This document shows positions 1 to 49,987 of a DNA stretch of 49,987 nucleotides, in pieces. Made by a program: the position numbers and the translations under genes. Source of the DNA: Candidatus Nanoarchaeia archaeon. Lineage in GTDB: Archaea; Nanobdellota; Nanobdellia; SCGC-AAA011-G17; JACPNG01. The stretch is from the NCBI GenBank assembly GCA_028713535.1, contig JAQTOC010000007.1, forward strand, positions 1 through 49,987. Direction: 5' to 3'. Positions within the stretch are counted from its first letter, which is position 1. The number at the start of each line of letters is the position of its first letter. The notes beneath the pieces were generated by a model that did no database searches, had not been told where the DNA came from, and was given only the letters and a program-made list of their open reading frames with translations.

Positions 1-845
1 TAACAGACATAAGCCCGTTGCATGTCAAGTTTGTAAATAAAAACAAGAAATACTCAGACCAGATAAGGCTATCAAAAAGATTTGCAAAAGTAGCAAAGGT
101 TTATGGGGCAGAATCCTACATAAAAGGTTTTTCTGGATACGTTCTTGAGATTTTGACAATTTATTATAAATCCTTCAACAATTTAATAAAGGCAGTTTCA
201 AAATGGAGTTCAACAACCGAAATCGGAAATAAAAATTTAATAAACAACCTAAACAGGGCAAAGAAAGAATCCCCCCTGATTTTAATTGATCCAACAGATT
301 CAACAAGGAACGCAGCAGCAGCCCTGTCCCAGGAAAAATATGATTTGCTCATTAAATCATGCAGGGAATATTTAAAAAATCCATCTGAGAATTTCTTCAA
401 GGAAAAAGTCTTTGACATGGACGACATAAAAAGGAGAAACAAAGCAAGCAAGATAATAACCCTGAATGTGGTTCCCTTAAACAAGAAAACAGATGTGGCA
501 GGGGCAAAAATGCTCAAGGCTTTCCAATACATCCTTAATGAATTGGAAAAGAACGAGTTTAAAATAAAAAACGAGGGCTGGGTCTGGAACGGAAATGCAA
601 CATTCTACTTTATCCTGGATAAAAAACCGCTTTCAAAGTTAAAAAAACATTACGGTCCGTCAAAAAAACTTGAAAAACCACTGAAAGAATTCAGGAAAAG
701 ATGGAAAAACAAAAAGGTTTCATTTGAAAAAAACAGATCCTATGTAATTATAGAAAGAAAATACCAGCTGCCAGAAAACCTGATAAAATATCTTGTTAAG
801 GACAAAAGGATAAAAACTCTTGTAAAAGAAATAAGGATAATCTAA
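1..845 (+). CDS. cca: CCA-adding enzyme (archaeal tRNA nucleotidyltransferase), 5'-truncated
   Basis: This is the C-terminal part of an archaeal class I CCA-adding enzyme, which adds the 3' CCA to tRNAs. The frame is open to the left edge: in-frame codons before the track's TTG read TDISPL, matching the family's 'TPLHxKYV' segment, so that TTG is internal. Other family marks are GFSGYVLEIL and LIDPTDSTRNAAAALS. About 280 residues are present, whereas the family is usually near 440, so the catalytic palm with its GSxxxGT motif lies outside the window. The role fits the three tRNA genes here, none of which encodes CCA. A psmB promoter follows 26 bases after the stop. Confidence 0.9.
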   Translation, partial: TDISPLHVKFVNKNKKYSDQIRLSKRFAKVAKVYGAESYIKGFSGYVLEILTIYYKSFNNLIKAVSKWSSTTEIGNKNLINNLNRAKKESPLILIDPTDSTRNAAAALSQEKYDLLIKSCREYLKNPSENFFKEKVFDMDDIKRRNKASKIITLNVVPLNKKTDVAGAKMLKAFQYILNELEKNEFKIKNEGWVWNGNATFYFILDKKPLSKLKKHYGPSKKLEKPLKEFRKRWKNKKVSFEKNRSYVIIERKYQLPENLIKYLVKDKRIKTLVKEIRII

Positions 846-870
846 TTAAAAAACTCCCTAAAGTTTAAGA

Positions 871-887
871 CCAAAAAGTTTATAAAT
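871..887 (+). promoter_or_regulatory. BRE/TATA promoter of psmB
   Basis: The sequence reads CCAAAAAG (BRE-like) followed directly by TTTATAAAT. The TATA centre is about 49 bases before the psmB ATG, so a leader of about 24 bases is expected. That leader carries GGTG eight bases before the ATG, a weak Shine-Dalgarno candidate. Confidence 0.8.
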
Positions 888-931
888 AACCATAAACCAT
901 AAACTCTAATGATTGTTCTGGTGTAAAATAT

Positions 932-1567
932 ATGGAAGAAAAAACACTAAAAACTGGTACAACAACCATAGGACTTGTCTGCAAAGATGGTATTATTCTA
1001 GCAGCTGACAAAAGAGCTACTGCAGGTTATATGGTTGCTGAAAAGAAAATGGACAAAATATTTCCAATAGATGATGCTATAGGAATAACTACAGCAGGGT
1101 CTGTTTCAGAAGTGCAGTTATTGTTAAAATTAATGAAAGCCCAGATAAAATTGACAAAAATGAGGGCAAAGAAAGGGCTTACAGTAAAAGAAGTGACTAA
1201 TTTACTGGCAACATACGTATACACAAACATAAGAAGGCCTTCAATGATACTTGCCATAACCGGATTTTTGGTGGCAGGAAAAGATTCATCTGGATTCTCA
1301 CTTTATGAAGTTGGTATCGACGGCTCTGTAATAAAAGCCCAAGACTACAGGACAGACGGTTCTGGAAGCGTGTTTGCTTTAGGAGTTCTGGAAAACGAAT
1401 ACAAACAAGATATGAGCGTACAGCAAGGTATTGAATTAGCTCTAAAGGCAATAAACGCCTCATTAAAAAGAGATGCTGCAACAGGCAATGGAATTGATAT
1501 CGTAACCATTACAAATGAAGGTTACAAAAAAGTGATGGAAAAAGAAATTAACACAGGTATTTACTAA
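932..1567 (+). CDS. psmB: Proteasome subunit beta
   Basis: This is the catalytic beta subunit of the archaeal 20S proteasome, an N-terminal nucleophile hydrolase. A nine-residue propeptide (MEEKTLKTG) precedes the nucleophile Thr. Counting that Thr as 1, Asp17 (in AADKRAT) and Lys33 (in KKMDK) fall at the expected places. The late GNGID segment is also typical. The length of 211 residues is normal for the family. The gene has its own BRE/TATA promoter and lies 30 bases before the aCPSF1 gene, so the two are probably co-transcribed. This pairing is known in other archaea. The alpha subunit and PAN are not in the window. Confidence 0.96.
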   Translation: MEEKTLKTGTTTIGLVCKDGIILAADKRATAGYMVAEKKMDKIFPIDDAIGITTAGSVSEVQLLLKLMKAQIKLTKMRAKKGLTVKEVTNLLATYVYTNIRRPSMILAITGFLVAGKDSSGFSLYEVGIDGSVIKAQDYRTDGSGSVFALGVLENEYKQDMSVQQGIELALKAINASLKRDAATGNGIDIVTITNEGYKKVMEKEINTGIY

Positions 1568-1597
1568 TTTTCTAATATAAACAAGAAAGAGAAAAAA

Positions 1598-3502
1598 ATG
1601 ACTAAAATAATAGATGAAGTACTAAAGCATATACCTGACTCTGCAAAAGTGTCAGATGTATCTTTCGAAGGAGCAAATATTGTAATATATACCAAGAACA
1701 AAGACTTCTTCCTAGACAGCAATGGAGTAATAAAAGAAATAGTCAACGATATTAAAAAAAGAGTTGAAGTTCGTTCAGATCCTTCTCTATGTATGGATAT
1801 TGAAAAAGCAGAAAAGAAAATAAAAGAAATTCTTCCAGAAGAATCCCAGGTTTCAAATATAACCTTTGATCCTCAAAGGTCAAGAGTCATAATTGAAGCA
1901 GAAAAGCCCGGGTTGGCAATAGGAAAACAAGGAGAGTTATTAAGGGAAATAAGAAAACAGACATTGTGGGTTCCATTGATAAAAAGAACTCCCGCACTCA
2001 GGTCAAAAATAATCGAAAACATCAGGCAGGTCTTATATGATAACAGCGACTTCAGAAGAAAGTTCCTTAACAAAATAGGCCACAGGATCTATGATGGATG
2101 GAAACGTGAGAAAAGAAATGAGTGGGTACGAGTTAGTTTCCTTGGAGGAGCAAGACAGGTAGGAAAATCTGCAATACTTTTGCAGACTCCAGAATCAAAT
2201 GTTCTTCTTGACTGCGGTATACATCCAGCAAAACCATTAAGTGACCCAACTGCATTTCCTCACCTAGACGCTCCAGAATTCAAGCTTAACGAGTTGGATG
2301 CAATAATATTGACTCATGCCCATATAGACCACGCAGGTCTAATCCCTTATTTGTACAAAATGGGCTATGATGGCCCAACTTACGCTACTGCACCAACAAG
2401 GGATATAGCAGCACTTCTTTGTCTGGATACAATTAACATCGCGCAAAAAGAGGGTCGTGACCCAATTTATTCAAGTGCAGACATTAAAAAAATGGTAAAG
2501 AATACAATATGCTTGGAATACGAAGAGGTCACAGACATAACTCCTGACTTAAGGATCACATTATACAATGCAGGCCACACCTTGGGAAGTGCAATGGTTC
2601 ATATTCATGTAGGAAATGGTTTGCACAATTTATTATATACATCAGATATGAATTATGAAACTTCAAATCTGCTTTCAGCAGCAATAACAAAATTCCCAAG
2701 GCTTGAAACAGTAATTACAGAAGCAACTCTTGGTTCAAAAGATGATGTTCAAAATTCAAGAAAAGAAGCAGAAGACGATTTCATAAAGGAAATCAACGAA
2801 ACAATTACAAATAAGGGAAAGGTTTTGCTTCCTGTTTTAGGAACCGGAAGAGCTCAGGAGATAATGGTCATTCTGGAAAGAGCAATGAGTGAAAAAACAA
2901 TTCCAGATGTTCCAATCCATGTTCAAGGAATGGTATGGGACATTACTGCGATTCATACCACCTATCCAGATTTTTTCAACTCAAAAATAAAAAGAAATGT
3001 TTTCCACAAGGATCAGAATCCATTCCTGTCTCCTGTATTCAAACATGTAGGCTCACAAAAGGAACAGGAAGAGATAATTAACTCAGGAGAATCCTGCATA
3101 ATACTTGCAACATCAGGAATGATGGTTGGTGGTGCATCAGTGGAATACTTCAAGCATCTTGCAGAAAATCCAAGAAATACGTTGATATTTTCATGTTATC
3201 AGGCAGAAGGTTCTTTAGGTAGGATCCTGCAGAACGGAATAAAAGAAGTCAACATGGGTTCTGTAGAAAAACCAGACATAGTAAATGTAAGATGTAAAAT
3301 ATGTACCATCTCAGGATTTTCAGGGCACTCTTCAAGAAACCAGTTGATGAGCTTCTTCAAGCATCTTGATCCAAAACCAAAGAAAGTAATAGTGCAGCAC
3401 GGAGAAAGTTCCAAGTGTCTGGACTTGGCATCATCCCTTCATAAGTTAATGAGAGTAGAAACTGCAGCTCCAAAAAATCTTGAAAGCATAAGAATAAGAT
3501 AA
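1598..3502 (+). CDS. aCPSF1/FttA, beta-CASP ribonuclease and transcription termination factor
   Basis: This 634-residue protein has the full archaeal CPSF1 layout. N-terminal KH-type domains occupy about residues 1-145, with the GKQG loop near 107. A metallo-beta-lactamase core follows with HAHIDH near 240 and GHTLGS near 325. A beta-CASP insert and the late motifs GHSSRNQ near 576 and QHGE near 600 complete it. The family cleaves 3' ends at U-rich sites and ends transcription by archaeal RNA polymerase; it acts as a dimer in the cytoplasm. It lies directly after psmB. Its stop is immediately followed by the stop of the convergent DUF1003 gene, leaving no spacer for a terminator. Confidence 0.96.
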   Translation: MTKIIDEVLKHIPDSAKVSDVSFEGANIVIYTKNKDFFLDSNGVIKEIVNDIKKRVEVRSDPSLCMDIEKAEKKIKEILPEESQVSNITFDPQRSRVIIEAEKPGLAIGKQGELLREIRKQTLWVPLIKRTPALRSKIIENIRQVLYDNSDFRRKFLNKIGHRIYDGWKREKRNEWVRVSFLGGARQVGKSAILLQTPESNVLLDCGIHPAKPLSDPTAFPHLDAPEFKLNELDAIILTHAHIDHAGLIPYLYKMGYDGPTYATAPTRDIAALLCLDTINIAQKEGRDPIYSSADIKKMVKNTICLEYEEVTDITPDLRITLYNAGHTLGSAMVHIHVGNGLHNLLYTSDMNYETSNLLSAAITKFPRLETVITEATLGSKDDVQNSRKEAEDDFIKEINETITNKGKVLLPVLGTGRAQEIMVILERAMSEKTIPDVPIHVQGMVWDITAIHTTYPDFFNSKIKRNVFHKDQNPFLSPVFKHVGSQKEQEEIINSGESCIILATSGMMVGGASVEYFKHLAENPRNTLIFSCYQAEGSLGRILQNGIKEVNMGSVEKPDIVNVRCKICTISGFSGHSSRNQLMSFFKHLDPKPKKVIVQHGESSKCLDLASSLHKLMRVETAAPKNLESIRIR

Positions 3503-3910
3503 TCACTTTTTCTTTAAGTTTTTGTGAAGATATTCTTTGATTGAATCCAACTCTTTGTGAACTCTCTGTATTTCTCTCTCAGATTTCCTGTTGACCTGAT
3601 AGTTATATTTAAAGTCAATTCTGTCTCTCTGCTCCTGTCGGTTCTGGCTCATTAAGATTAAAGGTGCAGACAACGCAGTTAAGCAGGCCAAAACCAAGTT
3701 TAAAAAAACATAGGGGTAAGAGTCCCATCTCCAGGATACTTTTACATTTATCCAAGTCCAGATTATAATTAATACAAAAAGTATGAATATAAATGTCCAG
3801 CTTCCAATAAATCTTGTAACCTTGTCTGCAATTTTCTGCCAGGGTCCTGGCTCAGTTTGTAATGCTGGATGGTTTTTTTTATGATTAAGATGATTGCCTC
3901 TTTTTTCCAT
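3503..3910 (-). CDS. DUF1003 family membrane protein
   Basis: The 135-residue protein matches the DUF1003 pattern. A short cytoplasmic N-terminus leads to a first helix (about 37-54), a WRWDSYPY segment and a second helix (about 67-85). A polar tail with SQNRQEQRDRID follows and continues into a likely coiled coil (KSEREIQRVHKELDSIKE). The molecular function of the family is not established. A TATA-like element (TTTAAATAA, centred near 3938) sits about 28 bases before the ATG, implying a leaderless single-gene transcript. It is convergent with aCPSF1 with no gap between stops. Confidence 0.85.
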   Translation of the reverse strand: MEKRGNHLNHKKNHPALQTEPGPWQKIADKVTRFIGSWTFIFILFVLIIIWTWINVKVSWRWDSYPYVFLNLVLACLTALSAPLILMSQNRQEQRDRIDFKYNYQVNRKSEREIQRVHKELDSIKEYLHKNLKKK

Positions 3911-3947
3911 TATAATAATATAGTATATAAATTATTTAAAAACCTTA

Positions 3948-4856
3948 TTATTTTTTCAACTCTCTAAGCAGGACACAAACCTTGCACATTTTCCCAGAAC
4001 ACGGCTCTCCGCACCCTTCACAATAATTAACTCCGGTCTTTACATCTTCTTTTAATTTTAAATTCATAGATTCCTGGAATTCTAAAATATTATTCTTAAC
4101 CCCAGGATGCTTAACCTCAAACTTCTCAAGTATATCCCTGAATTCTCTTCTGTATGCATCAGCAGAACAAGGGCACATTCCATAATTAACAGGAAGCCCC
4201 TTAATCTCAGAGTATTTTTTATTCTCATTATTAGTCATAAAATATAAGGGCTTGACTCTCCTGACAAACTTATAGGATTTATCACTTGATTTTATTCCCT
4301 GTCTCCTAGCTAAGTTCATGTCATTCCTGAAAACATTCATCAAAAATACTTCTGCACCGTCATCTAAGCAATGTCCTGTAGCAAGATAATCAAACTTAAG
4401 TTTCTTGCTGTATTTATTAAGCAAGTATCTTTTTAGGACTCCGCACAGCATGCATGAAGAATACTCCTGTCCTTTCTCTTTCAAAACAGACTTCATATAG
4501 CATAAAGACTTTCCAAACTCTTTTCTAAAAGAAACAACATGCAGTTTAATCTTGTTATCCTTGCATATTTTTTTGATATTTTCCAGATTTGCTTTTGTAT
4601 AATTCCCTATTGCCGCGTCAATTGTTATAGCCTCGATGTTATAACCCATCTTCTTGAGAACATACAAGCAGACACTTGAATCCTTTCCTCCAGAAACTGC
4701 AACTCCAACCCTATCTTTCTTTGTAAACAATTTGTGCTTAAAAATAGTCTTAGCAACTTTTTTCTCAAAGTATTTGACAAAGCAATGCTTGCACAATTTA
4801 ACGTTATTATTGGTAAGATTGATTACAGGTTCCTTAGAACAAAGTTTACAGGGCAT
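3948..4856 (-). CDS. tRNA 2-thiolation enzyme, TtuA/NcsA (Ctu1) family
   Basis: This is an N-type PP-loop ATPase of the TtuA/NcsA/Ctu1 group, which makes 2-thiouridine in tRNA using a ubiquitin-like sulfur carrier. An N-terminal zinc module (CKLC...CKHC) comes first, then the ATP loop VSGGKDSS near residue 55. The catalytic-region cysteines are in CMLCG and CPCSAD, with GHCLDDGAE between them. A C-terminal zinc module (CEGCGEPCSGKMCKVC) closes the protein. The length of 302 residues is normal. The start overlaps the FKBP gene end by 11 bases, indicating one operon. The target position, U54 or U34, cannot be decided from sequence alone. Confidence 0.9.
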   Translation of the reverse strand: MPCKLCSKEPVINLTNNNVKLCKHCFVKYFEKKVAKTIFKHKLFTKKDRVGVAVSGGKDSSVCLYVLKKMGYNIEAITIDAAIGNYTKANLENIKKICKDNKIKLHVVSFRKEFGKSLCYMKSVLKEKGQEYSSCMLCGVLKRYLLNKYSKKLKFDYLATGHCLDDGAEVFLMNVFRNDMNLARRQGIKSSDKSYKFVRRVKPLYFMTNNENKKYSEIKGLPVNYGMCPCSADAYRREFRDILEKFEVKHPGVKNNILEFQESMNLKLKEDVKTGVNYCEGCGEPCSGKMCKVCVLLRELKK

Positions 4857-5481
4857 ACTCTATTTTCTTGTTTAATAACTTTTCAAGCCTTTCTTTTACA
4901 GCCTTTTTGATTGTGTTGTCAAGTTTAAAGTTTTTCAAAACAAAAGCATCATCTTTTTTTTCTACATCGATTTTCTGCTCAAAGTTAAAATCAAAGAAGC
5001 TTTTTATTTTTTCAGCATCATCCTCTATTACTTTTTTTATTTTGAATTCATAAATCACATCCCTTCCAGCCATGGGATTATTGAAGTCAACCAGAGTCCT
5101 GCTCCCTGAAACGCTCTTGACCATCCCAAACATTCCGTCTATATTTAGTTGCATTCCAGGAAATGGGTGAATGTCATTTTTCACAAGCTTGGATGTATGT
5201 ATCAGCTGCAATAACTCCTTGCTTCTTTTGCCAAACGCATCTTCGGGTTTTAACTCAACCTTATAGAACTTATTAGTCTCCTTGTTCTCAAGTTCCCTGT
5301 CCAAACCCCTTAACACATCTCCGTGGCCAATACAAATAATCCATGGCTTATACTTAAATTTTGGTCTGAAAACATTTTCTTTTTTTGCGGTTTCAGCATT
5401 AGTAAGGTCAAATATCTCGTTGGTGTCCTTTATTCTTCCTACAAATTCCAGTTCAACAAAATCTCCCTTCTTTGTTTTCAT
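4846..5481 (-). CDS. FKBP-type peptidyl-prolyl isomerase with IF domain (archaeal SlyD-like)
   Basis: The protein begins with the FKBP strand GDFVELEFVGRI and continues with GHGDVLRGLDREL, typical of proline-isomerase chaperones. An inserted IF flap domain contains PGMQLNIDG, followed by the closing signature VDFNNPMAGRD. A C-terminal extension of about 60 residues is usual for long archaeal FKBPs. The predicted role is cytoplasmic folding aid. Unlike bacterial SlyD it has no histidine-rich metal tail. A TATA element (AGTTTAAATAC) centred about 27 bases before the ATG suggests a leaderless mRNA that continues into the overlapping ttuA-like gene. Confidence 0.93.
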   Translation of the reverse strand: MKTKKGDFVELEFVGRIKDTNEIFDLTNAETAKKENVFRPKFKYKPWIICIGHGDVLRGLDRELENKETNKFYKVELKPEDAFGKRSKELLQLIHTSKLVKNDIHPFPGMQLNIDGMFGMVKSVSGSRTLVDFNNPMAGRDVIYEFKIKKVIEDDAEKIKSFFDFNFEQKIDVEKKDDAFVLKNFKLDNTIKKAVKERLEKLLNKKIEYAL

Positions 5482-5502
5482 ACTGAATCACTAAAAAAAA
5501 GA

Positions 5503-5513
5503 GTATTTAAACT
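5503..5513 (-). promoter_or_regulatory. TATA box of the FKBP-ttuA operon
   Basis: On the minus strand the sequence is AGTTTAAATAC, centred near 5508 and about 27 bases before the FKBP ATG. This spacing predicts transcription starting at or next to the start codon. Confidence 0.6.
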
Positions 5514-5564
5514 TTATTATAAAACACCAGAATACTTTAAAACATAAAAAACTGAATTTTCAGT

Positions 5565-5807
5565 ATGGGCTGGAGAGAAGAAATAGATCCATTGCTAAGG
5601 CAGCATTTGGAGAAATTAATAGAAGAATCATATAAGCAGAAAAACGCATTTGAAAAAGCAAAAAATAAGGATATAGCTCAATTATGGTGCGCAGTAGCTC
5701 TGCTTTCCAAAGATAATTTTGATTTAAAGCTAAAAATAAAATACCTTGAGAGTTTCATAAGAGAAAATATAAAAACTAAAACACCAAAAAATCTTAAGAA
5801 ATATTAA
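5565..5807 (+). CDS. Small alpha-helical protein of unknown function (80 aa)
   Basis: I do not recognise this family. The protein is mostly charged and amphipathic, with likely helices around HLEKLIEESYKQKNAFEKA and around DLKLKIKYLES, plus one tryptophan-cysteine patch (LWCAVALL). There is no signal peptide, membrane span or metal motif. A TATA-like CTTTAAAAC centred 26 bases before the ATG supports expression as a leaderless mRNA, divergent from the FKBP operon. The following MFS gene has its own TATA box, so the two are probably not an operon. Confidence 0.7.
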   Translation: MGWREEIDPLLRQHLEKLIEESYKQKNAFEKAKNKDIAQLWCAVALLSKDNFDLKLKIKYLESFIRENIKTKTPKNLKKY

Positions 5808-5820
5808 TTATTTCAATAAG

Positions 5821-5829
5821 TATATAAAT
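5821..5829 (+). promoter_or_regulatory. TATA box of the MFS transporter gene
   Basis: TATATAAAT is centred 25 bases before the ATG of the MFS gene, the leaderless spacing seen across this window. Confidence 0.65.
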
Positions 5830-5849
5830 AAAAATATATCTAAAAATTT

Positions 5850-7031
5850 ATGGGTTCAAACTATAAATCAAATCTCTGGAAGATATATCTCTTCAAGTTT
5901 CTAGCTGGTCTTCACTTCTTTTCAGCAGTTTTGATTCCTTTTTTCACAGATTGGGGGAAGATAAGTTTCACTCAGATAATGATACTGCAATCTTGGTTTA
6001 TGATGTGCGTTTTTATCCTCGAAGTTCCAACAGGAGCAATTGCAGACTATATAGGAAGAAAATATTCTCTAATCTTAGCGGCAGTCACTGGAGCAGCCGC
6101 AAGTATAGTGTATGTAAGTTCTCCAAATTTTTATATATTTATGATTGCAGAATTCTTGTTTGCAATCTCAGCAGCGTTGATTTCCGGAGCAGACGAAGCA
6201 TTTGTTTATGATACTCTTAAAAAAATCAAGCAAGAAAACTTATCAAAAAAAATCTTTGGAAGAATAGAAAGTTTCAATCTTGCAGGGATATTAATTGCCG
6301 CACCAATCGGAAGCATCATTGCAGTTCAATTTGGATTATCAGTCCCGATGCTGCTTTTTGCTGTACCTTCGGTTTTAGCAGCGATAATAGGCCTAACTTT
6401 AAACGAACCTCAGACAACAAAGAAGATAGAATCCAAAAGATATATCCTCATACTAAAATCTGGGATAAACTCTCTCCGCAATAATAAAACACTAAGAATC
6501 CTCGCAGTTGATGCAGTAGTAATCTCTGCATTAGCCTATCTTCTCATCTGGCTTTACCAGCCAATGCTAATCAAAGCAGGAATGGGAATAGGGTATTTTG
6601 GTATAATCCATGCTTCTTTTGTAATTAGTGAAATACTCATATTGAATAATTTTGAGAAATTAGAAAGACTGCTTGGATCCAAAAAAAGACTGACGTTTTT
6701 TAGCGCAATGATTGTCGGAATTATGTATATTATTGGTGGGTTAACAACCTTTATACCTGTAGTAATACTAATAATAATTATTGCAGGAGGATTCGGCCTT
6801 ACAAGAGGGACTTTATTATCTAGCTACATGAATAAATATATTTCATCAGAAGAGAGAGCAACAACCTTATCTTCAATTTCAATGCTGAGGAGGTTTCTAA
6901 TTGCCGCAATAAACCCTCTGATTGGGTTTATGGTAGATTGGTCTTTGGGGACCACCCTAATCATCATAGGGGTAATAACTATTATCTTTTCCTTATTTTC
7001 AAGAATTAAAGAAGAACATCTAATTGATTAG
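5850..7031 (+). CDS. MFS transporter, 12 predicted membrane helices
   Basis: The 393-residue protein has about twelve hydrophobic segments in two halves. The loop between helices 2 and 3 carries an MFS motif A form, GAIADYIGRKYS. No long soluble domain is present. The family moves small solutes or drugs, usually with protons; the substrate here cannot be read. A TATA box 25 bases upstream of the ATG suggests it is transcribed alone. Its 3' end overlaps the convergent membrane-protein gene by four bases. Confidence 0.88.
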   Translation: MGSNYKSNLWKIYLFKFLAGLHFFSAVLIPFFTDWGKISFTQIMILQSWFMMCVFILEVPTGAIADYIGRKYSLILAAVTGAAASIVYVSSPNFYIFMIAEFLFAISAALISGADEAFVYDTLKKIKQENLSKKIFGRIESFNLAGILIAAPIGSIIAVQFGLSVPMLLFAVPSVLAAIIGLTLNEPQTTKKIESKRYILILKSGINSLRNNKTLRILAVDAVVISALAYLLIWLYQPMLIKAGMGIGYFGIIHASFVISEILILNNFEKLERLLGSKKRLTFFSAMIVGIMYIIGGLTTFIPVVILIIIIAGGFGLTRGTLLSSYMNKYISSEERATTLSSISMLRRFLIAAINPLIGFMVDWSLGTTLIIIGVITIIFSLFSRIKEEHLID

Positions 7032-7369
7032 TCTTTCCTCAATGCATAGCCAATCAATATAGCAACAAAAAGCCATTGAACATAAGGAACAAATTCTAAT
7101 ATAACTTCCAATCCTGGATTTATGATTGCTAAGATATTCAAGTAAGTATTATTCATTCCAATCAGAAGAACAACAATCTTCCTGAGAACCAATACAAAAA
7201 TAAAGATAATTAAAATAAGGATAAATGAATGGCTTGTCTTTTCATTTTTAAATAATGGGTTGACAAGGTCTGATAGTTTAGGCAAAACTTTTGTTATCAA
7301 GATATGCCCGCCAATAAAAGCAAATACAGCTCCAATAAGAACTACAATCCACGAAATAATATCACCCAT
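7028..7369 (-). CDS. Small integral membrane protein (113 aa), unknown function
   Basis: I see three hydrophobic segments, at about residues 5-28, 47-70 and 78-108, with a short charged loop (LFKNEKTSH) between the first and second. No catalytic or metal-binding residues stand out and I do not recognise the family. A minus-strand TATA element (ATTATATAAAAG, about 7391-7402) lies about 28 bases before the ATG, divergent from the ABC transporter promoter. Transport accessory or membrane-structure roles are possible but unsupported. Confidence 0.7.
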   Translation of the reverse strand: MGDIISWIVVLIGAVFAFIGGHILITKVLPKLSDLVNPLFKNEKTSHSFILILIIFIFVLVLRKIVVLLIGMNNTYLNILAIINPGLEVILEFVPYVQWLFVAILIGYALRKD

Positions 7370-7428
7370 AACATATATCTTCCTCAGCTCCTTTTATATA
7401 ATTTATTTACCATTCTGGAATGAATAAA

Positions 7429-7440
7429 AATATTTAATAA
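7429..7440 (+). promoter_or_regulatory. TATA box of the ABC exporter operon
   Basis: AATATTTAATAA is centred about 32 bases before the ATG of the ABC ATPase gene. The divergent gene's TATA lies about 35 bases away on the other strand. Confidence 0.5.
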
Positions 7441-7466
7441 AGAAGCTCCGAAGTAAATTAAAATAT

Positions 7467-8402
7467 ATGACTACATTAATTCAGTTTAAAGACATATTCA
7501 AGAGGTATGGCTCCAATCTTGTTCTCAACAATTTGAATTTCGGCATAAATGAAGGAGACATCTTTGGGATAATTGGTTTGTCTGGTTCTGGAAAGACAAC
7601 AATACTAAATACCTTAATAGGATTTATACGAGCAAACAGTGGGCAGATCATTTACAAAGACCAGGATATCTCAAAAAATAAAAAACGAATAGAACAAATT
7701 GCTGGATTTGCAACCCAGTCCTGCTCATTTTATCAAAAGCTTACAGTAGAGGAAAATCTCCACTACTTTGGAAAATTATACAACATGAAAAGGGAAGACA
7801 TAGTAAAAAGAATTGATGAATTGCTTCCTCTGGTTGAATTACAGCCTACAAAAAAAGTTCTGGCAAAAAACCTTTCAACAGGAATGCAAAGGAGATTGGA
7901 TATTGCCTGTGCAATGATACATCACCCCCAGATCTTGATCCTTGACGAGCCAACCGAAGACCTTGATCCAGTATTAAGAAGAGAAATTCTAAGGCTTATA
8001 AGAAAAATAAACATTGAAGAAGGAACAACAATCATAATTACCTCTCACCTATTGAATGAGATAGAATCAATCTGCTCAAGGATAGCGATACTGCACAAAG
8101 GAAAGATGATAAGGTCAGGAACGCCAGCAGAGCTAAAAGACATGTACACAAAAAATCAGGAAATACACCTAAGAACCTATCCAGGAAAATACGACCAGAT
8201 AATTACACATTTAAAAAGAACTGGGGGCATAACAGATGCAACAAGCCAAGGAAACAAAATAGTTATCTATACCAAGGATGCAGAAAAAGTCCTCCACGAT
8301 ATTTTGGAGACACTAGCTGTAAACAAAGAAAAATTAATTGACATAGATGTTAATAGGCCATCATTAGAGGAGGTTTTCGCATTCTTTACAAAAGAAAAAT
8401 AA
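7467..8402 (+). CDS. ABC transporter ATP-binding protein (ABC-2 exporter type)
   Basis: All ABC ATPase motifs are present: Walker A GLSGSGKTT near residue 40, a Q-loop in ATQSC, the signature LSTGMQRRLDIA, Walker B ILILDEPTEDLDP and the switch histidine in TSHLL. About 90 residues follow the ATPase core, like the C-terminal tails of exporter ATPases. The signature has a Thr-Gly in place of Gly-Gly. The next gene, one base downstream, is the matching permease. The likely role is ATP-driven export of a lipid, polymer or drug; the cargo is unknown. Confidence 0.92.
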   Translation: MTTLIQFKDIFKRYGSNLVLNNLNFGINEGDIFGIIGLSGSGKTTILNTLIGFIRANSGQIIYKDQDISKNKKRIEQIAGFATQSCSFYQKLTVEENLHYFGKLYNMKREDIVKRIDELLPLVELQPTKKVLAKNLSTGMQRRLDIACAMIHHPQILILDEPTEDLDPVLRREILRLIRKINIEEGTTIIITSHLLNEIESICSRIAILHKGKMIRSGTPAELKDMYTKNQEIHLRTYPGKYDQIITHLKRTGGITDATSQGNKIVIYTKDAEKVLHDILETLAVNKEKLIDIDVNRPSLEEVFAFFTKEK

Positions 8403-8403
8403 A

Positions 8404-10146
8404 ATGGGACTTTTTGATTCATACAAGGACGCACTGTCAGGGCCAAAGGCAAACAAGGAAACAAGTAGACCAAGCCTAAAGCCAGAGAAAAAGATAGTTT
8501 CAAAGCAAATAAAAAAAGAAACCCCGATTAAGAGGACGAGAGACTTCTCAGAAAGAATAAAAAACAAAGGCTCAACAATCCCAGTAATCCCAAAACTATA
8601 CTGGATGATTAAAAAAGACATCAAGCTTATAATAAGGTCCAAAACTTCTGCATTAATTGTATTGTTGGGGCCTCTTTTAATAATTTTATTAGTTGCCCTT
8701 GCATTCAACACATCTTCATTGTATAATATTAAGATAGCAACATACTCAGACTCATATTCAGCACTTACAAATTCTGTTCTAACAGATATGGAAGACCAGC
8801 AGTACCAAGTAATAAAAGCAGATTCAGAGGAAAAATGTAGAAATGGGGTAAAAACAACGCAGTATCATCTCTGTGCAATATTTCCAAAAGATATGTCCCT
8901 TGATAACACTGCAGACAACATTATTGTTTATGTTGATGAATCAAGAGTCAACCTTGCCTCATTAATATCCGGAACAATTTCCATGAAGATAGCAAACAAA
9001 TCATCAGAGCTGAGCCTTGGCCTAACCTCTGTTTTGGTAACAACTCTAGATAATACAAAAAATCAATTGTATTCCAAGGAAAAAACACTCCAAACAATAG
9101 AGGCTGCAACACTTGATTCAAACACCGAGCTTGCAAACCTAAAGGAAGAATTATCCAAGGTAAGCGTACTAAACGAATCAGAATTGAACATATCAGTAAC
9201 AATCCAGAATATTAAAAAATTCAGGGACATGTGTGATGCAAAAGACGACAGCGGCAATAACAAATACAACTGCCCAGGCGACTCCCTTCTTGATGAAGCC
9301 GAAGACGGTATTAAATCTCTTAGAAACAAGCTTGAAGACGCTCAGCTAACATTAACTACCTCAGTAACAAGCATATCTGGCATAAGAACAATGATAGCAG
9401 ATACCACTACCCAGATAAGGGACACTAAAACCTCATTAAGCAATCTTAAAGCAAATATTGAAAGCATCAAGATAACAAATGCAGAAGCAATCGTAAGCCC
9501 AATAAAAACAACAATAGAGCCTATTACCAGCAAAAAAACCCATCTTGGAGTTTTATTCCCTACCTTAACTATATTAATTATGATGTTTATTTCTATACTG
9601 CTTGCATCCACTTTGGTAGTCAGGGAAAAAACATCGCTTGCATATTTCAGAAATTTCATAACTCCAACAAACGACGTGTTGTTCTTGCTTGGAGGATTCT
9701 TTACAAACATCCTTCTTTTGGTTGTTCAGCTTGTCATACTGTTTGGGGTAGCAATACCATTCTTTAAGACAGCCTTAGTCCCATCCCTTCTTCCATTAAT
9801 AATAACACTTATTGTAATTTCAACAATATTCATCTTAATGGGAACCATAGTCGGCTATTTATTTAACTCAGAGGAAACATCCACTTTGGCAGCAATTGCA
9901 ATAGCTGCATTAATGTTGTTGTTTTCAAACACAATCTTGCCTCTGGAAACACTGCCTCAGTATATAAGGGACATTGTACAGTACAACCCATTTGTAATTG
10001 GTGAAGGCATGTTAAAGCAGATACTCACATTCCAGGCAACACTAAGTGATTTGTGGGTAAAAATCGTAGTCCTTATCGGAGTAGGAGTTTTGCTTGGTGT
10101 ACTTGCTTTCCTATCCAGAAAATTGACAAAAAGGAGAATTGCATAA
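8404..10146 (+). CDS. ABC-2 type permease with large extracytoplasmic coiled-coil domain
   Basis: A charged cytoplasmic N-terminus of about 75 residues (rich in Lys and Pro) precedes the first membrane helix at about 78-102. Residues from about 105 to 385 form an outside domain. It contains a likely coiled coil (ELANLKEELSKVS, SLRNKLEDAQ, TKTSLSNLKAN) and a cysteine pair (MCDAKDD...YNCPGD). Five more helices fill the rest. The layout resembles ABC2_membrane_3 and YhgE/Pip-type proteins. It is translated with the ATPase encoded one base upstream. The N-terminal extension is unusual for the family and may be a regulatory or partner-binding arm. Confidence 0.87.
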   Translation: MGLFDSYKDALSGPKANKETSRPSLKPEKKIVSKQIKKETPIKRTRDFSERIKNKGSTIPVIPKLYWMIKKDIKLIIRSKTSALIVLLGPLLIILLVALAFNTSSLYNIKIATYSDSYSALTNSVLTDMEDQQYQVIKADSEEKCRNGVKTTQYHLCAIFPKDMSLDNTADNIIVYVDESRVNLASLISGTISMKIANKSSELSLGLTSVLVTTLDNTKNQLYSKEKTLQTIEAATLDSNTELANLKEELSKVSVLNESELNISVTIQNIKKFRDMCDAKDDSGNNKYNCPGDSLLDEAEDGIKSLRNKLEDAQLTLTTSVTSISGIRTMIADTTTQIRDTKTSLSNLKANIESIKITNAEAIVSPIKTTIEPITSKKTHLGVLFPTLTILIMMFISILLASTLVVREKTSLAYFRNFITPTNDVLFLLGGFFTNILLLVVQLVILFGVAIPFFKTALVPSLLPLIITLIVISTIFILMGTIVGYLFNSEETSTLAAIAIAALMLLFSNTILPLETLPQYIRDIVQYNPFVIGEGMLKQILTFQATLSDLWVKIVVLIGVGVLLGVLAFLSRKLTKRRIA

Positions 10147-10148
10147 AC

Positions 10149-10157
10149 TTTTTATAC
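10149..10157 (+). promoter_or_regulatory. TATA box of the TrpRS gene
   Basis: TTTTTATAC overlaps the end of the permease gene and is centred 26 bases before the ATG at 10179. It supports that start over the upstream start in the ORF track. Confidence 0.65.
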
Positions 10158-10178
10158 AATAACAATCGTTCTTTTATA

Positions 10179-11291
10179 ATGACCAAACAAATAGTAACGC
10201 CCTGGGAAGTTAAAGGAGATATAGATTATAATAAATTAATAAAAGAATTTGGTTTGTCTCCGCTTCATGAACTTCCAGATGTTTTTAACAAAGAATTGTT
10301 ATTCAGAAGAAAAGTCATTTTTGCGCACAGGGATTTTCAGAAAATTATTGAATCTGTAAAAAATAAGAAAAAGTTTGTTATGATGACTGGCTTGATGCCA
10401 ACTGGAAAATTCCATCTTGGCCACATGATACTTGCCAAACAAATGATATTCTACCAGAAGCTTGGAGCAAAAATATACATAGCTGTTGCAGACCTGGAAG
10501 CATTTCACGCAAGAAACCAGTCTTTGGAAGAATCAAGAAAAATAGCCATAGAACAATACATAACAAATTATATTGCTCTTGGCTTAAAACCAGAAAATTG
10601 TGAAATTTACTTCCAAAGCGAAAGGTCAAAAGACGGAAAAAAAGCAAACGCTTATTATAGATTGCAAAACCTTCTTGCAAAACATGCCACTTTTAACGAG
10701 TTCAAGGCTGTATATGGCTCAATAACTCCTGGAAAAATGCTGTCTGCTTTATTGCAGGCCTCAGACATGCTGCATCCTCAGCTGCCAGAATTTGAAGGAA
10801 CAATTCCTGTTGTTGTTCCTGTGGGTGCAGACCAAGATCCTCACTTAAGATTAGCCAGGGACATAGCAAACAGAATAAAAAGCCCGAAGTTTATGCAGTT
10901 AAGCTCAACCTACCATTTATTTATACCCGGTCTTAAAGGCGGTAAAATGTCTGCTTCAGATCCCACATCTTATATAGCCCTAACCGATACTCCAGAAGAA
11001 GCCACTCTTAAAATCAAAAAGTACGCCTTTTCAGGGGGTCAGAATACCCTAGAAGAACACAGGAAAAAAGGAGGAAACCCGGAAAAGGATGTTTCTTTCC
11101 AGTACCTAAGAACCATTTTTGAAGAGAATGACACAAGATTAAAGAAGGTTTATGATGACTATAAATCAGGAAAACTGCTCTCAAGCGAGTTAAAAAACAT
11201 GCTAATAAACAAAATAAGACCATTCCTTGAAGACCATCATAAAGAGCGTAAAAAGGCAGAGAAGCAGCTAAAAGCGTTCGGATTGGACTAA
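10179..11291 (+). CDS. trpS: Tryptophanyl-tRNA synthetase (archaeal/eukaryotic type)
   Basis: This class I aminoacyl-tRNA synthetase charges tRNA-Trp. The HIGH-equivalent is HLGH in PTGKFHLGHM, and the KMSKS-equivalent is KMSAS. The segment AFSGGQNTLEEHRKKGG and the ending with FLEDHHKER are shared by archaeal and eukaryotic TrpRS rather than TyrRS. I chose the ATG at 10179 (370 residues). The track's start at 10053 would overlap the ABC permease by 94 bases and add an unrelated N-terminus, while a TATA box sits 26 bases before 10179. Confidence 0.93.
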   Translation: MTKQIVTPWEVKGDIDYNKLIKEFGLSPLHELPDVFNKELLFRRKVIFAHRDFQKIIESVKNKKKFVMMTGLMPTGKFHLGHMILAKQMIFYQKLGAKIYIAVADLEAFHARNQSLEESRKIAIEQYITNYIALGLKPENCEIYFQSERSKDGKKANAYYRLQNLLAKHATFNEFKAVYGSITPGKMLSALLQASDMLHPQLPEFEGTIPVVVPVGADQDPHLRLARDIANRIKSPKFMQLSSTYHLFIPGLKGGKMSASDPTSYIALTDTPEEATLKIKKYAFSGGQNTLEEHRKKGGNPEKDVSFQYLRTIFEENDTRLKKVYDDYKSGKLLSSELKNMLINKIRPFLEDHHKERKKAEKQLKAFGLD

Positions 11292-11320
11292 AACATTACC
11301 ACCAGCAAGTTACTACAAAA

Positions 11321-11337
11321 CCGAAAGGTTTATAAAT
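11321..11337 (+). promoter_or_regulatory. BRE/TATA promoter of the TrmB-family regulator
   Basis: CCGAAAGG (BRE) is joined to TTTATAAAT. The TATA centre is 52 bases before the ATG, so a leader of about 26 bases is expected. That leader carries the Shine-Dalgarno motif AGGAG five bases before the ATG. Confidence 0.85.
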
Positions 11338-11384
11338 AAATTCTATATAGTTTTGTTACCAATGAAGCACAAAAAGGAGCAAGA

Positions 11385-12176
11385 ATGATAGTTCAAGAAG
11401 AATTTTTAAAGAAGCTGAGAACAGCATTTGATCTTAATATTTATGAAGTAAAAATCTGGACTGCATTGCTATCCAGAGGATTAGCAACTGCTGGTGAACT
11501 TTCCGATATAAGCGGAGTTCCTAGATCCAGGACTTATGATGTTTTAGAATCCCTTGAAAAAAAGGGTTTTGTCTTGATGAAACTGGGCAAGCCAATAAAG
11601 TATTTAGCAATAGAACCAAATGAAATTGTAAAGAGAGTAAAGAAAGTTATCACTCAATCAGTAGATGAAAAAATACAAAGCCTCGATAACGTCAGAAGCT
11701 CAAAGCTTTTCGAGGAAATTCAGAGCTTGTATTCCACAGGAATTAATCATGTTGATATTACTTTGCTTTCTGGAGCAATAAGAGGAAGAAATAATATTTA
11801 CAGCCATCTTGATACCATGCTTAGAACTGCAGAAAAATCAGTATCACTTGTAACAACTTCAGATGGATTCATAAGAAAGCTTCCTTTGCTTGAAAAAGTT
11901 GCAAAGAAAAACAAGGACATAAAGATTAGGGTTCTAACCCAGTTAAACAAAGAAGCAAAAGACATGATCAAAAAAATTAATCCAAACATAAAGATAAAGG
12001 AAACTCCAGACATACACGCAAGGTTTGTAATCATAGACAACAAGGACCTTATGTTTATGGTATCTGATGACAAGTTAACCCATGAGTCTTATGACAACAG
12101 TGTCTGGGTAAACACACCATTCTTTGCTTCTGCATTAAACAACTTGTTTGAGCAGGCATGGAACAAGATAAAGTAA
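11385..12176 (+). CDS. TrmB family transcriptional regulator
   Basis: Residues 1-75 form a winged helix of the TrmB type, with LNIYEVKIWTALLSRG and the recognition part SGVPRSRTYDVLESLEKKGF. A short coiled linker leads to a C-terminal domain with a PLD-like half motif (IHARFVIID), as in TrmB proteins. The family senses sugars or other metabolites and represses or activates transport and metabolic genes. The ATG is fixed by an AGGAG motif at 11375-11379. It lies between TrpRS and pheST, but pheS has its own TATA. Which genes it controls cannot be read from here. Confidence 0.9.
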   Translation: MIVQEEFLKKLRTAFDLNIYEVKIWTALLSRGLATAGELSDISGVPRSRTYDVLESLEKKGFVLMKLGKPIKYLAIEPNEIVKRVKKVITQSVDEKIQSLDNVRSSKLFEEIQSLYSTGINHVDITLLSGAIRGRNNIYSHLDTMLRTAEKSVSLVTTSDGFIRKLPLLEKVAKKNKDIKIRVLTQLNKEAKDMIKKINPNIKIKETPDIHARFVIIDNKDLMFMVSDDKLTHESYDNSVWVNTPFFASALNNLFEQAWNKIK

Positions 12177-12194
12177 GTCTTGTTTAAACAAAAA

Positions 12195-12205
12195 CATTAA
12201 TAAAC
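12195..12205 (+). promoter_or_regulatory. TATA box of pheST
   Basis: CATTAATAAAC is centred 27 bases before the pheS ATG, predicting a leaderless pheS-pheT mRNA. Confidence 0.55.
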
Positions 12206-12226
12206 AACGTCTTTATTTTCTTATTT

Positions 12227-13735
12227 ATGGATATCAACAAACTAGCAGAGTCCCTGCATCCATTAGAAAGAAAGATACTTCCTCATTTAAAAGAAAAAAT
12301 AACAGATAAGGAACTAGAAAAAAAATCAAGATTACAGTACATAGAAGTTTCAAGAGCACTGCAATGGCTCGAAAATAAAGGAATAATAAAAATAAAACAA
12401 GAGCTAAAAGAAGTTATTTCCTTGGATAAAAATGGTGAAAGATATCTTAAGCATAATTTGCCTGAAAAAGCATTTCTAGAGACAATAAAAAATAATCCTT
12501 TATCTTTAAATGAAATAGAGACAAAAGCAAAACTGGACAAGCAGGAATTGAATATTTCAGTTGGTTTATTAAAAAAACATGCTTATATAGAATTCAAAGA
12601 AGGAAAACTTTCAATAACTCAAAAAGGAAAAGAATTTCTTAAAGATGATTCTGAAATAAAATTCCTTAAATCCTTACCATTGGAAGTTTCAAAAGTGGAT
12701 AAAAAAATCCTTAAAGAACTTTCTGAAAGAAAAGAAATAATAAAAACAGACACAGAAAAAACAAAAGTAATTGAACTGACTGATCTGGGTGAAAAGATAA
12801 CAAAAGTAAAATTAGATGAAAACCTAATGGAATCAGTAACTCAAGACATGCTTAAGGATTCTTCCTGGAAAGACAAAAAGTTCAGAAGATATGACATTAA
12901 GCTACCAGTCCCAAAAATCTATCCTGGAAAAAGACATTTTGTCAATCAGGTAAACGAATATACAAAAAGAATCTGGTTAGATCTAGGATTCAAAGAAATG
13001 ACGGGTCCATTATTAAATACATCATTCTGGAATTTCGACGCTTTATTTACAGCACAGGATCATCCGGTAAGGGAAATGCAGGATACTTTTTTCATTAAAA
13101 ACCCAAGATATGGAACCTTGCCAGATAAAAAACTGGTAAATAATGTAAAAAAAGTCCATGAAGGTAACTCTGACATAGATAGTCTAGGTTGGCAGTATTC
13201 ATGGGATGAAAACGAAGCAAAAAGAAACGTTCTAAGAACCCATACAACAGTATTAAGTGCTAAAACATTAAACTCATTAAAAAAAGAGGATTTACCTTTA
13301 AAATTCTTCGCTGTGGGAAAATGTTTCAGGAATGAAACTCTGGACTGGTCTCACTTATTTGAGTTCAATCAGACAGAAGGCATTGTCATAGATAAGAATG
13401 CCAATTTTAGAAATTTGTTAGGATATCTAAAACAGTTCTTCAGAAAGATGGGATATGAAAAAGCAAGATTCAGGCCAGCTTATTTCCCATATACAGAATT
13501 CAGCATAGAAATAGACATATTTGACACTCAGCGTCAAAGATGGATTGAATTAGGCGGAGCAGGAATTTTAAGACCAGAAGTAGTTGTTCCTTTACTCGGA
13601 GAAGATGTTCCTGTTCTAGCATGGGGTCCTGGAGTTGACAGAATCATGACAGCAGTTTACAAATTAAAAGATGTAAGAGAATTGTATAAAAATGATTTAA
13701 AACAACTAAGGGAAATAAAAATCTGGATGAAATAA
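12227..13735 (+). CDS. pheS: Phenylalanyl-tRNA synthetase subunit alpha
   Basis: This is the catalytic alpha subunit of the archaeal (alpha-beta)2 PheRS. The N-terminal 200 or so residues contain the winged-helix repeats typical of archaeal and eukaryotic alpha chains. The class II core carries motif 2 (FAVGKCFRNETLDWSHLFEF), the archaeal insert GNSDIDSLGWQYSW, and motif 3 (LAWGPGVDRIMTAV). The 502-residue length fits the family. The pheT ATG follows one base after its stop, so both subunits are made from one mRNA. Confidence 0.96.
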   Translation: MDINKLAESLHPLERKILPHLKEKITDKELEKKSRLQYIEVSRALQWLENKGIIKIKQELKEVISLDKNGERYLKHNLPEKAFLETIKNNPLSLNEIETKAKLDKQELNISVGLLKKHAYIEFKEGKLSITQKGKEFLKDDSEIKFLKSLPLEVSKVDKKILKELSERKEIIKTDTEKTKVIELTDLGEKITKVKLDENLMESVTQDMLKDSSWKDKKFRRYDIKLPVPKIYPGKRHFVNQVNEYTKRIWLDLGFKEMTGPLLNTSFWNFDALFTAQDHPVREMQDTFFIKNPRYGTLPDKKLVNNVKKVHEGNSDIDSLGWQYSWDENEAKRNVLRTHTTVLSAKTLNSLKKEDLPLKFFAVGKCFRNETLDWSHLFEFNQTEGIVIDKNANFRNLLGYLKQFFRKMGYEKARFRPAYFPYTEFSIEIDIFDTQRQRWIELGGAGILRPEVVVPLLGEDVPVLAWGPGVDRIMTAVYKLKDVRELYKNDLKQLREIKIWMK

Positions 13736-13736
13736 A

Positions 13737-15383
13737 ATGACTATGATTAAAGTTAGCAAAAGAGAACTGGTCAAACTAATTGGTAAATCATTAGATGATG
13801 AAACATTAAAAGACAGGATAAGCATGATTGGAACTGATTTAGAACATGTTCAGGATGATGAGGTTTCAGTGGAAATTTTCCCGAATAGACCAGATATGTT
13901 ATCGTGCCAAGGATTAGCGAGAGCCTTATCCTCGTTTATTGGGGTTAAAACCGGATTAAGAAATTATAAAATCCAGAAATCAAACAAACAATTACTCGTT
14001 GATAAGTCTATAAAAGATATAAGACCGTATACAGCATGCGCAATCATAAAAAACCTAAAGCTTAATGATGAAAAATTAAAAGAAATAATTGATATTCAGG
14101 AAAAACTGCATATTGGTATTGGAAGGAACAGGAAAAAGGTTGCAATAGGAATTTATCCTTCTGAAGTTATTTCCTATCCAATAAGGTTTGAAGCATTAGC
14201 TCCGGAAAAAATAAGATTCAAGCCATTAGAATCAAACATAGAAATGTCAGCTAAGGATATATTGGAAAAACATCCAAAAGGAAAGGAATACGCTCATTTA
14301 TTAGAAGGAAAGGAAAAATATCCTATCTTCATCGACTCTAAAAATAAGATTTTATCTATGCCTCCAATAATTAATTCCAATGATACAGGAAAAGTAACAG
14401 AATCAACAAAGGAAATATTCATAGAATGTTCTGGTTTTAGTTTTGAATCCTGTAAAATAACTTTAAACATTCTAGTTACAATGTTCGCAGACCTTGGCGG
14501 GGAAATTTATTCTATGGATTTAATATATCCAGATAAAACCTACGAAAGTCCTGATTTAACTCCAAGAAAGATGAAGTTAGATGTTAACTACATAAATAAA
14601 CTCACTGGTTTAAACCTAAGCGAAACAGAAATAAAAGAACTTCTGGAAAAGATGGGCTTTGGCTATGAAAATAAAAAAGTTTTAGTTCCTGCTTATAGAT
14701 TAGATATTTTGCATCAGATAGATCTTGCAGAAGAAGTAGCAATTGCTTATGGTTATGAAAACTTCATAGAGGAGATTCCAAACGTTTCAACAATAGGCGA
14801 AGAAAGTCCATTAGAGATATTTAAGAAAAAAATAGTCTACTTATTGACCGGATTGGATTTAATTGAAACAAATACCTATCATTTAACTAACTTAAACGAC
14901 CACAATGAAAAAATGGATAATAAAACAGAGGTTGTTGAAATACAGGAAACAAAAAGTTCTGAATATTCTGTCTTAAGATCATGGATGATACCTTCCTTGT
15001 TGAAAGTTTTGTCTGAAAACAGGCATAACTCCTATCCTCAAAACATATTTGAGATTGGAACTACATTCAAGCTTAACAAAGAAACAGAAACCGGAGTGGA
15101 AGAATCCCAGAGATTGGCGGTTTTACTTTGTGATGCTAAAACAGATTTTACTCATATAAAACAAATCTTAGATGTAATTTTCTTAAACCTAGATTTAGAG
15201 TATTCAATAGAAGAAGCCGAACATAACTCTTTCATTCCTGGAAGAGTTGGTAGGGTTTCTGTAAAAGGAAAAAACATTGCCTATATTGGAGAGATTCATC
15301 CTAAAGTCTTAAGTAATTTCGGTTTGGAAAATCCTGTCGCTGCTTTAGAAATTAATATTACTGAATTATTCAAACTTATATAA
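13737..15383 (+). CDS. pheT: Phenylalanyl-tRNA synthetase subunit beta
   Basis: The 548-residue beta chain is of the short archaeal type, without the bacterial EMAP/tRNA-binding domain at its N-terminus. Visible family elements are VEIFPNRPDMLSCQGLARALSSF, a B3/4-type middle domain, and a B5 domain around TPRKMKLDVNYINKLTG. The core-like C-terminal domain contains YENFIEEIP and ends with the class II-like fold that pairs with PheS. The first ATG (MTMI) is taken. A second Met three residues in is also possible. The stop overlaps the convergent MGMT-like gene by 18 bases. Confidence 0.95.
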   Translation: MTMIKVSKRELVKLIGKSLDDETLKDRISMIGTDLEHVQDDEVSVEIFPNRPDMLSCQGLARALSSFIGVKTGLRNYKIQKSNKQLLVDKSIKDIRPYTACAIIKNLKLNDEKLKEIIDIQEKLHIGIGRNRKKVAIGIYPSEVISYPIRFEALAPEKIRFKPLESNIEMSAKDILEKHPKGKEYAHLLEGKEKYPIFIDSKNKILSMPPIINSNDTGKVTESTKEIFIECSGFSFESCKITLNILVTMFADLGGEIYSMDLIYPDKTYESPDLTPRKMKLDVNYINKLTGLNLSETEIKELLEKMGFGYENKKVLVPAYRLDILHQIDLAEEVAIAYGYENFIEEIPNVSTIGEESPLEIFKKKIVYLLTGLDLIETNTYHLTNLNDHNEKMDNKTEVVEIQETKSSEYSVLRSWMIPSLLKVLSENRHNSYPQNIFEIGTTFKLNKETETGVEESQRLAVLLCDAKTDFTHIKQILDVIFLNLDLEYSIEEAEHNSFIPGRVGRVSVKGKNIAYIGEIHPKVLSNFGLENPVAALEINITELFKLI

Positions 15384-15659
15384 ATACTTCTCTAAATCAA
15401 TCTTCCCGTTAATAACTTCAATGCCTTCTCGATTTAATCTTTTAATTTTTTCATCAACTCCAGAAGCATATCCTCCAAGTTCCCCGTTGCTCTTGACAAT
15501 CTTAAAGCAGGGAATGTTTTCTGGATCTTTATTCCTGTGCATAATAACTCCGATAACTCTAAAGGCTTTTGAATTTAATTTTCTAGCCAGATCTCCATAA
15601 GTGGTAACCTTTCCATAAGGAACCTGCTTTAACAGCTTAAAAACATCTTCTTCTTTCAT
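15366..15659 (-). CDS. MGMT/Ada-type DNA-binding domain protein (alkyltransferase-like)
   Basis: The 97-residue protein matches the C-terminal DNA-binding domain of O6-alkylguanine-DNA alkyltransferases: VPYGKVTTYGDLARKLNS, the recognition helix and GELGGYASG. The reactive segment reads IPCFKIV where transferases have PCHRV, so the Cys is kept but the following His is Phe. It could be a minimal transferase or a damage-recognition protein of the ATL group. I prefer the ATG at 15659 to the track's TTG at 15680. A minus-strand TATA (GTTTTATATTA) is centred 28 bases before it, and this keeps the protein to the domain itself. Confidence 0.85.
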   Translation of the reverse strand: MKEEDVFKLLKQVPYGKVTTYGDLARKLNSKAFRVIGVIMHRNKDPENIPCFKIVKSNGELGGYASGVDEKIKRLNREGIEVINGKIDLEKYLYKFE

Positions 15660-15664
15660 AGAAA

Positions 15665-15692
15665 GATATAAAAAAGACAATAATATAAAAAC
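15665..15692. promoter_or_regulatory. Overlapping divergent promoters (MGMT-like gene and nucleotidyltransferase)
   Basis: The 36-base gap holds two TATA elements on opposite strands. AGATATAAAA (15665-15674, plus) is about 27 bases before the ATG at 15696. GTTTTATATTA (15682-15692, minus) is about 28 bases before the ATG at 15659. Each lies between the other's TATA and start site. Confidence 0.55.
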
Positions 15693-15695
15693 CTT

Positions 15696-16415
15696 ATGAA
15701 AGCGATAATTCTTGCAGCAGGGTATGGTACAAGATTAAAGGAAATAGCAAAAGACCTCCCAAAAACACTCCTAAAGATAGGAAACAAGACTATCCTGGAC
15801 AGATTAATGGAAAACATAAAAAAAACAGAGATAAAAGAAATAATCATCGTAACAAATAACAAGTTCTACCAGAGTTTCAATGACTGGAAAAATAAAAATA
15901 ATCTAAACATAACCATAGTAAATGACAGAACAAATACTAATGAAGAAAGATTAGGAGCATTAGGAGACTTGCAGTTAGCAATTAAAAAATTAAACGTAAA
16001 AGAAGATATTTTAGTTTTAGGTTCAGATAATATTTTAAATTTTGAACTAACAGACATGCTAAATGAATTCAAAAAAGAAAGAACGATAATGGTTGCATTG
16101 GCAAAGCTAAGGAACAAAGAAGAACTAAAAAAGATGGGGGTAGTTTCAGTAAACAAAAAAAATGACATCGTTCTTTTCGAGGAAAAACCTCTAGAGCCAA
16201 AATCAGATTATGCGAGCACAGCAGTTTATATTTATCCAAAAGAAAAACTAAGTTTAATAGACGCTTATCTTAAAAATAAAAATAATCCAGAAGGTCCTGG
16301 CAACCTGCTCCAATATTACTACAATAAAGAAAGGATTCATTGTTTTATTTCAAAAGAAGATTGGTTTGATGTAGGTAGCGTAGAAGTCTATAATAAGGTA
16401 AAAAATGGAATATGA
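15696..16415 (+). CDS. Sugar-phosphate nucleotidyltransferase (NDP-sugar pyrophosphorylase family)
   Basis: The N-terminus MKAIILAAGYGTRLKEI with the following PKTLLKIGNKTILD is the nucleotide-binding signature of the NTP_transferase family. VLGSDNIL supplies the metal-binding Asp, and FEEKP and FDVGSVEVY match later family motifs. There is no left-handed beta-helix acyltransferase domain, so at 239 residues it is the short form. It activates a hexose-1-phosphate or similar substrate for glycan building, but the sugar cannot be read. The Dph2-like fragment starts 11 bases before its stop. Confidence 0.88.
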   Translation: MKAIILAAGYGTRLKEIAKDLPKTLLKIGNKTILDRLMENIKKTEIKEIIIVTNNKFYQSFNDWKNKNNLNITIVNDRTNTNEERLGALGDLQLAIKKLNVKEDILVLGSDNILNFELTDMLNEFKKERTIMVALAKLRNKEELKKMGVVSVNKKNDIVLFEEKPLEPKSDYASTAVYIYPKEKLSLIDAYLKNKNNPEGPGNLLQYYYNKERIHCFISKEDWFDVGSVEVYNKVKNGI

Positions 16416-16653
16416 TCTAGAATTAGAAAAAGTTGCAAGAGAAATAATCAAAGCAAAAGCAAAGAAAGTACTAATCCAGCTGCCAGATGGATTAAAGCCA
16501 CAAGCTGCAAAAATAACAAAGTATTTAAAAGAAAAAACCCGAGCAGAGATATTCATTTGGCTTGGCTCATGTTTCGGAGCATGCGACACTCCAAACCTAG
16601 ATGGCTTTGATTTATTGATACAATGGGGGCATTCAAAGAATGGCAAAAGATGA
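16405..16653 (+). CDS. Truncated Dph2-like protein (first domain only; probable remnant)
   Basis: The 82 residues match the first domain of archaeal Dph2, the radical enzyme that starts diphthamide synthesis on aEF2: KVLIQLPDGLKPQA, GSCFGACDTP and LLIQWGHS. Intact archaeal Dph2 is usually over 300 residues and binds its 4Fe-4S cluster with one cysteine from each of three domains. Here the frame stops eight bases or so after the GHS motif, and the next ORF is unrelated, so domains 2 and 3 are gone. A leading AAGGT six bases before the ATG looks like a working ribosome site. It is either a deletion remnant or a reduced protein with another role. Confidence 0.75.
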   Translation: MEYDLELEKVAREIIKAKAKKVLIQLPDGLKPQAAKITKYLKEKTRAEIFIWLGSCFGACDTPNLDGFDLLIQWGHSKNGKR

Positions 16654-16876
16654 ACAGGTTGGTTTTCATAAAGGAGCCTTGGCTACCTTGATAAAAGAAA
16701 GGCAGGAAATGACAAGGATAATAACAATCGTAGACCAGTTGATACAGATGCACATGAAGGCACTAAAAGACCTTGGCATAGATATTGAAAAAGAAGTTAA
16801 GGAAACAGAAGAGCTGATGAAAAAAAGCACAGAGCCTAAAAGAAAAGGCGAAGACATAGCTGATAAATTATTTTGA
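16640..16876 (+). CDS. Small helical protein of unknown function (78 aa)
   Basis: I cannot assign a family with confidence. The protein is predicted to be nearly all helix (FHKGALATLIKERQEMTRI, then IQMHMKALKDLGIDI), followed by a charged tail. This suggests a helical hairpin or coiled coil. It starts within the last 14 bases of the Dph2-like fragment and is probably co-transcribed with the nucleotidyltransferase. Its stop directly abuts the stop of the convergent AI-2E-type gene. Confidence 0.72.
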   Translation: MAKDEQVGFHKGALATLIKERQEMTRIITIVDQLIQMHMKALKDLGIDIEKEVKETEELMKKSTEPKRKGEDIADKLF

Positions 16877-17890
16877 TTACTTATACCTTTCCTGCAAAAA
16901 AATATCCACGAGTAATTCTAATAAAGCCAGAATTAATGGGCCTAAAATAATGCCAATAAATCCAAACAAGAATACCCCCCCAAAACCTCCAACCAAAACA
17001 AGTGCTGGGTGTATGTTTGACTTGTCTCCAAGTATCTTTGGCTTTATTATGAGATCCAATAAAATATAAAGCAAAATAAAGCACACAACCGTCAGTAAAA
17101 TTCCTCCAGTCACATTCCCTTTTGAAATTTCAATTAAAACAACAGGAATCCAAACCAAAGCAGGTCCAACCAACGGCAAAACCGCAAATAAAAATGTTAA
17201 AAATCCAAATAGGAATATAGACCCTATGCTTGTCAAGCCAATAAGATTAAACACAAAAAATAAAATACAAACAGCAATCGCCTGCAAAAGAGCAACAAGA
17301 ATTAATCCAAAGAAGAATCCATCCAGAGTCATCTTTGATTTTTCAAATAGTTTTTCCTTGTAATCTTCCCTGAGAGGCAGTATTTCCTTGAATCTCTTAA
17401 TTAATTTTTCTCCATTCATAAGAGTAAAGAACATGACAAATAACAAGATAAAAACATTCAGAATCTGTCTTAATAAAGATCCGATGAATGAAGCAGAAGA
17501 GTCAACAAGGAATTTTAAAAAGCCCTGGAATCCAGAATGGAAATATGAGATTATTGCTGGGTTATTGAATATATTATTTAAAAAACTCCAGTCAGTCCCC
17601 TTCAAAAATTCAAAAACATCGTATATTTCCTCAGACAAGCTTAATAAACCAAAAAACAAAGGCACAACAATGACAATGATTGCCAGTAAGATTGTAACTA
17701 AAGCAGAGGCATCCTCCCTTTTTATCCATTTCTTGATTAATTTATACACAGGATATAAAAAATAAGACAGTACAAATGCAGCAAGCATGGTTACCAAAAA
17801 TGGCTTTACAATCAAAAAAGATAGATACAAAACTAACACAAAAACAAACAAAAACAAATACCAATGCCTGTTTTTTAGCTCCTGATCCAT
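16877..17890 (-). CDS. AI-2E/PerM family membrane protein
   Basis: There are seven to eight hydrophobic segments with a central soluble stretch. The ending GGFGGVFLFGFIGIILGP is the family signature. Relatives have been linked to autoinducer-2 export and to Na+/H+ exchange, so the substrate is uncertain. I take the ATG at 17890 (337 residues) rather than the track's GTG at 17905, because a minus-strand TATA (TTTATATAG, 17912-17920) lies about 27 bases upstream of this ATG. It is a single-gene unit divergent from the retropepsin-RimK pair. Confidence 0.9.
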   Translation of the reverse strand: MDQELKNRHWYLFLFVFVLVLYLSFLIVKPFLVTMLAAFVLSYFLYPVYKLIKKWIKREDASALVTILLAIIVIVVPLFFGLLSLSEEIYDVFEFLKGTDWSFLNNIFNNPAIISYFHSGFQGFLKFLVDSSASFIGSLLRQILNVFILLFVMFFTLMNGEKLIKRFKEILPLREDYKEKLFEKSKMTLDGFFFGLILVALLQAIAVCILFFVFNLIGLTSIGSIFLFGFLTFLFAVLPLVGPALVWIPVVLIEISKGNVTGGILLTVVCFILLYILLDLIIKPKILGDKSNIHPALVLVGGFGGVFLFGFIGIILGPLILALLELLVDIFLQERYK

Positions 17891-17911
17891 GCCTTTAAAA
17901 TACACATCAAA

Positions 17912-17920
17912 CTATATAAA
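17912..17920 (-). promoter_or_regulatory. TATA box of the AI-2E family gene
   Basis: The minus strand reads TTTATATAG, centred near 17917 and 27 bases before the ATG at 17890. It decides that start codon. Confidence 0.65.
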
Positions 17921-17942
17921 ATTTTGCTAATAAAAGAAAAAC

Positions 17943-17952
17943 CTTAAAAATA
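17943..17952 (+). promoter_or_regulatory. BRE/TATA of the retropepsin-RimK operon
   Basis: CTTAAAAATA, preceded by the purine stretch GAAAAAC, is centred about 25 bases before the ATG at 17973. Confidence 0.55.
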
Positions 17953-17972
17953 ATGTTCAGCCCTTAATATGC

Positions 17973-18308
17973 ATGGAAAAAACCATTGTAGGCATAATTG
18001 AAGATGTCACGTTAATAGGAAAGAACAAAAGGCAGACATTTAAAGCCAAAATTGATACTGGAGCAACAAGAAGCTCGATGGACCTTAAGATAGCAACAGA
18101 TCTTAAACTTGAATTAACAGAAACAGTAACGATAAAGTCAGCAGAAGGAAGCTCAACAAGGGGCATTGTCATGGCCAAGGTAATTATCTCAGGCCGGGAA
18201 CTAGAAGCAGAGTTTACAATAGCAAACAGGTCTAAGATGAGCTGCCCAGTCCTGATAGGCAGAAATATTCTAAAGGAAAATTTTCTTGTGGATCCAAGCA
18301 GAGAATGA
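17973..18308 (+). CDS. Retropepsin-like aspartic protease (RimB/PF05618-like)
   Basis: The 111-residue protein has the aspartic-protease half-site AKIDTGATRSSMDL near residue 28. Its ending, CPVLIGRNILKENFLVDPSRE, is the hallmark of the RimB-type 'ATP-dependent zinc protease' family, which is really retropepsin-like. As one half-site is present, it should work as a dimer. Its stop overlaps the RimK-like ATG by four bases, so the two are coupled. In bacteria such proteases trim the glutamate tails that RimK adds. A leaderless promoter precedes it. It has no signal peptide and is likely cytoplasmic. Confidence 0.85.
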   Translation: MEKTIVGIIEDVTLIGKNKRQTFKAKIDTGATRSSMDLKIATDLKLELTETVTIKSAEGSSTRGIVMAKVIISGRELEAEFTIANRSKMSCPVLIGRNILKENFLVDPSRE

Positions 18309-19366
18309 AACTAGCAGTGATAAGTTTGGGAGGGAAAAGCAGCATTGAAATAGTCAAATATGCAAAAGAATATTTTGATGAGGCAGAAAACATAGACCTA
18401 AGAAAAATAGCAGTCAACATAACCCCCCAAGGATCAAAAGTATTTTATGAAGCTCAGCCTTTGAAAGAATATGACTGCATTTATATAAGGGGTTCTTTCA
18501 GGTATGCATTATCACAAAAAGCAATAACTCATGCATTAGAAGGAAAATGCTACATGCCCATAAGCTCAGATGCTTTTATTTATGCTCATGACAAGTTCTT
18601 GACAACGATTCCATTGGAAAAAAACAAGGTGGAGTTTCCAGGAACTTATTTATGCTCCACAACCGAAGAATCAAAAAAATTGCTTGAAAGAGTGAACTAT
18701 CCGATTATAATAAAAATACCCTCAGGCACCCAGGGAAAGGGAGTTTTATTTGCAGATTCTCCAGAATCAGGAAAATCAATACTCGATACCCTTGAAATAT
18801 TCAACCAGTCCAACCTCATTCAGGAATACATTGAGACAAATGGCACAGACCTAAGAATAATTGTTGGCGGTGAAAAAGTTTTAGCCTCGATGAAGAGAAA
18901 AGCTCCGCTGCAGGAGATAAGGGCAAACATTCATTCAGGGGGTATGGGAGAAAAAGTTGAGATAACCGAAGACATAAGAGACCTAGCGATAAGGGCATCT
19001 CAGGCAATAAAAGCAGAACTATGCGCAATAGATATTCTTCAAGCAGGAATAAGAAATTATGTTCTTGAAATAAACTTGTCTCCTGGGTTGGACGGAATAA
19101 GCAATGCAATTGGAAAAAGGGTCGCAGAAGATGTAGCAAAGTTTCTTGCAAAAAAAACAAAAGAATACCTCGAAAAGAAAGAAAAAATTAAGGCAGGAGA
19201 ATCAACCGAAGATCCAGAAGAACGAAGGGAGATAATTACAAACCTAAAAATAAAGGAAGGCGTCATTAAACTACCTCAGGTTGTAACAAAACTAACTGGT
19301 CTGCTAAATAATGATGAAGTAAACATAATAACTAAGAAAGGTAAAGTAATAATCAAAAAATCCTGA
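18305..19366 (+). CDS. RimK-like ATP-grasp ligase
   Basis: The ATP-grasp core is clear: IIIKIPSGTQGKGVLFAD (ATP loop), LIQEYIETNGTDLRIIVGG, and metal-binding VLEINLSPGLDGI. It ends the core near residue 285. A C-terminal tail of about 65 residues with GVIKLPQVVTKLTGLL is extra and of unknown role. RimK-type enzymes add glutamate or other amino acids to ribosomal protein S6, cofactors or LysW-like carriers. The target here is open. The overlapping retropepsin-like gene suggests a paired add/trim system. Confidence 0.9.
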   Translation: MKLAVISLGGKSSIEIVKYAKEYFDEAENIDLRKIAVNITPQGSKVFYEAQPLKEYDCIYIRGSFRYALSQKAITHALEGKCYMPISSDAFIYAHDKFLTTIPLEKNKVEFPGTYLCSTTEESKKLLERVNYPIIIKIPSGTQGKGVLFADSPESGKSILDTLEIFNQSNLIQEYIETNGTDLRIIVGGEKVLASMKRKAPLQEIRANIHSGGMGEKVEITEDIRDLAIRASQAIKAELCAIDILQAGIRNYVLEINLSPGLDGISNAIGKRVAEDVAKFLAKKTKEYLEKKEKIKAGESTEDPEERREIITNLKIKEGVIKLPQVVTKLTGLLNNDEVNIITKKGKVIIKKS

Positions 19367-19395
19367 TTTTATCCTCTATACAGTAAATCCATAAT

Positions 19396-19404
19396 GTTTA
19401 AATA
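19396..19404 (+). promoter_or_regulatory. TATA box of the secreted 174-aa protein gene
   Basis: GTTTAAATA is centred 27 bases before the ATG. A TAAGGA stretch also lies about six bases before the ATG. Confidence 0.5.
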
Positions 19405-19426
19405 AGTTTTTTCCTAAGGAATAACT

Positions 19427-19951
19427 ATGAAAAATGGAATATATTTTGTAATACTGCTGATACTGGTCCCGCTTGTGGTTGCAAAAACAGAATACATAGA
19501 CTTGGAAAAAGATCAAAGCTACAGGGTAAGCGACAGCAATATAACTCTTCTTAGTGTAAATTCAGAGAATGATAAGATTATTTTGTGTGTAAATAACAAC
19601 AAATATATCCTGTCAGAAGAATCATCAAGGAATCTTAAGAACCTTATAATAGATCTAAAGGATATTTACAACAACGATAAAGTAAGGTTAAAACTAGAAT
19701 CAAGCTGCAGCAACTGTATATGCAAGGAAGATTGCTCAAACATTGATTGTTATGGGAAAACAGCAGAAGAAGTTAAAGAAGAACCTCAAGAAGAACAGCC
19801 TGAAACAGAAGAAAAGAAAATAGAAGTTGAAGTAAAAGGATATAAACCAAAAATAGAAGAATCAAACGGAAATTTATTTATAATACCCACAATAATAATG
19901 TTAATCATTATAATAGTGACAGCAATATCTCTTAAGAAAAAGGAAGAGTAA
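19427..19951 (+). CDS. Secreted, C-terminally anchored cysteine-containing protein (174 aa)
   Basis: A signal peptide (about residues 1-19, ending VVAKTE) is followed by an ectodomain of about 80 residues. A compact cysteine group follows (CSNCICKEDCSNIDC), then a Glu-rich linker. A C-terminal membrane helix (LFIIPTIIMLIIIIVTAISL) and a basic end complete it. The design is that of a surface protein held by its C-terminus. The cysteines could form disulfides or bind metal. I recognise no domain, so the function is unknown. Confidence 0.78.
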   Translation: MKNGIYFVILLILVPLVVAKTEYIDLEKDQSYRVSDSNITLLSVNSENDKIILCVNNNKYILSEESSRNLKNLIIDLKDIYNNDKVRLKLESSCSNCICKEDCSNIDCYGKTAEEVKEEPQEEQPETEEKKIEVEVKGYKPKIEESNGNLFIIPTIIMLIIIIVTAISLKKKEE

Positions 19952-19953
19952 GT

Positions 19954-20244
19954 TTATTCTTCTTCATTCATGTTCTCACTAAGCCTGTTTTTGTATATTT
20001 CTGCGTGGTCCTCTGAGCAGAATCTATAAACTTTTCCATTGATTTCCTCTTCAACAAAATCAACATCAAGAACAGCCCTGCATAAAGCACACTTTGCAGC
20101 TCTTTCGCCTTCATTGTATCCCTGCATAAATCCGTCTTCAAACCCTTCTAATTCATCCTCTTCAACCATCTCTTCTCTGTCTTCTCCGTCATAAATGTTG
20201 TCGCCTTCAGGCTCATCATCAACCTTTTTATATTTGCTTTTCAT
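19954..20244 (-). CDS. Acidic protein with TRASH-like zinc finger (96 aa)
   Basis: An acidic N-terminal half (EEMVEEDELEGFEDGF) precedes a possible zinc finger: CALC, then 20 residues to FCSEDH. The spacing C-x20-C-x3-H fits the TRASH/MYM-type treble clef, a metal-sensing or metal-handling motif. No DNA-binding domain is attached. Its own TATA (AATTTTAAATAC, minus, about 20266-20277) is 27 bases before the ATG and overlaps the end of the RuBisCO gene. It therefore has its own promoter, although it follows that operon on the same strand. Confidence 0.75.
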   Translation of the reverse strand: MKSKYKKVDDEPEGDNIYDGEDREEMVEEDELEGFEDGFMQGYNEGERAAKCALCRAVLDVDFVEEEINGKVYRFCSEDHAEIYKNRLSENMNEEE

Positions 20245-20278
20245 GATTCTAAAGTAACGGGTTAGTATTTAAAATTTT

Positions 20279-21538
20279 CTAAACTAGGCCCCATGTTTCT
20301 ATGGCTTTTGCAAGCTCGTTCCTGGTCTTGGCATACTCTTTTAAAGGAACTTTATTAAGGTAGGCATCTAAAGCCTGTCTTACAGCAGTAGACCCTGCCC
20401 TTGTGCCCCAAGGATGAGCATGTATTCCGCCTCCAAAATTGCAAACAACGTCTTTTCCCATCCTGTCTATTACCTTTCCAATAGAACAGGGCTGCAATCC
20501 CCCAGAAGCAACAGCAAGGACTCTTCTTGTATTATACCATTCCTGCTCAAATAAATGATCTTGTTTTTTAGTTTTTCTAGATTCAATTTCTCTCTCAGAG
20601 TATACTGTCTCTGAGATGCTTACTCCCATCTTTCCAACCATCGCAGTTCCGATATGTAAAGTATCAACTCCAATCATCCTAAAAATCTTGGACAGCATAG
20701 GCATTGTTATTCCTATTCTTTCAGACTTAGTCAATGCAGCATGCATGGCCCTATGTGCATGTATTGGTAACCTTATGTTCTTCCTTAATGTATGAACAGC
20801 AGCGAACCCCGAAGTCAAAACATCAATCATAACATAATTTCCTCCGTTATTACTTACATACTCAGCTCGTTTAAGCATCTCAAGGGTTTCAGCAGTGACA
20901 TTTGGCATATACAATTTAACCTCTCCGGTTTCTTTTTCTGCCTTTTCTCTTGCCTTTAATGTTACATCAACCCTCTTCTTGAATTTGTTAAATTTCATGC
21001 TTGTTAAATTCTCATCATCCTTTACAGTATCACATCCTCCAACCCAAGCCTCATACGCAACTCCTGCATGTTGCTTTGCATTTAATCCAAGTTTTGGTTT
21101 TATTATAGCTCCAACAAAGGGTCTGTCCCTTACTTTGGTTAGCTTCCTGATTCCCTCTACTCCATATCTTGGCCCGTCAAAACTCTTGATAATCTCTCTT
21201 GGAAATTTTATGTCAATCAATCTTAAATTCCCAACCATCTTCAAGCCAAAAACATTCCCAGCCAAGCTGGAAAGAATCTGAGACATATTTCCTTTTTCAA
21301 ATAATTCAGGATGATACGCAATCTTAACATAATTATTTTTTAAATAATAAACATTTGGCTTTAATTTTTTGAAAATGCCTGGGCTTAATGTTTTAATGTC
21401 TGTCCATGTGTCAATACTGCTTTCCCCAGCAAGGTTATTTGCAATTTCTTTGATGCTGGCTTTGCCTCCAGTGATATGATAACAAGCTAAAACCTCTCTT
21501 CTCCTTGGTTTATAATCAAGATTGATATAATCCCTCAC
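20279..21538 (-). CDS. rbcL: Form III ribulose-bisphosphate carboxylase (RuBisCO) large subunit
   Basis: All catalytic elements are visible. ESSIDTWT supplies the Glu/Thr pair and GNVFG the Asn. IIKPKLG is near residue 148, and the carbamylated Lys is in VKDDEN near 173. HAHRAMH, the loop-6 Lys in MVGKM near 302, SGGLQP and GGGIHAHPWG follow. At 419 residues with no small-subunit gene, it fits archaeal form III, which turns RuBP from nucleotide breakdown plus CO2 into two 3-phosphoglycerates. The start is GTG, fixed by a strong Shine-Dalgarno GAGGTGA six bases upstream. It is the last gene of an operon beginning with the RuBP-forming isomerase. Confidence 0.95.
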   Translation of the reverse strand: MRDYINLDYKPRRREVLACYHITGGKASIKEIANNLAGESSIDTWTDIKTLSPGIFKKLKPNVYYLKNNYVKIAYHPELFEKGNMSQILSSLAGNVFGLKMVGNLRLIDIKFPREIIKSFDGPRYGVEGIRKLTKVRDRPFVGAIIKPKLGLNAKQHAGVAYEAWVGGCDTVKDDENLTSMKFNKFKKRVDVTLKAREKAEKETGEVKLYMPNVTAETLEMLKRAEYVSNNGGNYVMIDVLTSGFAAVHTLRKNIRLPIHAHRAMHAALTKSERIGITMPMLSKIFRMIGVDTLHIGTAMVGKMGVSISETVYSEREIESRKTKKQDHLFEQEWYNTRRVLAVASGGLQPCSIGKVIDRMGKDVVCNFGGGIHAHPWGTRAGSTAVRQALDAYLNKVPLKEYAKTRNELAKAIETWGLV

Positions 21539-21968
21539 TTTGGTTCACCTCTTTCGCCTTGTTATTTTCCATAACAAAGTAATAATCAGCTAAACTACTT
21601 TCCTGACAGTTCCCTGTACTGTCATTTACAGACCCAGCAATACATAAACCTTTGCACTCACCCGAGTCCATGCATGTTTTGTTTGCATCCTCATAAGTAT
21701 AATTACATTTATTTATGCTTTCCATCCATACTCCTTTCTTTGCCATGCAGTCAGCCTCAAGCAATATCTCCCCTTTCTCAGTTGCATAGTCCTTTACATT
21801 ATCAACCTTTGAATTAAGATTGAGAATATCAAAATTAAATACAGTAAAAACTATAGCAATTAAAACTGCCAGCACAATAAATTTCATTATGAACTTTGAT
21901 ATCTTTACAACAAGAAGGATTAAGAGGACCACTACAGCTAAAACAACCAGGCTTAAACTAAGACTCAT
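21516..21968 (-). CDS. Membrane-anchored cysteine-containing protein in the RuBisCO operon
   Basis: Two close hydrophobic segments fill about residues 4-45. An ectodomain follows with five to six cysteines (EADCMAKKGVW, KCNYTYED, TCMDSGECKGLC, GNCQES). The repeat-like C-x6-10-C spacing suggests disulfides. I recognise no family. It overlaps the HAD gene upstream by 11 bases and RuBisCO downstream by 23 bases, so it is made from the same mRNA. A GAGGA site lies nine bases before its ATG. Why an extracytoplasmic protein sits in a nucleotide-salvage operon is not clear. Confidence 0.75.
   Translation of the reverse strand: MSLSLSLVVLAVVVLLILLVVKISKFIMKFIVLAVLIAIVFTVFNFDILNLNSKVDNVKDYATEKGEILLEADCMAKKGVWMESINKCNYTYEDANKTCMDSGECKGLCIAGSVNDSTGNCQESSLADYYFVMENNKAKEVNQSEGLYQS
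21545..21551 (-). promoter_or_regulatory. Shine-Dalgarno site of rbcL
   Basis: GAGGTGA on the minus strand, inside the upstream gene, lies six bases before a GTG. It is the best match to the archaeal 16S tail in this window and decides the rbcL start. Confidence 0.8.
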
Positions 21969-22620
21969 TTTCTATTTTCCTCAATAATCTTGGCAAATAC
22001 CTCACCGATTTTATAATATAATCTGGTTTTTTCTGTTTTAATACCTTTCTAGAGAAGTGCCCAGTCAACACAGCTATGCTTTTTACCTTGGCTCTCTTAG
22101 CAGCAATGATATCATAAATAGAGTCTCCTATAACATAATCTGCTTTTACATGGGCAATCTTGCTTGCTTTCCTTATTTCAGCAGGGTTCGGTTTTGACAG
22201 TCTTACATCATCATTGCCGACAACAATATTGATTAATTTTGTATCAATGCCAGCATTTTTCAATAAAGTCAGGATTGTCTTGTGTGAACAGTTAGATGTA
22301 ACCGCAAGCCTGTATTTCTTGCTCAATTTTCTTAAGGCCATTTTAATTCCAAACAAAGCCTTGGTTGTATTCCCATACTTATTTTTAATTACCAATTCAG
22401 CCTGCAAATCATTTACTTTATCATAGATCTTTTTGTCTTTCCCATAGCCAATAATTTCTCTTACAACCTGCTCTTTTGGCATTCCCATCAACCGAAGAAA
22501 CTTCCAGTAACTTATTCTTTTAAACCCGTATTTTTCAACTGCATCCATATAAGAATAAAAATGAGCTTTGTCAGAGTTTACCAAAGTATTGTCCAAGTCA
22601 AAGCATATCAGTTTTTTCAT
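21958..22620 (-). CDS. HAD superfamily phosphatase (phosphoglycolate phosphatase-like)
   Basis: All four HAD motifs are present: FDLDNTLVNS with the nucleophile Asp, TSNCSH, the Lys in LSKPNP, and VIGDSIYDI. A helical cap lies between motifs 1 and 2, as in the Gph/PGMB subgroup. I begin at the ATG encoding MKKLICFDLD, one base after the isomerase stop. The track's longer start would overlap the isomerase by 47 bases. Its place between the RuBP-forming isomerase and RuBisCO suggests it works on 2-phosphoglycolate, or on a sugar or nucleotide phosphate of that route. That is inference. Confidence 0.85.
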   Translation of the reverse strand: MKKLICFDLDNTLVNSDKAHFYSYMDAVEKYGFKRISYWKFLRLMGMPKEQVVREIIGYGKDKKIYDKVNDLQAELVIKNKYGNTTKALFGIKMALRKLSKKYRLAVTSNCSHKTILTLLKNAGIDTKLINIVVGNDDVRLSKPNPAEIRKASKIAHVKADYVIGDSIYDIIAAKRAKVKSIAVLTGHFSRKVLKQKKPDYIIKSVRYLPRLLRKIENES

Positions 22621-22621
22621 A

Positions 22622-23446
22622 TTAAAATATCTCAGGGTATCTCTTTTTAATTTCCCGTATAAAGCCATTAATATTATACACTCCCAGCTCAGAGATTATC
22701 CCAGTTATTAATTCTGGATTAATAAACTCAAAGCAGGGATTTTTAACATCAATATACTTATTCTCAACATCCCAAACCTCTTTCTTCTTTCTCTCCTCTA
22801 TCTTTTCTTCAAATCCTTTTATTGTGTCTGGATCAAACTTCCATGAATGTGTACAAACATAAACAGGAATCCCTCTTTTCTTTGCTATCTCGCAGAACAT
22901 CTCGCTTCCTATCTTATTAACTATTTTGCCTTCAGATGTAATTGCATCAGCGCCGATAAGCATTATGTCTGCTTTTTTTAGTGCAAGCCTGCCTGCAGAG
23001 TCAATATAATGCTCTACATGAATCTTGTTCCTTGCCAGCTCCAATGCAGTCCTTCTTCCCTGAAACCTTGGCCTTGTTTCTGTATTATGAACGGTAAAAT
23101 GTTTTTTTCTTCTCTTTGCTTCTTTTAGAATATTAACAACAGTGTTTGCGTGGCAATGAGTAAAAATAATATAGTTACTTTGAATTTTGTTTGCTCCCAG
23201 ATATGTAATCTTTTTCAGGTCTTTGTCTATCTTATTAAAAAACAATCTTGAGTTTTTCTTTGGGTTTGCCTTTACAAATTTCAAGGCATTTCTCAAAAAT
23301 GGTTCTGTAGGCCTCAATGATATTAATTTTTTATATGAAGAATTTGTCATCTTCAGCATGTAAGCCCTAACCGCCCAGACAGCAACATTAGTAGCTCCCT
23401 GAATTTTTAAAGATTTAATCCCTCTTACAATTTCCCCAAAACCCAT
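22622..23446 (-). CDS. Ribose-1,5-bisphosphate isomerase (archaeal eIF2B-like)
   Basis: The protein belongs to the eIF2B-alpha/MtnA/R15P isomerase superfamily. IKSLKIQGATNVA opens it. FTHCHANTV supplies the presumed catalytic Cys near residue 96 and IGADAI the Asp near 165, with NTETRPRFQG between them. NPCFEFINPELITGII near the end also matches archaeal R15P isomerases. The enzyme turns ribose-1,5-bisphosphate into RuBP, the RuBisCO substrate. It heads the operon that ends with RuBisCO, which favours this over an initiation-factor role. At 274 residues it is shorter at the N-terminus than the roughly 320-residue Thermococcus enzyme. Confidence 0.88.
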   Translation of the reverse strand: MGFGEIVRGIKSLKIQGATNVAVWAVRAYMLKMTNSSYKKLISLRPTEPFLRNALKFVKANPKKNSRLFFNKIDKDLKKITYLGANKIQSNYIIFTHCHANTVVNILKEAKRRKKHFTVHNTETRPRFQGRRTALELARNKIHVEHYIDSAGRLALKKADIMLIGADAITSEGKIVNKIGSEMFCEIAKKRGIPVYVCTHSWKFDPDTIKGFEEKIEERKKKEVWDVENKYIDVKNPCFEFINPELITGIISELGVYNINGFIREIKKRYPEIF

Positions 23447-23467
23447 ATACTTGAAAACAATATTTTG

Positions 23468-23480
23468 TTTATAAATATTA
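23468..23480 (-). promoter_or_regulatory. TATA box of the isomerase-HAD-RuBisCO operon
   Basis: The minus strand reads TAATATTTATAAA, centred about 28 bases before the isomerase ATG. This implies a leaderless operon mRNA. Confidence 0.6.
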
Positions 23481-23582
23481 CTAAACCAAAAAAATAATAT
23501 AACCTTCTAAAAGTCTAAAACACAACAGAGGTTTCCTCATTGATTCAAGCAAAGAAAAGATATGTAAATATCATACTAATCT

Positions 23583-23592
23583 TTTTATATCC
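23583..23592 (+). promoter_or_regulatory. TATA box of the dual-kinase gene
   Basis: TTTTATATCC is centred 25 bases before the ATG at 23612. It supports that start over the TTG at 23540. Confidence 0.55.
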
Positions 23593-23611
23593 TCTAAATC
23601 CAGTTATAGGT

Positions 23612-24754
23612 ATGAAAATAGCAGTAACTGGAACGCACAGCTCAGGAAAGACCACTCTTGCAAAAAGGATTAGTAATCATTTCAATATCCCTTTCATTAG
23701 AGGTGACAAAGCAAAAGAAATCTTTCAAGAACATTTTCCTGATAAACCCATAAATGAGTTGTCTGTAGGGGATCAATGGAAATTCCAACAACTGATGTTT
23801 CAAAGCTTTGATGAAGTATTCAAGCAAGAAGGAGATTGCGTAACTGATGGGTTCCACTTAACCTGCCTGCCCTATAGTATAGAATATACCCATGGAGATA
23901 TCACCCAAATAGACGGATACTTTGAATTTCTTCAGAAAGTTATAGAAAGAAGCAAACAATTTGACTTAATATTTTACTTGCCCCCAGAACTGAGTTTAGA
24001 AAATGACAACTTCAGACCACAAGATAAAGATCTAAGGATAACCATAGATAAATATCTCTTCTCGTTATTGCAGGATTTTAATTATTGTACAATCTCTGGA
24101 CCAAAAGAGGTGAGGATACGCAAGGTAGGTCAAATGCTTGGAATCGCTGATCCTGTCTGGGAAAATTATATTGCATTCGAAGGCCTACCCAAAAGCGGGA
24201 AGAGTATTCAAATCTCAAGATTACAAGAAAAAGCAAGACAATTAAAGAAAGACTTATACATATGTAAAAGAAGCGATAACGAATACATCAAAACACTCAG
24301 GGAACGTAGCCCTGAAAGAAGAGAGGATTATAACTACAATTTAGACATGCTTAAGCTCCATGCAGAGATTCTTGAATCAGAATTTGAATCAAATGAGGTA
24401 AAAAATCGCCTTGCTGACGGACAAATTGTTGTTTCAGAAAGGCAAAAGTTCACCGCCCTAGCTTTATATGGTGCGTTAGGTATCCCAAGGCATCTGATTT
24501 ACCAAGCACTATACGAATTACCGGATCCTGGGCGAACAATTTATTTGGATATAAATCCCTGTGCAAATGTCATAAAAAATATTAGAGCAGGAAAAACCTC
24601 CTCACTGAAAAGTGACCTAGAGTTTCAAGAAGAGATGAGAAAATTATATCTACAATATGCGAAAGATCATAGGTTGGAAGTGATTGAAGCAAATCAAACT
24701 CCAGAGCAGGTATTCAGTATTCTAGAACAAAAAATATTTGGTGCCAGCCAGTAA
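23612..24754 (+). CDS. Two-domain P-loop kinase: NadR-like AAA_28 fused to thymidylate-kinase-like domain
   Basis: Domain 1 (about residues 1-180) has Walker A GTHSSGKTTL and the block FYLPPELSLENDNFRPQDKD, as in AAA_28/NadR-type kinases. Domain 2 (about 185-380) has a second Walker A, FEGLPKSGKS near 190. It also has a thymidylate-kinase-like middle (SERQKFTALALYGA) and the strand TIYLDINP. Both P-loops keep the Lys and Ser/Thr. Substrates may be nucleosides and nucleotides, but neither can be proven. I start at the ATG at 23612 (380 residues). The longer TTG form adds a hydrophobic stretch absent from either domain, and a TATA fits the ATG. Confidence 0.85.
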   Translation: MKIAVTGTHSSGKTTLAKRISNHFNIPFIRGDKAKEIFQEHFPDKPINELSVGDQWKFQQLMFQSFDEVFKQEGDCVTDGFHLTCLPYSIEYTHGDITQIDGYFEFLQKVIERSKQFDLIFYLPPELSLENDNFRPQDKDLRITIDKYLFSLLQDFNYCTISGPKEVRIRKVGQMLGIADPVWENYIAFEGLPKSGKSIQISRLQEKARQLKKDLYICKRSDNEYIKTLRERSPERREDYNYNLDMLKLHAEILESEFESNEVKNRLADGQIVVSERQKFTALALYGALGIPRHLIYQALYELPDPGRTIYLDINPCANVIKNIRAGKTSSLKSDLEFQEEMRKLYLQYAKDHRLEVIEANQTPEQVFSILEQKIFGASQ

Positions 24755-24774
24755 ATTACAATAGCACCAGAAAT

Positions 24775-25272
24775 TCACAAAAGCTCCCTGAATTTTTCAA
24801 CAATTTCTTTATCAGAAGAATTAACATTATCTATCACAGTGTCAAATTGATAAATCTCCTTGACAGCCATCTGGTTTATTTTCTTGATTAATTTTTCACT
24901 CATTGGCACATGTACCGCTAAGTCTCTCTTATTTATTCTCTCCAGACAAACATCTAATGGGGCCTGGACTTGTATAAGAAACACCTTATATCTTTCCTGC
25001 AAGCTTTTCAAAAAAGTTTTAAAAGAATCAAAAGTGCCTATAGATTCAAAGATAATGTTGTTATGGCTCTTAAAATGCGCTGAAATTTCTCTGTCAATTT
25101 TTTTCCAGGTCTCTGCAAATGATTTTTCATCTATAACTTCATAATCCTTTCTCGCATACAAAAAATACGATTCAACTGATAAAAACCTAATCGCTAATTT
25201 TCTTTCTAATAACTCTCCAATATATGTTTTTCCGCTCCCTTTTGGGCCGATTAGAATATACACAGTTTTCAT
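24775..25272 (-). CDS. Small P-loop kinase (AAA/shikimate-kinase-like)
   Basis: The 165-residue protein opens with a P-loop, ILIGPKGSGKTYIG. IIFESIGTF follows in the place of Walker B. The lid-like segment ERINKRDLAVHVPMS fits small-molecule kinases. No DNA- or protein-binding domain is attached. The phosphate acceptor is unknown. It begins 13 bases after the upstream Nudix gene ends and so is probably in an operon with it. It is convergent with the dual kinase gene 20 bases away. Confidence 0.8.
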   Translation of the reverse strand: MKTVYILIGPKGSGKTYIGELLERKLAIRFLSVESYFLYARKDYEVIDEKSFAETWKKIDREISAHFKSHNNIIFESIGTFDSFKTFLKSLQERYKVFLIQVQAPLDVCLERINKRDLAVHVPMSEKLIKKINQMAVKEIYQFDTVIDNVNSSDKEIVEKFRELL

Positions 25273-25285
25273 ACAGAATAATATT

Positions 25286-25828
25286 TTAACTATCTATAAA
25301 AAGTTTTCCGCCATTCTTCACAATTCTTTTAACATACTCTCCTAGTAAGAAACGAACAGTATAATCATAATCATCAGGATTATTTTTAACATCAAAAACT
25401 AACGTTTCAATATTTACCCATCTATTTAAAACAACTTCATGATTATGAAAAATTCTACCAGAGTATACTGCCCTATAAACCTGCACCAATGCATCGCATT
25501 TAGGCTCTATCTTTCTTACCTTGAATAAAGGCTCAAACTTTAAAGAATCAGGAATTTTTTTGTTATTAAAAACCTCTTCTTGTACCTCCATCTCGATTGC
25601 TTCGAGATAAGATTGACCTTTTCTAACATGCCCTCCAGGAAATGTAAATTTACCTGGGTAAGTCACATCAAGGCTTCTTTTTTGAATAAGTATCTCCTGA
25701 TAATCTCTATCTTTAAAAAATAGAACATGAACTCCTCTATGTAAAAGTCCTTTTTTATGGCATTCAGAATATCTTGCTTTCCCTATTGCTTTGTCATTCT
25801 CGTTTACAACATCAAGCAATTCATCCAT
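25286..25828 (-). CDS. Nudix hydrolase (IPP-isomerase-like subgroup)
   Basis: The Nudix box is visible as GGHVRKGQSYLEAIEMEVQEEV. It departs from the consensus in having Met where Arg normally stands in REUxEE, while the Glu residues that hold metal are kept. The N-terminus (DVVNENDKAIG, then GLLHRGVHVLFF) resembles the IDI-like Nudix group. Such enzymes cleave nucleoside diphosphate derivatives or related pyrophosphates. The gene has a BRE/TATA 26 bases upstream and is followed by the small kinase, probably in one operon. Confidence 0.87.
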   Translation of the reverse strand: MDELLDVVNENDKAIGKARYSECHKKGLLHRGVHVLFFKDRDYQEILIQKRSLDVTYPGKFTFPGGHVRKGQSYLEAIEMEVQEEVFNNKKIPDSLKFEPLFKVRKIEPKCDALVQVYRAVYSGRIFHNHEVVLNRWVNIETLVFDVKNNPDDYDYTVRFLLGEYVKRIVKNGGKLFIDS

Positions 25829-25849
25829 ACGCTAGTACAAACACAAAGA

Positions 25850-25866
25850 CTTAATAAAGTTTCGGC
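25850..25866 (-). promoter_or_regulatory. BRE/TATA promoter of the Nudix-kinase operon
   Basis: The minus strand reads GCCGAAAC followed by TTTATTAAG. The TATA is centred 26 bases before the Nudix ATG, which predicts a leaderless transcript. Confidence 0.65.
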
Positions 25867-25889
25867 AAGAATAACTTTTATAAGATAAC

Positions 25890-26648
25890 TTATAATTTTA
25901 TTTCTTTAAGAAATTCTCTCTTTATTGACTTGCTAAGCTTCACTAGTCTTCTAATCGATTCTTTTGAAAACTTATTAGACTCTAAAGATTTTAAATCTTC
26001 TTTTGCCATCTCTCTAGCCCGATTATTAGTTTTAATTGTATAGACTCTATGCAAAAGATAAGAAGTTTTTTTCCCTTTTTTATGCCCCTTTATTTTAAGT
26101 TCTTTAATAGTATATCTTATTTTATAAATTTTTGATAGGTTTTTAACCAAGTTAGGGTACCTTCTCCACTTGCCACCCATATGCCCTCCTTTTTCATAGT
26201 ATAAAACAAGGATTCCTCCTTTATTATTCAATAACGATCTCAAATATGCAATTGGCAACCCTTGTGTTGAACCACACGCCTCAAAAGTAAACGTCCAGTC
26301 ATATTCTTTTTCTTTTTTTGGGATCAATTCATAATTAGAACAGATATACTTTCCAAATTTGGTTTTTACATTCTTTTTGACATAATTAACCATCTGCCTG
26401 GAAATATCACTATAATCAACTTTTGCTCCGTTCTTGGCTAACCAAGAAGCCCAGTTTGCATAATATCCAGCAATAGCTAAAACTTTATCTCCTTTCTTAA
26501 TCCCTAATTTATCAAGGATTTTTGGATCTTCAGGAGTGACTGCTTGTGAAGCAATTTTTACTTTAAACCAACCTCCTTGATTGATTCCGTATCCCAATTT
26601 ATGAGACCAAGTAGGTTGAATAATCTTTTTTAAATCTGGGACAAGCAT
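25890..26648 (-). CDS. SAM-dependent methyltransferase-like protein
   Basis: The central part reads like a class I methyltransferase. KVLAIAGYYANWASWLAKNGAKV takes the place of motif I, followed by the acidic DYSDIS and VNYVKKN. The glycine loop is degenerate, AGYYANWA rather than GxGxG, so activity is not certain. A Lys-rich C-terminal helical region may bind nucleic acid. I choose the ATG at 26648 (252 residues). A BRE/TATA (GCGAAAG then TTATTTATA) is about 31 bases upstream of it. The track's ATG at 26708 adds a hydrophobic leader and overlaps the protease stop by four bases. Confidence 0.72.
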   Translation of the reverse strand: MLVPDLKKIIQPTWSHKLGYGINQGGWFKVKIASQAVTPEDPKILDKLGIKKGDKVLAIAGYYANWASWLAKNGAKVDYSDISRQMVNYVKKNVKTKFGKYICSNYELIPKKEKEYDWTFTFEACGSTQGLPIAYLRSLLNNKGGILVLYYEKGGHMGGKWRRYPNLVKNLSKIYKIRYTIKELKIKGHKKGKKTSYLLHRVYTIKTNNRAREMAKEDLKSLESNKFSKESIRRLVKLSKSIKREFLKEIKL

Positions 26649-26674
26649 TTTATTAATTAATACAAAAAAGAAAG

Positions 26675-26689
26675 TATAAATAACTTTCG
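26675..26689 (-). promoter_or_regulatory. BRE/TATA promoter of the methyltransferase-like gene
   Basis: The minus strand reads GCGAAAG followed by TTATTTATA, just after the protease gene ends. It is centred about 31 bases before the ATG at 26648. Confidence 0.6.
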
Positions 26690-26704
26690 CAGATAAACAA
26701 AGAA

Positions 26705-27568
26705 TCATTCCTTGCTCATGATTTCATCCACAGTCTTCTCTACCCTATTGCTTGGAATTGCAAAGCCAAGTTCCTCATAATTTGAAATCTTAAAATTAAC
26801 AATCCCTACAATTTCCCCAAGAGAATTAATCAAGGGCCCTCCAGAATTTCCAGGATTGATTGTAACATCTGTCTGTATGTAATCTTTTCCACTTACCTCT
26901 CTTGAAGGAGAGCTGATAATCCCCTCAGTGGCAGTAAACGAAAGTCCAGCAGGGTTTCCCAATGCAACAACCTTCTGGCCTGCCACTAATGAATCAGAAT
27001 CTCCAAACTTAAAATAATCAAACGTGTTATTTGAAACCATTTTTAATACAGCAAGGTCTTCTTTGACATCATATCCAATTAATTTGACTGCATATCCCTC
27101 TCCGTCATAAGTATAAATGCTTGCTTTGCTTGCACCCTGAATAACGTGATAATTAGTGACAACATATCCATCAGAGGTTATTATCGCCCCAGAACCCTGT
27201 CCAACATTTGTGACAACAGTCACTGTTGCATCAATCACATCAGAAATTACACTGCTGAAACTTTCACTATCAACAGCAAGATCCCCTATTCTCTGGCTTA
27301 ACTCCCCAAACTGGGTTTCATATTGCTTGCTTGTTTCAGTAACCTGCTCGCTTGTTTTTTGTATTTCCCCGCTTAATTTTGTTATTTGATCTTGCTTGTC
27401 CTGAAGTTTTTTTTCAATACTGCTTGACAAAGTGTCTACTCTTGAATTATAATCCTTCTCAAGCCTGTTTATTTGATAGCTTCCAGTTAAAACAAATCCA
27501 ATGATAACTACAAGTAAAATTAATCCATAAATTATGTGTTGTTTTTGCTCTTTTAATATTCTTTCCAT
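26705..27568 (-). CDS. Membrane-anchored trypsin-like serine protease (HtrA/DegP type without PDZ)
   Basis: An N-terminal membrane helix (about residues 12-30) anchors the protein. A coiled-coil stalk of about 75 residues (LSSSIEKKLQDKQDQITKL...) leads to a trypsin-like domain. The catalytic triad is visible as His in TNYHVIQG, Asp in KEDLAVLK and Ser in NPGNSGGPL. HtrA proteins normally add one or two PDZ domains, but this 287-residue protein ends right after the protease fold. It probably degrades misfolded proteins outside the cytoplasmic membrane, with the coil possibly replacing PDZ in assembly. A TATA (TATTTAAAA) lies about 28 bases before the ATG. Confidence 0.9.
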   Translation of the reverse strand: MERILKEQKQHIIYGLILLVVIIGFVLTGSYQINRLEKDYNSRVDTLSSSIEKKLQDKQDQITKLSGEIQKTSEQVTETSKQYETQFGELSQRIGDLAVDSESFSSVISDVIDATVTVVTNVGQGSGAIITSDGYVVTNYHVIQGASKASIYTYDGEGYAVKLIGYDVKEDLAVLKMVSNNTFDYFKFGDSDSLVAGQKVVALGNPAGLSFTATEGIISSPSREVSGKDYIQTDVTINPGNSGGPLINSLGEIVGIVNFKISNYEELGFAIPSNRVEKTVDEIMSKE

Positions 27569-27623
27569 AATCTAAAAAGATAACCTCTCTTTTTTAAATA
27601 AGATGGACTTCTAATCCATCCCG

Positions 27624-27672
27624 CTTATAAATAAACTATTCTGATTTCTTATAAAGTTTACTGGAAAGGAGA
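27624..27672 (+). promoter_or_regulatory. Promoter and ribosome site of the DUF4405-like gene
   Basis: Two TATA candidates occur: CTTATAAATAAA (27624-27635, 52 bases before the ATG) and CTTATAAAGTTT (about 27649-27660, 27 bases before). An AAGGAG Shine-Dalgarno lies nine bases before the ATG, which favours use of the farther TATA. Confidence 0.55.
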
Positions 27673-27680
27673 ACTACCAG

Positions 27681-27953
27681 ATGAACAAGAACAAATTAAA
27701 TTATTTCATTGACATTGGAGCCTTAATCTCTGGAACAATAGTTCTTGCCACAGGTATACTCAAATTAAATATATTCAGGATTAGTCCGATGGCTCTGACT
27801 CCAGCCCATGATTGGTCAGGGATTATATTTGCAGTGTTTGTGTTAATTCACTTCATGCTCCATTTCAAATGGATTGTAGCAACAACAAAGGGTTACAAGA
27901 GCCATTTCACCTCAAAAATAGCAAAGGAAACTGTTGCAGGCTCTTCCAATTAA
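27681..27953 (+). CDS. DUF4405-like small membrane protein
   Basis: The 90-residue protein has two membrane helices. The first is in the segment FIDIGALISGTIVLATGIL. A loop with AHDWSG leads to the second helix, FAVFVLIHFMLHFKWI. The histidines in HDWSG and IHFMLHF are placed as in DUF4405 and related b-type cytochrome-like membrane domains, so haem binding is possible though unproven. An AAGGAG site fixes the start. The next gene, an EamA transporter, begins 68 bases downstream with its own TATA. Confidence 0.8.
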   Translation: MNKNKLNYFIDIGALISGTIVLATGILKLNIFRISPMALTPAHDWSGIIFAVFVLIHFMLHFKWIVATTKGYKSHFTSKIAKETVAGSSN

Positions 27954-27991
27954 GCCTGCTTCAGCAATTCCTTTATTCTTAATCCAAAAGC

Positions 27992-28000
27992 AATTTAAAT
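27992..28000 (+). promoter_or_regulatory. TATA box of the EamA transporter gene
   Basis: AATTTAAAT is centred 25 bases before the ATG at 28021. It supports that start over the one at 27934. Confidence 0.55.
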
Positions 28001-28020
28001 CTAAACAAATCAACATACTA

Positions 28021-28875
28021 ATGAACATTCCGCCAGGAATTATTTTTGGAATAATAGCAATGCTCTGCTGGGGAACCGCAGATTTCTTTGTTGCAAACGC
28101 AGTAAGAAAAACAAGCTCATTCAAAACCTTTGTCTGGAGCCAAATAATAGGTCTAATTCTATTTTTTATAATATTCTCATTATTTTTTAACATACAGATC
28201 CCATCTCTTAGTCTGGTTATATTAATTCTTGCATCTGGCCTTCTCGGTGCAGTTTCCTACCTTGCTTTCTACAAGGGGCTGCAAATAGGAAAAGTTTCAA
28301 TTATAAGTCCTGTCTCAGCCTGCTGGCCTGTTATTGCAATTATTTTGAGTTTAATTTTCCTAAGTGAAAAACTAACAGGTATTCAATCAATAGGCATAAG
28401 TTTGGCAATAATTGGAGCTATCTTAACTTCATTTAAATTTAATGATTTATTAAAGCTAAAAAATGTTGCAACAGGCATTAAGTATGGGGTAGTTGCATTA
28501 ATTGGCTGGGGGATCTATTTTACTTTCATTGATATTTTAGTTTCAGAATTAAGTTGGTTCTTGCCAATGTTTTTCATTAAGATTGCAACAGTGCTATGCT
28601 TATTAACTAATTCCACAATAATGAAAAAAGAGATCTCATTCCCAAAAAACGTTGCATTATTCATCATCCTTATAGGAATTCTTGAGGCAGTTGCCTATTT
28701 GTTTTACGGAATCGGAATAACCTCTGAATACACAGCAATTGTCGCCCCAATAGTTGCGACATTTCCAATGGTAACAATCATACTCGCCAGAGTATTCTTT
28801 AAAGAAAAACTTGAACTAAACCAGAAGCTTGGAGTTGCCTTTGTTTTGGTCAGTCTAGTCATTCTTTCATTGTAA
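28021..28875 (+). CDS. EamA (DMT superfamily) transporter
   Basis: Ten hydrophobic segments form two EamA repeats. The first opens with GIIAMLCWGTADFFVANA, and the second with GVVALIGWGIYFTFIDILV. Each repeat ends in a helix carrying the family's E-K-L turn (LSEKLTGIQSIG and FKEKLELNQKLG). The family exports or imports metabolites such as amino acids and nucleosides; the substrate is unknown here. I begin at 28021 (284 residues), because the 29 residues before it in the track lie in the DUF4405 gene or are not family-like. A TATA box fits this start. Confidence 0.88.
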   Translation: MNIPPGIIFGIIAMLCWGTADFFVANAVRKTSSFKTFVWSQIIGLILFFIIFSLFFNIQIPSLSLVILILASGLLGAVSYLAFYKGLQIGKVSIISPVSACWPVIAIILSLIFLSEKLTGIQSIGISLAIIGAILTSFKFNDLLKLKNVATGIKYGVVALIGWGIYFTFIDILVSELSWFLPMFFIKIATVLCLLTNSTIMKKEISFPKNVALFIILIGILEAVAYLFYGIGITSEYTAIVAPIVATFPMVTIILARVFFKEKLELNQKLGVAFVLVSLVILSL

Positions 28876-28968
28876 AAGCAACAATAACCCCAAAGATTAG
28901 AGGACGCTTAGAGCTCCTAAAACCCCCAAATTTGCCCATTTCAGCCCCAAAAGCCCAAAAAGAACACA

Positions 28969-28977
28969 TTTATAAAT
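28969..28977 (+). promoter_or_regulatory. TATA box of the CxxC mini-protein gene
   Basis: TTTATAAAT is centred about 78 bases before the chosen ATG, so a leader of about 50 bases is expected. That is the longest leader inferred in the window. Confidence 0.65.
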
Positions 28978-29050
28978 AGGAACTATATCAAAAATATCAT
29001 ATACATAGGAGATATAGTCTTTCTCTTTTATGTTAAACACGGAGGATAAA

Positions 29051-29215
29051 ATGAGAGAATTTAATAGGGGTGGCCCACGTAGAGATTTTGGACCACGAGA
29101 AATGCATAAAGCAACTTGCTCTGAATGTGGCCAAGAATGCGAAGTTCCATTCAAACCTACAGAAGGTAAGCCTATTTACTGCAAAGAATGCTACAGAAAG
29201 AAGAAAGGATTCTAA
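29051..29215 (+). CDS. CxxC zinc-ribbon-like mini-protein (54 aa)
   Basis: The protein has an Arg/Gly-rich start (REFNRGGPRRDFGPREMH) followed by a zinc-ribbon-like module. Its pattern is CSECGQEC, VPFKP, then PIYCKECY. This matches the small CxxC-x17-CxxC proteins common in DPANN archaea and CPR bacteria, whose role is unknown; nucleic-acid binding is plausible from the basic arm. I start at the ATG at 29051 because GGAGG lies five bases before it. The track's ATG at 29030 would put that site inside the gene. A long leader and strong TATA suggest controlled, possibly high expression. Confidence 0.82.
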   Translation: MREFNRGGPRRDFGPREMHKATCSECGQECEVPFKPTEGKPIYCKECYRKKKGF

Positions 29216-29255
29216 TCTCCTGGCGCATTAAACTAAACCAATTTTTGTTATTTTT

Positions 29256-29777
29256 TTATAAATTTTTAATTCTTAATTTTTCTTTTACTTGATTAAAATC
29301 ATTTACAAAGCCAGGGCAAAACCTTTCTGGATTACTTTTCATCTCAGTTTCAATTTCTTTGAATGTCATTCTTTTAAAAGAAACCAATTCATGATTAAGC
29401 TCTGGCTCCTTATCAGTTTCACCTAAGAAAACTCCGCAAAAAATCCTGAGTTTATTTCCTTTATGCTCAATTTCCTGATAAAACTTGTCAAGCATAGTAA
29501 GTTTGCAGTGCAAGTTCAACTCCTCTTTTAATTCCCTTTTTGCAGCCTGTCCATAATTCTCCCCGGAATCAACATTTCCAAAAGCAGCCAAGTCATATTT
29601 TTCAGCATCAAGTATTTTATGAGAGCCTCTTTTGCATACAATAAATTTATCATTGGAATCTCTTAACATTACAGCAACAACTCTTGAAATAAAACCCAGT
29701 TCTGGTTTTTTGCTTTTCAGCTCCTTTCCTATAATCTCATCTTTTTCATTAACAATGTCAATATAATGGTCTGCCAT
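29256..29777 (-). CDS. Nudix hydrolase (IPP-isomerase-like)
   Basis: The Nudix box is complete: GNVDSGENYGQAAKRELKEELNL follows the G-x5-E-x7-REUxEE pattern. The N-terminus, DIVNEKDEIIGKELKSK, places it near the IDI-like Nudix group that includes isopentenyl-diphosphate isomerase and YfcD. The IDI catalytic Cys is not evident in the expected NTCC-type position, so it is more likely a hydrolase of nucleotide derivatives. It is a single-gene unit divergent from the ABC exporter. Confidence 0.87.
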   Translation of the reverse strand: MADHYIDIVNEKDEIIGKELKSKKPELGFISRVVAVMLRDSNDKFIVCKRGSHKILDAEKYDLAAFGNVDSGENYGQAAKRELKEELNLHCKLTMLDKFYQEIEHKGNKLRIFCGVFLGETDKEPELNHELVSFKRMTFKEIETEMKSNPERFCPGFVNDFNQVKEKLRIKNL

Positions 29778-29830
29778 AAAATAAAAAATATATTAATCTT
29801 AATAAGATTATCTAATATTAAAAACAATAA

Positions 29831-29839
29831 ATTTATAAC
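29831..29839 (+). promoter_or_regulatory. TATA box of the DrrA/DrrB-type operon
   Basis: ATTTATAAC is centred 30 bases before the ATG of the ABC ATPase gene. Confidence 0.55.
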
Positions 29840-29864
29840 TTGTTAAATTTTCCTAAATCCAAAT

Positions 29865-30668
29865 ATGTCAGAAATTAAATCAGCAATAACTGTAAAAGAT
29901 TTGGTAAAAAAATTCAAGGAAATCACTGCAGTAAATAAAATTTCATTTGAAGTTAACCAAGGAGAAATCTTTGCATTTCTTGGTCCTAATGGTGCAGGTA
30001 AAACAACAACAATAAAAATGCTCACAACATTGTTAGCGCCAACCGAAGGAACAATCTCCTTAAATGGTTATGATCCTGAAACCCAGCAAAACGAAGTAAG
30101 AAAGTCCTTTGGCATTGTCTTTCAGGATCCAAGCCTAGATGATGAGCTTACAGCATACGAAAATATGGAATTCCATGCTGTTTTATACAAAGTCCCAAAA
30201 CAACTAAGAAAAGAAAGAATAAATTATTTATTAAATTTTGTTGGTCTTGGAGACAGAAAAAAAGATTTTGTAAAAACATTCTCAGGCGGAATGAAAAGAA
30301 GATTGGAGATAGCACGAGGTTTAATTCACCACCCCAAAATATTATTCCTGGATGAGCCAACTCTTGGTCTAGACCCTCAAACAAGGAACAGCATGTGGGA
30401 TCATGTTAAAAAACTAAACAAAGAAGAAAACATGACGGTTTTTTTCACAACGCATTATATGGAAGAAGCTGAAAAGATAGCAGACAAAATAGCAATAATC
30501 GACCAAGGAAAAATAATCCTTCAAGGAACTTTAAAAGAAATTAAAAAAGCAACAAACAGCACTTCACTGGAGGAAGCATTCCTAAAGCTGACTGGAAGAT
30601 CAATCAGGGAAGAAAATTCATCTTCAATAGACCATATGAGAATGCGTCGCAGGATGTTTGGAAAATGA
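29865..30668 (+). CDS. ABC transporter ATP-binding protein (DrrA-like)
   Basis: The ATPase motifs are GPNGAGKTTT (Walker A), signature FSGGMKRRLEIARG, ILFLDEPTLGLDP (Walker B) and the switch histidine in TTHYM. The short tail after the core (LEEAFLKLTGR) is typical of daunorubicin-type exporters. The stop overlaps the permease ATG by four bases, so the two are coupled. The predicted role is export of a lipid-like or glycan substrate; no cargo is evident. Confidence 0.94.
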   Translation: MSEIKSAITVKDLVKKFKEITAVNKISFEVNQGEIFAFLGPNGAGKTTTIKMLTTLLAPTEGTISLNGYDPETQQNEVRKSFGIVFQDPSLDDELTAYENMEFHAVLYKVPKQLRKERINYLLNFVGLGDRKKDFVKTFSGGMKRRLEIARGLIHHPKILFLDEPTLGLDPQTRNSMWDHVKKLNKEENMTVFFTTHYMEEAEKIADKIAIIDQGKIILQGTLKEIKKATNSTSLEEAFLKLTGRSIREENSSSIDHMRMRRRMFGK

Positions 30669-31414
30669 TAAGCACTATATACATAATGTGGCTCCGCCAG
30701 ATAAAAAGGTACCTTCATTCAAAAGTTAGAATGATCAGCATGCTTGGCCAGCCAATATTATTCCTTGTTGCACTTGGTTTTGGTTTTGGCTCAATGTATC
30801 AAAAAGCAGGCGGGGGAAATTACATAGAGTTTCTTGCTCCAGGGATAATTGCAATGAGCATATTATTCACAGCCATGTTCATGGGAATTGAAGTCATCTG
30901 GGATAGGCGTTTTGGTTTTTTAAAAGAAACTTTGGTTGCTCCTGTTTCTAGATTAGAGATAATGATTGGAAAAACTCTTGGTGGTGCAACAGTAGCTTTA
31001 ATCCAAGGTATTCTTGTGATGATAATCAGCTTATTTATTGGATTTAAAATTCCAAATCTTTTATATTTACCCTTGGCAATAATCTTTATGTTTTTCATTG
31101 CCTTGCTATTTACAGCATTAGGGATTGCAATAGCTTCAAGACTGGAAGATATGCATGCATTCCAGTTAATAATGAACTTTTTAATTATGCCAATCTTTTT
31201 CTTGTCTGGAGCATTGTTTCCTTTAGAAGGTCTTCCCAAGATAATAGAAATCCCAACAAAACTAAATCCTTTGACTTATGGAGTAGATGGATTGCGTGGA
31301 ACTTTAACAGGGATTGCTAATACCGGGCTGATTCTTGACCTAATTATAGTAATAGGTGTAACAATAATTATTAGTTTGATCGGTAGTTATTTATTTTCAA
31401 AAGTTGAAATTTAA
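30665..31414 (+). CDS. ABC-2 type permease (DrrB-like)
   Basis: Six hydrophobic segments span the 249 residues. FLKETLVAPVSRLEIMIGKTLGG is the ABC-2 family signature after the second helix, and FFLSGALFPLEGLP lies before the last helices. It overlaps the ATPase gene by four bases and should form a dimeric exporter with it. No extracytoplasmic domain is present, unlike the permease at 8.4-10.1 kb. Confidence 0.93.
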   Translation: MISTIYIMWLRQIKRYLHSKVRMISMLGQPILFLVALGFGFGSMYQKAGGGNYIEFLAPGIIAMSILFTAMFMGIEVIWDRRFGFLKETLVAPVSRLEIMIGKTLGGATVALIQGILVMIISLFIGFKIPNLLYLPLAIIFMFFIALLFTALGIAIASRLEDMHAFQLIMNFLIMPIFFLSGALFPLEGLPKIIEIPTKLNPLTYGVDGLRGTLTGIANTGLILDLIIVIGVTIIISLIGSYLFSKVEI

Positions 31415-31478
31415 AAGTTTTATTCATAAAATTAGACCAAAAAATGAGTGTAAAAATCTGTTTATTCTAAAGCAAAAC

Positions 31479-31492
31479 ATTTTTAAATTAAG
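31479..31492 (+). promoter_or_regulatory. TATA box of the SpoIIM operon
   Basis: CATTTTTAAATTAA is centred about 29 bases before the SpoIIM ATG. Confidence 0.5.
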
Positions 31493-31513
31493 ATAAACCA
31501 TTTACACTAAAAG

Positions 31514-32362
31514 ATGGTGCTTGAGTCCTTAATAAATGCAGAAAATGCAGAATCACACCCATTAAGAATGTTCCTTTTTGGGATTCTCTTTGCATCAGTA
31601 GGAATAGTCCTAAGCCTGTGGATTTTCAAGGAACAAGCCAGTCTAGTCTCAATTTTCCTCACAGTATTTGCATGCATTCCCTTAATATATCACACAATAA
31701 GACTAGAGGAAAAAAAAGAAATAGATATTGAATCAGAAAAAAAGCTTCTGAAAGAGCACGGACGAGCAATAACTTACTTTGTAGCATTGTTCCTTGGATT
31801 TGTTGTTGCATACACAATCTGGTATGTCTTCCTCCCAGCAGCATTAATAGAAAACTTGTTTGGGATACAGCAGACAACGATAAACTCAATAAACGCACAG
31901 ATTGCAGGCAATGCAATTTCTGCAAAATTTTTCAGCCAGATCCTTACAAATAACATAAAGGTTATGTTATTTTGTATTTTCTTCTCATTCTTCTACGGTG
32001 CAGGTGCAATATTTATTTTGACATGGAATGCGTCTGTAATATCAACAGCAATAGGCTCATTTATAAGAAACAACCTGAGCCAGTATGCATCACATATAGG
32101 GTTGGCAAAGGTAGCAGGTTACTTCCAGATAGTCTCACTTGGATTTTTCAAGTACATGACTCACGGTGTTTTTGAAATAATTGCCTACTTTATTGGGGGC
32201 CTAGCCGGAGGTATTATTTCCGTCGCAGTAATCAGAAGGGACATAAACGGCCAGAGATTCAAAAGAATAATGTATGACTCTCTTGACCTGGTATTAATCG
32301 CAATAGTTGTCTTGCTGCTTGGTGCGATAATTGAGGTTTACATAACCCCTAGGTTATTTTAA
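31514..32362 (+). CDS. SpoIIM-family integral membrane protein
   Basis: The protein has two N-terminal helices, a charged loop (EEKKEIDIESEKKLL), and then a SpoIIM-type domain of four or more helices. Characteristic stretches are FSQILTNNIKVMLFCIFFSFFYGAGAIFIL and YMTHGVFEIIAYFIGG. In Bacillus the relative belongs to the peptidoglycan-remodelling SpoIIDMP complex. Archaeal members occur widely without sporulation, and their role is unknown. It is the first gene of a unit with two membrane-anchored paralogues, the first one base downstream. A TATA lies about 29 bases before the ATG. Confidence 0.88.
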   Translation: MVLESLINAENAESHPLRMFLFGILFASVGIVLSLWIFKEQASLVSIFLTVFACIPLIYHTIRLEEKKEIDIESEKKLLKEHGRAITYFVALFLGFVVAYTIWYVFLPAALIENLFGIQQTTINSINAQIAGNAISAKFFSQILTNNIKVMLFCIFFSFFYGAGAIFILTWNASVISTAIGSFIRNNLSQYASHIGLAKVAGYFQIVSLGFFKYMTHGVFEIIAYFIGGLAGGIISVAVIRRDINGQRFKRIMYDSLDLVLIAIVVLLLGAIIEVYITPRLF

Positions 32363-32363
32363 A

Positions 32364-32909
32364 ATGAAAGAAAAAAAGAAAAAATGGATTACTATTTTGG
32401 TTGGCTTATTCATAATTGCAATAATGGTTTCCAGCATATTGTCCTTAAACTCAGACAATGGAGGAAAAATAAAAGTAAATGACTACAAGTTTGCACAGAC
32501 AAACAAAGGGTATTTGACCTACAAAGATGGAATCCCCATCCTGGTAATAAACAATCCGCTGGAACTTAAGGATTTTGAGGTAGATAAAAACGCATTGGAT
32601 GTAAGTAATAAAGAAAAATTATATCTCTCGATAGATTCGCAGATGAATCTTGAATTAAGAAATGCAATCCAGCAGGTTTATGTACAAACAATTGTACTAG
32701 CAGCAAACACAGAGGAAAAATCAAACGAATTTAATATTCCATACAAAACATGCAAGGATGCAAAGGAAAACGAAGGAATTATTATGTTGATTTCCAGTGA
32801 AGAAAACAATATAAACCTGAAGCCAGACTGTTTGGAAATAAAGGGGAACTCAGATTATTTCCTGAAGGTATTTGAGAAGCTAAAGCTTGTCTCAGAAGGC
32901 ATACTATGA
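32364..32909 (+). CDS. N-terminally anchored protein, paralogue A (SpoIIM operon)
   Basis: A Lys-rich N-terminus (MKEKKKKWI) precedes one membrane helix at about residues 9-28, and the rest faces outward. The domain has LYLSIDSQMN near residue 92, CKDAKENEGIIMLIS, and an ending with CLEIKGNSDYFLKVFEKL. These align with the next gene, and each protein keeps two cysteines at matching places, suggesting a disulfide. I do not recognise the family. It begins one base after SpoIIM and overlaps paralogue B by four bases, so the three are likely one functional unit. Confidence 0.78.
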   Translation: MKEKKKKWITILVGLFIIAIMVSSILSLNSDNGGKIKVNDYKFAQTNKGYLTYKDGIPILVINNPLELKDFEVDKNALDVSNKEKLYLSIDSQMNLELRNAIQQVYVQTIVLAANTEEKSNEFNIPYKTCKDAKENEGIIMLISSEENNINLKPDCLEIKGNSDYFLKVFEKLKLVSEGIL

Positions 32910-33487
32910 AAAAGAGAGAAATAATGATTGTAATTGTATTAATAGCAATCCTTGCAGTAATAATTATCTCAATAAATCTTATCAAAGACCAAAAAAAATA
33001 TAACGGATTTGAAGTTGAAAAAGTAGTAAGCCAGGGTTATGAAGGCTACACAACAAAAGTATACATGAATAACATTGCAGAGCCGTTTTATGTAAACACA
33101 AGATATCATCCAAAAGATCTTGAAGATATTCCTTATGATTCAAAAATAAAAGAAAAATTAAACAAAAAGAAAATTTATATTACCATAGACCCAACACAGA
33201 ATATGACAGGAAAAACAACCATTGCTGCATTAGAAATAAATAACATGGTCGAGCCAGTTTATAACATAGAAGTCCTTTCAGCCCTTACAAAAGACATTGG
33301 AAATAACATGACAATAATGGACTGCAACAGCGTAACAAGTGAAAATGCGGTCATCTGGATTAAATTAGGTGAAAACAACAGGGTTTATACAGAGAATAAT
33401 TGTGTTATCATTGAAGGTCAAACCCAGGATAATTTAATAAAAGGTGCAGATTTATTGGATTTTGTAGTATTGGGTGTAGTTAAGTAA
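32906..33487 (+). CDS. N-terminally anchored protein, paralogue B (SpoIIM operon)
   Basis: The layout repeats paralogue A: a short basic start, a membrane helix (IMIVIVLIAILAVIIISI), then an outward domain. Shared elements are IYITIDPTQN, the cysteine in MDCNSVTSENAVIWI, and CVIIEGQTQDNLIKGADLL. The two probably arose by tandem duplication and may form a heterodimer on the outer face next to SpoIIM. No catalytic motif is visible. The next gene has its own TATA. Confidence 0.78.
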   Translation: MKKREIMIVIVLIAILAVIIISINLIKDQKKYNGFEVEKVVSQGYEGYTTKVYMNNIAEPFYVNTRYHPKDLEDIPYDSKIKEKLNKKKIYITIDPTQNMTGKTTIAALEINNMVEPVYNIEVLSALTKDIGNNMTIMDCNSVTSENAVIWIKLGENNRVYTENNCVIIEGQTQDNLIKGADLLDFVVLGVVK

Positions 33488-33489
33488 AA

Positions 33490-33498
33490 CTTATATAT
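33490..33498 (+). promoter_or_regulatory. TATA box of the surface protein-glycosyltransferase unit
   Basis: CTTATATAT is centred 26 bases before the ATG at 33520. Confidence 0.55.
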
Positions 33499-33519
33499 GT
33501 CTAGTTTTTTAATACAATT

Positions 33520-34473
33520 ATGAAACAAATAATAATAATCATAACCATATTAACAGTCCTAAGCCTGCCTGTTTTGGCAGTGGATGCACTGGGAGTTTAC
33601 TCCTCAGAATGTACAAACAAGGGAGACATTAATATAGTCTTTTATATTGCTGAAAATAACTACAAAGTAGAATCCAGTTCAATGGAGCTTGAAATTAATA
33701 AAATAAAGTACGAAGAGCCCTGGAGCAACCAAAAATATCTTAGAAAAGGAACAGATTCCACAAAAGAATCAAACACAGCAATTTATGCAGAAGGAACCTT
33801 TAACGAAGATAAAGTCTATTCTGGAAGTTTAAAATACATTCAGGAGTATCTTAAGGATGACTCAAAAGGGGAAAATGCCACAATAACCTTGGCATTCACA
33901 GTAAGCTGCCCTGGCTTAAGGTTCAGCTGCAACAACCTAGGAGTTTCAATAGAATCATGCAAAAACACACCTGACGGTTTTGAAGCCATTATCGATATGA
34001 AAGGTATGGAGCAGTCAGTAGGCTACGAAATTAATCCTGAAACTATGATGGACTATCATTTCACAGCAGAGTCAAGCTATAAACAGATAGAAGGAAACTC
34101 AAAAGAAGGCGGGCTTCCAGAAAAGTATGCAATAGAAAAAATATCAGACAACAAATATAAATTCACAACAAACATTGGCTCAAATACAATAAAAGAGATG
34201 AACATAAGGTATAAATCAACAGAGCTTCCAATTCCCTGCCACGAACCTTCATACGAAAACATAACATTCTATTCTCATAAAGAATGCTCAACAGCACAAA
34301 CAACAGAGCCTGAAAAAGAAACACAGGAATCAACAGAAGAAGAAATTGAATCAAAGCCAGATGAACAAGAAGAAAAAGGTTCTAGTATGCTAGGGATAGT
34401 GATTGTTATAATATTAATAATCATAGCAGGGTTTGTATACTTCAAGCAGAAACAATTCAAACACAAACTATGA
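33520..34473 (+). CDS. Secreted, C-terminally anchored surface protein (317 aa)
   Basis: A signal peptide (about residues 1-20, ending LAVDA) leads to a beta-rich ectodomain with six to seven cysteines, for example SCPGLRFSCNN and ESCKN. A Glu/Thr-rich stalk (TEPEKETQESTEEEIES) follows, then a C-terminal helix, MLGIVIVIILIIIAGFVYF, and a basic tail. I recognise no domain. Its stop overlaps the glycosyltransferase ATG by four bases, so the enzyme may act on surface glycans or on this protein. Both points are inference. Confidence 0.8.
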   Translation: MKQIIIIITILTVLSLPVLAVDALGVYSSECTNKGDINIVFYIAENNYKVESSSMELEINKIKYEEPWSNQKYLRKGTDSTKESNTAIYAEGTFNEDKVYSGSLKYIQEYLKDDSKGENATITLAFTVSCPGLRFSCNNLGVSIESCKNTPDGFEAIIDMKGMEQSVGYEINPETMMDYHFTAESSYKQIEGNSKEGGLPEKYAIEKISDNKYKFTTNIGSNTIKEMNIRYKSTELPIPCHEPSYENITFYSHKECSTAQTTEPEKETQESTEEEIESKPDEQEEKGSSMLGIVIVIILIIIAGFVYFKQKQFKHKL

Positions 34474-35165
34474 AACCCAAGGTATTAGTTGGCTGTCCCA
34501 CGTCTTACCATAAGGAGTACTGCTTTGATGAATACCTTAATTCAGTAAAAAATCTAAGCTATGACAACTACGATATTTTACTGGTTGAAAACTCTGAAAA
34601 CAATGACTACTTTGATAAAATAAAGAAAAAACTTCCTGTGCTAAAAGGCCCATACGATGAATCAGCAAGGGAACGAATAGTTCTTTCAAGGAACATATTA
34701 AAAGACAAAGCAATAGAAAAATATGATTATTTGTTAAGTTTGGAGCAGGATGTAATCCCCCCAAAAAACATAATAGAATTGTTTCTTGAGCACAATAAAA
34801 AAGTCGTCTCAGGAATTTATTTTAACAGGGATTTAAAAACAAGAGAGCTGATTCCTCTTGCTTACATTGAGCTTCCAAAAGAAAAAGGGGAAGAGCTGCC
34901 TTCAATGCGTACATTAAATGATTCTGAAATGCTCAGTAATAACTTAATAAAAATAGTTTCCTGCGGCACAGGTTGTGTTTTAATTCACAAAGACATTCTA
35001 AAGAAAATAAATTTCAGGTATGAAAAAGATAAAGATGGTTTTGATGACAGGTTTTTCGGAATAGATCTGTTTAAGTTAAAAGAGCCGATGTACTGCGACA
35101 CAAGGGTAAAATGCAAACATCTTATTTTAAACAGGCCTTTTTTATGGAGAAACATCAAAAAATAA
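34470..35165 (+). CDS. GT-A fold glycosyltransferase-like protein
   Basis: The protein starts like a family 2 type transferase: VLVGCPTSYHKEY, then YDILLVENS. SLEQDVIPP stands where a DxD-type metal site is expected. A later FFGIDLFKLKEPMYCDTRVKCKH is typical of the acceptor half. At 231 residues it has only the catalytic domain and no membrane helix. The Glu-Gln-Asp in place of a plain DxD leaves some doubt about activity. It is coupled to the surface protein gene by a four-base overlap. Confidence 0.8.
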   Translation: MKPKVLVGCPTSYHKEYCFDEYLNSVKNLSYDNYDILLVENSENNDYFDKIKKKLPVLKGPYDESARERIVLSRNILKDKAIEKYDYLLSLEQDVIPPKNIIELFLEHNKKVVSGIYFNRDLKTRELIPLAYIELPKEKGEELPSMRTLNDSEMLSNNLIKIVSCGTGCVLIHKDILKKINFRYEKDKDGFDDRFFGIDLFKLKEPMYCDTRVKCKHLILNRPFLWRNIKK

Positions 35166-35173
35166 ATTGGAAA

Positions 35174-35183
35174 GGTTTAAAAA
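35174..35183 (+). promoter_or_regulatory. TATA box of the tRNA-Arg/tRNA-Cys unit
   Basis: GGTTTAAAAATA, after the purine-rich GGAAA, is centred about 29 bases before the first base of tRNA-Arg. Confidence 0.6.
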
Positions 35184-35208
35184 TAAAGTCTAACAAAAAA
35201 CCTTATAA

Positions 35209-35283
35209 GGGCCTGTAGCTCAGCTTGGATAGAGCGGCAGCCTTCTAAGCTGAAGGTCGCAGGTTCAAATCCTGCCAGGCCCG
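35209..35283 (+). tRNA. tRNA-Arg (anticodon TCT)
   Basis: A full cloverleaf can be drawn. The acceptor GGGCCTG/CAGGCCC is perfect, and the D stem is GCTC/GAGC. The anticodon loop is CTTCTAA with a CAGC/GCTG stem, and the T stem is GCAGG/CCTGC with loop TTCAAAT. The outermost anticodon-stem pair is a G-A mismatch. The discriminator is G and no CCA is encoded. It reads AGA codons. Confidence 0.95.
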
Positions 35284-35284
35284 C

Positions 35285-35356
35285 GCAGGCGTAGCCAAGC
35301 GGTTAAGGCAAGAGGCTGCAACCCTCTGACCCCAGGTTCGAATCCTGGCGTCTGCT
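35285..35356 (+). tRNA. tRNA-Cys (anticodon GCA)
   Basis: The acceptor GCAGGCG/CGTCTGC contains one G-U pair. The anticodon stem-loop is AGAGG-CTGCAAC-CCTCT, giving anticodon GCA, and the T arm is CCAGG-TTCGAAT-CCTGG. The discriminator U73 is the usual tRNA-Cys identity base. No CCA is encoded. It starts one base after tRNA-Arg, so the two are surely one transcript. Confidence 0.96.
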
Positions 35357-35373
35357 TATTTAACCATAAAAAA

Positions 35374-36531
35374 CTAAAGTTTCCTGACAATCCCTCTTTC
35401 AGCATCAACTTCTATTAAATCACCATTCTTAAAAACCTTAGTAGCAATCCTCGTATTAATCACACAAGGAACCCCTAATTCCCTAGAAACAATCGCAGCA
35501 TGGCTTAATAATCCACCAACGTCAGTAACAATCGCCTTAGCTTTCTTAATTGCTATCATCATATCCGGGGCAGTACTAGAAGCGATAAGAATCTCTCCTT
35601 TTCTCATTTTGCCTAAAGCTTCTGGCAAGGTACCAGCTAAAGAATCTTTAAAAACGCGAGCACGTCCACTTAGGACTGCCCTCTTAGAAACACAAACTCC
35701 TTTAACTTCCCCGCTATCAGACAAGTCTTCTTTCTTGTCATTAGTCCTCAAAACAACCTCAAAAAAATCATCATGATAGATAAATTTAAAGCCTTTCAAT
35801 CTATTCCTAATTTCCTCATTATCAATCTCTTTGGATTCAAGAAGAAAATCAATTATTTCTTTAGAAGTACACATTTTAGTCTCTAAAATATCCAACCCCG
35901 CCCGCTTACCAATCTCTCCAAAGAGTTTGCCAGCTTTCTCTAAAGCTCCGACAAACACTTTATGCAACTCAAATCTCCTCTCTCCTATTTTTTTCAATCC
36001 TTTAAATAAAAATCTCAGTTCAGGAGAAATCTCAAACTTAAGCTCATCAAACCGATTGCTCAATAGCAAAGAAACATTGGATTCAAATGGCTCAGGAACC
36101 TCAGATCTAAGATTGTTAAAAAGATCTTCATAAAAATCAGTCCTTGAAAATCTGTAAAATGCAACAATGTTTGAATAATTGTCTAAGAAAGAATTATAAT
36201 ATGCGCACAACTCCTTATTATTCTTCTTGCCCAGATCTTCTTTTTCAAACTTAGACAGTAAAGAATTCAGGTTAGCCTCAATCTCTTGTGTTTTTTGCCC
36301 AAAATAATCAAAAAAACTAGCTTCAGTATATTTTTTAGGACCAAATTTTCTCGCAGACGCCTCTGCAACCTTGTTCTTATAAAAAGTAAGCTTCTCCCCA
36401 TCACTAATAAAATAATGCCCAGTATAAGCAAAACCAAAAAACTTTGGCATTTTCTGGGTGTCTCCTCGATAGATTAGTTCCACCCAAATCAAAGGGGCTG
36501 CTAAAACCTCCCAAGATCTTTCATGATCCAT
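35374..36531 (-). CDS. Protein with PEP-utilizing swivelling (phosphohistidine) domain
   Basis: The C-terminal 100 residues are a PEP-utilizing mobile domain. The phospho-accepting His is in TDVGGLLSHAAIVSRELGVPCVI, as in PEP synthase and PPDK, and a closing GDLIEVDAERGIVRKL follows. The N-terminal 280 residues are helical and contain neither the ATP-grasp nor the TIM-barrel domain of those enzymes. It may be a phosphocarrier acting with separate kinase parts, like proteins of the PEP-utilizing family linked to rifampin phosphorylation. Function is unknown. It overlaps the end of the upstream 124-residue gene by 11 bases. Confidence 0.82.
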   Translation of the reverse strand: MDHERSWEVLAAPLIWVELIYRGDTQKMPKFFGFAYTGHYFISDGEKLTFYKNKVAEASARKFGPKKYTEASFFDYFGQKTQEIEANLNSLLSKFEKEDLGKKNNKELCAYYNSFLDNYSNIVAFYRFSRTDFYEDLFNNLRSEVPEPFESNVSLLLSNRFDELKFEISPELRFLFKGLKKIGERRFELHKVFVGALEKAGKLFGEIGKRAGLDILETKMCTSKEIIDFLLESKEIDNEEIRNRLKGFKFIYHDDFFEVVLRTNDKKEDLSDSGEVKGVCVSKRAVLSGRARVFKDSLAGTLPEALGKMRKGEILIASSTAPDMMIAIKKAKAIVTDVGGLLSHAAIVSRELGVPCVINTRIATKVFKNGDLIEVDAERGIVRKL

Positions 36532-36895
36532 TTTTATTATTCCTCTTATATCTTAAATACCTGAAGAACATAACAACTGCAGTAGCATCAAATGTTCCAG
36601 GAAGAATCAAATATAACCATACTAAAACAAATTTTATTTTATTTTGTTTAGGATGTTTCATAATCTCGATTGCATTTTTCCTAATTTTCTCTGTATCATC
36701 CTTTAAGTAAAAATAAAGCTCGGTTTTTTTGAATTTATTAAGTAAAACCAAAAACTCCCTAGAAACCCTCTTAACTTGTTTCTGGTTTCCAACTGCCCTT
36801 AAAAGCTGTAGATATTTTACTTCAAGTTTTTTAATAAGGGGCCTGTCCCTTCTAAACTTAGCCTTAAATGTCTTAAGTTTCTCTATAAACTGCAT
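36521..36895 (-). CDS. Basic single-span membrane protein (124 aa), unknown function
   Basis: About 80 residues of basic helical sequence (IEKLKTFKAKFRRDRPLIKKLEVKY) lead to a hydrophobic segment at about 87-112 (FVLVWLYLILPGTFDATAVVMFF) and a basic end. The kink at LPGT could make it a hairpin. I do not recognise the family. A TATA-like TTTTTAAAG (minus, about 36917-36925) lies 26 bases before the ATG. It probably shares an mRNA with the PEP-swivel gene, which begins in its last codons. Confidence 0.7.
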   Translation of the reverse strand: MQFIEKLKTFKAKFRRDRPLIKKLEVKYLQLLRAVGNQKQVKRVSREFLVLLNKFKKTELYFYLKDDTEKIRKNAIEIMKHPKQNKIKFVLVWLYLILPGTFDATAVVMFFRYLRYKRNNKNGS

Positions 36896-36909
36896 AACAT
36901 AGGATACAT

Positions 36910-37656
36910 CTATCTCTTTAAAAACCTAACTATAACCCCCAAAATAATAACAAAAAATAACAAGCCAATAAACAAAAACAAAGAATAATTAACTGGTTTT
37001 TTCTCTTCTTTAACGTCCAAATTAATGACTTTTTCATCAGTCTCAAACCCATTATAATTAACCTTAATTTTAAAAAAATAATAACCTTCCTCAGTTATAT
37101 TATAATAAACAGGAATAACTTTTTTATATTCAACAAGATACTTGTCAGATTTAAGGATCTCAACTAGATTATTATTATAATAAACTTCAGCCTCAGAAAA
37201 TGCCTCAACCAAACTTCCCTCATTAACAAAAACAGAATCAAGCTTAAGCAGTCCTATCCTAGCCTCGCTGCTGTAAACTCCAGCCAAAAATCCTTTTGTG
37301 ACAGATTCATTGATAATTTTAATTTCTTCTGTGCCATTAAAAATCAAGTTTATTGCCAAGCCATTCTCCAATATCAGTCCATTATCCTCAATGTTTTCCT
37401 TGACATAGATTTTATGATTCCCTTTTTGTTTATCCTTAACTAAAAAATTAATCTTTGTGAAATTTGAGGGCTCTAACTCAATGTCTCTAGGAGAAAAACT
37501 AATATCAATGTCAGAGCTGAAAACATATCCAGTTTTAAAATAATTGTCATTGTACAAAACAAAATATCCATCATACTTATCATAAAATCCTGCAGGAGAA
37601 ACTGCCAAAGAATAAACACAGGGCAATAAAACTAAAAATAAAATAATCAATTTCAT
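36910..37656 (-). CDS. Secreted, C-terminally anchored protein, partner of the lamin-tail protein
   Basis: A signal peptide (about residues 1-17, ending VYSLA) is followed by a beta-rich ectodomain of about 200 residues. A C-terminal helix (LFLFIGLLFFVIILGVIVRF) and a KR end close it. Several N-x-S/T sites (NFT, NGT, NES, NIT) occur. I recognise no family. Its ATG overlaps the stop of the lamin-tail gene by four bases, and that protein lacks an anchor of its own, so this one may hold it at the cell surface. Confidence 0.78.
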   Translation of the reverse strand: MKLIILFLVLLPCVYSLAVSPAGFYDKYDGYFVLYNDNYFKTGYVFSSDIDISFSPRDIELEPSNFTKINFLVKDKQKGNHKIYVKENIEDNGLILENGLAINLIFNGTEEIKIINESVTKGFLAGVYSSEARIGLLKLDSVFVNEGSLVEAFSEAEVYYNNNLVEILKSDKYLVEYKKVIPVYYNITEEGYYFFKIKVNYNGFETDEKVINLDVKEEKKPVNYSLFLFIGLLFFVIILGVIVRFLKR

Positions 37657-38858
37657 TTTCCGACAGCAACAACGTTTACTTTCCCGTTATAAACTCCCGG
37701 AGTTATTTCATTAGGAACATTAATCCTAAAGTCTAAGTTATTCTCATTTCCAGAATCTACAGAAACTCCAAACAAACTAGGCGTAGTCGTCAAGCCATTC
37801 CATATATTGTCAAAATAAAATTCTAAGCTTGATACTCCAACGCTTTTATCATCAAAACTTAAGTCTGTTCCATAAACCTCAATGTCAAAATCAACATTTC
37901 CCGTATTTTTTATTTTTATGTTTTTGGTTTCAGATATAAATCCCTGCCTTAACTTTCCAAAATCCAAGCTTCTTGTATCCAGAGAAGAAGCCAATAAAGG
38001 CAGGTATTCAAATTTAAGTTCATTCAAAGAACTCTTGTCATTTGTATCTGTCAAGTTTAATTTTATTGTGTAATTTCCAGGCTTTAAGTCATAATTTAAA
38101 TCAAAATATCCAGTTAAAACATCGTTATTTTTTTCCAAGGTAACTTCCTCAGTGTTTAGTTTAGCCTCTGCATTTTTTATTCCATTAGTAGTGTTAATCT
38201 CAACATAAATTCTTTTTTCTTGGTTAGGCAAAGGTAAAATCTGAATTCCTTCCTCTTCCAAGTCATCAGGATACATTCTGAATGATAAAACTTCTGGAAC
38301 ATTCTCAGTTATTTCAACACTTACATCAACAGAATCATCATAATAGCCAGGAGTTCCATCCTTGATTCCTTTTCTCCAGTTTTCAACATTATCTCCGTTA
38401 TTAAGATTTATTTTTTCCATGCTATAGCCCGTCCCTCCAATCCCATAACCTGTGTAATTAAATTCCAGATTAAAATCAGGGCATTCAACTAAAATTGTAT
38501 CATCATCAGTCAAGGAAAAACTTCCGTCTACAGCCTTGTAATTTCCATCATTAATGTCCCATATATTATCATTGTTTCCATAATAACTTTCAAAAGAATC
38601 TAAGTCCTCATCAGTTCCATCTATTAATTCTCTGGCTACAATAATAAATTCATAAGGCTCTATTATAACATCGTCAAAATTGCTTCCGTCTATCTTGCAG
38701 TTTACTAAATCTATTCTTGTCCCATTATTATAAAACTCAATCCATTCCAAATCTGTATCGCTTATTGGCTCTGGGTCATACATTATCTCTGAAAAAACTA
38801 GGTCTGCTCTTGCCAGAGGTATTAGTAATGCTAAAAAGATTAACAATTGAATTTTCAT
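37653..38858 (-). CDS. Secreted lamin-tail-domain (LTD) protein
   Basis: After a signal peptide (residues 1-18, ending ARA) comes a lamin-tail domain at about 20-150: LVFSEIMYDPEP, LEWIEFYNNG, DLVNCKI, and IIVARE. Two beta-sandwich-like segments follow, with LKPGNYTIKLNLTDTN and an ending VPNEITPGVYNGKVNVVAVGK. In prokaryotes LTD domains occur on extracellular proteins, often with nucleases or adhesive modules, and here no enzyme domain is visible. There is no membrane anchor. A TATA is centred about 26 bases before the ATG. The next gene, overlapping by four bases, encodes an anchored partner. Confidence 0.85.
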   Translation of the reverse strand: MKIQLLIFLALLIPLARADLVFSEIMYDPEPISDTDLEWIEFYNNGTRIDLVNCKIDGSNFDDVIIEPYEFIIVARELIDGTDEDLDSFESYYGNNDNIWDINDGNYKAVDGSFSLTDDDTILVECPDFNLEFNYTGYGIGGTGYSMEKINLNNGDNVENWRKGIKDGTPGYYDDSVDVSVEITENVPEVLSFRMYPDDLEEEGIQILPLPNQEKRIYVEINTTNGIKNAEAKLNTEEVTLEKNNDVLTGYFDLNYDLKPGNYTIKLNLTDTNDKSSLNELKFEYLPLLASSLDTRSLDFGKLRQGFISETKNIKIKNTGNVDFDIEVYGTDLSFDDKSVGVSSLEFYFDNIWNGLTTTPSLFGVSVDSGNENNLDFRINVPNEITPGVYNGKVNVVAVGK

Positions 38859-38877
38859 AGATAAAATAATTCTAAAA

Positions 38878-38888
38878 ATATTTATAAT
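38878..38888 (-). promoter_or_regulatory. TATA box of the lamin-tail operon
   Basis: The minus strand reads TTATAAATATT, centred about 26 bases before the LTD gene ATG. Confidence 0.6.
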
Positions 38889-38936
38889 TTTTAGCCAAAT
38901 AAATCCAAAACTATTTCATAAAATCCCGAATAATAA

Positions 38937-38947
38937 CCTTTAAAAAA
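38937..38947 (+). promoter_or_regulatory. TATA box of tRNA-Ser
   Basis: CCTTTAAAAAA, preceded by a CCGAA stretch, is centred about 27 bases before the tRNA-Ser gene. Confidence 0.55.
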
Positions 38948-38969
38948 CCCTAAAAGACTCTAATTCCAT

Positions 38970-39053
38970 GCCGGGATCGCATAACCTGGTATTGCGCAGG
39001 TCTTGAAAACCTGTTTCCGCAAGGATATCTGGGTTCAAATCCCAGTCCCGGCG
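38970..39053 (+). tRNA. tRNA-Ser (anticodon TGA)
   Basis: The acceptor GCCGGGA/TCCCGGC is perfect. The anticodon stem-loop is CAGGT-CTTGAAA-ACCTG, giving TGA for UCA codons. The long variable arm (TCC-GCAA-GGA) is the class II mark of tRNA-Ser, and the discriminator is G. No CCA is encoded and no intron is seen. Confidence 0.95.
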
Positions 39054-39082
39054 TATTCACCTAAAAACCAAATGACAAAATT

Positions 39083-39094
39083 CTTATATAAATA
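39083..39094 (+). promoter_or_regulatory. TATA box of the dCTP deaminase-Nudix gene
   Basis: CTTATATAAATA is centred 25 bases before the ATG at 39113. Confidence 0.65.
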
Positions 39095-39112
39095 AAAGAT
39101 TTAACTCCCAGC

Positions 39113-40885
39113 ATGAGTCTAGACAGGTGCCTTAACGATATAGAAATAGAAGGGATGATAAATCAAGGCAGGCTGCTAAATACCCCGGTTGATAATAGAA
39201 TCCAGCCTTGTTCTTTCGATCCAAGGGTTGGAAATGAAATATTTATTATAGATGCAGAAGAAGGGCTTTTCAGGCCAAACAACCAAGAAAGCGTTTATAG
39301 AACATTATTACAACTACCCGGACGAAGAAGAGAAAAAGTAAATATCAAAGGTGGTTTTGAATTAAAAAAAGGATTCACTTATTTAATCCCAATAGAAGAA
39401 AAAATAATACTAGATGCAGACGAGTATCTAAAGTCCTCCCCAAAAAGCAGCTTAGGAAGATTATTTCTAGATACGCGAATGCTAACTGATTATAACTCAA
39501 GTTTTGATGAAGTTAGTGGGGATAATGTATCAAATAAAACACTCAACCTTTGGTTGCTCACCCAGCCACTTGCATTTAACATAATTTTGTATCCTGAAAT
39601 TTCTCTAAACCAGTTAAGATTTTTTAAGGGAGATGATTCAAGATTACCTGACTCAGAAATTAAAAAAGAATTTGCAAAAAATCCATTATTATATTCGAAA
39701 GATGGATCTGGAAAGTCCATTCCAATTAGTAATCTAAATATACGGGATGGATTAGACATCCACCTAGATTTATCAGGAAAAGGCACTCAAGGGATTGTAG
39801 GATTAAGAGCAAGGCATAATCCAGATCCAATAGATATCTCGAAGAAGAATGAATATGATGCAGAGGAATTTTTCGAGCCATTAAAAGGAAATAAAATAAA
39901 CCTCAAAAGAGGGGAATTATATCTTTTCTACTCAGCAGAAATACTAAAGATTCCTCCTCATCTAAGTGCAGAAATGAATGACCATTCCAAGATAAGCCTC
40001 AGAGGGCCATTGCATTTTGCAGGGTTTATAGATAGTGGTTTTACTGGCGACTTGGCATTTGAAATCAGGTCAGATGAAGTTTCCCCTATGGAATTAAACG
40101 ACAATATGCCAATAAGCAAACTTGAAATATTCAGGAATAATTCTCCAAAAAGAATTTATGGAGAAGAAATAGGCTCATCTTACAACCATCAGGTTGGACC
40201 AAGAGTATCAAAACACTTCAAACCATTTGATTTTAGTCTCGCAGCCAGGAACTACAAAAAACTTGATAGAGAAGTATTGGTACAAGATAGATTATTATTA
40301 GAACCCTTCAGAAAAAATAAAATTGGCTTTGAATTCTTTACAGGAGATGAATCCATGTTAATAAAAACAATAGAAAAAGGATTTTTCCAATCCCGTTACG
40401 ATTGCGAGCAGGATGAATTAGTATTGCAGCCAATCCCTTATGTGATACTTCTCAATGATAAAGGACAAGTATTTTCCTATGTAAGAACTGAGGATATTAA
40501 AGATTACGGAGACAAAAGATTATTTGGAAAATATTCTGTTGGAGTCGGAGGCCACATAAACAAAACAGACAAGAATGATAAACAAAACCTAATCCAGACC
40601 TGCTTAAACCGAGAAGTCTTTGAAGAAGAAGTTGAAATAATTGGAAGTTATAGTCCTCCAAAATTTGTAGGAACGATTATAGAAGATAAAAAACCTGTAG
40701 ACCGAGTACATTTTGGATTAGTATATGCCTTGCATGTAAACGGAAATGTTACTCCAAAAGAAGCTTCAATTATAACTGGAGAAATGATTCCAATAAAAAC
40801 TTTAATGAACGATCCAAACCTAGAACGTTATGAAACCTGGAGCCAAATTCTAATTCCAAACCTAGATGAAATCTATAAAAAATAA
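39113..40885 (+). CDS. dCTP deaminase (PF06559 type) fused to a C-terminal Nudix domain
   Basis: Residues 1-380 match the long dCTP deaminases with two dUTPase-like halves. RIQPCSFDPRVG is near the start and SPKSSLGRLFLDTRMLTD is in half 1. Half 2 has DHSKISLRGPLHFAGFIDSGFTGDL and an AFEIRS with the presumed catalytic Glu. Residues from about 410 to 590 form a Nudix-like domain with GVGGHINK near 478 and REVFEEEVEI near 500. The combined protein could deaminate dCTP and hydrolyse the product or other damaged nucleotides, but this is inference. It is 590 residues against about 370 for the usual enzyme. It is a single-gene unit convergent with purM. Confidence 0.86.
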   Translation: MSLDRCLNDIEIEGMINQGRLLNTPVDNRIQPCSFDPRVGNEIFIIDAEEGLFRPNNQESVYRTLLQLPGRRREKVNIKGGFELKKGFTYLIPIEEKIILDADEYLKSSPKSSLGRLFLDTRMLTDYNSSFDEVSGDNVSNKTLNLWLLTQPLAFNIILYPEISLNQLRFFKGDDSRLPDSEIKKEFAKNPLLYSKDGSGKSIPISNLNIRDGLDIHLDLSGKGTQGIVGLRARHNPDPIDISKKNEYDAEEFFEPLKGNKINLKRGELYLFYSAEILKIPPHLSAEMNDHSKISLRGPLHFAGFIDSGFTGDLAFEIRSDEVSPMELNDNMPISKLEIFRNNSPKRIYGEEIGSSYNHQVGPRVSKHFKPFDFSLAARNYKKLDREVLVQDRLLLEPFRKNKIGFEFFTGDESMLIKTIEKGFFQSRYDCEQDELVLQPIPYVILLNDKGQVFSYVRTEDIKDYGDKRLFGKYSVGVGGHINKTDKNDKQNLIQTCLNREVFEEEVEIIGSYSPPKFVGTIIEDKKPVDRVHFGLVYALHVNGNVTPKEASIITGEMIPIKTLMNDPNLERYETWSQILIPNLDEIYKK

Positions 40886-40889
40886 AGAA

Positions 40890-42005
40890 TTAAAAATATA
40901 ATTCTTTATCCAAACTAAAAATGCCCTTGCTTTTGATGAAAATCCCTTCAGTTCCAGTAACTTCTCCAATAACCTTGGATTCAATGTTATATTTATCCAT
41001 AACTTTTTTAACATTTTCAGGCTCAGGACTGATAATTATCATTCCTTGGCCCATATTCCATGTCCTATATGCTTCTGGATCTTCTACATTGCCTTTTTCC
41101 TGACAATAATGCATAAGTTCACAAGGCTTAAAAAGATCATCTAAACTAGCGCCTAATCCGCTTGGCTTAAGAACTCTTCCTAATTTTCCTGGAACTCCAC
41201 CCCCAGTAACATGAACAACTCCATGAACCTCAGCTTTTGGTTCATCCCAAATTCCTCCAAGTAAATCAACTACAGCCTTACAATATATCTTTGAAGGATA
41301 CAACGCCAGTTCAGCAAGATTTTTTCCATTGTATTCTTGTTCATGCCAATTTTCTCCATGAGTTTTCAACATAATTTTTCTAACTAAAGATAATCCATTT
41401 GACCTCAAACCATATTCTCTAAGCCCAATTAATTTATCTCCAGCTTTAATCTCTCTGCCAGTAAACATTTTACGTTCATCAGCAAACCACACAACTCCAG
41501 CTCCCCAGTTATAATTAAAAGGGCCATAACCATTAACTCTTGCTCCCAATTCTGCAATCTCTCCATTAATGATAGCAACGCCGGCAGCATTTGCTGCATT
41601 AATATATCCAACAGCCAGCTGCTTAACAAGACCAATATGAGAAACATCCCCTGTACCTAAACTCTTAACATCAAGTATTGAACCAACTATAACTGGCTCT
41701 CCCCCTCTAACAACAGCATCATCACAAACCATAGCTAATAAATCAAAAGCAACAGTATCATGTTTTCCTATCCTTTCACCAAGTTCCATTTTAGTGCCAA
41801 CACCATCAAAACCCAAGTTCATTACTGTTCCCTTAGGCAATTCAGCAACTCTGATAACTCTAATCCCGCTAAAATCATCAAAAGGAGCAATTACTTCTCC
41901 AAATTTACCTTTCCTGTTTTCCCAGGTTAATTTTGCAGCCTCGTATAAAACCTTAGATGCATCATCCCCCAATTTAATATTAACTCCAGCATCACTATAC
42001 TCCAT
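40890..42005 (-). CDS. purM: Phosphoribosylformylglycinamidine cyclo-ligase (AIR synthetase)
   Basis: This PurM makes AIR from FGAM with ATP in purine synthesis. YSDAGVNIKLGDDAS is the family start. FDGVGTKMEL, VCDDAVVRGGEP, GEIAELG and the late HVTGGGVPGKLGRVL are typical. The length of 371 residues is a little over the usual. GAGGAGGA lies five bases before the ATG, one base after purQ. It is the last gene of the purL-purQ-purM operon, which supplies two successive steps. Confidence 0.93.
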   Translation of the reverse strand: MEYSDAGVNIKLGDDASKVLYEAAKLTWENRKGKFGEVIAPFDDFSGIRVIRVAELPKGTVMNLGFDGVGTKMELGERIGKHDTVAFDLLAMVCDDAVVRGGEPVIVGSILDVKSLGTGDVSHIGLVKQLAVGYINAANAAGVAIINGEIAELGARVNGYGPFNYNWGAGVVWFADERKMFTGREIKAGDKLIGLREYGLRSNGLSLVRKIMLKTHGENWHEQEYNGKNLAELALYPSKIYCKAVVDLLGGIWDEPKAEVHGVVHVTGGGVPGKLGRVLKPSGLGASLDDLFKPCELMHYCQEKGNVEDPEAYRTWNMGQGMIIISPEPENVKKVMDKYNIESKVIGEVTGTEGIFIKSKGIFSLDKELYF

Positions 42006-42006
42006 C

Positions 42007-42813
42007 TTAATCCTCCTCGAAATATTTCACAGCATTCTCAAATATTTTCAATCCCTGCCCAAAGTCTGGGACATCTCTCCTCTCTCTTTTACACTTTTCC
42101 CTAATCCAAGTATAATGGGGTAATTGTGCAACATCAACAGCTCTCTCAGGATGGGGCATCATCCCAATAAGTTTTCCTGTTTTATCCATTATTGCAGCAA
42201 TATCATTTAAAGACCCATTTGGATTAGCATCTAAAGAAAAGTGATTGCATATATCTCCACGAACATATCTTGCAGCAACAAGTTTTCCATTTTCAATTTT
42301 ATCCAAAATACCTTGATCCGCATAAAACTTTCCTTCTCCATGAGCAATTGGGATTATCATTTCCTCAATTCCATTAGTCCAAGGACTTTTTCCTTCAAAT
42401 TTTAGATCTACCCATCTTGTAAAATATCTAGCATTTTCATTAGGTAGCAAAGCAACTTGCTGATTCCCATATTTCCTATCCAATGCAGGCAATAATCCTA
42501 AGCTAGTCATAACCTGGAACCCATTACAAATTCCAATTGCTAACTTGTCTCCCTCAACAAAATATTTAATTTCATCCCATAAATGGTTTTTGATTTTATT
42601 AGCTAAAGCATTTCCAGAGCCAGTATCATCCCCAAAAGAAAAACCTCCTGGAAAAGCAAGAATCTGGTAATCTTCTAAGTTTTTAGATTTATTAATTAAG
42701 TCATTAACATGAACTAGCTCAGCCTTCGCGCCAGCTCTGTCAAAAGCAAATTTTGTTTCTTCCTCGCAATTGATACCATGTCCTGCCAAAACTAAAACTC
42801 TTGGTTCTGCCAT
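42007..42813 (-). CDS. purQ: Phosphoribosylformylglycinamidine synthase, glutaminase subunit
   Basis: This is a class I glutamine amidotransferase. The nucleophile Cys is in GICNGFQVM, and the late His/Glu pair is in PHPERAV. FPGGFSFGDDTGSG is the oxyanion-region motif of PurQ. At 268 residues it is longer than the small Bacillus type (about 227) and nearer the glutaminase domain of large PurL. It starts one base after purL stops, with AAGGA seven bases before the ATG, and passes ammonia to PurL for FGAM synthesis. Confidence 0.94.
   Translation of the reverse strand: MAEPRVLVLAGHGINCEEETKFAFDRAGAKAELVHVNDLINKSKNLEDYQILAFPGGFSFGDDTGSGNALANKIKNHLWDEIKYFVEGDKLAIGICNGFQVMTSLGLLPALDRKYGNQQVALLPNENARYFTRWVDLKFEGKSPWTNGIEEMIIPIAHGEGKFYADQGILDKIENGKLVAARYVRGDICNHFSLDANPNGSLNDIAAIMDKTGKLIGMMPHPERAVDVAQLPHYTWIREKCKRERRDVPDFGQGLKIFENAVKYFEED
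42011..42018 (-). promoter_or_regulatory. Shine-Dalgarno site of purM
   Basis: GAGGAGGA on the minus strand ends five bases before the purM ATG, inside the end of purQ. It is one of the strongest ribosome sites here. Confidence 0.75.
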
Positions 42814-42814
42814 C

Positions 42815-45778
42815 TTAATATCCTTCGAATGTTGAGTTATATGTTTTATTCATTTCTTTAATATCTGAATCAACAACAACATTCCCCTCCCTTCCTTTAA
42901 CAATAAATTTAGCATCTCCTCTAACCGTTCCTATCTGGGCAAAGGCATTTCCCTCCATCAAGGATTCAAATTTAGTTTTATATTTGGGGTTAACAGTAAC
43001 AACAATTCTTCCCTGGCTTTCAGAATAAAGAGCAGAAACATCCGTTAATCTCTCGCCTGGAAGGTTTTCCAAAGATACTTCAACTCCAAGTTGCCCTCCT
43101 ATAGATGTTTTGGCCAGAGCAACTCCAAGTCCGCCTCTATTAATGCTTTGAGCAGATACAATTAATTCTTCTTCAATAGCTTCTGCTAAACCCATATACA
43201 GTTTTTTATTTTTAGCAGCATCAACACCAGGCACATTATTTCCAATATATTTCTTTCCCCTTTGCTGCTCTCCAGCCATTGCAAAATACTCAGAAGCACC
43301 CAATTCATTTTTAGTCTCACCCAAAACATAGATTAAATCTCCTTCAAATTTTGCATCCAATGAAACAGCCTTGGAAACATCCTCGATAACTCCAATAGAA
43401 GAAATCAAAAGCGTAGGTGGAACAGATATCTTGATAGGATTTCCGTTCTCATCATATCCTTTAAAGTCATTAAACATACTATCCTTTCCAGAAATAAATG
43501 GGGTTTCAAATTCAACAGCATAATCATAGCATGCCTGAGCAGCTCTTTTTAACTGCCCTAATCTTTCAGGCTCATCAGAGCTGCACCAGCAAAAATTATC
43601 TAGCAAAGCAAGATGATTAAGATTGGCTCCAGCAGCAACAGCATTTCTGATTGCAGTATCAATTGCACAGGCAGCCATATTATAAGTATCAATATCACCA
43701 TAAGAAGGATTAATCGCCTGGGAGAGAACAATCCCTTTTCTAGAATCCAAAACAGGTCTTGTAACAGTAGCATCGCCATTAACCAAGCCCTTTCCTTGCA
43801 AAGGCTTGATTACAGATCCACCTTGGACTTCGTGGTCATACTGCTGCGAAATAAACTTAAAGCTTGCAACGTTTAATCTTTCAAGCATTGAATGAAGAGA
43901 CTCAGTCAAATTTTCTAGAGAAGATAAACCTGGTTCCTCATAAATTTGTTTTGTAAATTTTGTCTCAAGTTTCTTGGATGGTACACCATCATGCAAAAAG
44001 TCCATCTCAATATCCATAACTGTCTTTCCATCATAATCTACAATACAGTTACCAGAATCGGTAAACTCTCCGATAACTGTAGCTTCTACCCCTCTTCTTT
44101 TCATTAAATCAGAAAATTTATGCCATTTATCTTTTGGAATAGCTAAGGTCATTCTTTCCTGAGACTCAGATACCCAGATTTCCCAAGGATTAAGACCTGG
44201 ATATTTTAAAGGAACATCATCCAACTTAACATAAAATCCTCCAGATTCTTTAGCCATCTCAGCAACAGAACAGGACAATCCTCCTGCGCCATTGTCTGTA
44301 ATGCTGTTGTATAATCCTAAGTCTCTTGCCTCTTTAATTAAGGCATCACTCATCTTTTTCTGTGTAATCGGATCCCCAATCTGGACCGCAGTAGCAGGGC
44401 TTCCAGAATCCATAGCCTCAGAAGAAAAAGTCGCTCCATGTATTCCATCCTTCCCAACTCTGCCCCCAACCATGACAATATAATCTCCAGGCTCAGCTTT
44501 TTTTTCGTGAGATAATCTTCCAGCACTTTCTACTGGCATAACTCCTACAGTTCCAACAAAAACCAATGGCTTTCCTCTGTATCTTTCATCAAAAACCATA
44601 AATCCTTGTGGAGTTGGTATTCCAGAACAATTGCCCCCAACATTAACTCCTTCGATAACACCATCCATAATTCTTCTTGGAGAAAGCATTTTTTGTGTTT
44701 TATTCTCTCCTTTAAACAAAGGTCTCTTATCTAAAGGATCAGCAAAACAAAAACCATAAACATTAATAACCGGCTTTGCACCTAAACCAGTTCCAATCGG
44801 GTCTCTGTTCACCCCAACAATTCCAGTTATAGCCCCACCAAACGGATCTAAAAATGATGGAGTGTTATGGGTCTCAACTTTGTAAGCAATAAAATGATTT
44901 TCATCAAATTTAATTATCCCTGAATTATCAGTAAATACAGAAACACAAAAATCTTTATTCCCTTTCTTTTCTCTGATTTTTTCAGTTGCCCCTTTGATAA
45001 AGGTTTTATATAATCCATCAACAAGATTATCAATCTGACTAGCAAAAATGGTGTGTTTGCAATGCTCAGACCAAGTTTGAGCAAGAGATTCAAGCTCAAC
45101 ATCTGTAGGATTTCTTCCCTTATTTTTAAAATGCTCTTGAATTGTTTTCATATAATTTATATCCATAGCTAAAGGCCCACGCCTTGAACCATCAACATTA
45201 ATAATTCCTTGTTTTCCCATAATTGTTAATTCATCATCAGAAGCATTCAAAATTTTAACAAGATCTGCAGTTGGTTTTCCACGAATATTAACTCTTGGAA
45301 CTAAAACCTCCATCCCCCCATCTATATAAAATTCCCCTCCGCGCTTCACCCTAATACTCTGTATTAATGAATTAGCCAACGAATTTCCAATATTAAGAGC
45401 ATCTTCTTTAGAGACATCTCCAGACACAAGTAATAACTTTGAAGAATAAACTTCCAGCTCACTAACTTTCACATCCAATCTGTCTTCAATACTCCCTCTT
45501 GCAGTATTTCCAACATTGTCAGTTACTCCAGGAAGAAATCCTATCTCAATTGCATAATCAACTCCTCGGAGCTTACCAACATCAACGCTCTCCTGAAAGA
45601 CGGGGTTAAACAAAACAGCTGAACTTTTATCAATTTCTTCTTCAGAAATTCCATCAATAGTATAAACATCAACTAACTTAATATTATCAATTCCGGGAAA
45701 ATCAGATTCAAGTTTTTTCTTTATGATTCCTGCTCGTGTATCCTGAACCTTATTTATTATTTCTACCCTCTTGGCCAT
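42815..45778 (-). CDS. purL: Phosphoribosylformylglycinamidine synthase, synthetase subunit with fused PurS-like N-terminus
   Basis: The 987-residue protein starts with a PurS-like region (VEIINKVQDTRAGIIKKKL), repeated in degenerate form up to about residue 165. The linker then reads LAQTWSEHCKHTIF with the catalytic His. Two AIRS-type halves follow, with FSSEAMDSGSPATAVQIGDP and GDATVTRPVLDSRKG. Small PurL proteins are near 720 residues and use separate PurS and PurQ. Here PurS is fused and only PurQ is separate. I choose the ATG encoding MAKRVEI at 45778, five codons inside the track ORF, as the family-like sequence begins there. Confidence 0.93.
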   Translation of the reverse strand: MAKRVEIINKVQDTRAGIIKKKLESDFPGIDNIKLVDVYTIDGISEEEIDKSSAVLFNPVFQESVDVGKLRGVDYAIEIGFLPGVTDNVGNTARGSIEDRLDVKVSELEVYSSKLLLVSGDVSKEDALNIGNSLANSLIQSIRVKRGGEFYIDGGMEVLVPRVNIRGKPTADLVKILNASDDELTIMGKQGIINVDGSRRGPLAMDINYMKTIQEHFKNKGRNPTDVELESLAQTWSEHCKHTIFASQIDNLVDGLYKTFIKGATEKIREKKGNKDFCVSVFTDNSGIIKFDENHFIAYKVETHNTPSFLDPFGGAITGIVGVNRDPIGTGLGAKPVINVYGFCFADPLDKRPLFKGENKTQKMLSPRRIMDGVIEGVNVGGNCSGIPTPQGFMVFDERYRGKPLVFVGTVGVMPVESAGRLSHEKKAEPGDYIVMVGGRVGKDGIHGATFSSEAMDSGSPATAVQIGDPITQKKMSDALIKEARDLGLYNSITDNGAGGLSCSVAEMAKESGGFYVKLDDVPLKYPGLNPWEIWVSESQERMTLAIPKDKWHKFSDLMKRRGVEATVIGEFTDSGNCIVDYDGKTVMDIEMDFLHDGVPSKKLETKFTKQIYEEPGLSSLENLTESLHSMLERLNVASFKFISQQYDHEVQGGSVIKPLQGKGLVNGDATVTRPVLDSRKGIVLSQAINPSYGDIDTYNMAACAIDTAIRNAVAAGANLNHLALLDNFCWCSSDEPERLGQLKRAAQACYDYAVEFETPFISGKDSMFNDFKGYDENGNPIKISVPPTLLISSIGVIEDVSKAVSLDAKFEGDLIYVLGETKNELGASEYFAMAGEQQRGKKYIGNNVPGVDAAKNKKLYMGLAEAIEEELIVSAQSINRGGLGVALAKTSIGGQLGVEVSLENLPGERLTDVSALYSESQGRIVVTVNPKYKTKFESLMEGNAFAQIGTVRGDAKFIVKGREGNVVVDSDIKEMNKTYNSTFEGY

Positions 45779-45806
45779 GTAAAAAAACACCAAAAATAAC
45801 TTAAAA

Positions 45807-45821
45807 AGCTTTATATAAGCT
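45807..45821. promoter_or_regulatory. Near-palindromic TATA shared by purLQM and rlmE
   Basis: AGCTTTATATAAGCT contains a TATA form on both strands (TTTATATAA plus, TTATATAAA minus). It is centred about 30 bases before the rlmE ATG and 36 bases before the purL ATG. A second minus-strand candidate, TTTTTAAG, is nearer purL. Confidence 0.5.
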
Positions 45822-45843
45822 AATATGTATTTCCTATTTTAAT

Positions 45844-46401
45844 ATGATAAGATCAAAAAACAAACTAACATTAAAGGCAAAAAGAGAGGGCTATGAAGCA
45901 AGATCAGCATATAAATTAATAGAAATAAACAGAAAATATCCTATTCTAAAGCCAAACTCAAGAGTGCTTGATATAGGATGCTGGCCAGGCTCCTGGCTCC
46001 AAGTCTCATCAAAAATAGCAAAAGAAGTGGTTGGAATTGATTTAAAGCCAGTAAAAATTAAAATAAGAAACGTAAAAACATATGTAATGGACGCAAACTC
46101 TGACGAAGTTTTTAACTTAGGAACATTTGACACAGTTATCTCAGACATAGCTCCCAATACCTCAGGAAAAATAGACTTAGATCAGTATAAAAGTTATGAG
46201 TTAAGCTCAAGAGCATTTGAAATAGCAAAAAAACTGCTAAAAATACATGGCAATTTTCTTGTTAAGATCTTCCAAGGAGGTGAAAGCAATCTCTTGTTGA
46301 ATGAAATGAAAAAATGCTTTGCAAAAGTAAAAATAACTAAGCCACAAGCTTCAAAGAAAACCAGCAAGGAAGTTTACTTTATTGGCTTAAATAAGAGATA
46401 A
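45844..46401 (+). CDS. rlmE: 23S rRNA 2'-O-methyltransferase, RlmE/FtsJ family
   Basis: The catalytic K-D-K-E set is visible: Lys in ARSAYKLIE, Asp in SDIAPNTSG, Lys in LVKIFQGG and Glu in SKEVYFIG. The SAM loop is VLDIGCWPGSW. At 185 residues it is the bare catalytic domain, without the TRAM domain found in some archaeal members. It should methylate the 2'-OH of a uridine in the 23S A-loop. Its stop overlaps the convergent SGNH gene by 23 bases. Confidence 0.94.
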   Translation: MIRSKNKLTLKAKREGYEARSAYKLIEINRKYPILKPNSRVLDIGCWPGSWLQVSSKIAKEVVGIDLKPVKIKIRNVKTYVMDANSDEVFNLGTFDTVISDIAPNTSGKIDLDQYKSYELSSRAFEIAKKLLKIHGNFLVKIFQGGESNLLLNEMKKCFAKVKITKPQASKKTSKEVYFIGLNKR

Positions 46402-47536
46402 CCAAATCAGCAGCCAACTTATTTCCTTCTTCATTCCAGTGCCTATCTTTGCTGTAATAAAGTTTAGTTCCATTTGCATAAACTTCCCTGAAATCATCAA
46501 GTAAAAATAAGCAATCAATGTTATTCTGCTCACAGAGCTCTTTTAATACTCTGTTTGGTTTTTCAAGATCAAAGCTAAGAGTTTTCATAACAGGATATTC
46601 TTCTAACGCCAAGTCCCACTCCTCAACCTCAATCTGCTCTTTGTCAGGTAATATTACCAATAAAAATTCAGCTCCATTCTCATTGGAAATTTTCTTGGTT
46701 TCCATAATCAAAGCCTTAGTAACATCAAAAGCATCCTGCCATTCCTTGTTATAATCCTCAGAATAGATTAATGCCTCCCTTGGCATTATTTTTCCGTTAA
46801 CAAGAATATAATGCACGTTTTTGAATAATCCTTTTTCCATTAAAAACTCAGAAACAAAATTAATCTTTGTTAACCCACTAACAAAAAAAGAGTAAACCTT
46901 AAACTTGGAAATAAAAGATTTAATTTTAATAAACCCATTTTCTTTTTCAGTTGATATATTATTAGAAACAGATTTGTTCTCCCTTGTTAAAGCTCCATTT
47001 TCAATCCTGAAATAATTCTTTGGCATAATCCCAAAATCATAATTATCTCTTACATCATTTATAGGCAAAAAAGCTAATATAACTAGGTCTGGGTTGTATT
47101 TCAAACCTTCCTCCTTTAACGTTAAATATTCCTGGTCTGTTGAGTATCCTCCAACTCCGAAATTAATGACCTCATAATTCTCTCCTAGACTATTTTCTAA
47201 AATCTCCTGAAAGCTGTCATTTAAGCTAACCTCTAATCCTTCCATCATAGAATCTCCAAGAACTACAATTCTGTACTTGTTGTTTTTTTCATAGTCATAT
47301 TCTCTGTCTCTTAACCCTTTTGAATTTAACTCAATATAATTGCAGAATTCGCTCTTGCAGTAATATCCTTCAGCATTAGGTATGTTGACGCTAACCAAGT
47401 TTTCATCATACTTTGTGAATATATCCTTTTTAGGTTCTAAAGCCCTTAAGAAAACCTCAAGCAAGAACAAAAGAATTAAAACTGTAAGCAACAAGATAAT
47501 AACGTTAATAACCCGTCTCTTATTCCTGAGTTTCAT
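46379..47536 (-). CDS. Membrane-anchored SGNH/GDSL-type hydrolase
   Basis: One N-terminal helix (about residues 9-30) anchors an outward SGNH domain. The nucleophile Ser is in VLGDSMMEG, the block III Asn in PINDVRDN, and the Asp-His pair in SKDRHWNEEGN. The family includes esterases and acyltransferases that acetylate or deacetylate surface glycans. The start overlaps the upstream 211-residue gene by four bases, implying a joint envelope role. No glycan genes are adjacent, so the substrate is unknown. Confidence 0.87.
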   Translation of the reverse strand: MKLRNKRRVINVIILLLTVLILLFLLEVFLRALEPKKDIFTKYDENLVSVNIPNAEGYYCKSEFCNYIELNSKGLRDREYDYEKNNKYRIVVLGDSMMEGLEVSLNDSFQEILENSLGENYEVINFGVGGYSTDQEYLTLKEEGLKYNPDLVILAFLPINDVRDNYDFGIMPKNYFRIENGALTRENKSVSNNISTEKENGFIKIKSFISKFKVYSFFVSGLTKINFVSEFLMEKGLFKNVHYILVNGKIMPREALIYSEDYNKEWQDAFDVTKALIMETKKISNENGAEFLLVILPDKEQIEVEEWDLALEEYPVMKTLSFDLEKPNRVLKELCEQNNIDCLFLLDDFREVYANGTKLYYSKDRHWNEEGNKLAADLVISYLSQ

Positions 47537-48168
47537 CTCAAATTTCTTCTTAGTTTTCTAAATCCTCTTAAAATAAGTCTCTTGTTCAAGAAAATTATTA
47601 TTAAAATTAAAACCACTGCCAAGATAACTTTCCAGTCTTTATACCATGAAGAACTGGTCTCAGGGATTTCTTCTTTAGTCTCAGTCTCATTTGCATACCA
47701 GCCCTTCTGTTCAGCAATAACCTTAAGGTCTGGGTCCCCGTCTCTCTCCAAAAGGTTAAACCTTAAGCTGACTTGTTTGTCAGAAACAGAGATAAGGTGT
47801 ATATCCACATCATCTACAAAGTCTCTTTCAAAATCAAGCTTAACATCATGCTCCTTGTCAATCCCTATATAAGTAGGAACCTCTGCTCCCTCAATGAATA
47901 TAGCAAGACTAACTTTTTCTCCACTGACCTTGTCAATTTTTATCGTTTCCTCATGTTTAAGTATTTCAAAATTAATTTGTTCCTTGCCCTCAGGAGTTAT
48001 AAATGGTTTTGAATAATCCCTGTAGTCAATTATAAATTTGACAGCATCTCTTTCATTAAGAACAACAATCTGCTCTTTGTTTTCCTTAAAGTCAATTGAG
48101 CTTAGCTTCCCAGCAAATACTGGGCTGACTAAAACAAGCAATGCAATTAAAAAAAACACTCTTTTCAT
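47533..48168 (-). CDS. Secreted, C-terminally anchored protein (211 aa)
   Basis: A signal peptide (residues 1-19, ending VFAGK) is followed by an ectodomain of about 140 residues with regular beta pattern. A short Glu-rich stalk (ETETKEEIPETSSS) and a C-terminal helix (VILAVVLILIIIFL) follow, with a strongly basic tail (RGFRKLRRNLR). No cysteine and no known domain are seen. A TATA centred about 25 bases before the ATG makes it the first gene of a unit with the SGNH hydrolase. Confidence 0.78.
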   Translation of the reverse strand: MKRVFFLIALLVLVSPVFAGKLSSIDFKENKEQIVVLNERDAVKFIIDYRDYSKPFITPEGKEQINFEILKHEETIKIDKVSGEKVSLAIFIEGAEVPTYIGIDKEHDVKLDFERDFVDDVDIHLISVSDKQVSLRFNLLERDGDPDLKVIAEQKGWYANETETKEEIPETSSSWYKDWKVILAVVLILIIIFLNKRLILRGFRKLRRNLR

Positions 48169-48187
48169 GACTAAAAAATGCCTAGTT

Positions 48188-48197
48188 CCATTTATAA
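48188..48197 (-). promoter_or_regulatory. TATA box of the surface protein-SGNH unit
   Basis: The minus strand reads TTATAAATGG, centred about 25 bases before the ATG at 48168. Confidence 0.55.
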
Positions 48198-48244
48198 GCT
48201 TTTATTAATTGAAAAATATAAAAGAAAAAAAGAGAAAAGATTCC

Positions 48245-49987
48245 TTATCTCTTGCTTTTTATTACGAAGTAAACAATTGCAGCTATGATGATAACAACTA
48301 ATACTATCCATAACCACAATGTTGAAGCTTCTTCCCCAATTTCTTCTGTAACAGGCTCAACTTCTTCTGTAACAGGCTCTGCAGCAGCTTCTTCTTCCTC
48401 TACCAGGGCTGTAGCTCCTTCCTCAATCTTCTTGATTGAGTACTTAACTATGCTGCTGGCTATGCTCTCAACATTAACTTCAATGTCATTTAAACCATCT
48501 CCGTTAAGGTCTACTTCCTTTACATCTCCAACTTTCATAGTAACCGTAACAGGGGTTGAGCTAATCGTAAAGGTAACAGTTGTTCCTTCAACTTTATCAA
48601 CCTTAATGCTATGGCTTGTCGATCCATCAAATGTAAAGGTTCTTGCGCTTCCCTGAGCAGCTGTAAGGGTTGCAGCCTCAGATACAGTCAAATCTGCATC
48701 AAAGGTTGTAGTAGTCTCACCACTTCCTCCGCCACTACCTCCTCCGCCACTTGAAGCTGAGGTTACATATGTAGCAGTGAACTGGGATATGGTAGAAACT
48801 CCCTCATTCTGAACACTGTCTTTTGCATAACAATATACACCATAAGTTCCAGCTTGGTTTGTGTCTGTGCTTGACCATGTTACAGTCTCTTTTCCACCAG
48901 TCAATGTTGATGCCCTTGTTATCTCTGTAGCATCTGGTTTTACTAGTTTCCATGAATGGCTTGCAATGCTTGATGTCGCATCAGCAGCTGCACACGTATA
49001 TGTAATTGAACCAGATACGTCAATTGAGGTATCACTTGGTGCAGTTATTGCTGGTACTGGAGCAGTTCCGTCAACAGTAACGCTTGCTGTAAACTCTGAA
49101 GTGTAGTTTGGCTCATTATCGTTAGTTCCATTTGTCATTGCTACAATCATAAACGTCACTACCTGTGTGTCTGTAAAATTAAGCTGTCCTGCTGTAAAGT
49201 TATACACATAAACCCTTTCATTGTTGCTTTCAGGGAATGTTCCTGTAACATTCATATCCAACATCAGTTCATAGTAACTAGGTCCTGACGTTGCACTGTT
49301 GTTTGTGATATATAACCAAGCTGAAGAGTTTTTAGCTTCTCCTGAAATTTCAGCTTCAATTATTACAGCTGCATCAGGTTTAATGTACTGAGTAGCTCCT
49401 GTCCCGCCATCAAAGCTCACTGTGTTAGTTCCATCTGTAATATTAACATTACCAATTCTCAAAACGTTTTTGTGAGAACTGTTAATTAATACAGTAAATG
49501 CATCAGGCTTTTCGCTCTGAACTGTGTTGTTTATTATATCATAGTTGCCTACTGTATCATTAATGTAGAACTCTACAGATGTAACGTTCTGATCAACAAG
49601 ATCACTTGTAGCAATTGTTCCTGTAAACTTCTTGGTGTTGGCTGTCTGAGTCAATCTTGTGACACCCTTATAGGTACTTGCACTGTAAGATGCGTTAGCA
49701 GAACCATTTGTTTGGTAATACATCCAGACCTGGCTGCTGTCTACCCATATATCATCAATCTCTACAGCAACAGTCAATGGTGCATAATCCAATACAGAAT
49801 CTTCTGCATCCCAAGTAGTATTTATTACAGTGTGGTTTCCATCTGTAATGTTAAAGTTAATAAGCCTTGGTGCCACTCCGTCAATGTAGAATGTGGTGTT
49901 TGTAGCGTTCTCAACACTCTTTTCATTGACTGTAATGACCTGCATATTAAATACAGAGTCTTGGGAGACCGCACTTACGTTAAAGTG
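48245..49987 (-). CDS. Large surface protein with Ig-like repeats and C-terminal anchor, N-terminus missing
   Basis: The frame is open to the right edge: codons before the track's ATG read HFNVSAVSQDSVFN, so that Met is internal and the real start is outside. Visible parts are several Ig-like beta units. One has a cysteine pair, YTCAAADATS and GVYCYAKDS. A GGGGSGGGSG linker leads to a last beta domain ending in DLNGDGLNDIEV. An acidic PVTEE repeat, a membrane helix (LWLWIVLVVIIIAAIVYFVI) and KSKR end it. Many N-x-S/T sites suggest glycosylation. It is probably an S-layer-like or adhesive cell-surface protein. Confidence 0.85.
   Translation of the reverse strand, partial: HFNVSAVSQDSVFNMQVITVNEKSVENATNTTFYIDGVAPRLINFNITDGNHTVINTTWDAEDSVLDYAPLTVAVEIDDIWVDSSQVWMYYQTNGSANASYSASTYKGVTRLTQTANTKKFTGTIATSDLVDQNVTSVEFYINDTVGNYDIINNTVQSEKPDAFTVLINSSHKNVLRIGNVNITDGTNTVSFDGGTGATQYIKPDAAVIIEAEISGEAKNSSAWLYITNNSATSGPSYYELMLDMNVTGTFPESNNERVYVYNFTAGQLNFTDTQVVTFMIVAMTNGTNDNEPNYTSEFTASVTVDGTAPVPAITAPSDTSIDVSGSITYTCAAADATSSIASHSWKLVKPDATEITRASTLTGGKETVTWSSTDTNQAGTYGVYCYAKDSVQNEGVSTISQFTATYVTSASSGGGGSGGGSGETTTTFDADLTVSEAATLTAAQGSARTFTFDGSTSHSIKVDKVEGTTVTFTISSTPVTVTMKVGDVKEVDLNGDGLNDIEVNVESIASSIVKYSIKKIEEGATALVEEEEAAAEPVTEEVEPVTEEIGEEASTLWLWIVLVVIIIAAIVYFVIKSKR
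48341..48379 (-). repeat. Tandem 18-base repeat encoding the PVTEE motif
   Basis: TTCTTCTGTAACAGGCTC occurs twice with a 21-base period (48341-48358 and 48362-48379). It encodes EPVTEE-EPVTEE in the stalk of the surface protein, where length change by slippage would be in frame. Confidence 0.8.

Follow-up and report, generated by a model that had tools for sequence, protein, structure and literature searches.

Pairing of a HAD phosphatase gene with the R15P isomerase gene beside form III RuBisCO in a Candidatus Nanoarchaeia archaeon and its relatives

In archaea without a Calvin cycle, RuBisCO has so far been known mainly as the last step of a short salvage chain. The carboxylating pathway was previously reported for Thermococcus (PMC12628685), and a nucleoside degradation pathway with deoA, R15P isomerase, and form III RuBisCO was described in Woesearchaeota, which are related DPANN archaea (PMC8421398). 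The three genes of the latter are the same as those considered here, and the word "phosphatase" is absent from the main text of that paper. In haloarchaea, a HAD protein whose gene shares an operon with that of R15P isomerase acts strictly as an RuBP phosphatase and yields Ru1P (PMC9700705). HAD-IA phosphatases are also encoded with RuBisCO in the cbb operons (CbbY and CbbZ).

The window analyzed in this work is a stretch of 49,987 nucleotides from the 873-kb draft genome (91% complete) of a Candidatus Nanoarchaeia archaeon. Its minus strand carries, between positions 20279 and 23446, the genes of an R15P isomerase (22622..23446, 274 aa), a HAD-IA phosphatase with a C1 cap (21958..22620, 220 aa counted from a conserved MKK start, a longer ATG option lying at 22668), a small, lineage-specific membrane protein with a hydrophobic N-terminus and a Cys-rich tail (21516..21968, 150 aa), and a form III RuBisCO large subunit with a GTG start (20279..21538, 419 aa). 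By the ORF coordinates, the junctions within this run are a gap of 1 base followed by overlaps of 11 and 23 bases. A TATA box, TTTATAAA (23468..23475, minus strand), begins 29 bases upstream of the isomerase ATG. The box is kept at the matching place, 31 bases upstream, in the sister species G065 (L033; recorded as Candidatus Nanoarchaeia archaeon, 74% RuBisCO identity), and a comparable box was present 25–32 bases upstream in 18 of 26 loci examined, a distance which fits the expectation for a leaderless archaeal transcript. The spacing and the promoter described in an earlier note on this DNA were thereby recovered, and the four genes are probably cotranscribed.

The isomerase was assigned by its domain (PF01008, 177.6 bits), fold, and position in the tree. 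Its best NCBIfam model was TIGR00511 with 174 bits, where the cut-off of 314 is not reached and the N-terminal region is shorter, and the name R15P isomerase is used here for the closest catalytic family and does not imply a TIGR00511 equivalog. Cys98 of the THCHA motif and Asp167 of GADAI, already noticed from the sequence, were invariant in the alignment of 32 homologues; their counterparts in the Pyrococcus horikoshii enzyme are C135 and D204, which are the positions changed by mutation in 5yfs and 5yft. The predicted structure (pLDDT 93.9) gave a TM-score of 0.92 to the R15P isomerase of P. horikoshii/T. kodakarensis, against 0.83 for aIF2B and about 0.77 for human eIF2B alpha. In the tree, where 5yfj represents the P. 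horikoshii enzyme and aIF2B is absent, being compared by fold, the isomerase fell beside the R15P isomerase of P. horikoshii, and the MtnA homologues were separate (support 93). Between R15P isomerases and the aIF2B/MtnA proteins, the alternative that the earlier note had raised against its own reading, both the tree (for MtnA) and the TM-score (for aIF2B) favour the former. It is the sole IF-2B-family protein found in the source genome. Several members of the order carry a second one (L138–L145), which the window's genome does not have; the seven intact copies form one clade, and L141, the only one scanned, is MtnA.

The RuBisCO, which is the only one in the source genome, is a TIGR03326 form III equivalog (510.4 bits, cut-off 497.45), also by its position in the tree. 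Its blocks with the catalytic Lys, the carbamate Lys-Asp-Glu, the His, and the loop-6 Lys align with solved form III enzymes, in agreement with the statement that the catalytic residues are kept. The AMP phosphorylase gene, which had been reported as lying outside the window, was located on another contig of the same genome (G000:C2:38522-39961). Its product scored 516 bits over the full length of TIGR03327, just under the cut-off of 535, on either side of which the scores of relatives in the order fall, and it clears the cut-offs of TIGR02645 (archaeal subfamily) and PRK04350. These family assignments bear out the proposed reading of NMP phosphorylase, R15P isomerase, and form III RuBisCO as one pathway: the NMP phosphorylase, encoded elsewhere, would make R15P, the isomerase would convert it into RuBP, and RuBisCO would combine RuBP with CO2 to give two 3-phosphoglycerates, so that nucleotide ribose would end up as a glycolysis compound. 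Thermococcus kodakarensis has the same three enzyme families (TK0352, TK0185, and TK2290; catalytic residues were checked for the isomerase and RuBisCO). By comparison with this organism, the window's isomerase is about 50 residues shorter, the AMP phosphorylase gene lies apart from the operon, and isomerase and RuBisCO share an overlapping operon with the HAD phosphatase. The core route is the known archaeal pentose bisphosphate pathway and the phosphatase is the new part.

The HAD protein (HAD_2, 107 bits) keeps the motifs of its superfamily, DxDxT, S/T, K, and D...D, which in the alignment correspond to D8, D10, S109, K143, D166, and D170. Its predicted structure (pLDDT 96.5) has as nearest solved folds uncharacterised hydrolases, predicted phosphoglycolate phosphatases, and pyrophosphatases; the XuBP phosphatase CbbY of R. 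sphaeroides (4uat) stands lower in the list, with a TM-score of 0.76. No NCBIfam equivalog cut-off is reached, the best models being phosphoglycolate phosphatase and PpaX, with 77 bits against 225 and 218, respectively; for the phosphoglycolate phosphatase models NF009695 and TIGR01449 the scores were 77 of 225 and 60 of 180 bits. In this respect, and in pairing with the isomerase, the protein differs from CbbY and CbbZ. Past motif I there is a Lys18/His20 pair, of which the Lys is conserved in 21 and the His in 22 of the 28 alignment rows. Beta-phosphoglucomutase and CbbY have a His at the matching place, which phosphoglycolate phosphatases are not known to carry; we take this as a lead only. 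In two Bathyarchaeota (L041:2165-4383 and L042:5694-7912) the AMP phosphorylase gene has a HAD gene as neighbour at a distance of 2 bases; these HADs are distant and beta-phosphoglucomutase-like, and they were left out as linkage evidence even though they are rows of the HAD alignment.

We surveyed 103 genomes of the same order, in which apparent gene absences are inflated by the incompleteness of drafts. RuBisCO was found in 51, a strong isomerase match in 49, and an orthologous HAD (at least 217 bits, or a fragment that is broken or at a contig end) in 63. Judged by match coordinates, the isomerase is followed by the HAD gene with a gap of at most 100 bases in 28 of the 45 genomes that have the two genes, belonging to 11 families, and 39 of the 45 carry both on one contig. 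For two unlinked genes in genomes of at least several hundred genes, this adjacency cannot be chance. The pair also occurs in 5 genomes from other orders of the class. The HAD gene stands directly before RuBisCO in 17 of 43 genomes; the isomerase leads directly to RuBisCO in one, G004, which has no such HAD. The usual junctions are overlaps of 4, 13, or 16 bases. The gene order, whose absence from all relatives would have spoken against the earlier note, is therefore shared by relatives, and the close packing of the phosphatase that the earlier note found unusual is conserved over much of the order. In one draft genome (G045, L079:3770-5182) isomerase and HAD form an in-frame fusion of 470 aa in which both domains are complete (residues 4–257 and 261–469) and no linker is present.

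Within families, the presence of HAD tracked that of the isomerase (p = 5e-5) and of RuBisCO (p = 4e-4), and no association was seen with AMP phosphorylase (p = 0.40); these stratified permutation values are approximate, as the genomes inside a family were treated as exchangeable. In G029, G038, and G073 isomerase and HAD are adjacent and RuBisCO is on a separate contig. An orthologous HAD is present in seventeen genomes that lack both isomerase and RuBisCO (AMP phosphorylase is missing as well from 16 of these), which rules out a strictly RuBisCO-dependent HAD. The HAD tree intermixes genomes with and without RuBisCO; taken together with the 17 genomes, this suggests that the protein serves, or is able to acquire, a further function.

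The RuBisCO gene behind the pair has been exchanged several times in relatives, as judged from trees and identities. In family f18, the RuBisCOs of G082, G083, and G085 group with that of the window and those of G084, G089, and G090 form another clade, with identities of 51–58% between the two sets and 75–90% within them. The isomerases of these six genomes form one clade (support 91, unstarred), as do their HADs (support 100), and each of the six RuBisCO genes overlaps HAD by 4 bases at its start and is preceded by a similar AGAGG stretch; between G084 and G085 the HADs are 66% identical and the RuBisCOs 55%. Two RuBisCO clades at the same overlap behind a coinherited isomerase and HAD point to replacement in place. 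In family f11, three RuBisCO clades stand behind a single isomerase clade (support 100), and the HAD of G072 also differs. Forcing the RuBisCOs together was rejected in f18 (AU p = 1.4e-10), and the AU p values in f11 were 9e-6 for RuBisCO and 0.04 for the HAD of G072, all somewhat optimistic, since both families were picked after the tree was seen. Instead of transfer, an ancient duplication followed by differential loss may lie behind this pattern; G010 and G088, each with two RuBisCOs, can be cited for it.

Taking into account the adjacency, the fusion, and the exchange of RuBisCO, the partner of the phosphatase appears to be the isomerase, and this partnership makes a pentose bisphosphate, whether RuBP, R15P, or a misformed isomer, a likelier substrate than 2-phosphoglycolate. 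We give roughly even odds (about 0.5) to an operon that serves the carboxylating pentose bisphosphate pathway and in which the HAD protein, predicted to be an active phosphatase, would work alongside the isomerase on the pentose-bisphosphate pool. There its most likely task would be to clear surplus RuBP, surplus R15P, or isomers formed in error, for instance xylulose-1,5-bisphosphate. By analogy, the strongest precedent is the haloarchaeal RuBP phosphatase (Halxa_2271/VNG_1202C; PMC9700705), likewise a HAD hydrolase genetically linked to R15P isomerase and compared here by superfamily and gene linkage; that enzyme stands in for RuBisCO and is accompanied by a class II aldolase, whereas the HAD of the window coexists with RuBisCO and no such aldolase was found. 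Two considerations weigh on such a role: in the 17 genomes without isomerase and RuBisCO the HAD protein would, at least there, act on something else, and an RuBP phosphatase would compete with RuBisCO. A phosphatase that is genetically bound to the RuBP-forming step and kept through RuBisCO exchanges suggests that pentose bisphosphates have to be kept in check or repaired, a need for which we found no report in a RuBisCO-containing archaeal route. Nor did the literature searched report a phosphatase linked to such a route, an earlier mention in Jaffe 2019 or Wrighton 2016 being possible.

A possible, still tentative, reading goes further and takes isomerase and phosphatase as an RuBP-control unit, the phosphatase draining RuBP (to Ru1P or Ru5P) or repairing misformed bisphosphates, with RuBisCO as an exchangeable downstream plug-in swapped in place several times. 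The in-place exchanges also offer natural pairs for asking which properties of RuBisCO its partners require.

It seems unlikely that the HAD is a 2-phosphoglycolate phosphatase like CbbZ/Gph, detoxifying the by-product of the RuBisCO oxygenase or, where RuBisCO is absent, 2-phosphoglycolate from DNA repair. The earlier note had suggested 2-phosphoglycolate or another by-product; such a phosphatase would account for a HAD kept without RuBisCO, and phosphoglycolate phosphatase is the joint best NCBIfam model, with the annotated or predicted phosphoglycolate phosphatases 2hsz and 2yy6 among the close folds. Against it, the score is far under the family cut-off, and pairing and fusion involve the isomerase and not RuBisCO. 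Being tied more to the isomerase than to RuBisCO and outliving both in 17 genomes, the protein would not primarily be a 2-phosphoglycolate scavenger.

Rather improbable is a housekeeping phosphatase anchored beside RimK- and DPH6-like genes, around which isomerase and RuBisCO merely lie. Many of the 17 genomes do keep the surroundings of the window (genes of the AI-2E permease-like, RimK-type ATP-grasp, and DPH6-like kinds, with a small protein encoded before RimK), so that the lone HAD has the same flanks, and the mixed HAD tree fits as well; but the pair recurs across 11 families and other orders, overlaps translationally, and is fused once, and within families HAD follows the isomerase. It is very improbable that the protein is an RuBP phosphatase feeding ribulose-1-phosphate into the haloarchaeal noncarboxylating branch, in which an aldolase yields DHAP and glycolaldehyde, alongside RuBisCO: Halxa_2271/VNG_1202C has the same genomic partner and superfamily (PMC9700705), and in G018 and G060 isomerase and HAD were found and RuBisCO was not detected, but that branch and RuBisCO are mutually exclusive in haloarchaea, and the class II aldolase (PF00596) is absent from the RuBisCO-bearing source genome and present in only 10 of the 103 genomes, which makes the complete route unlikely.

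The small Cys membrane protein does not belong to the conserved operon: it was found at this locus in 3 of the 103 genomes, all of one family (strong matches only in G000, G065, and G061), and elsewhere the gap is empty or holds unrelated genes, for which reason it was rejected as a part of the pathway. With its hydrophobic N-terminus and conserved Cys residues, it looks like a protein with an exported domain. Nothing connects it with the pathway, and it would be a recent, local passenger. In G053 (L083:7187-7928) a different Cys-rich, secreted-looking protein lies between HAD and RuBisCO, and the searches run gave no relation between it and the window's Cys protein.

Around the operon, positions 16877-19366 of the window hold the genes of an AI-2E permease-like protein, a small protein preceding RimK, and a RimK-type ATP-grasp protein, and these flanks also stay beside HAD in genomes without RuBisCO. 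The RuBisCO gene is followed by an FCS/TRASH-like zinc-finger gene (19954..20244, minus strand; zf-FCS 19.8 bits, below the cut-off of 22.4). This adjacency is kept in relatives (L046:4783-5088 and L109:5921-6178), and in G059, where isomerase, Cys protein, and RuBisCO are all absent, the zinc-finger gene stands directly after HAD.
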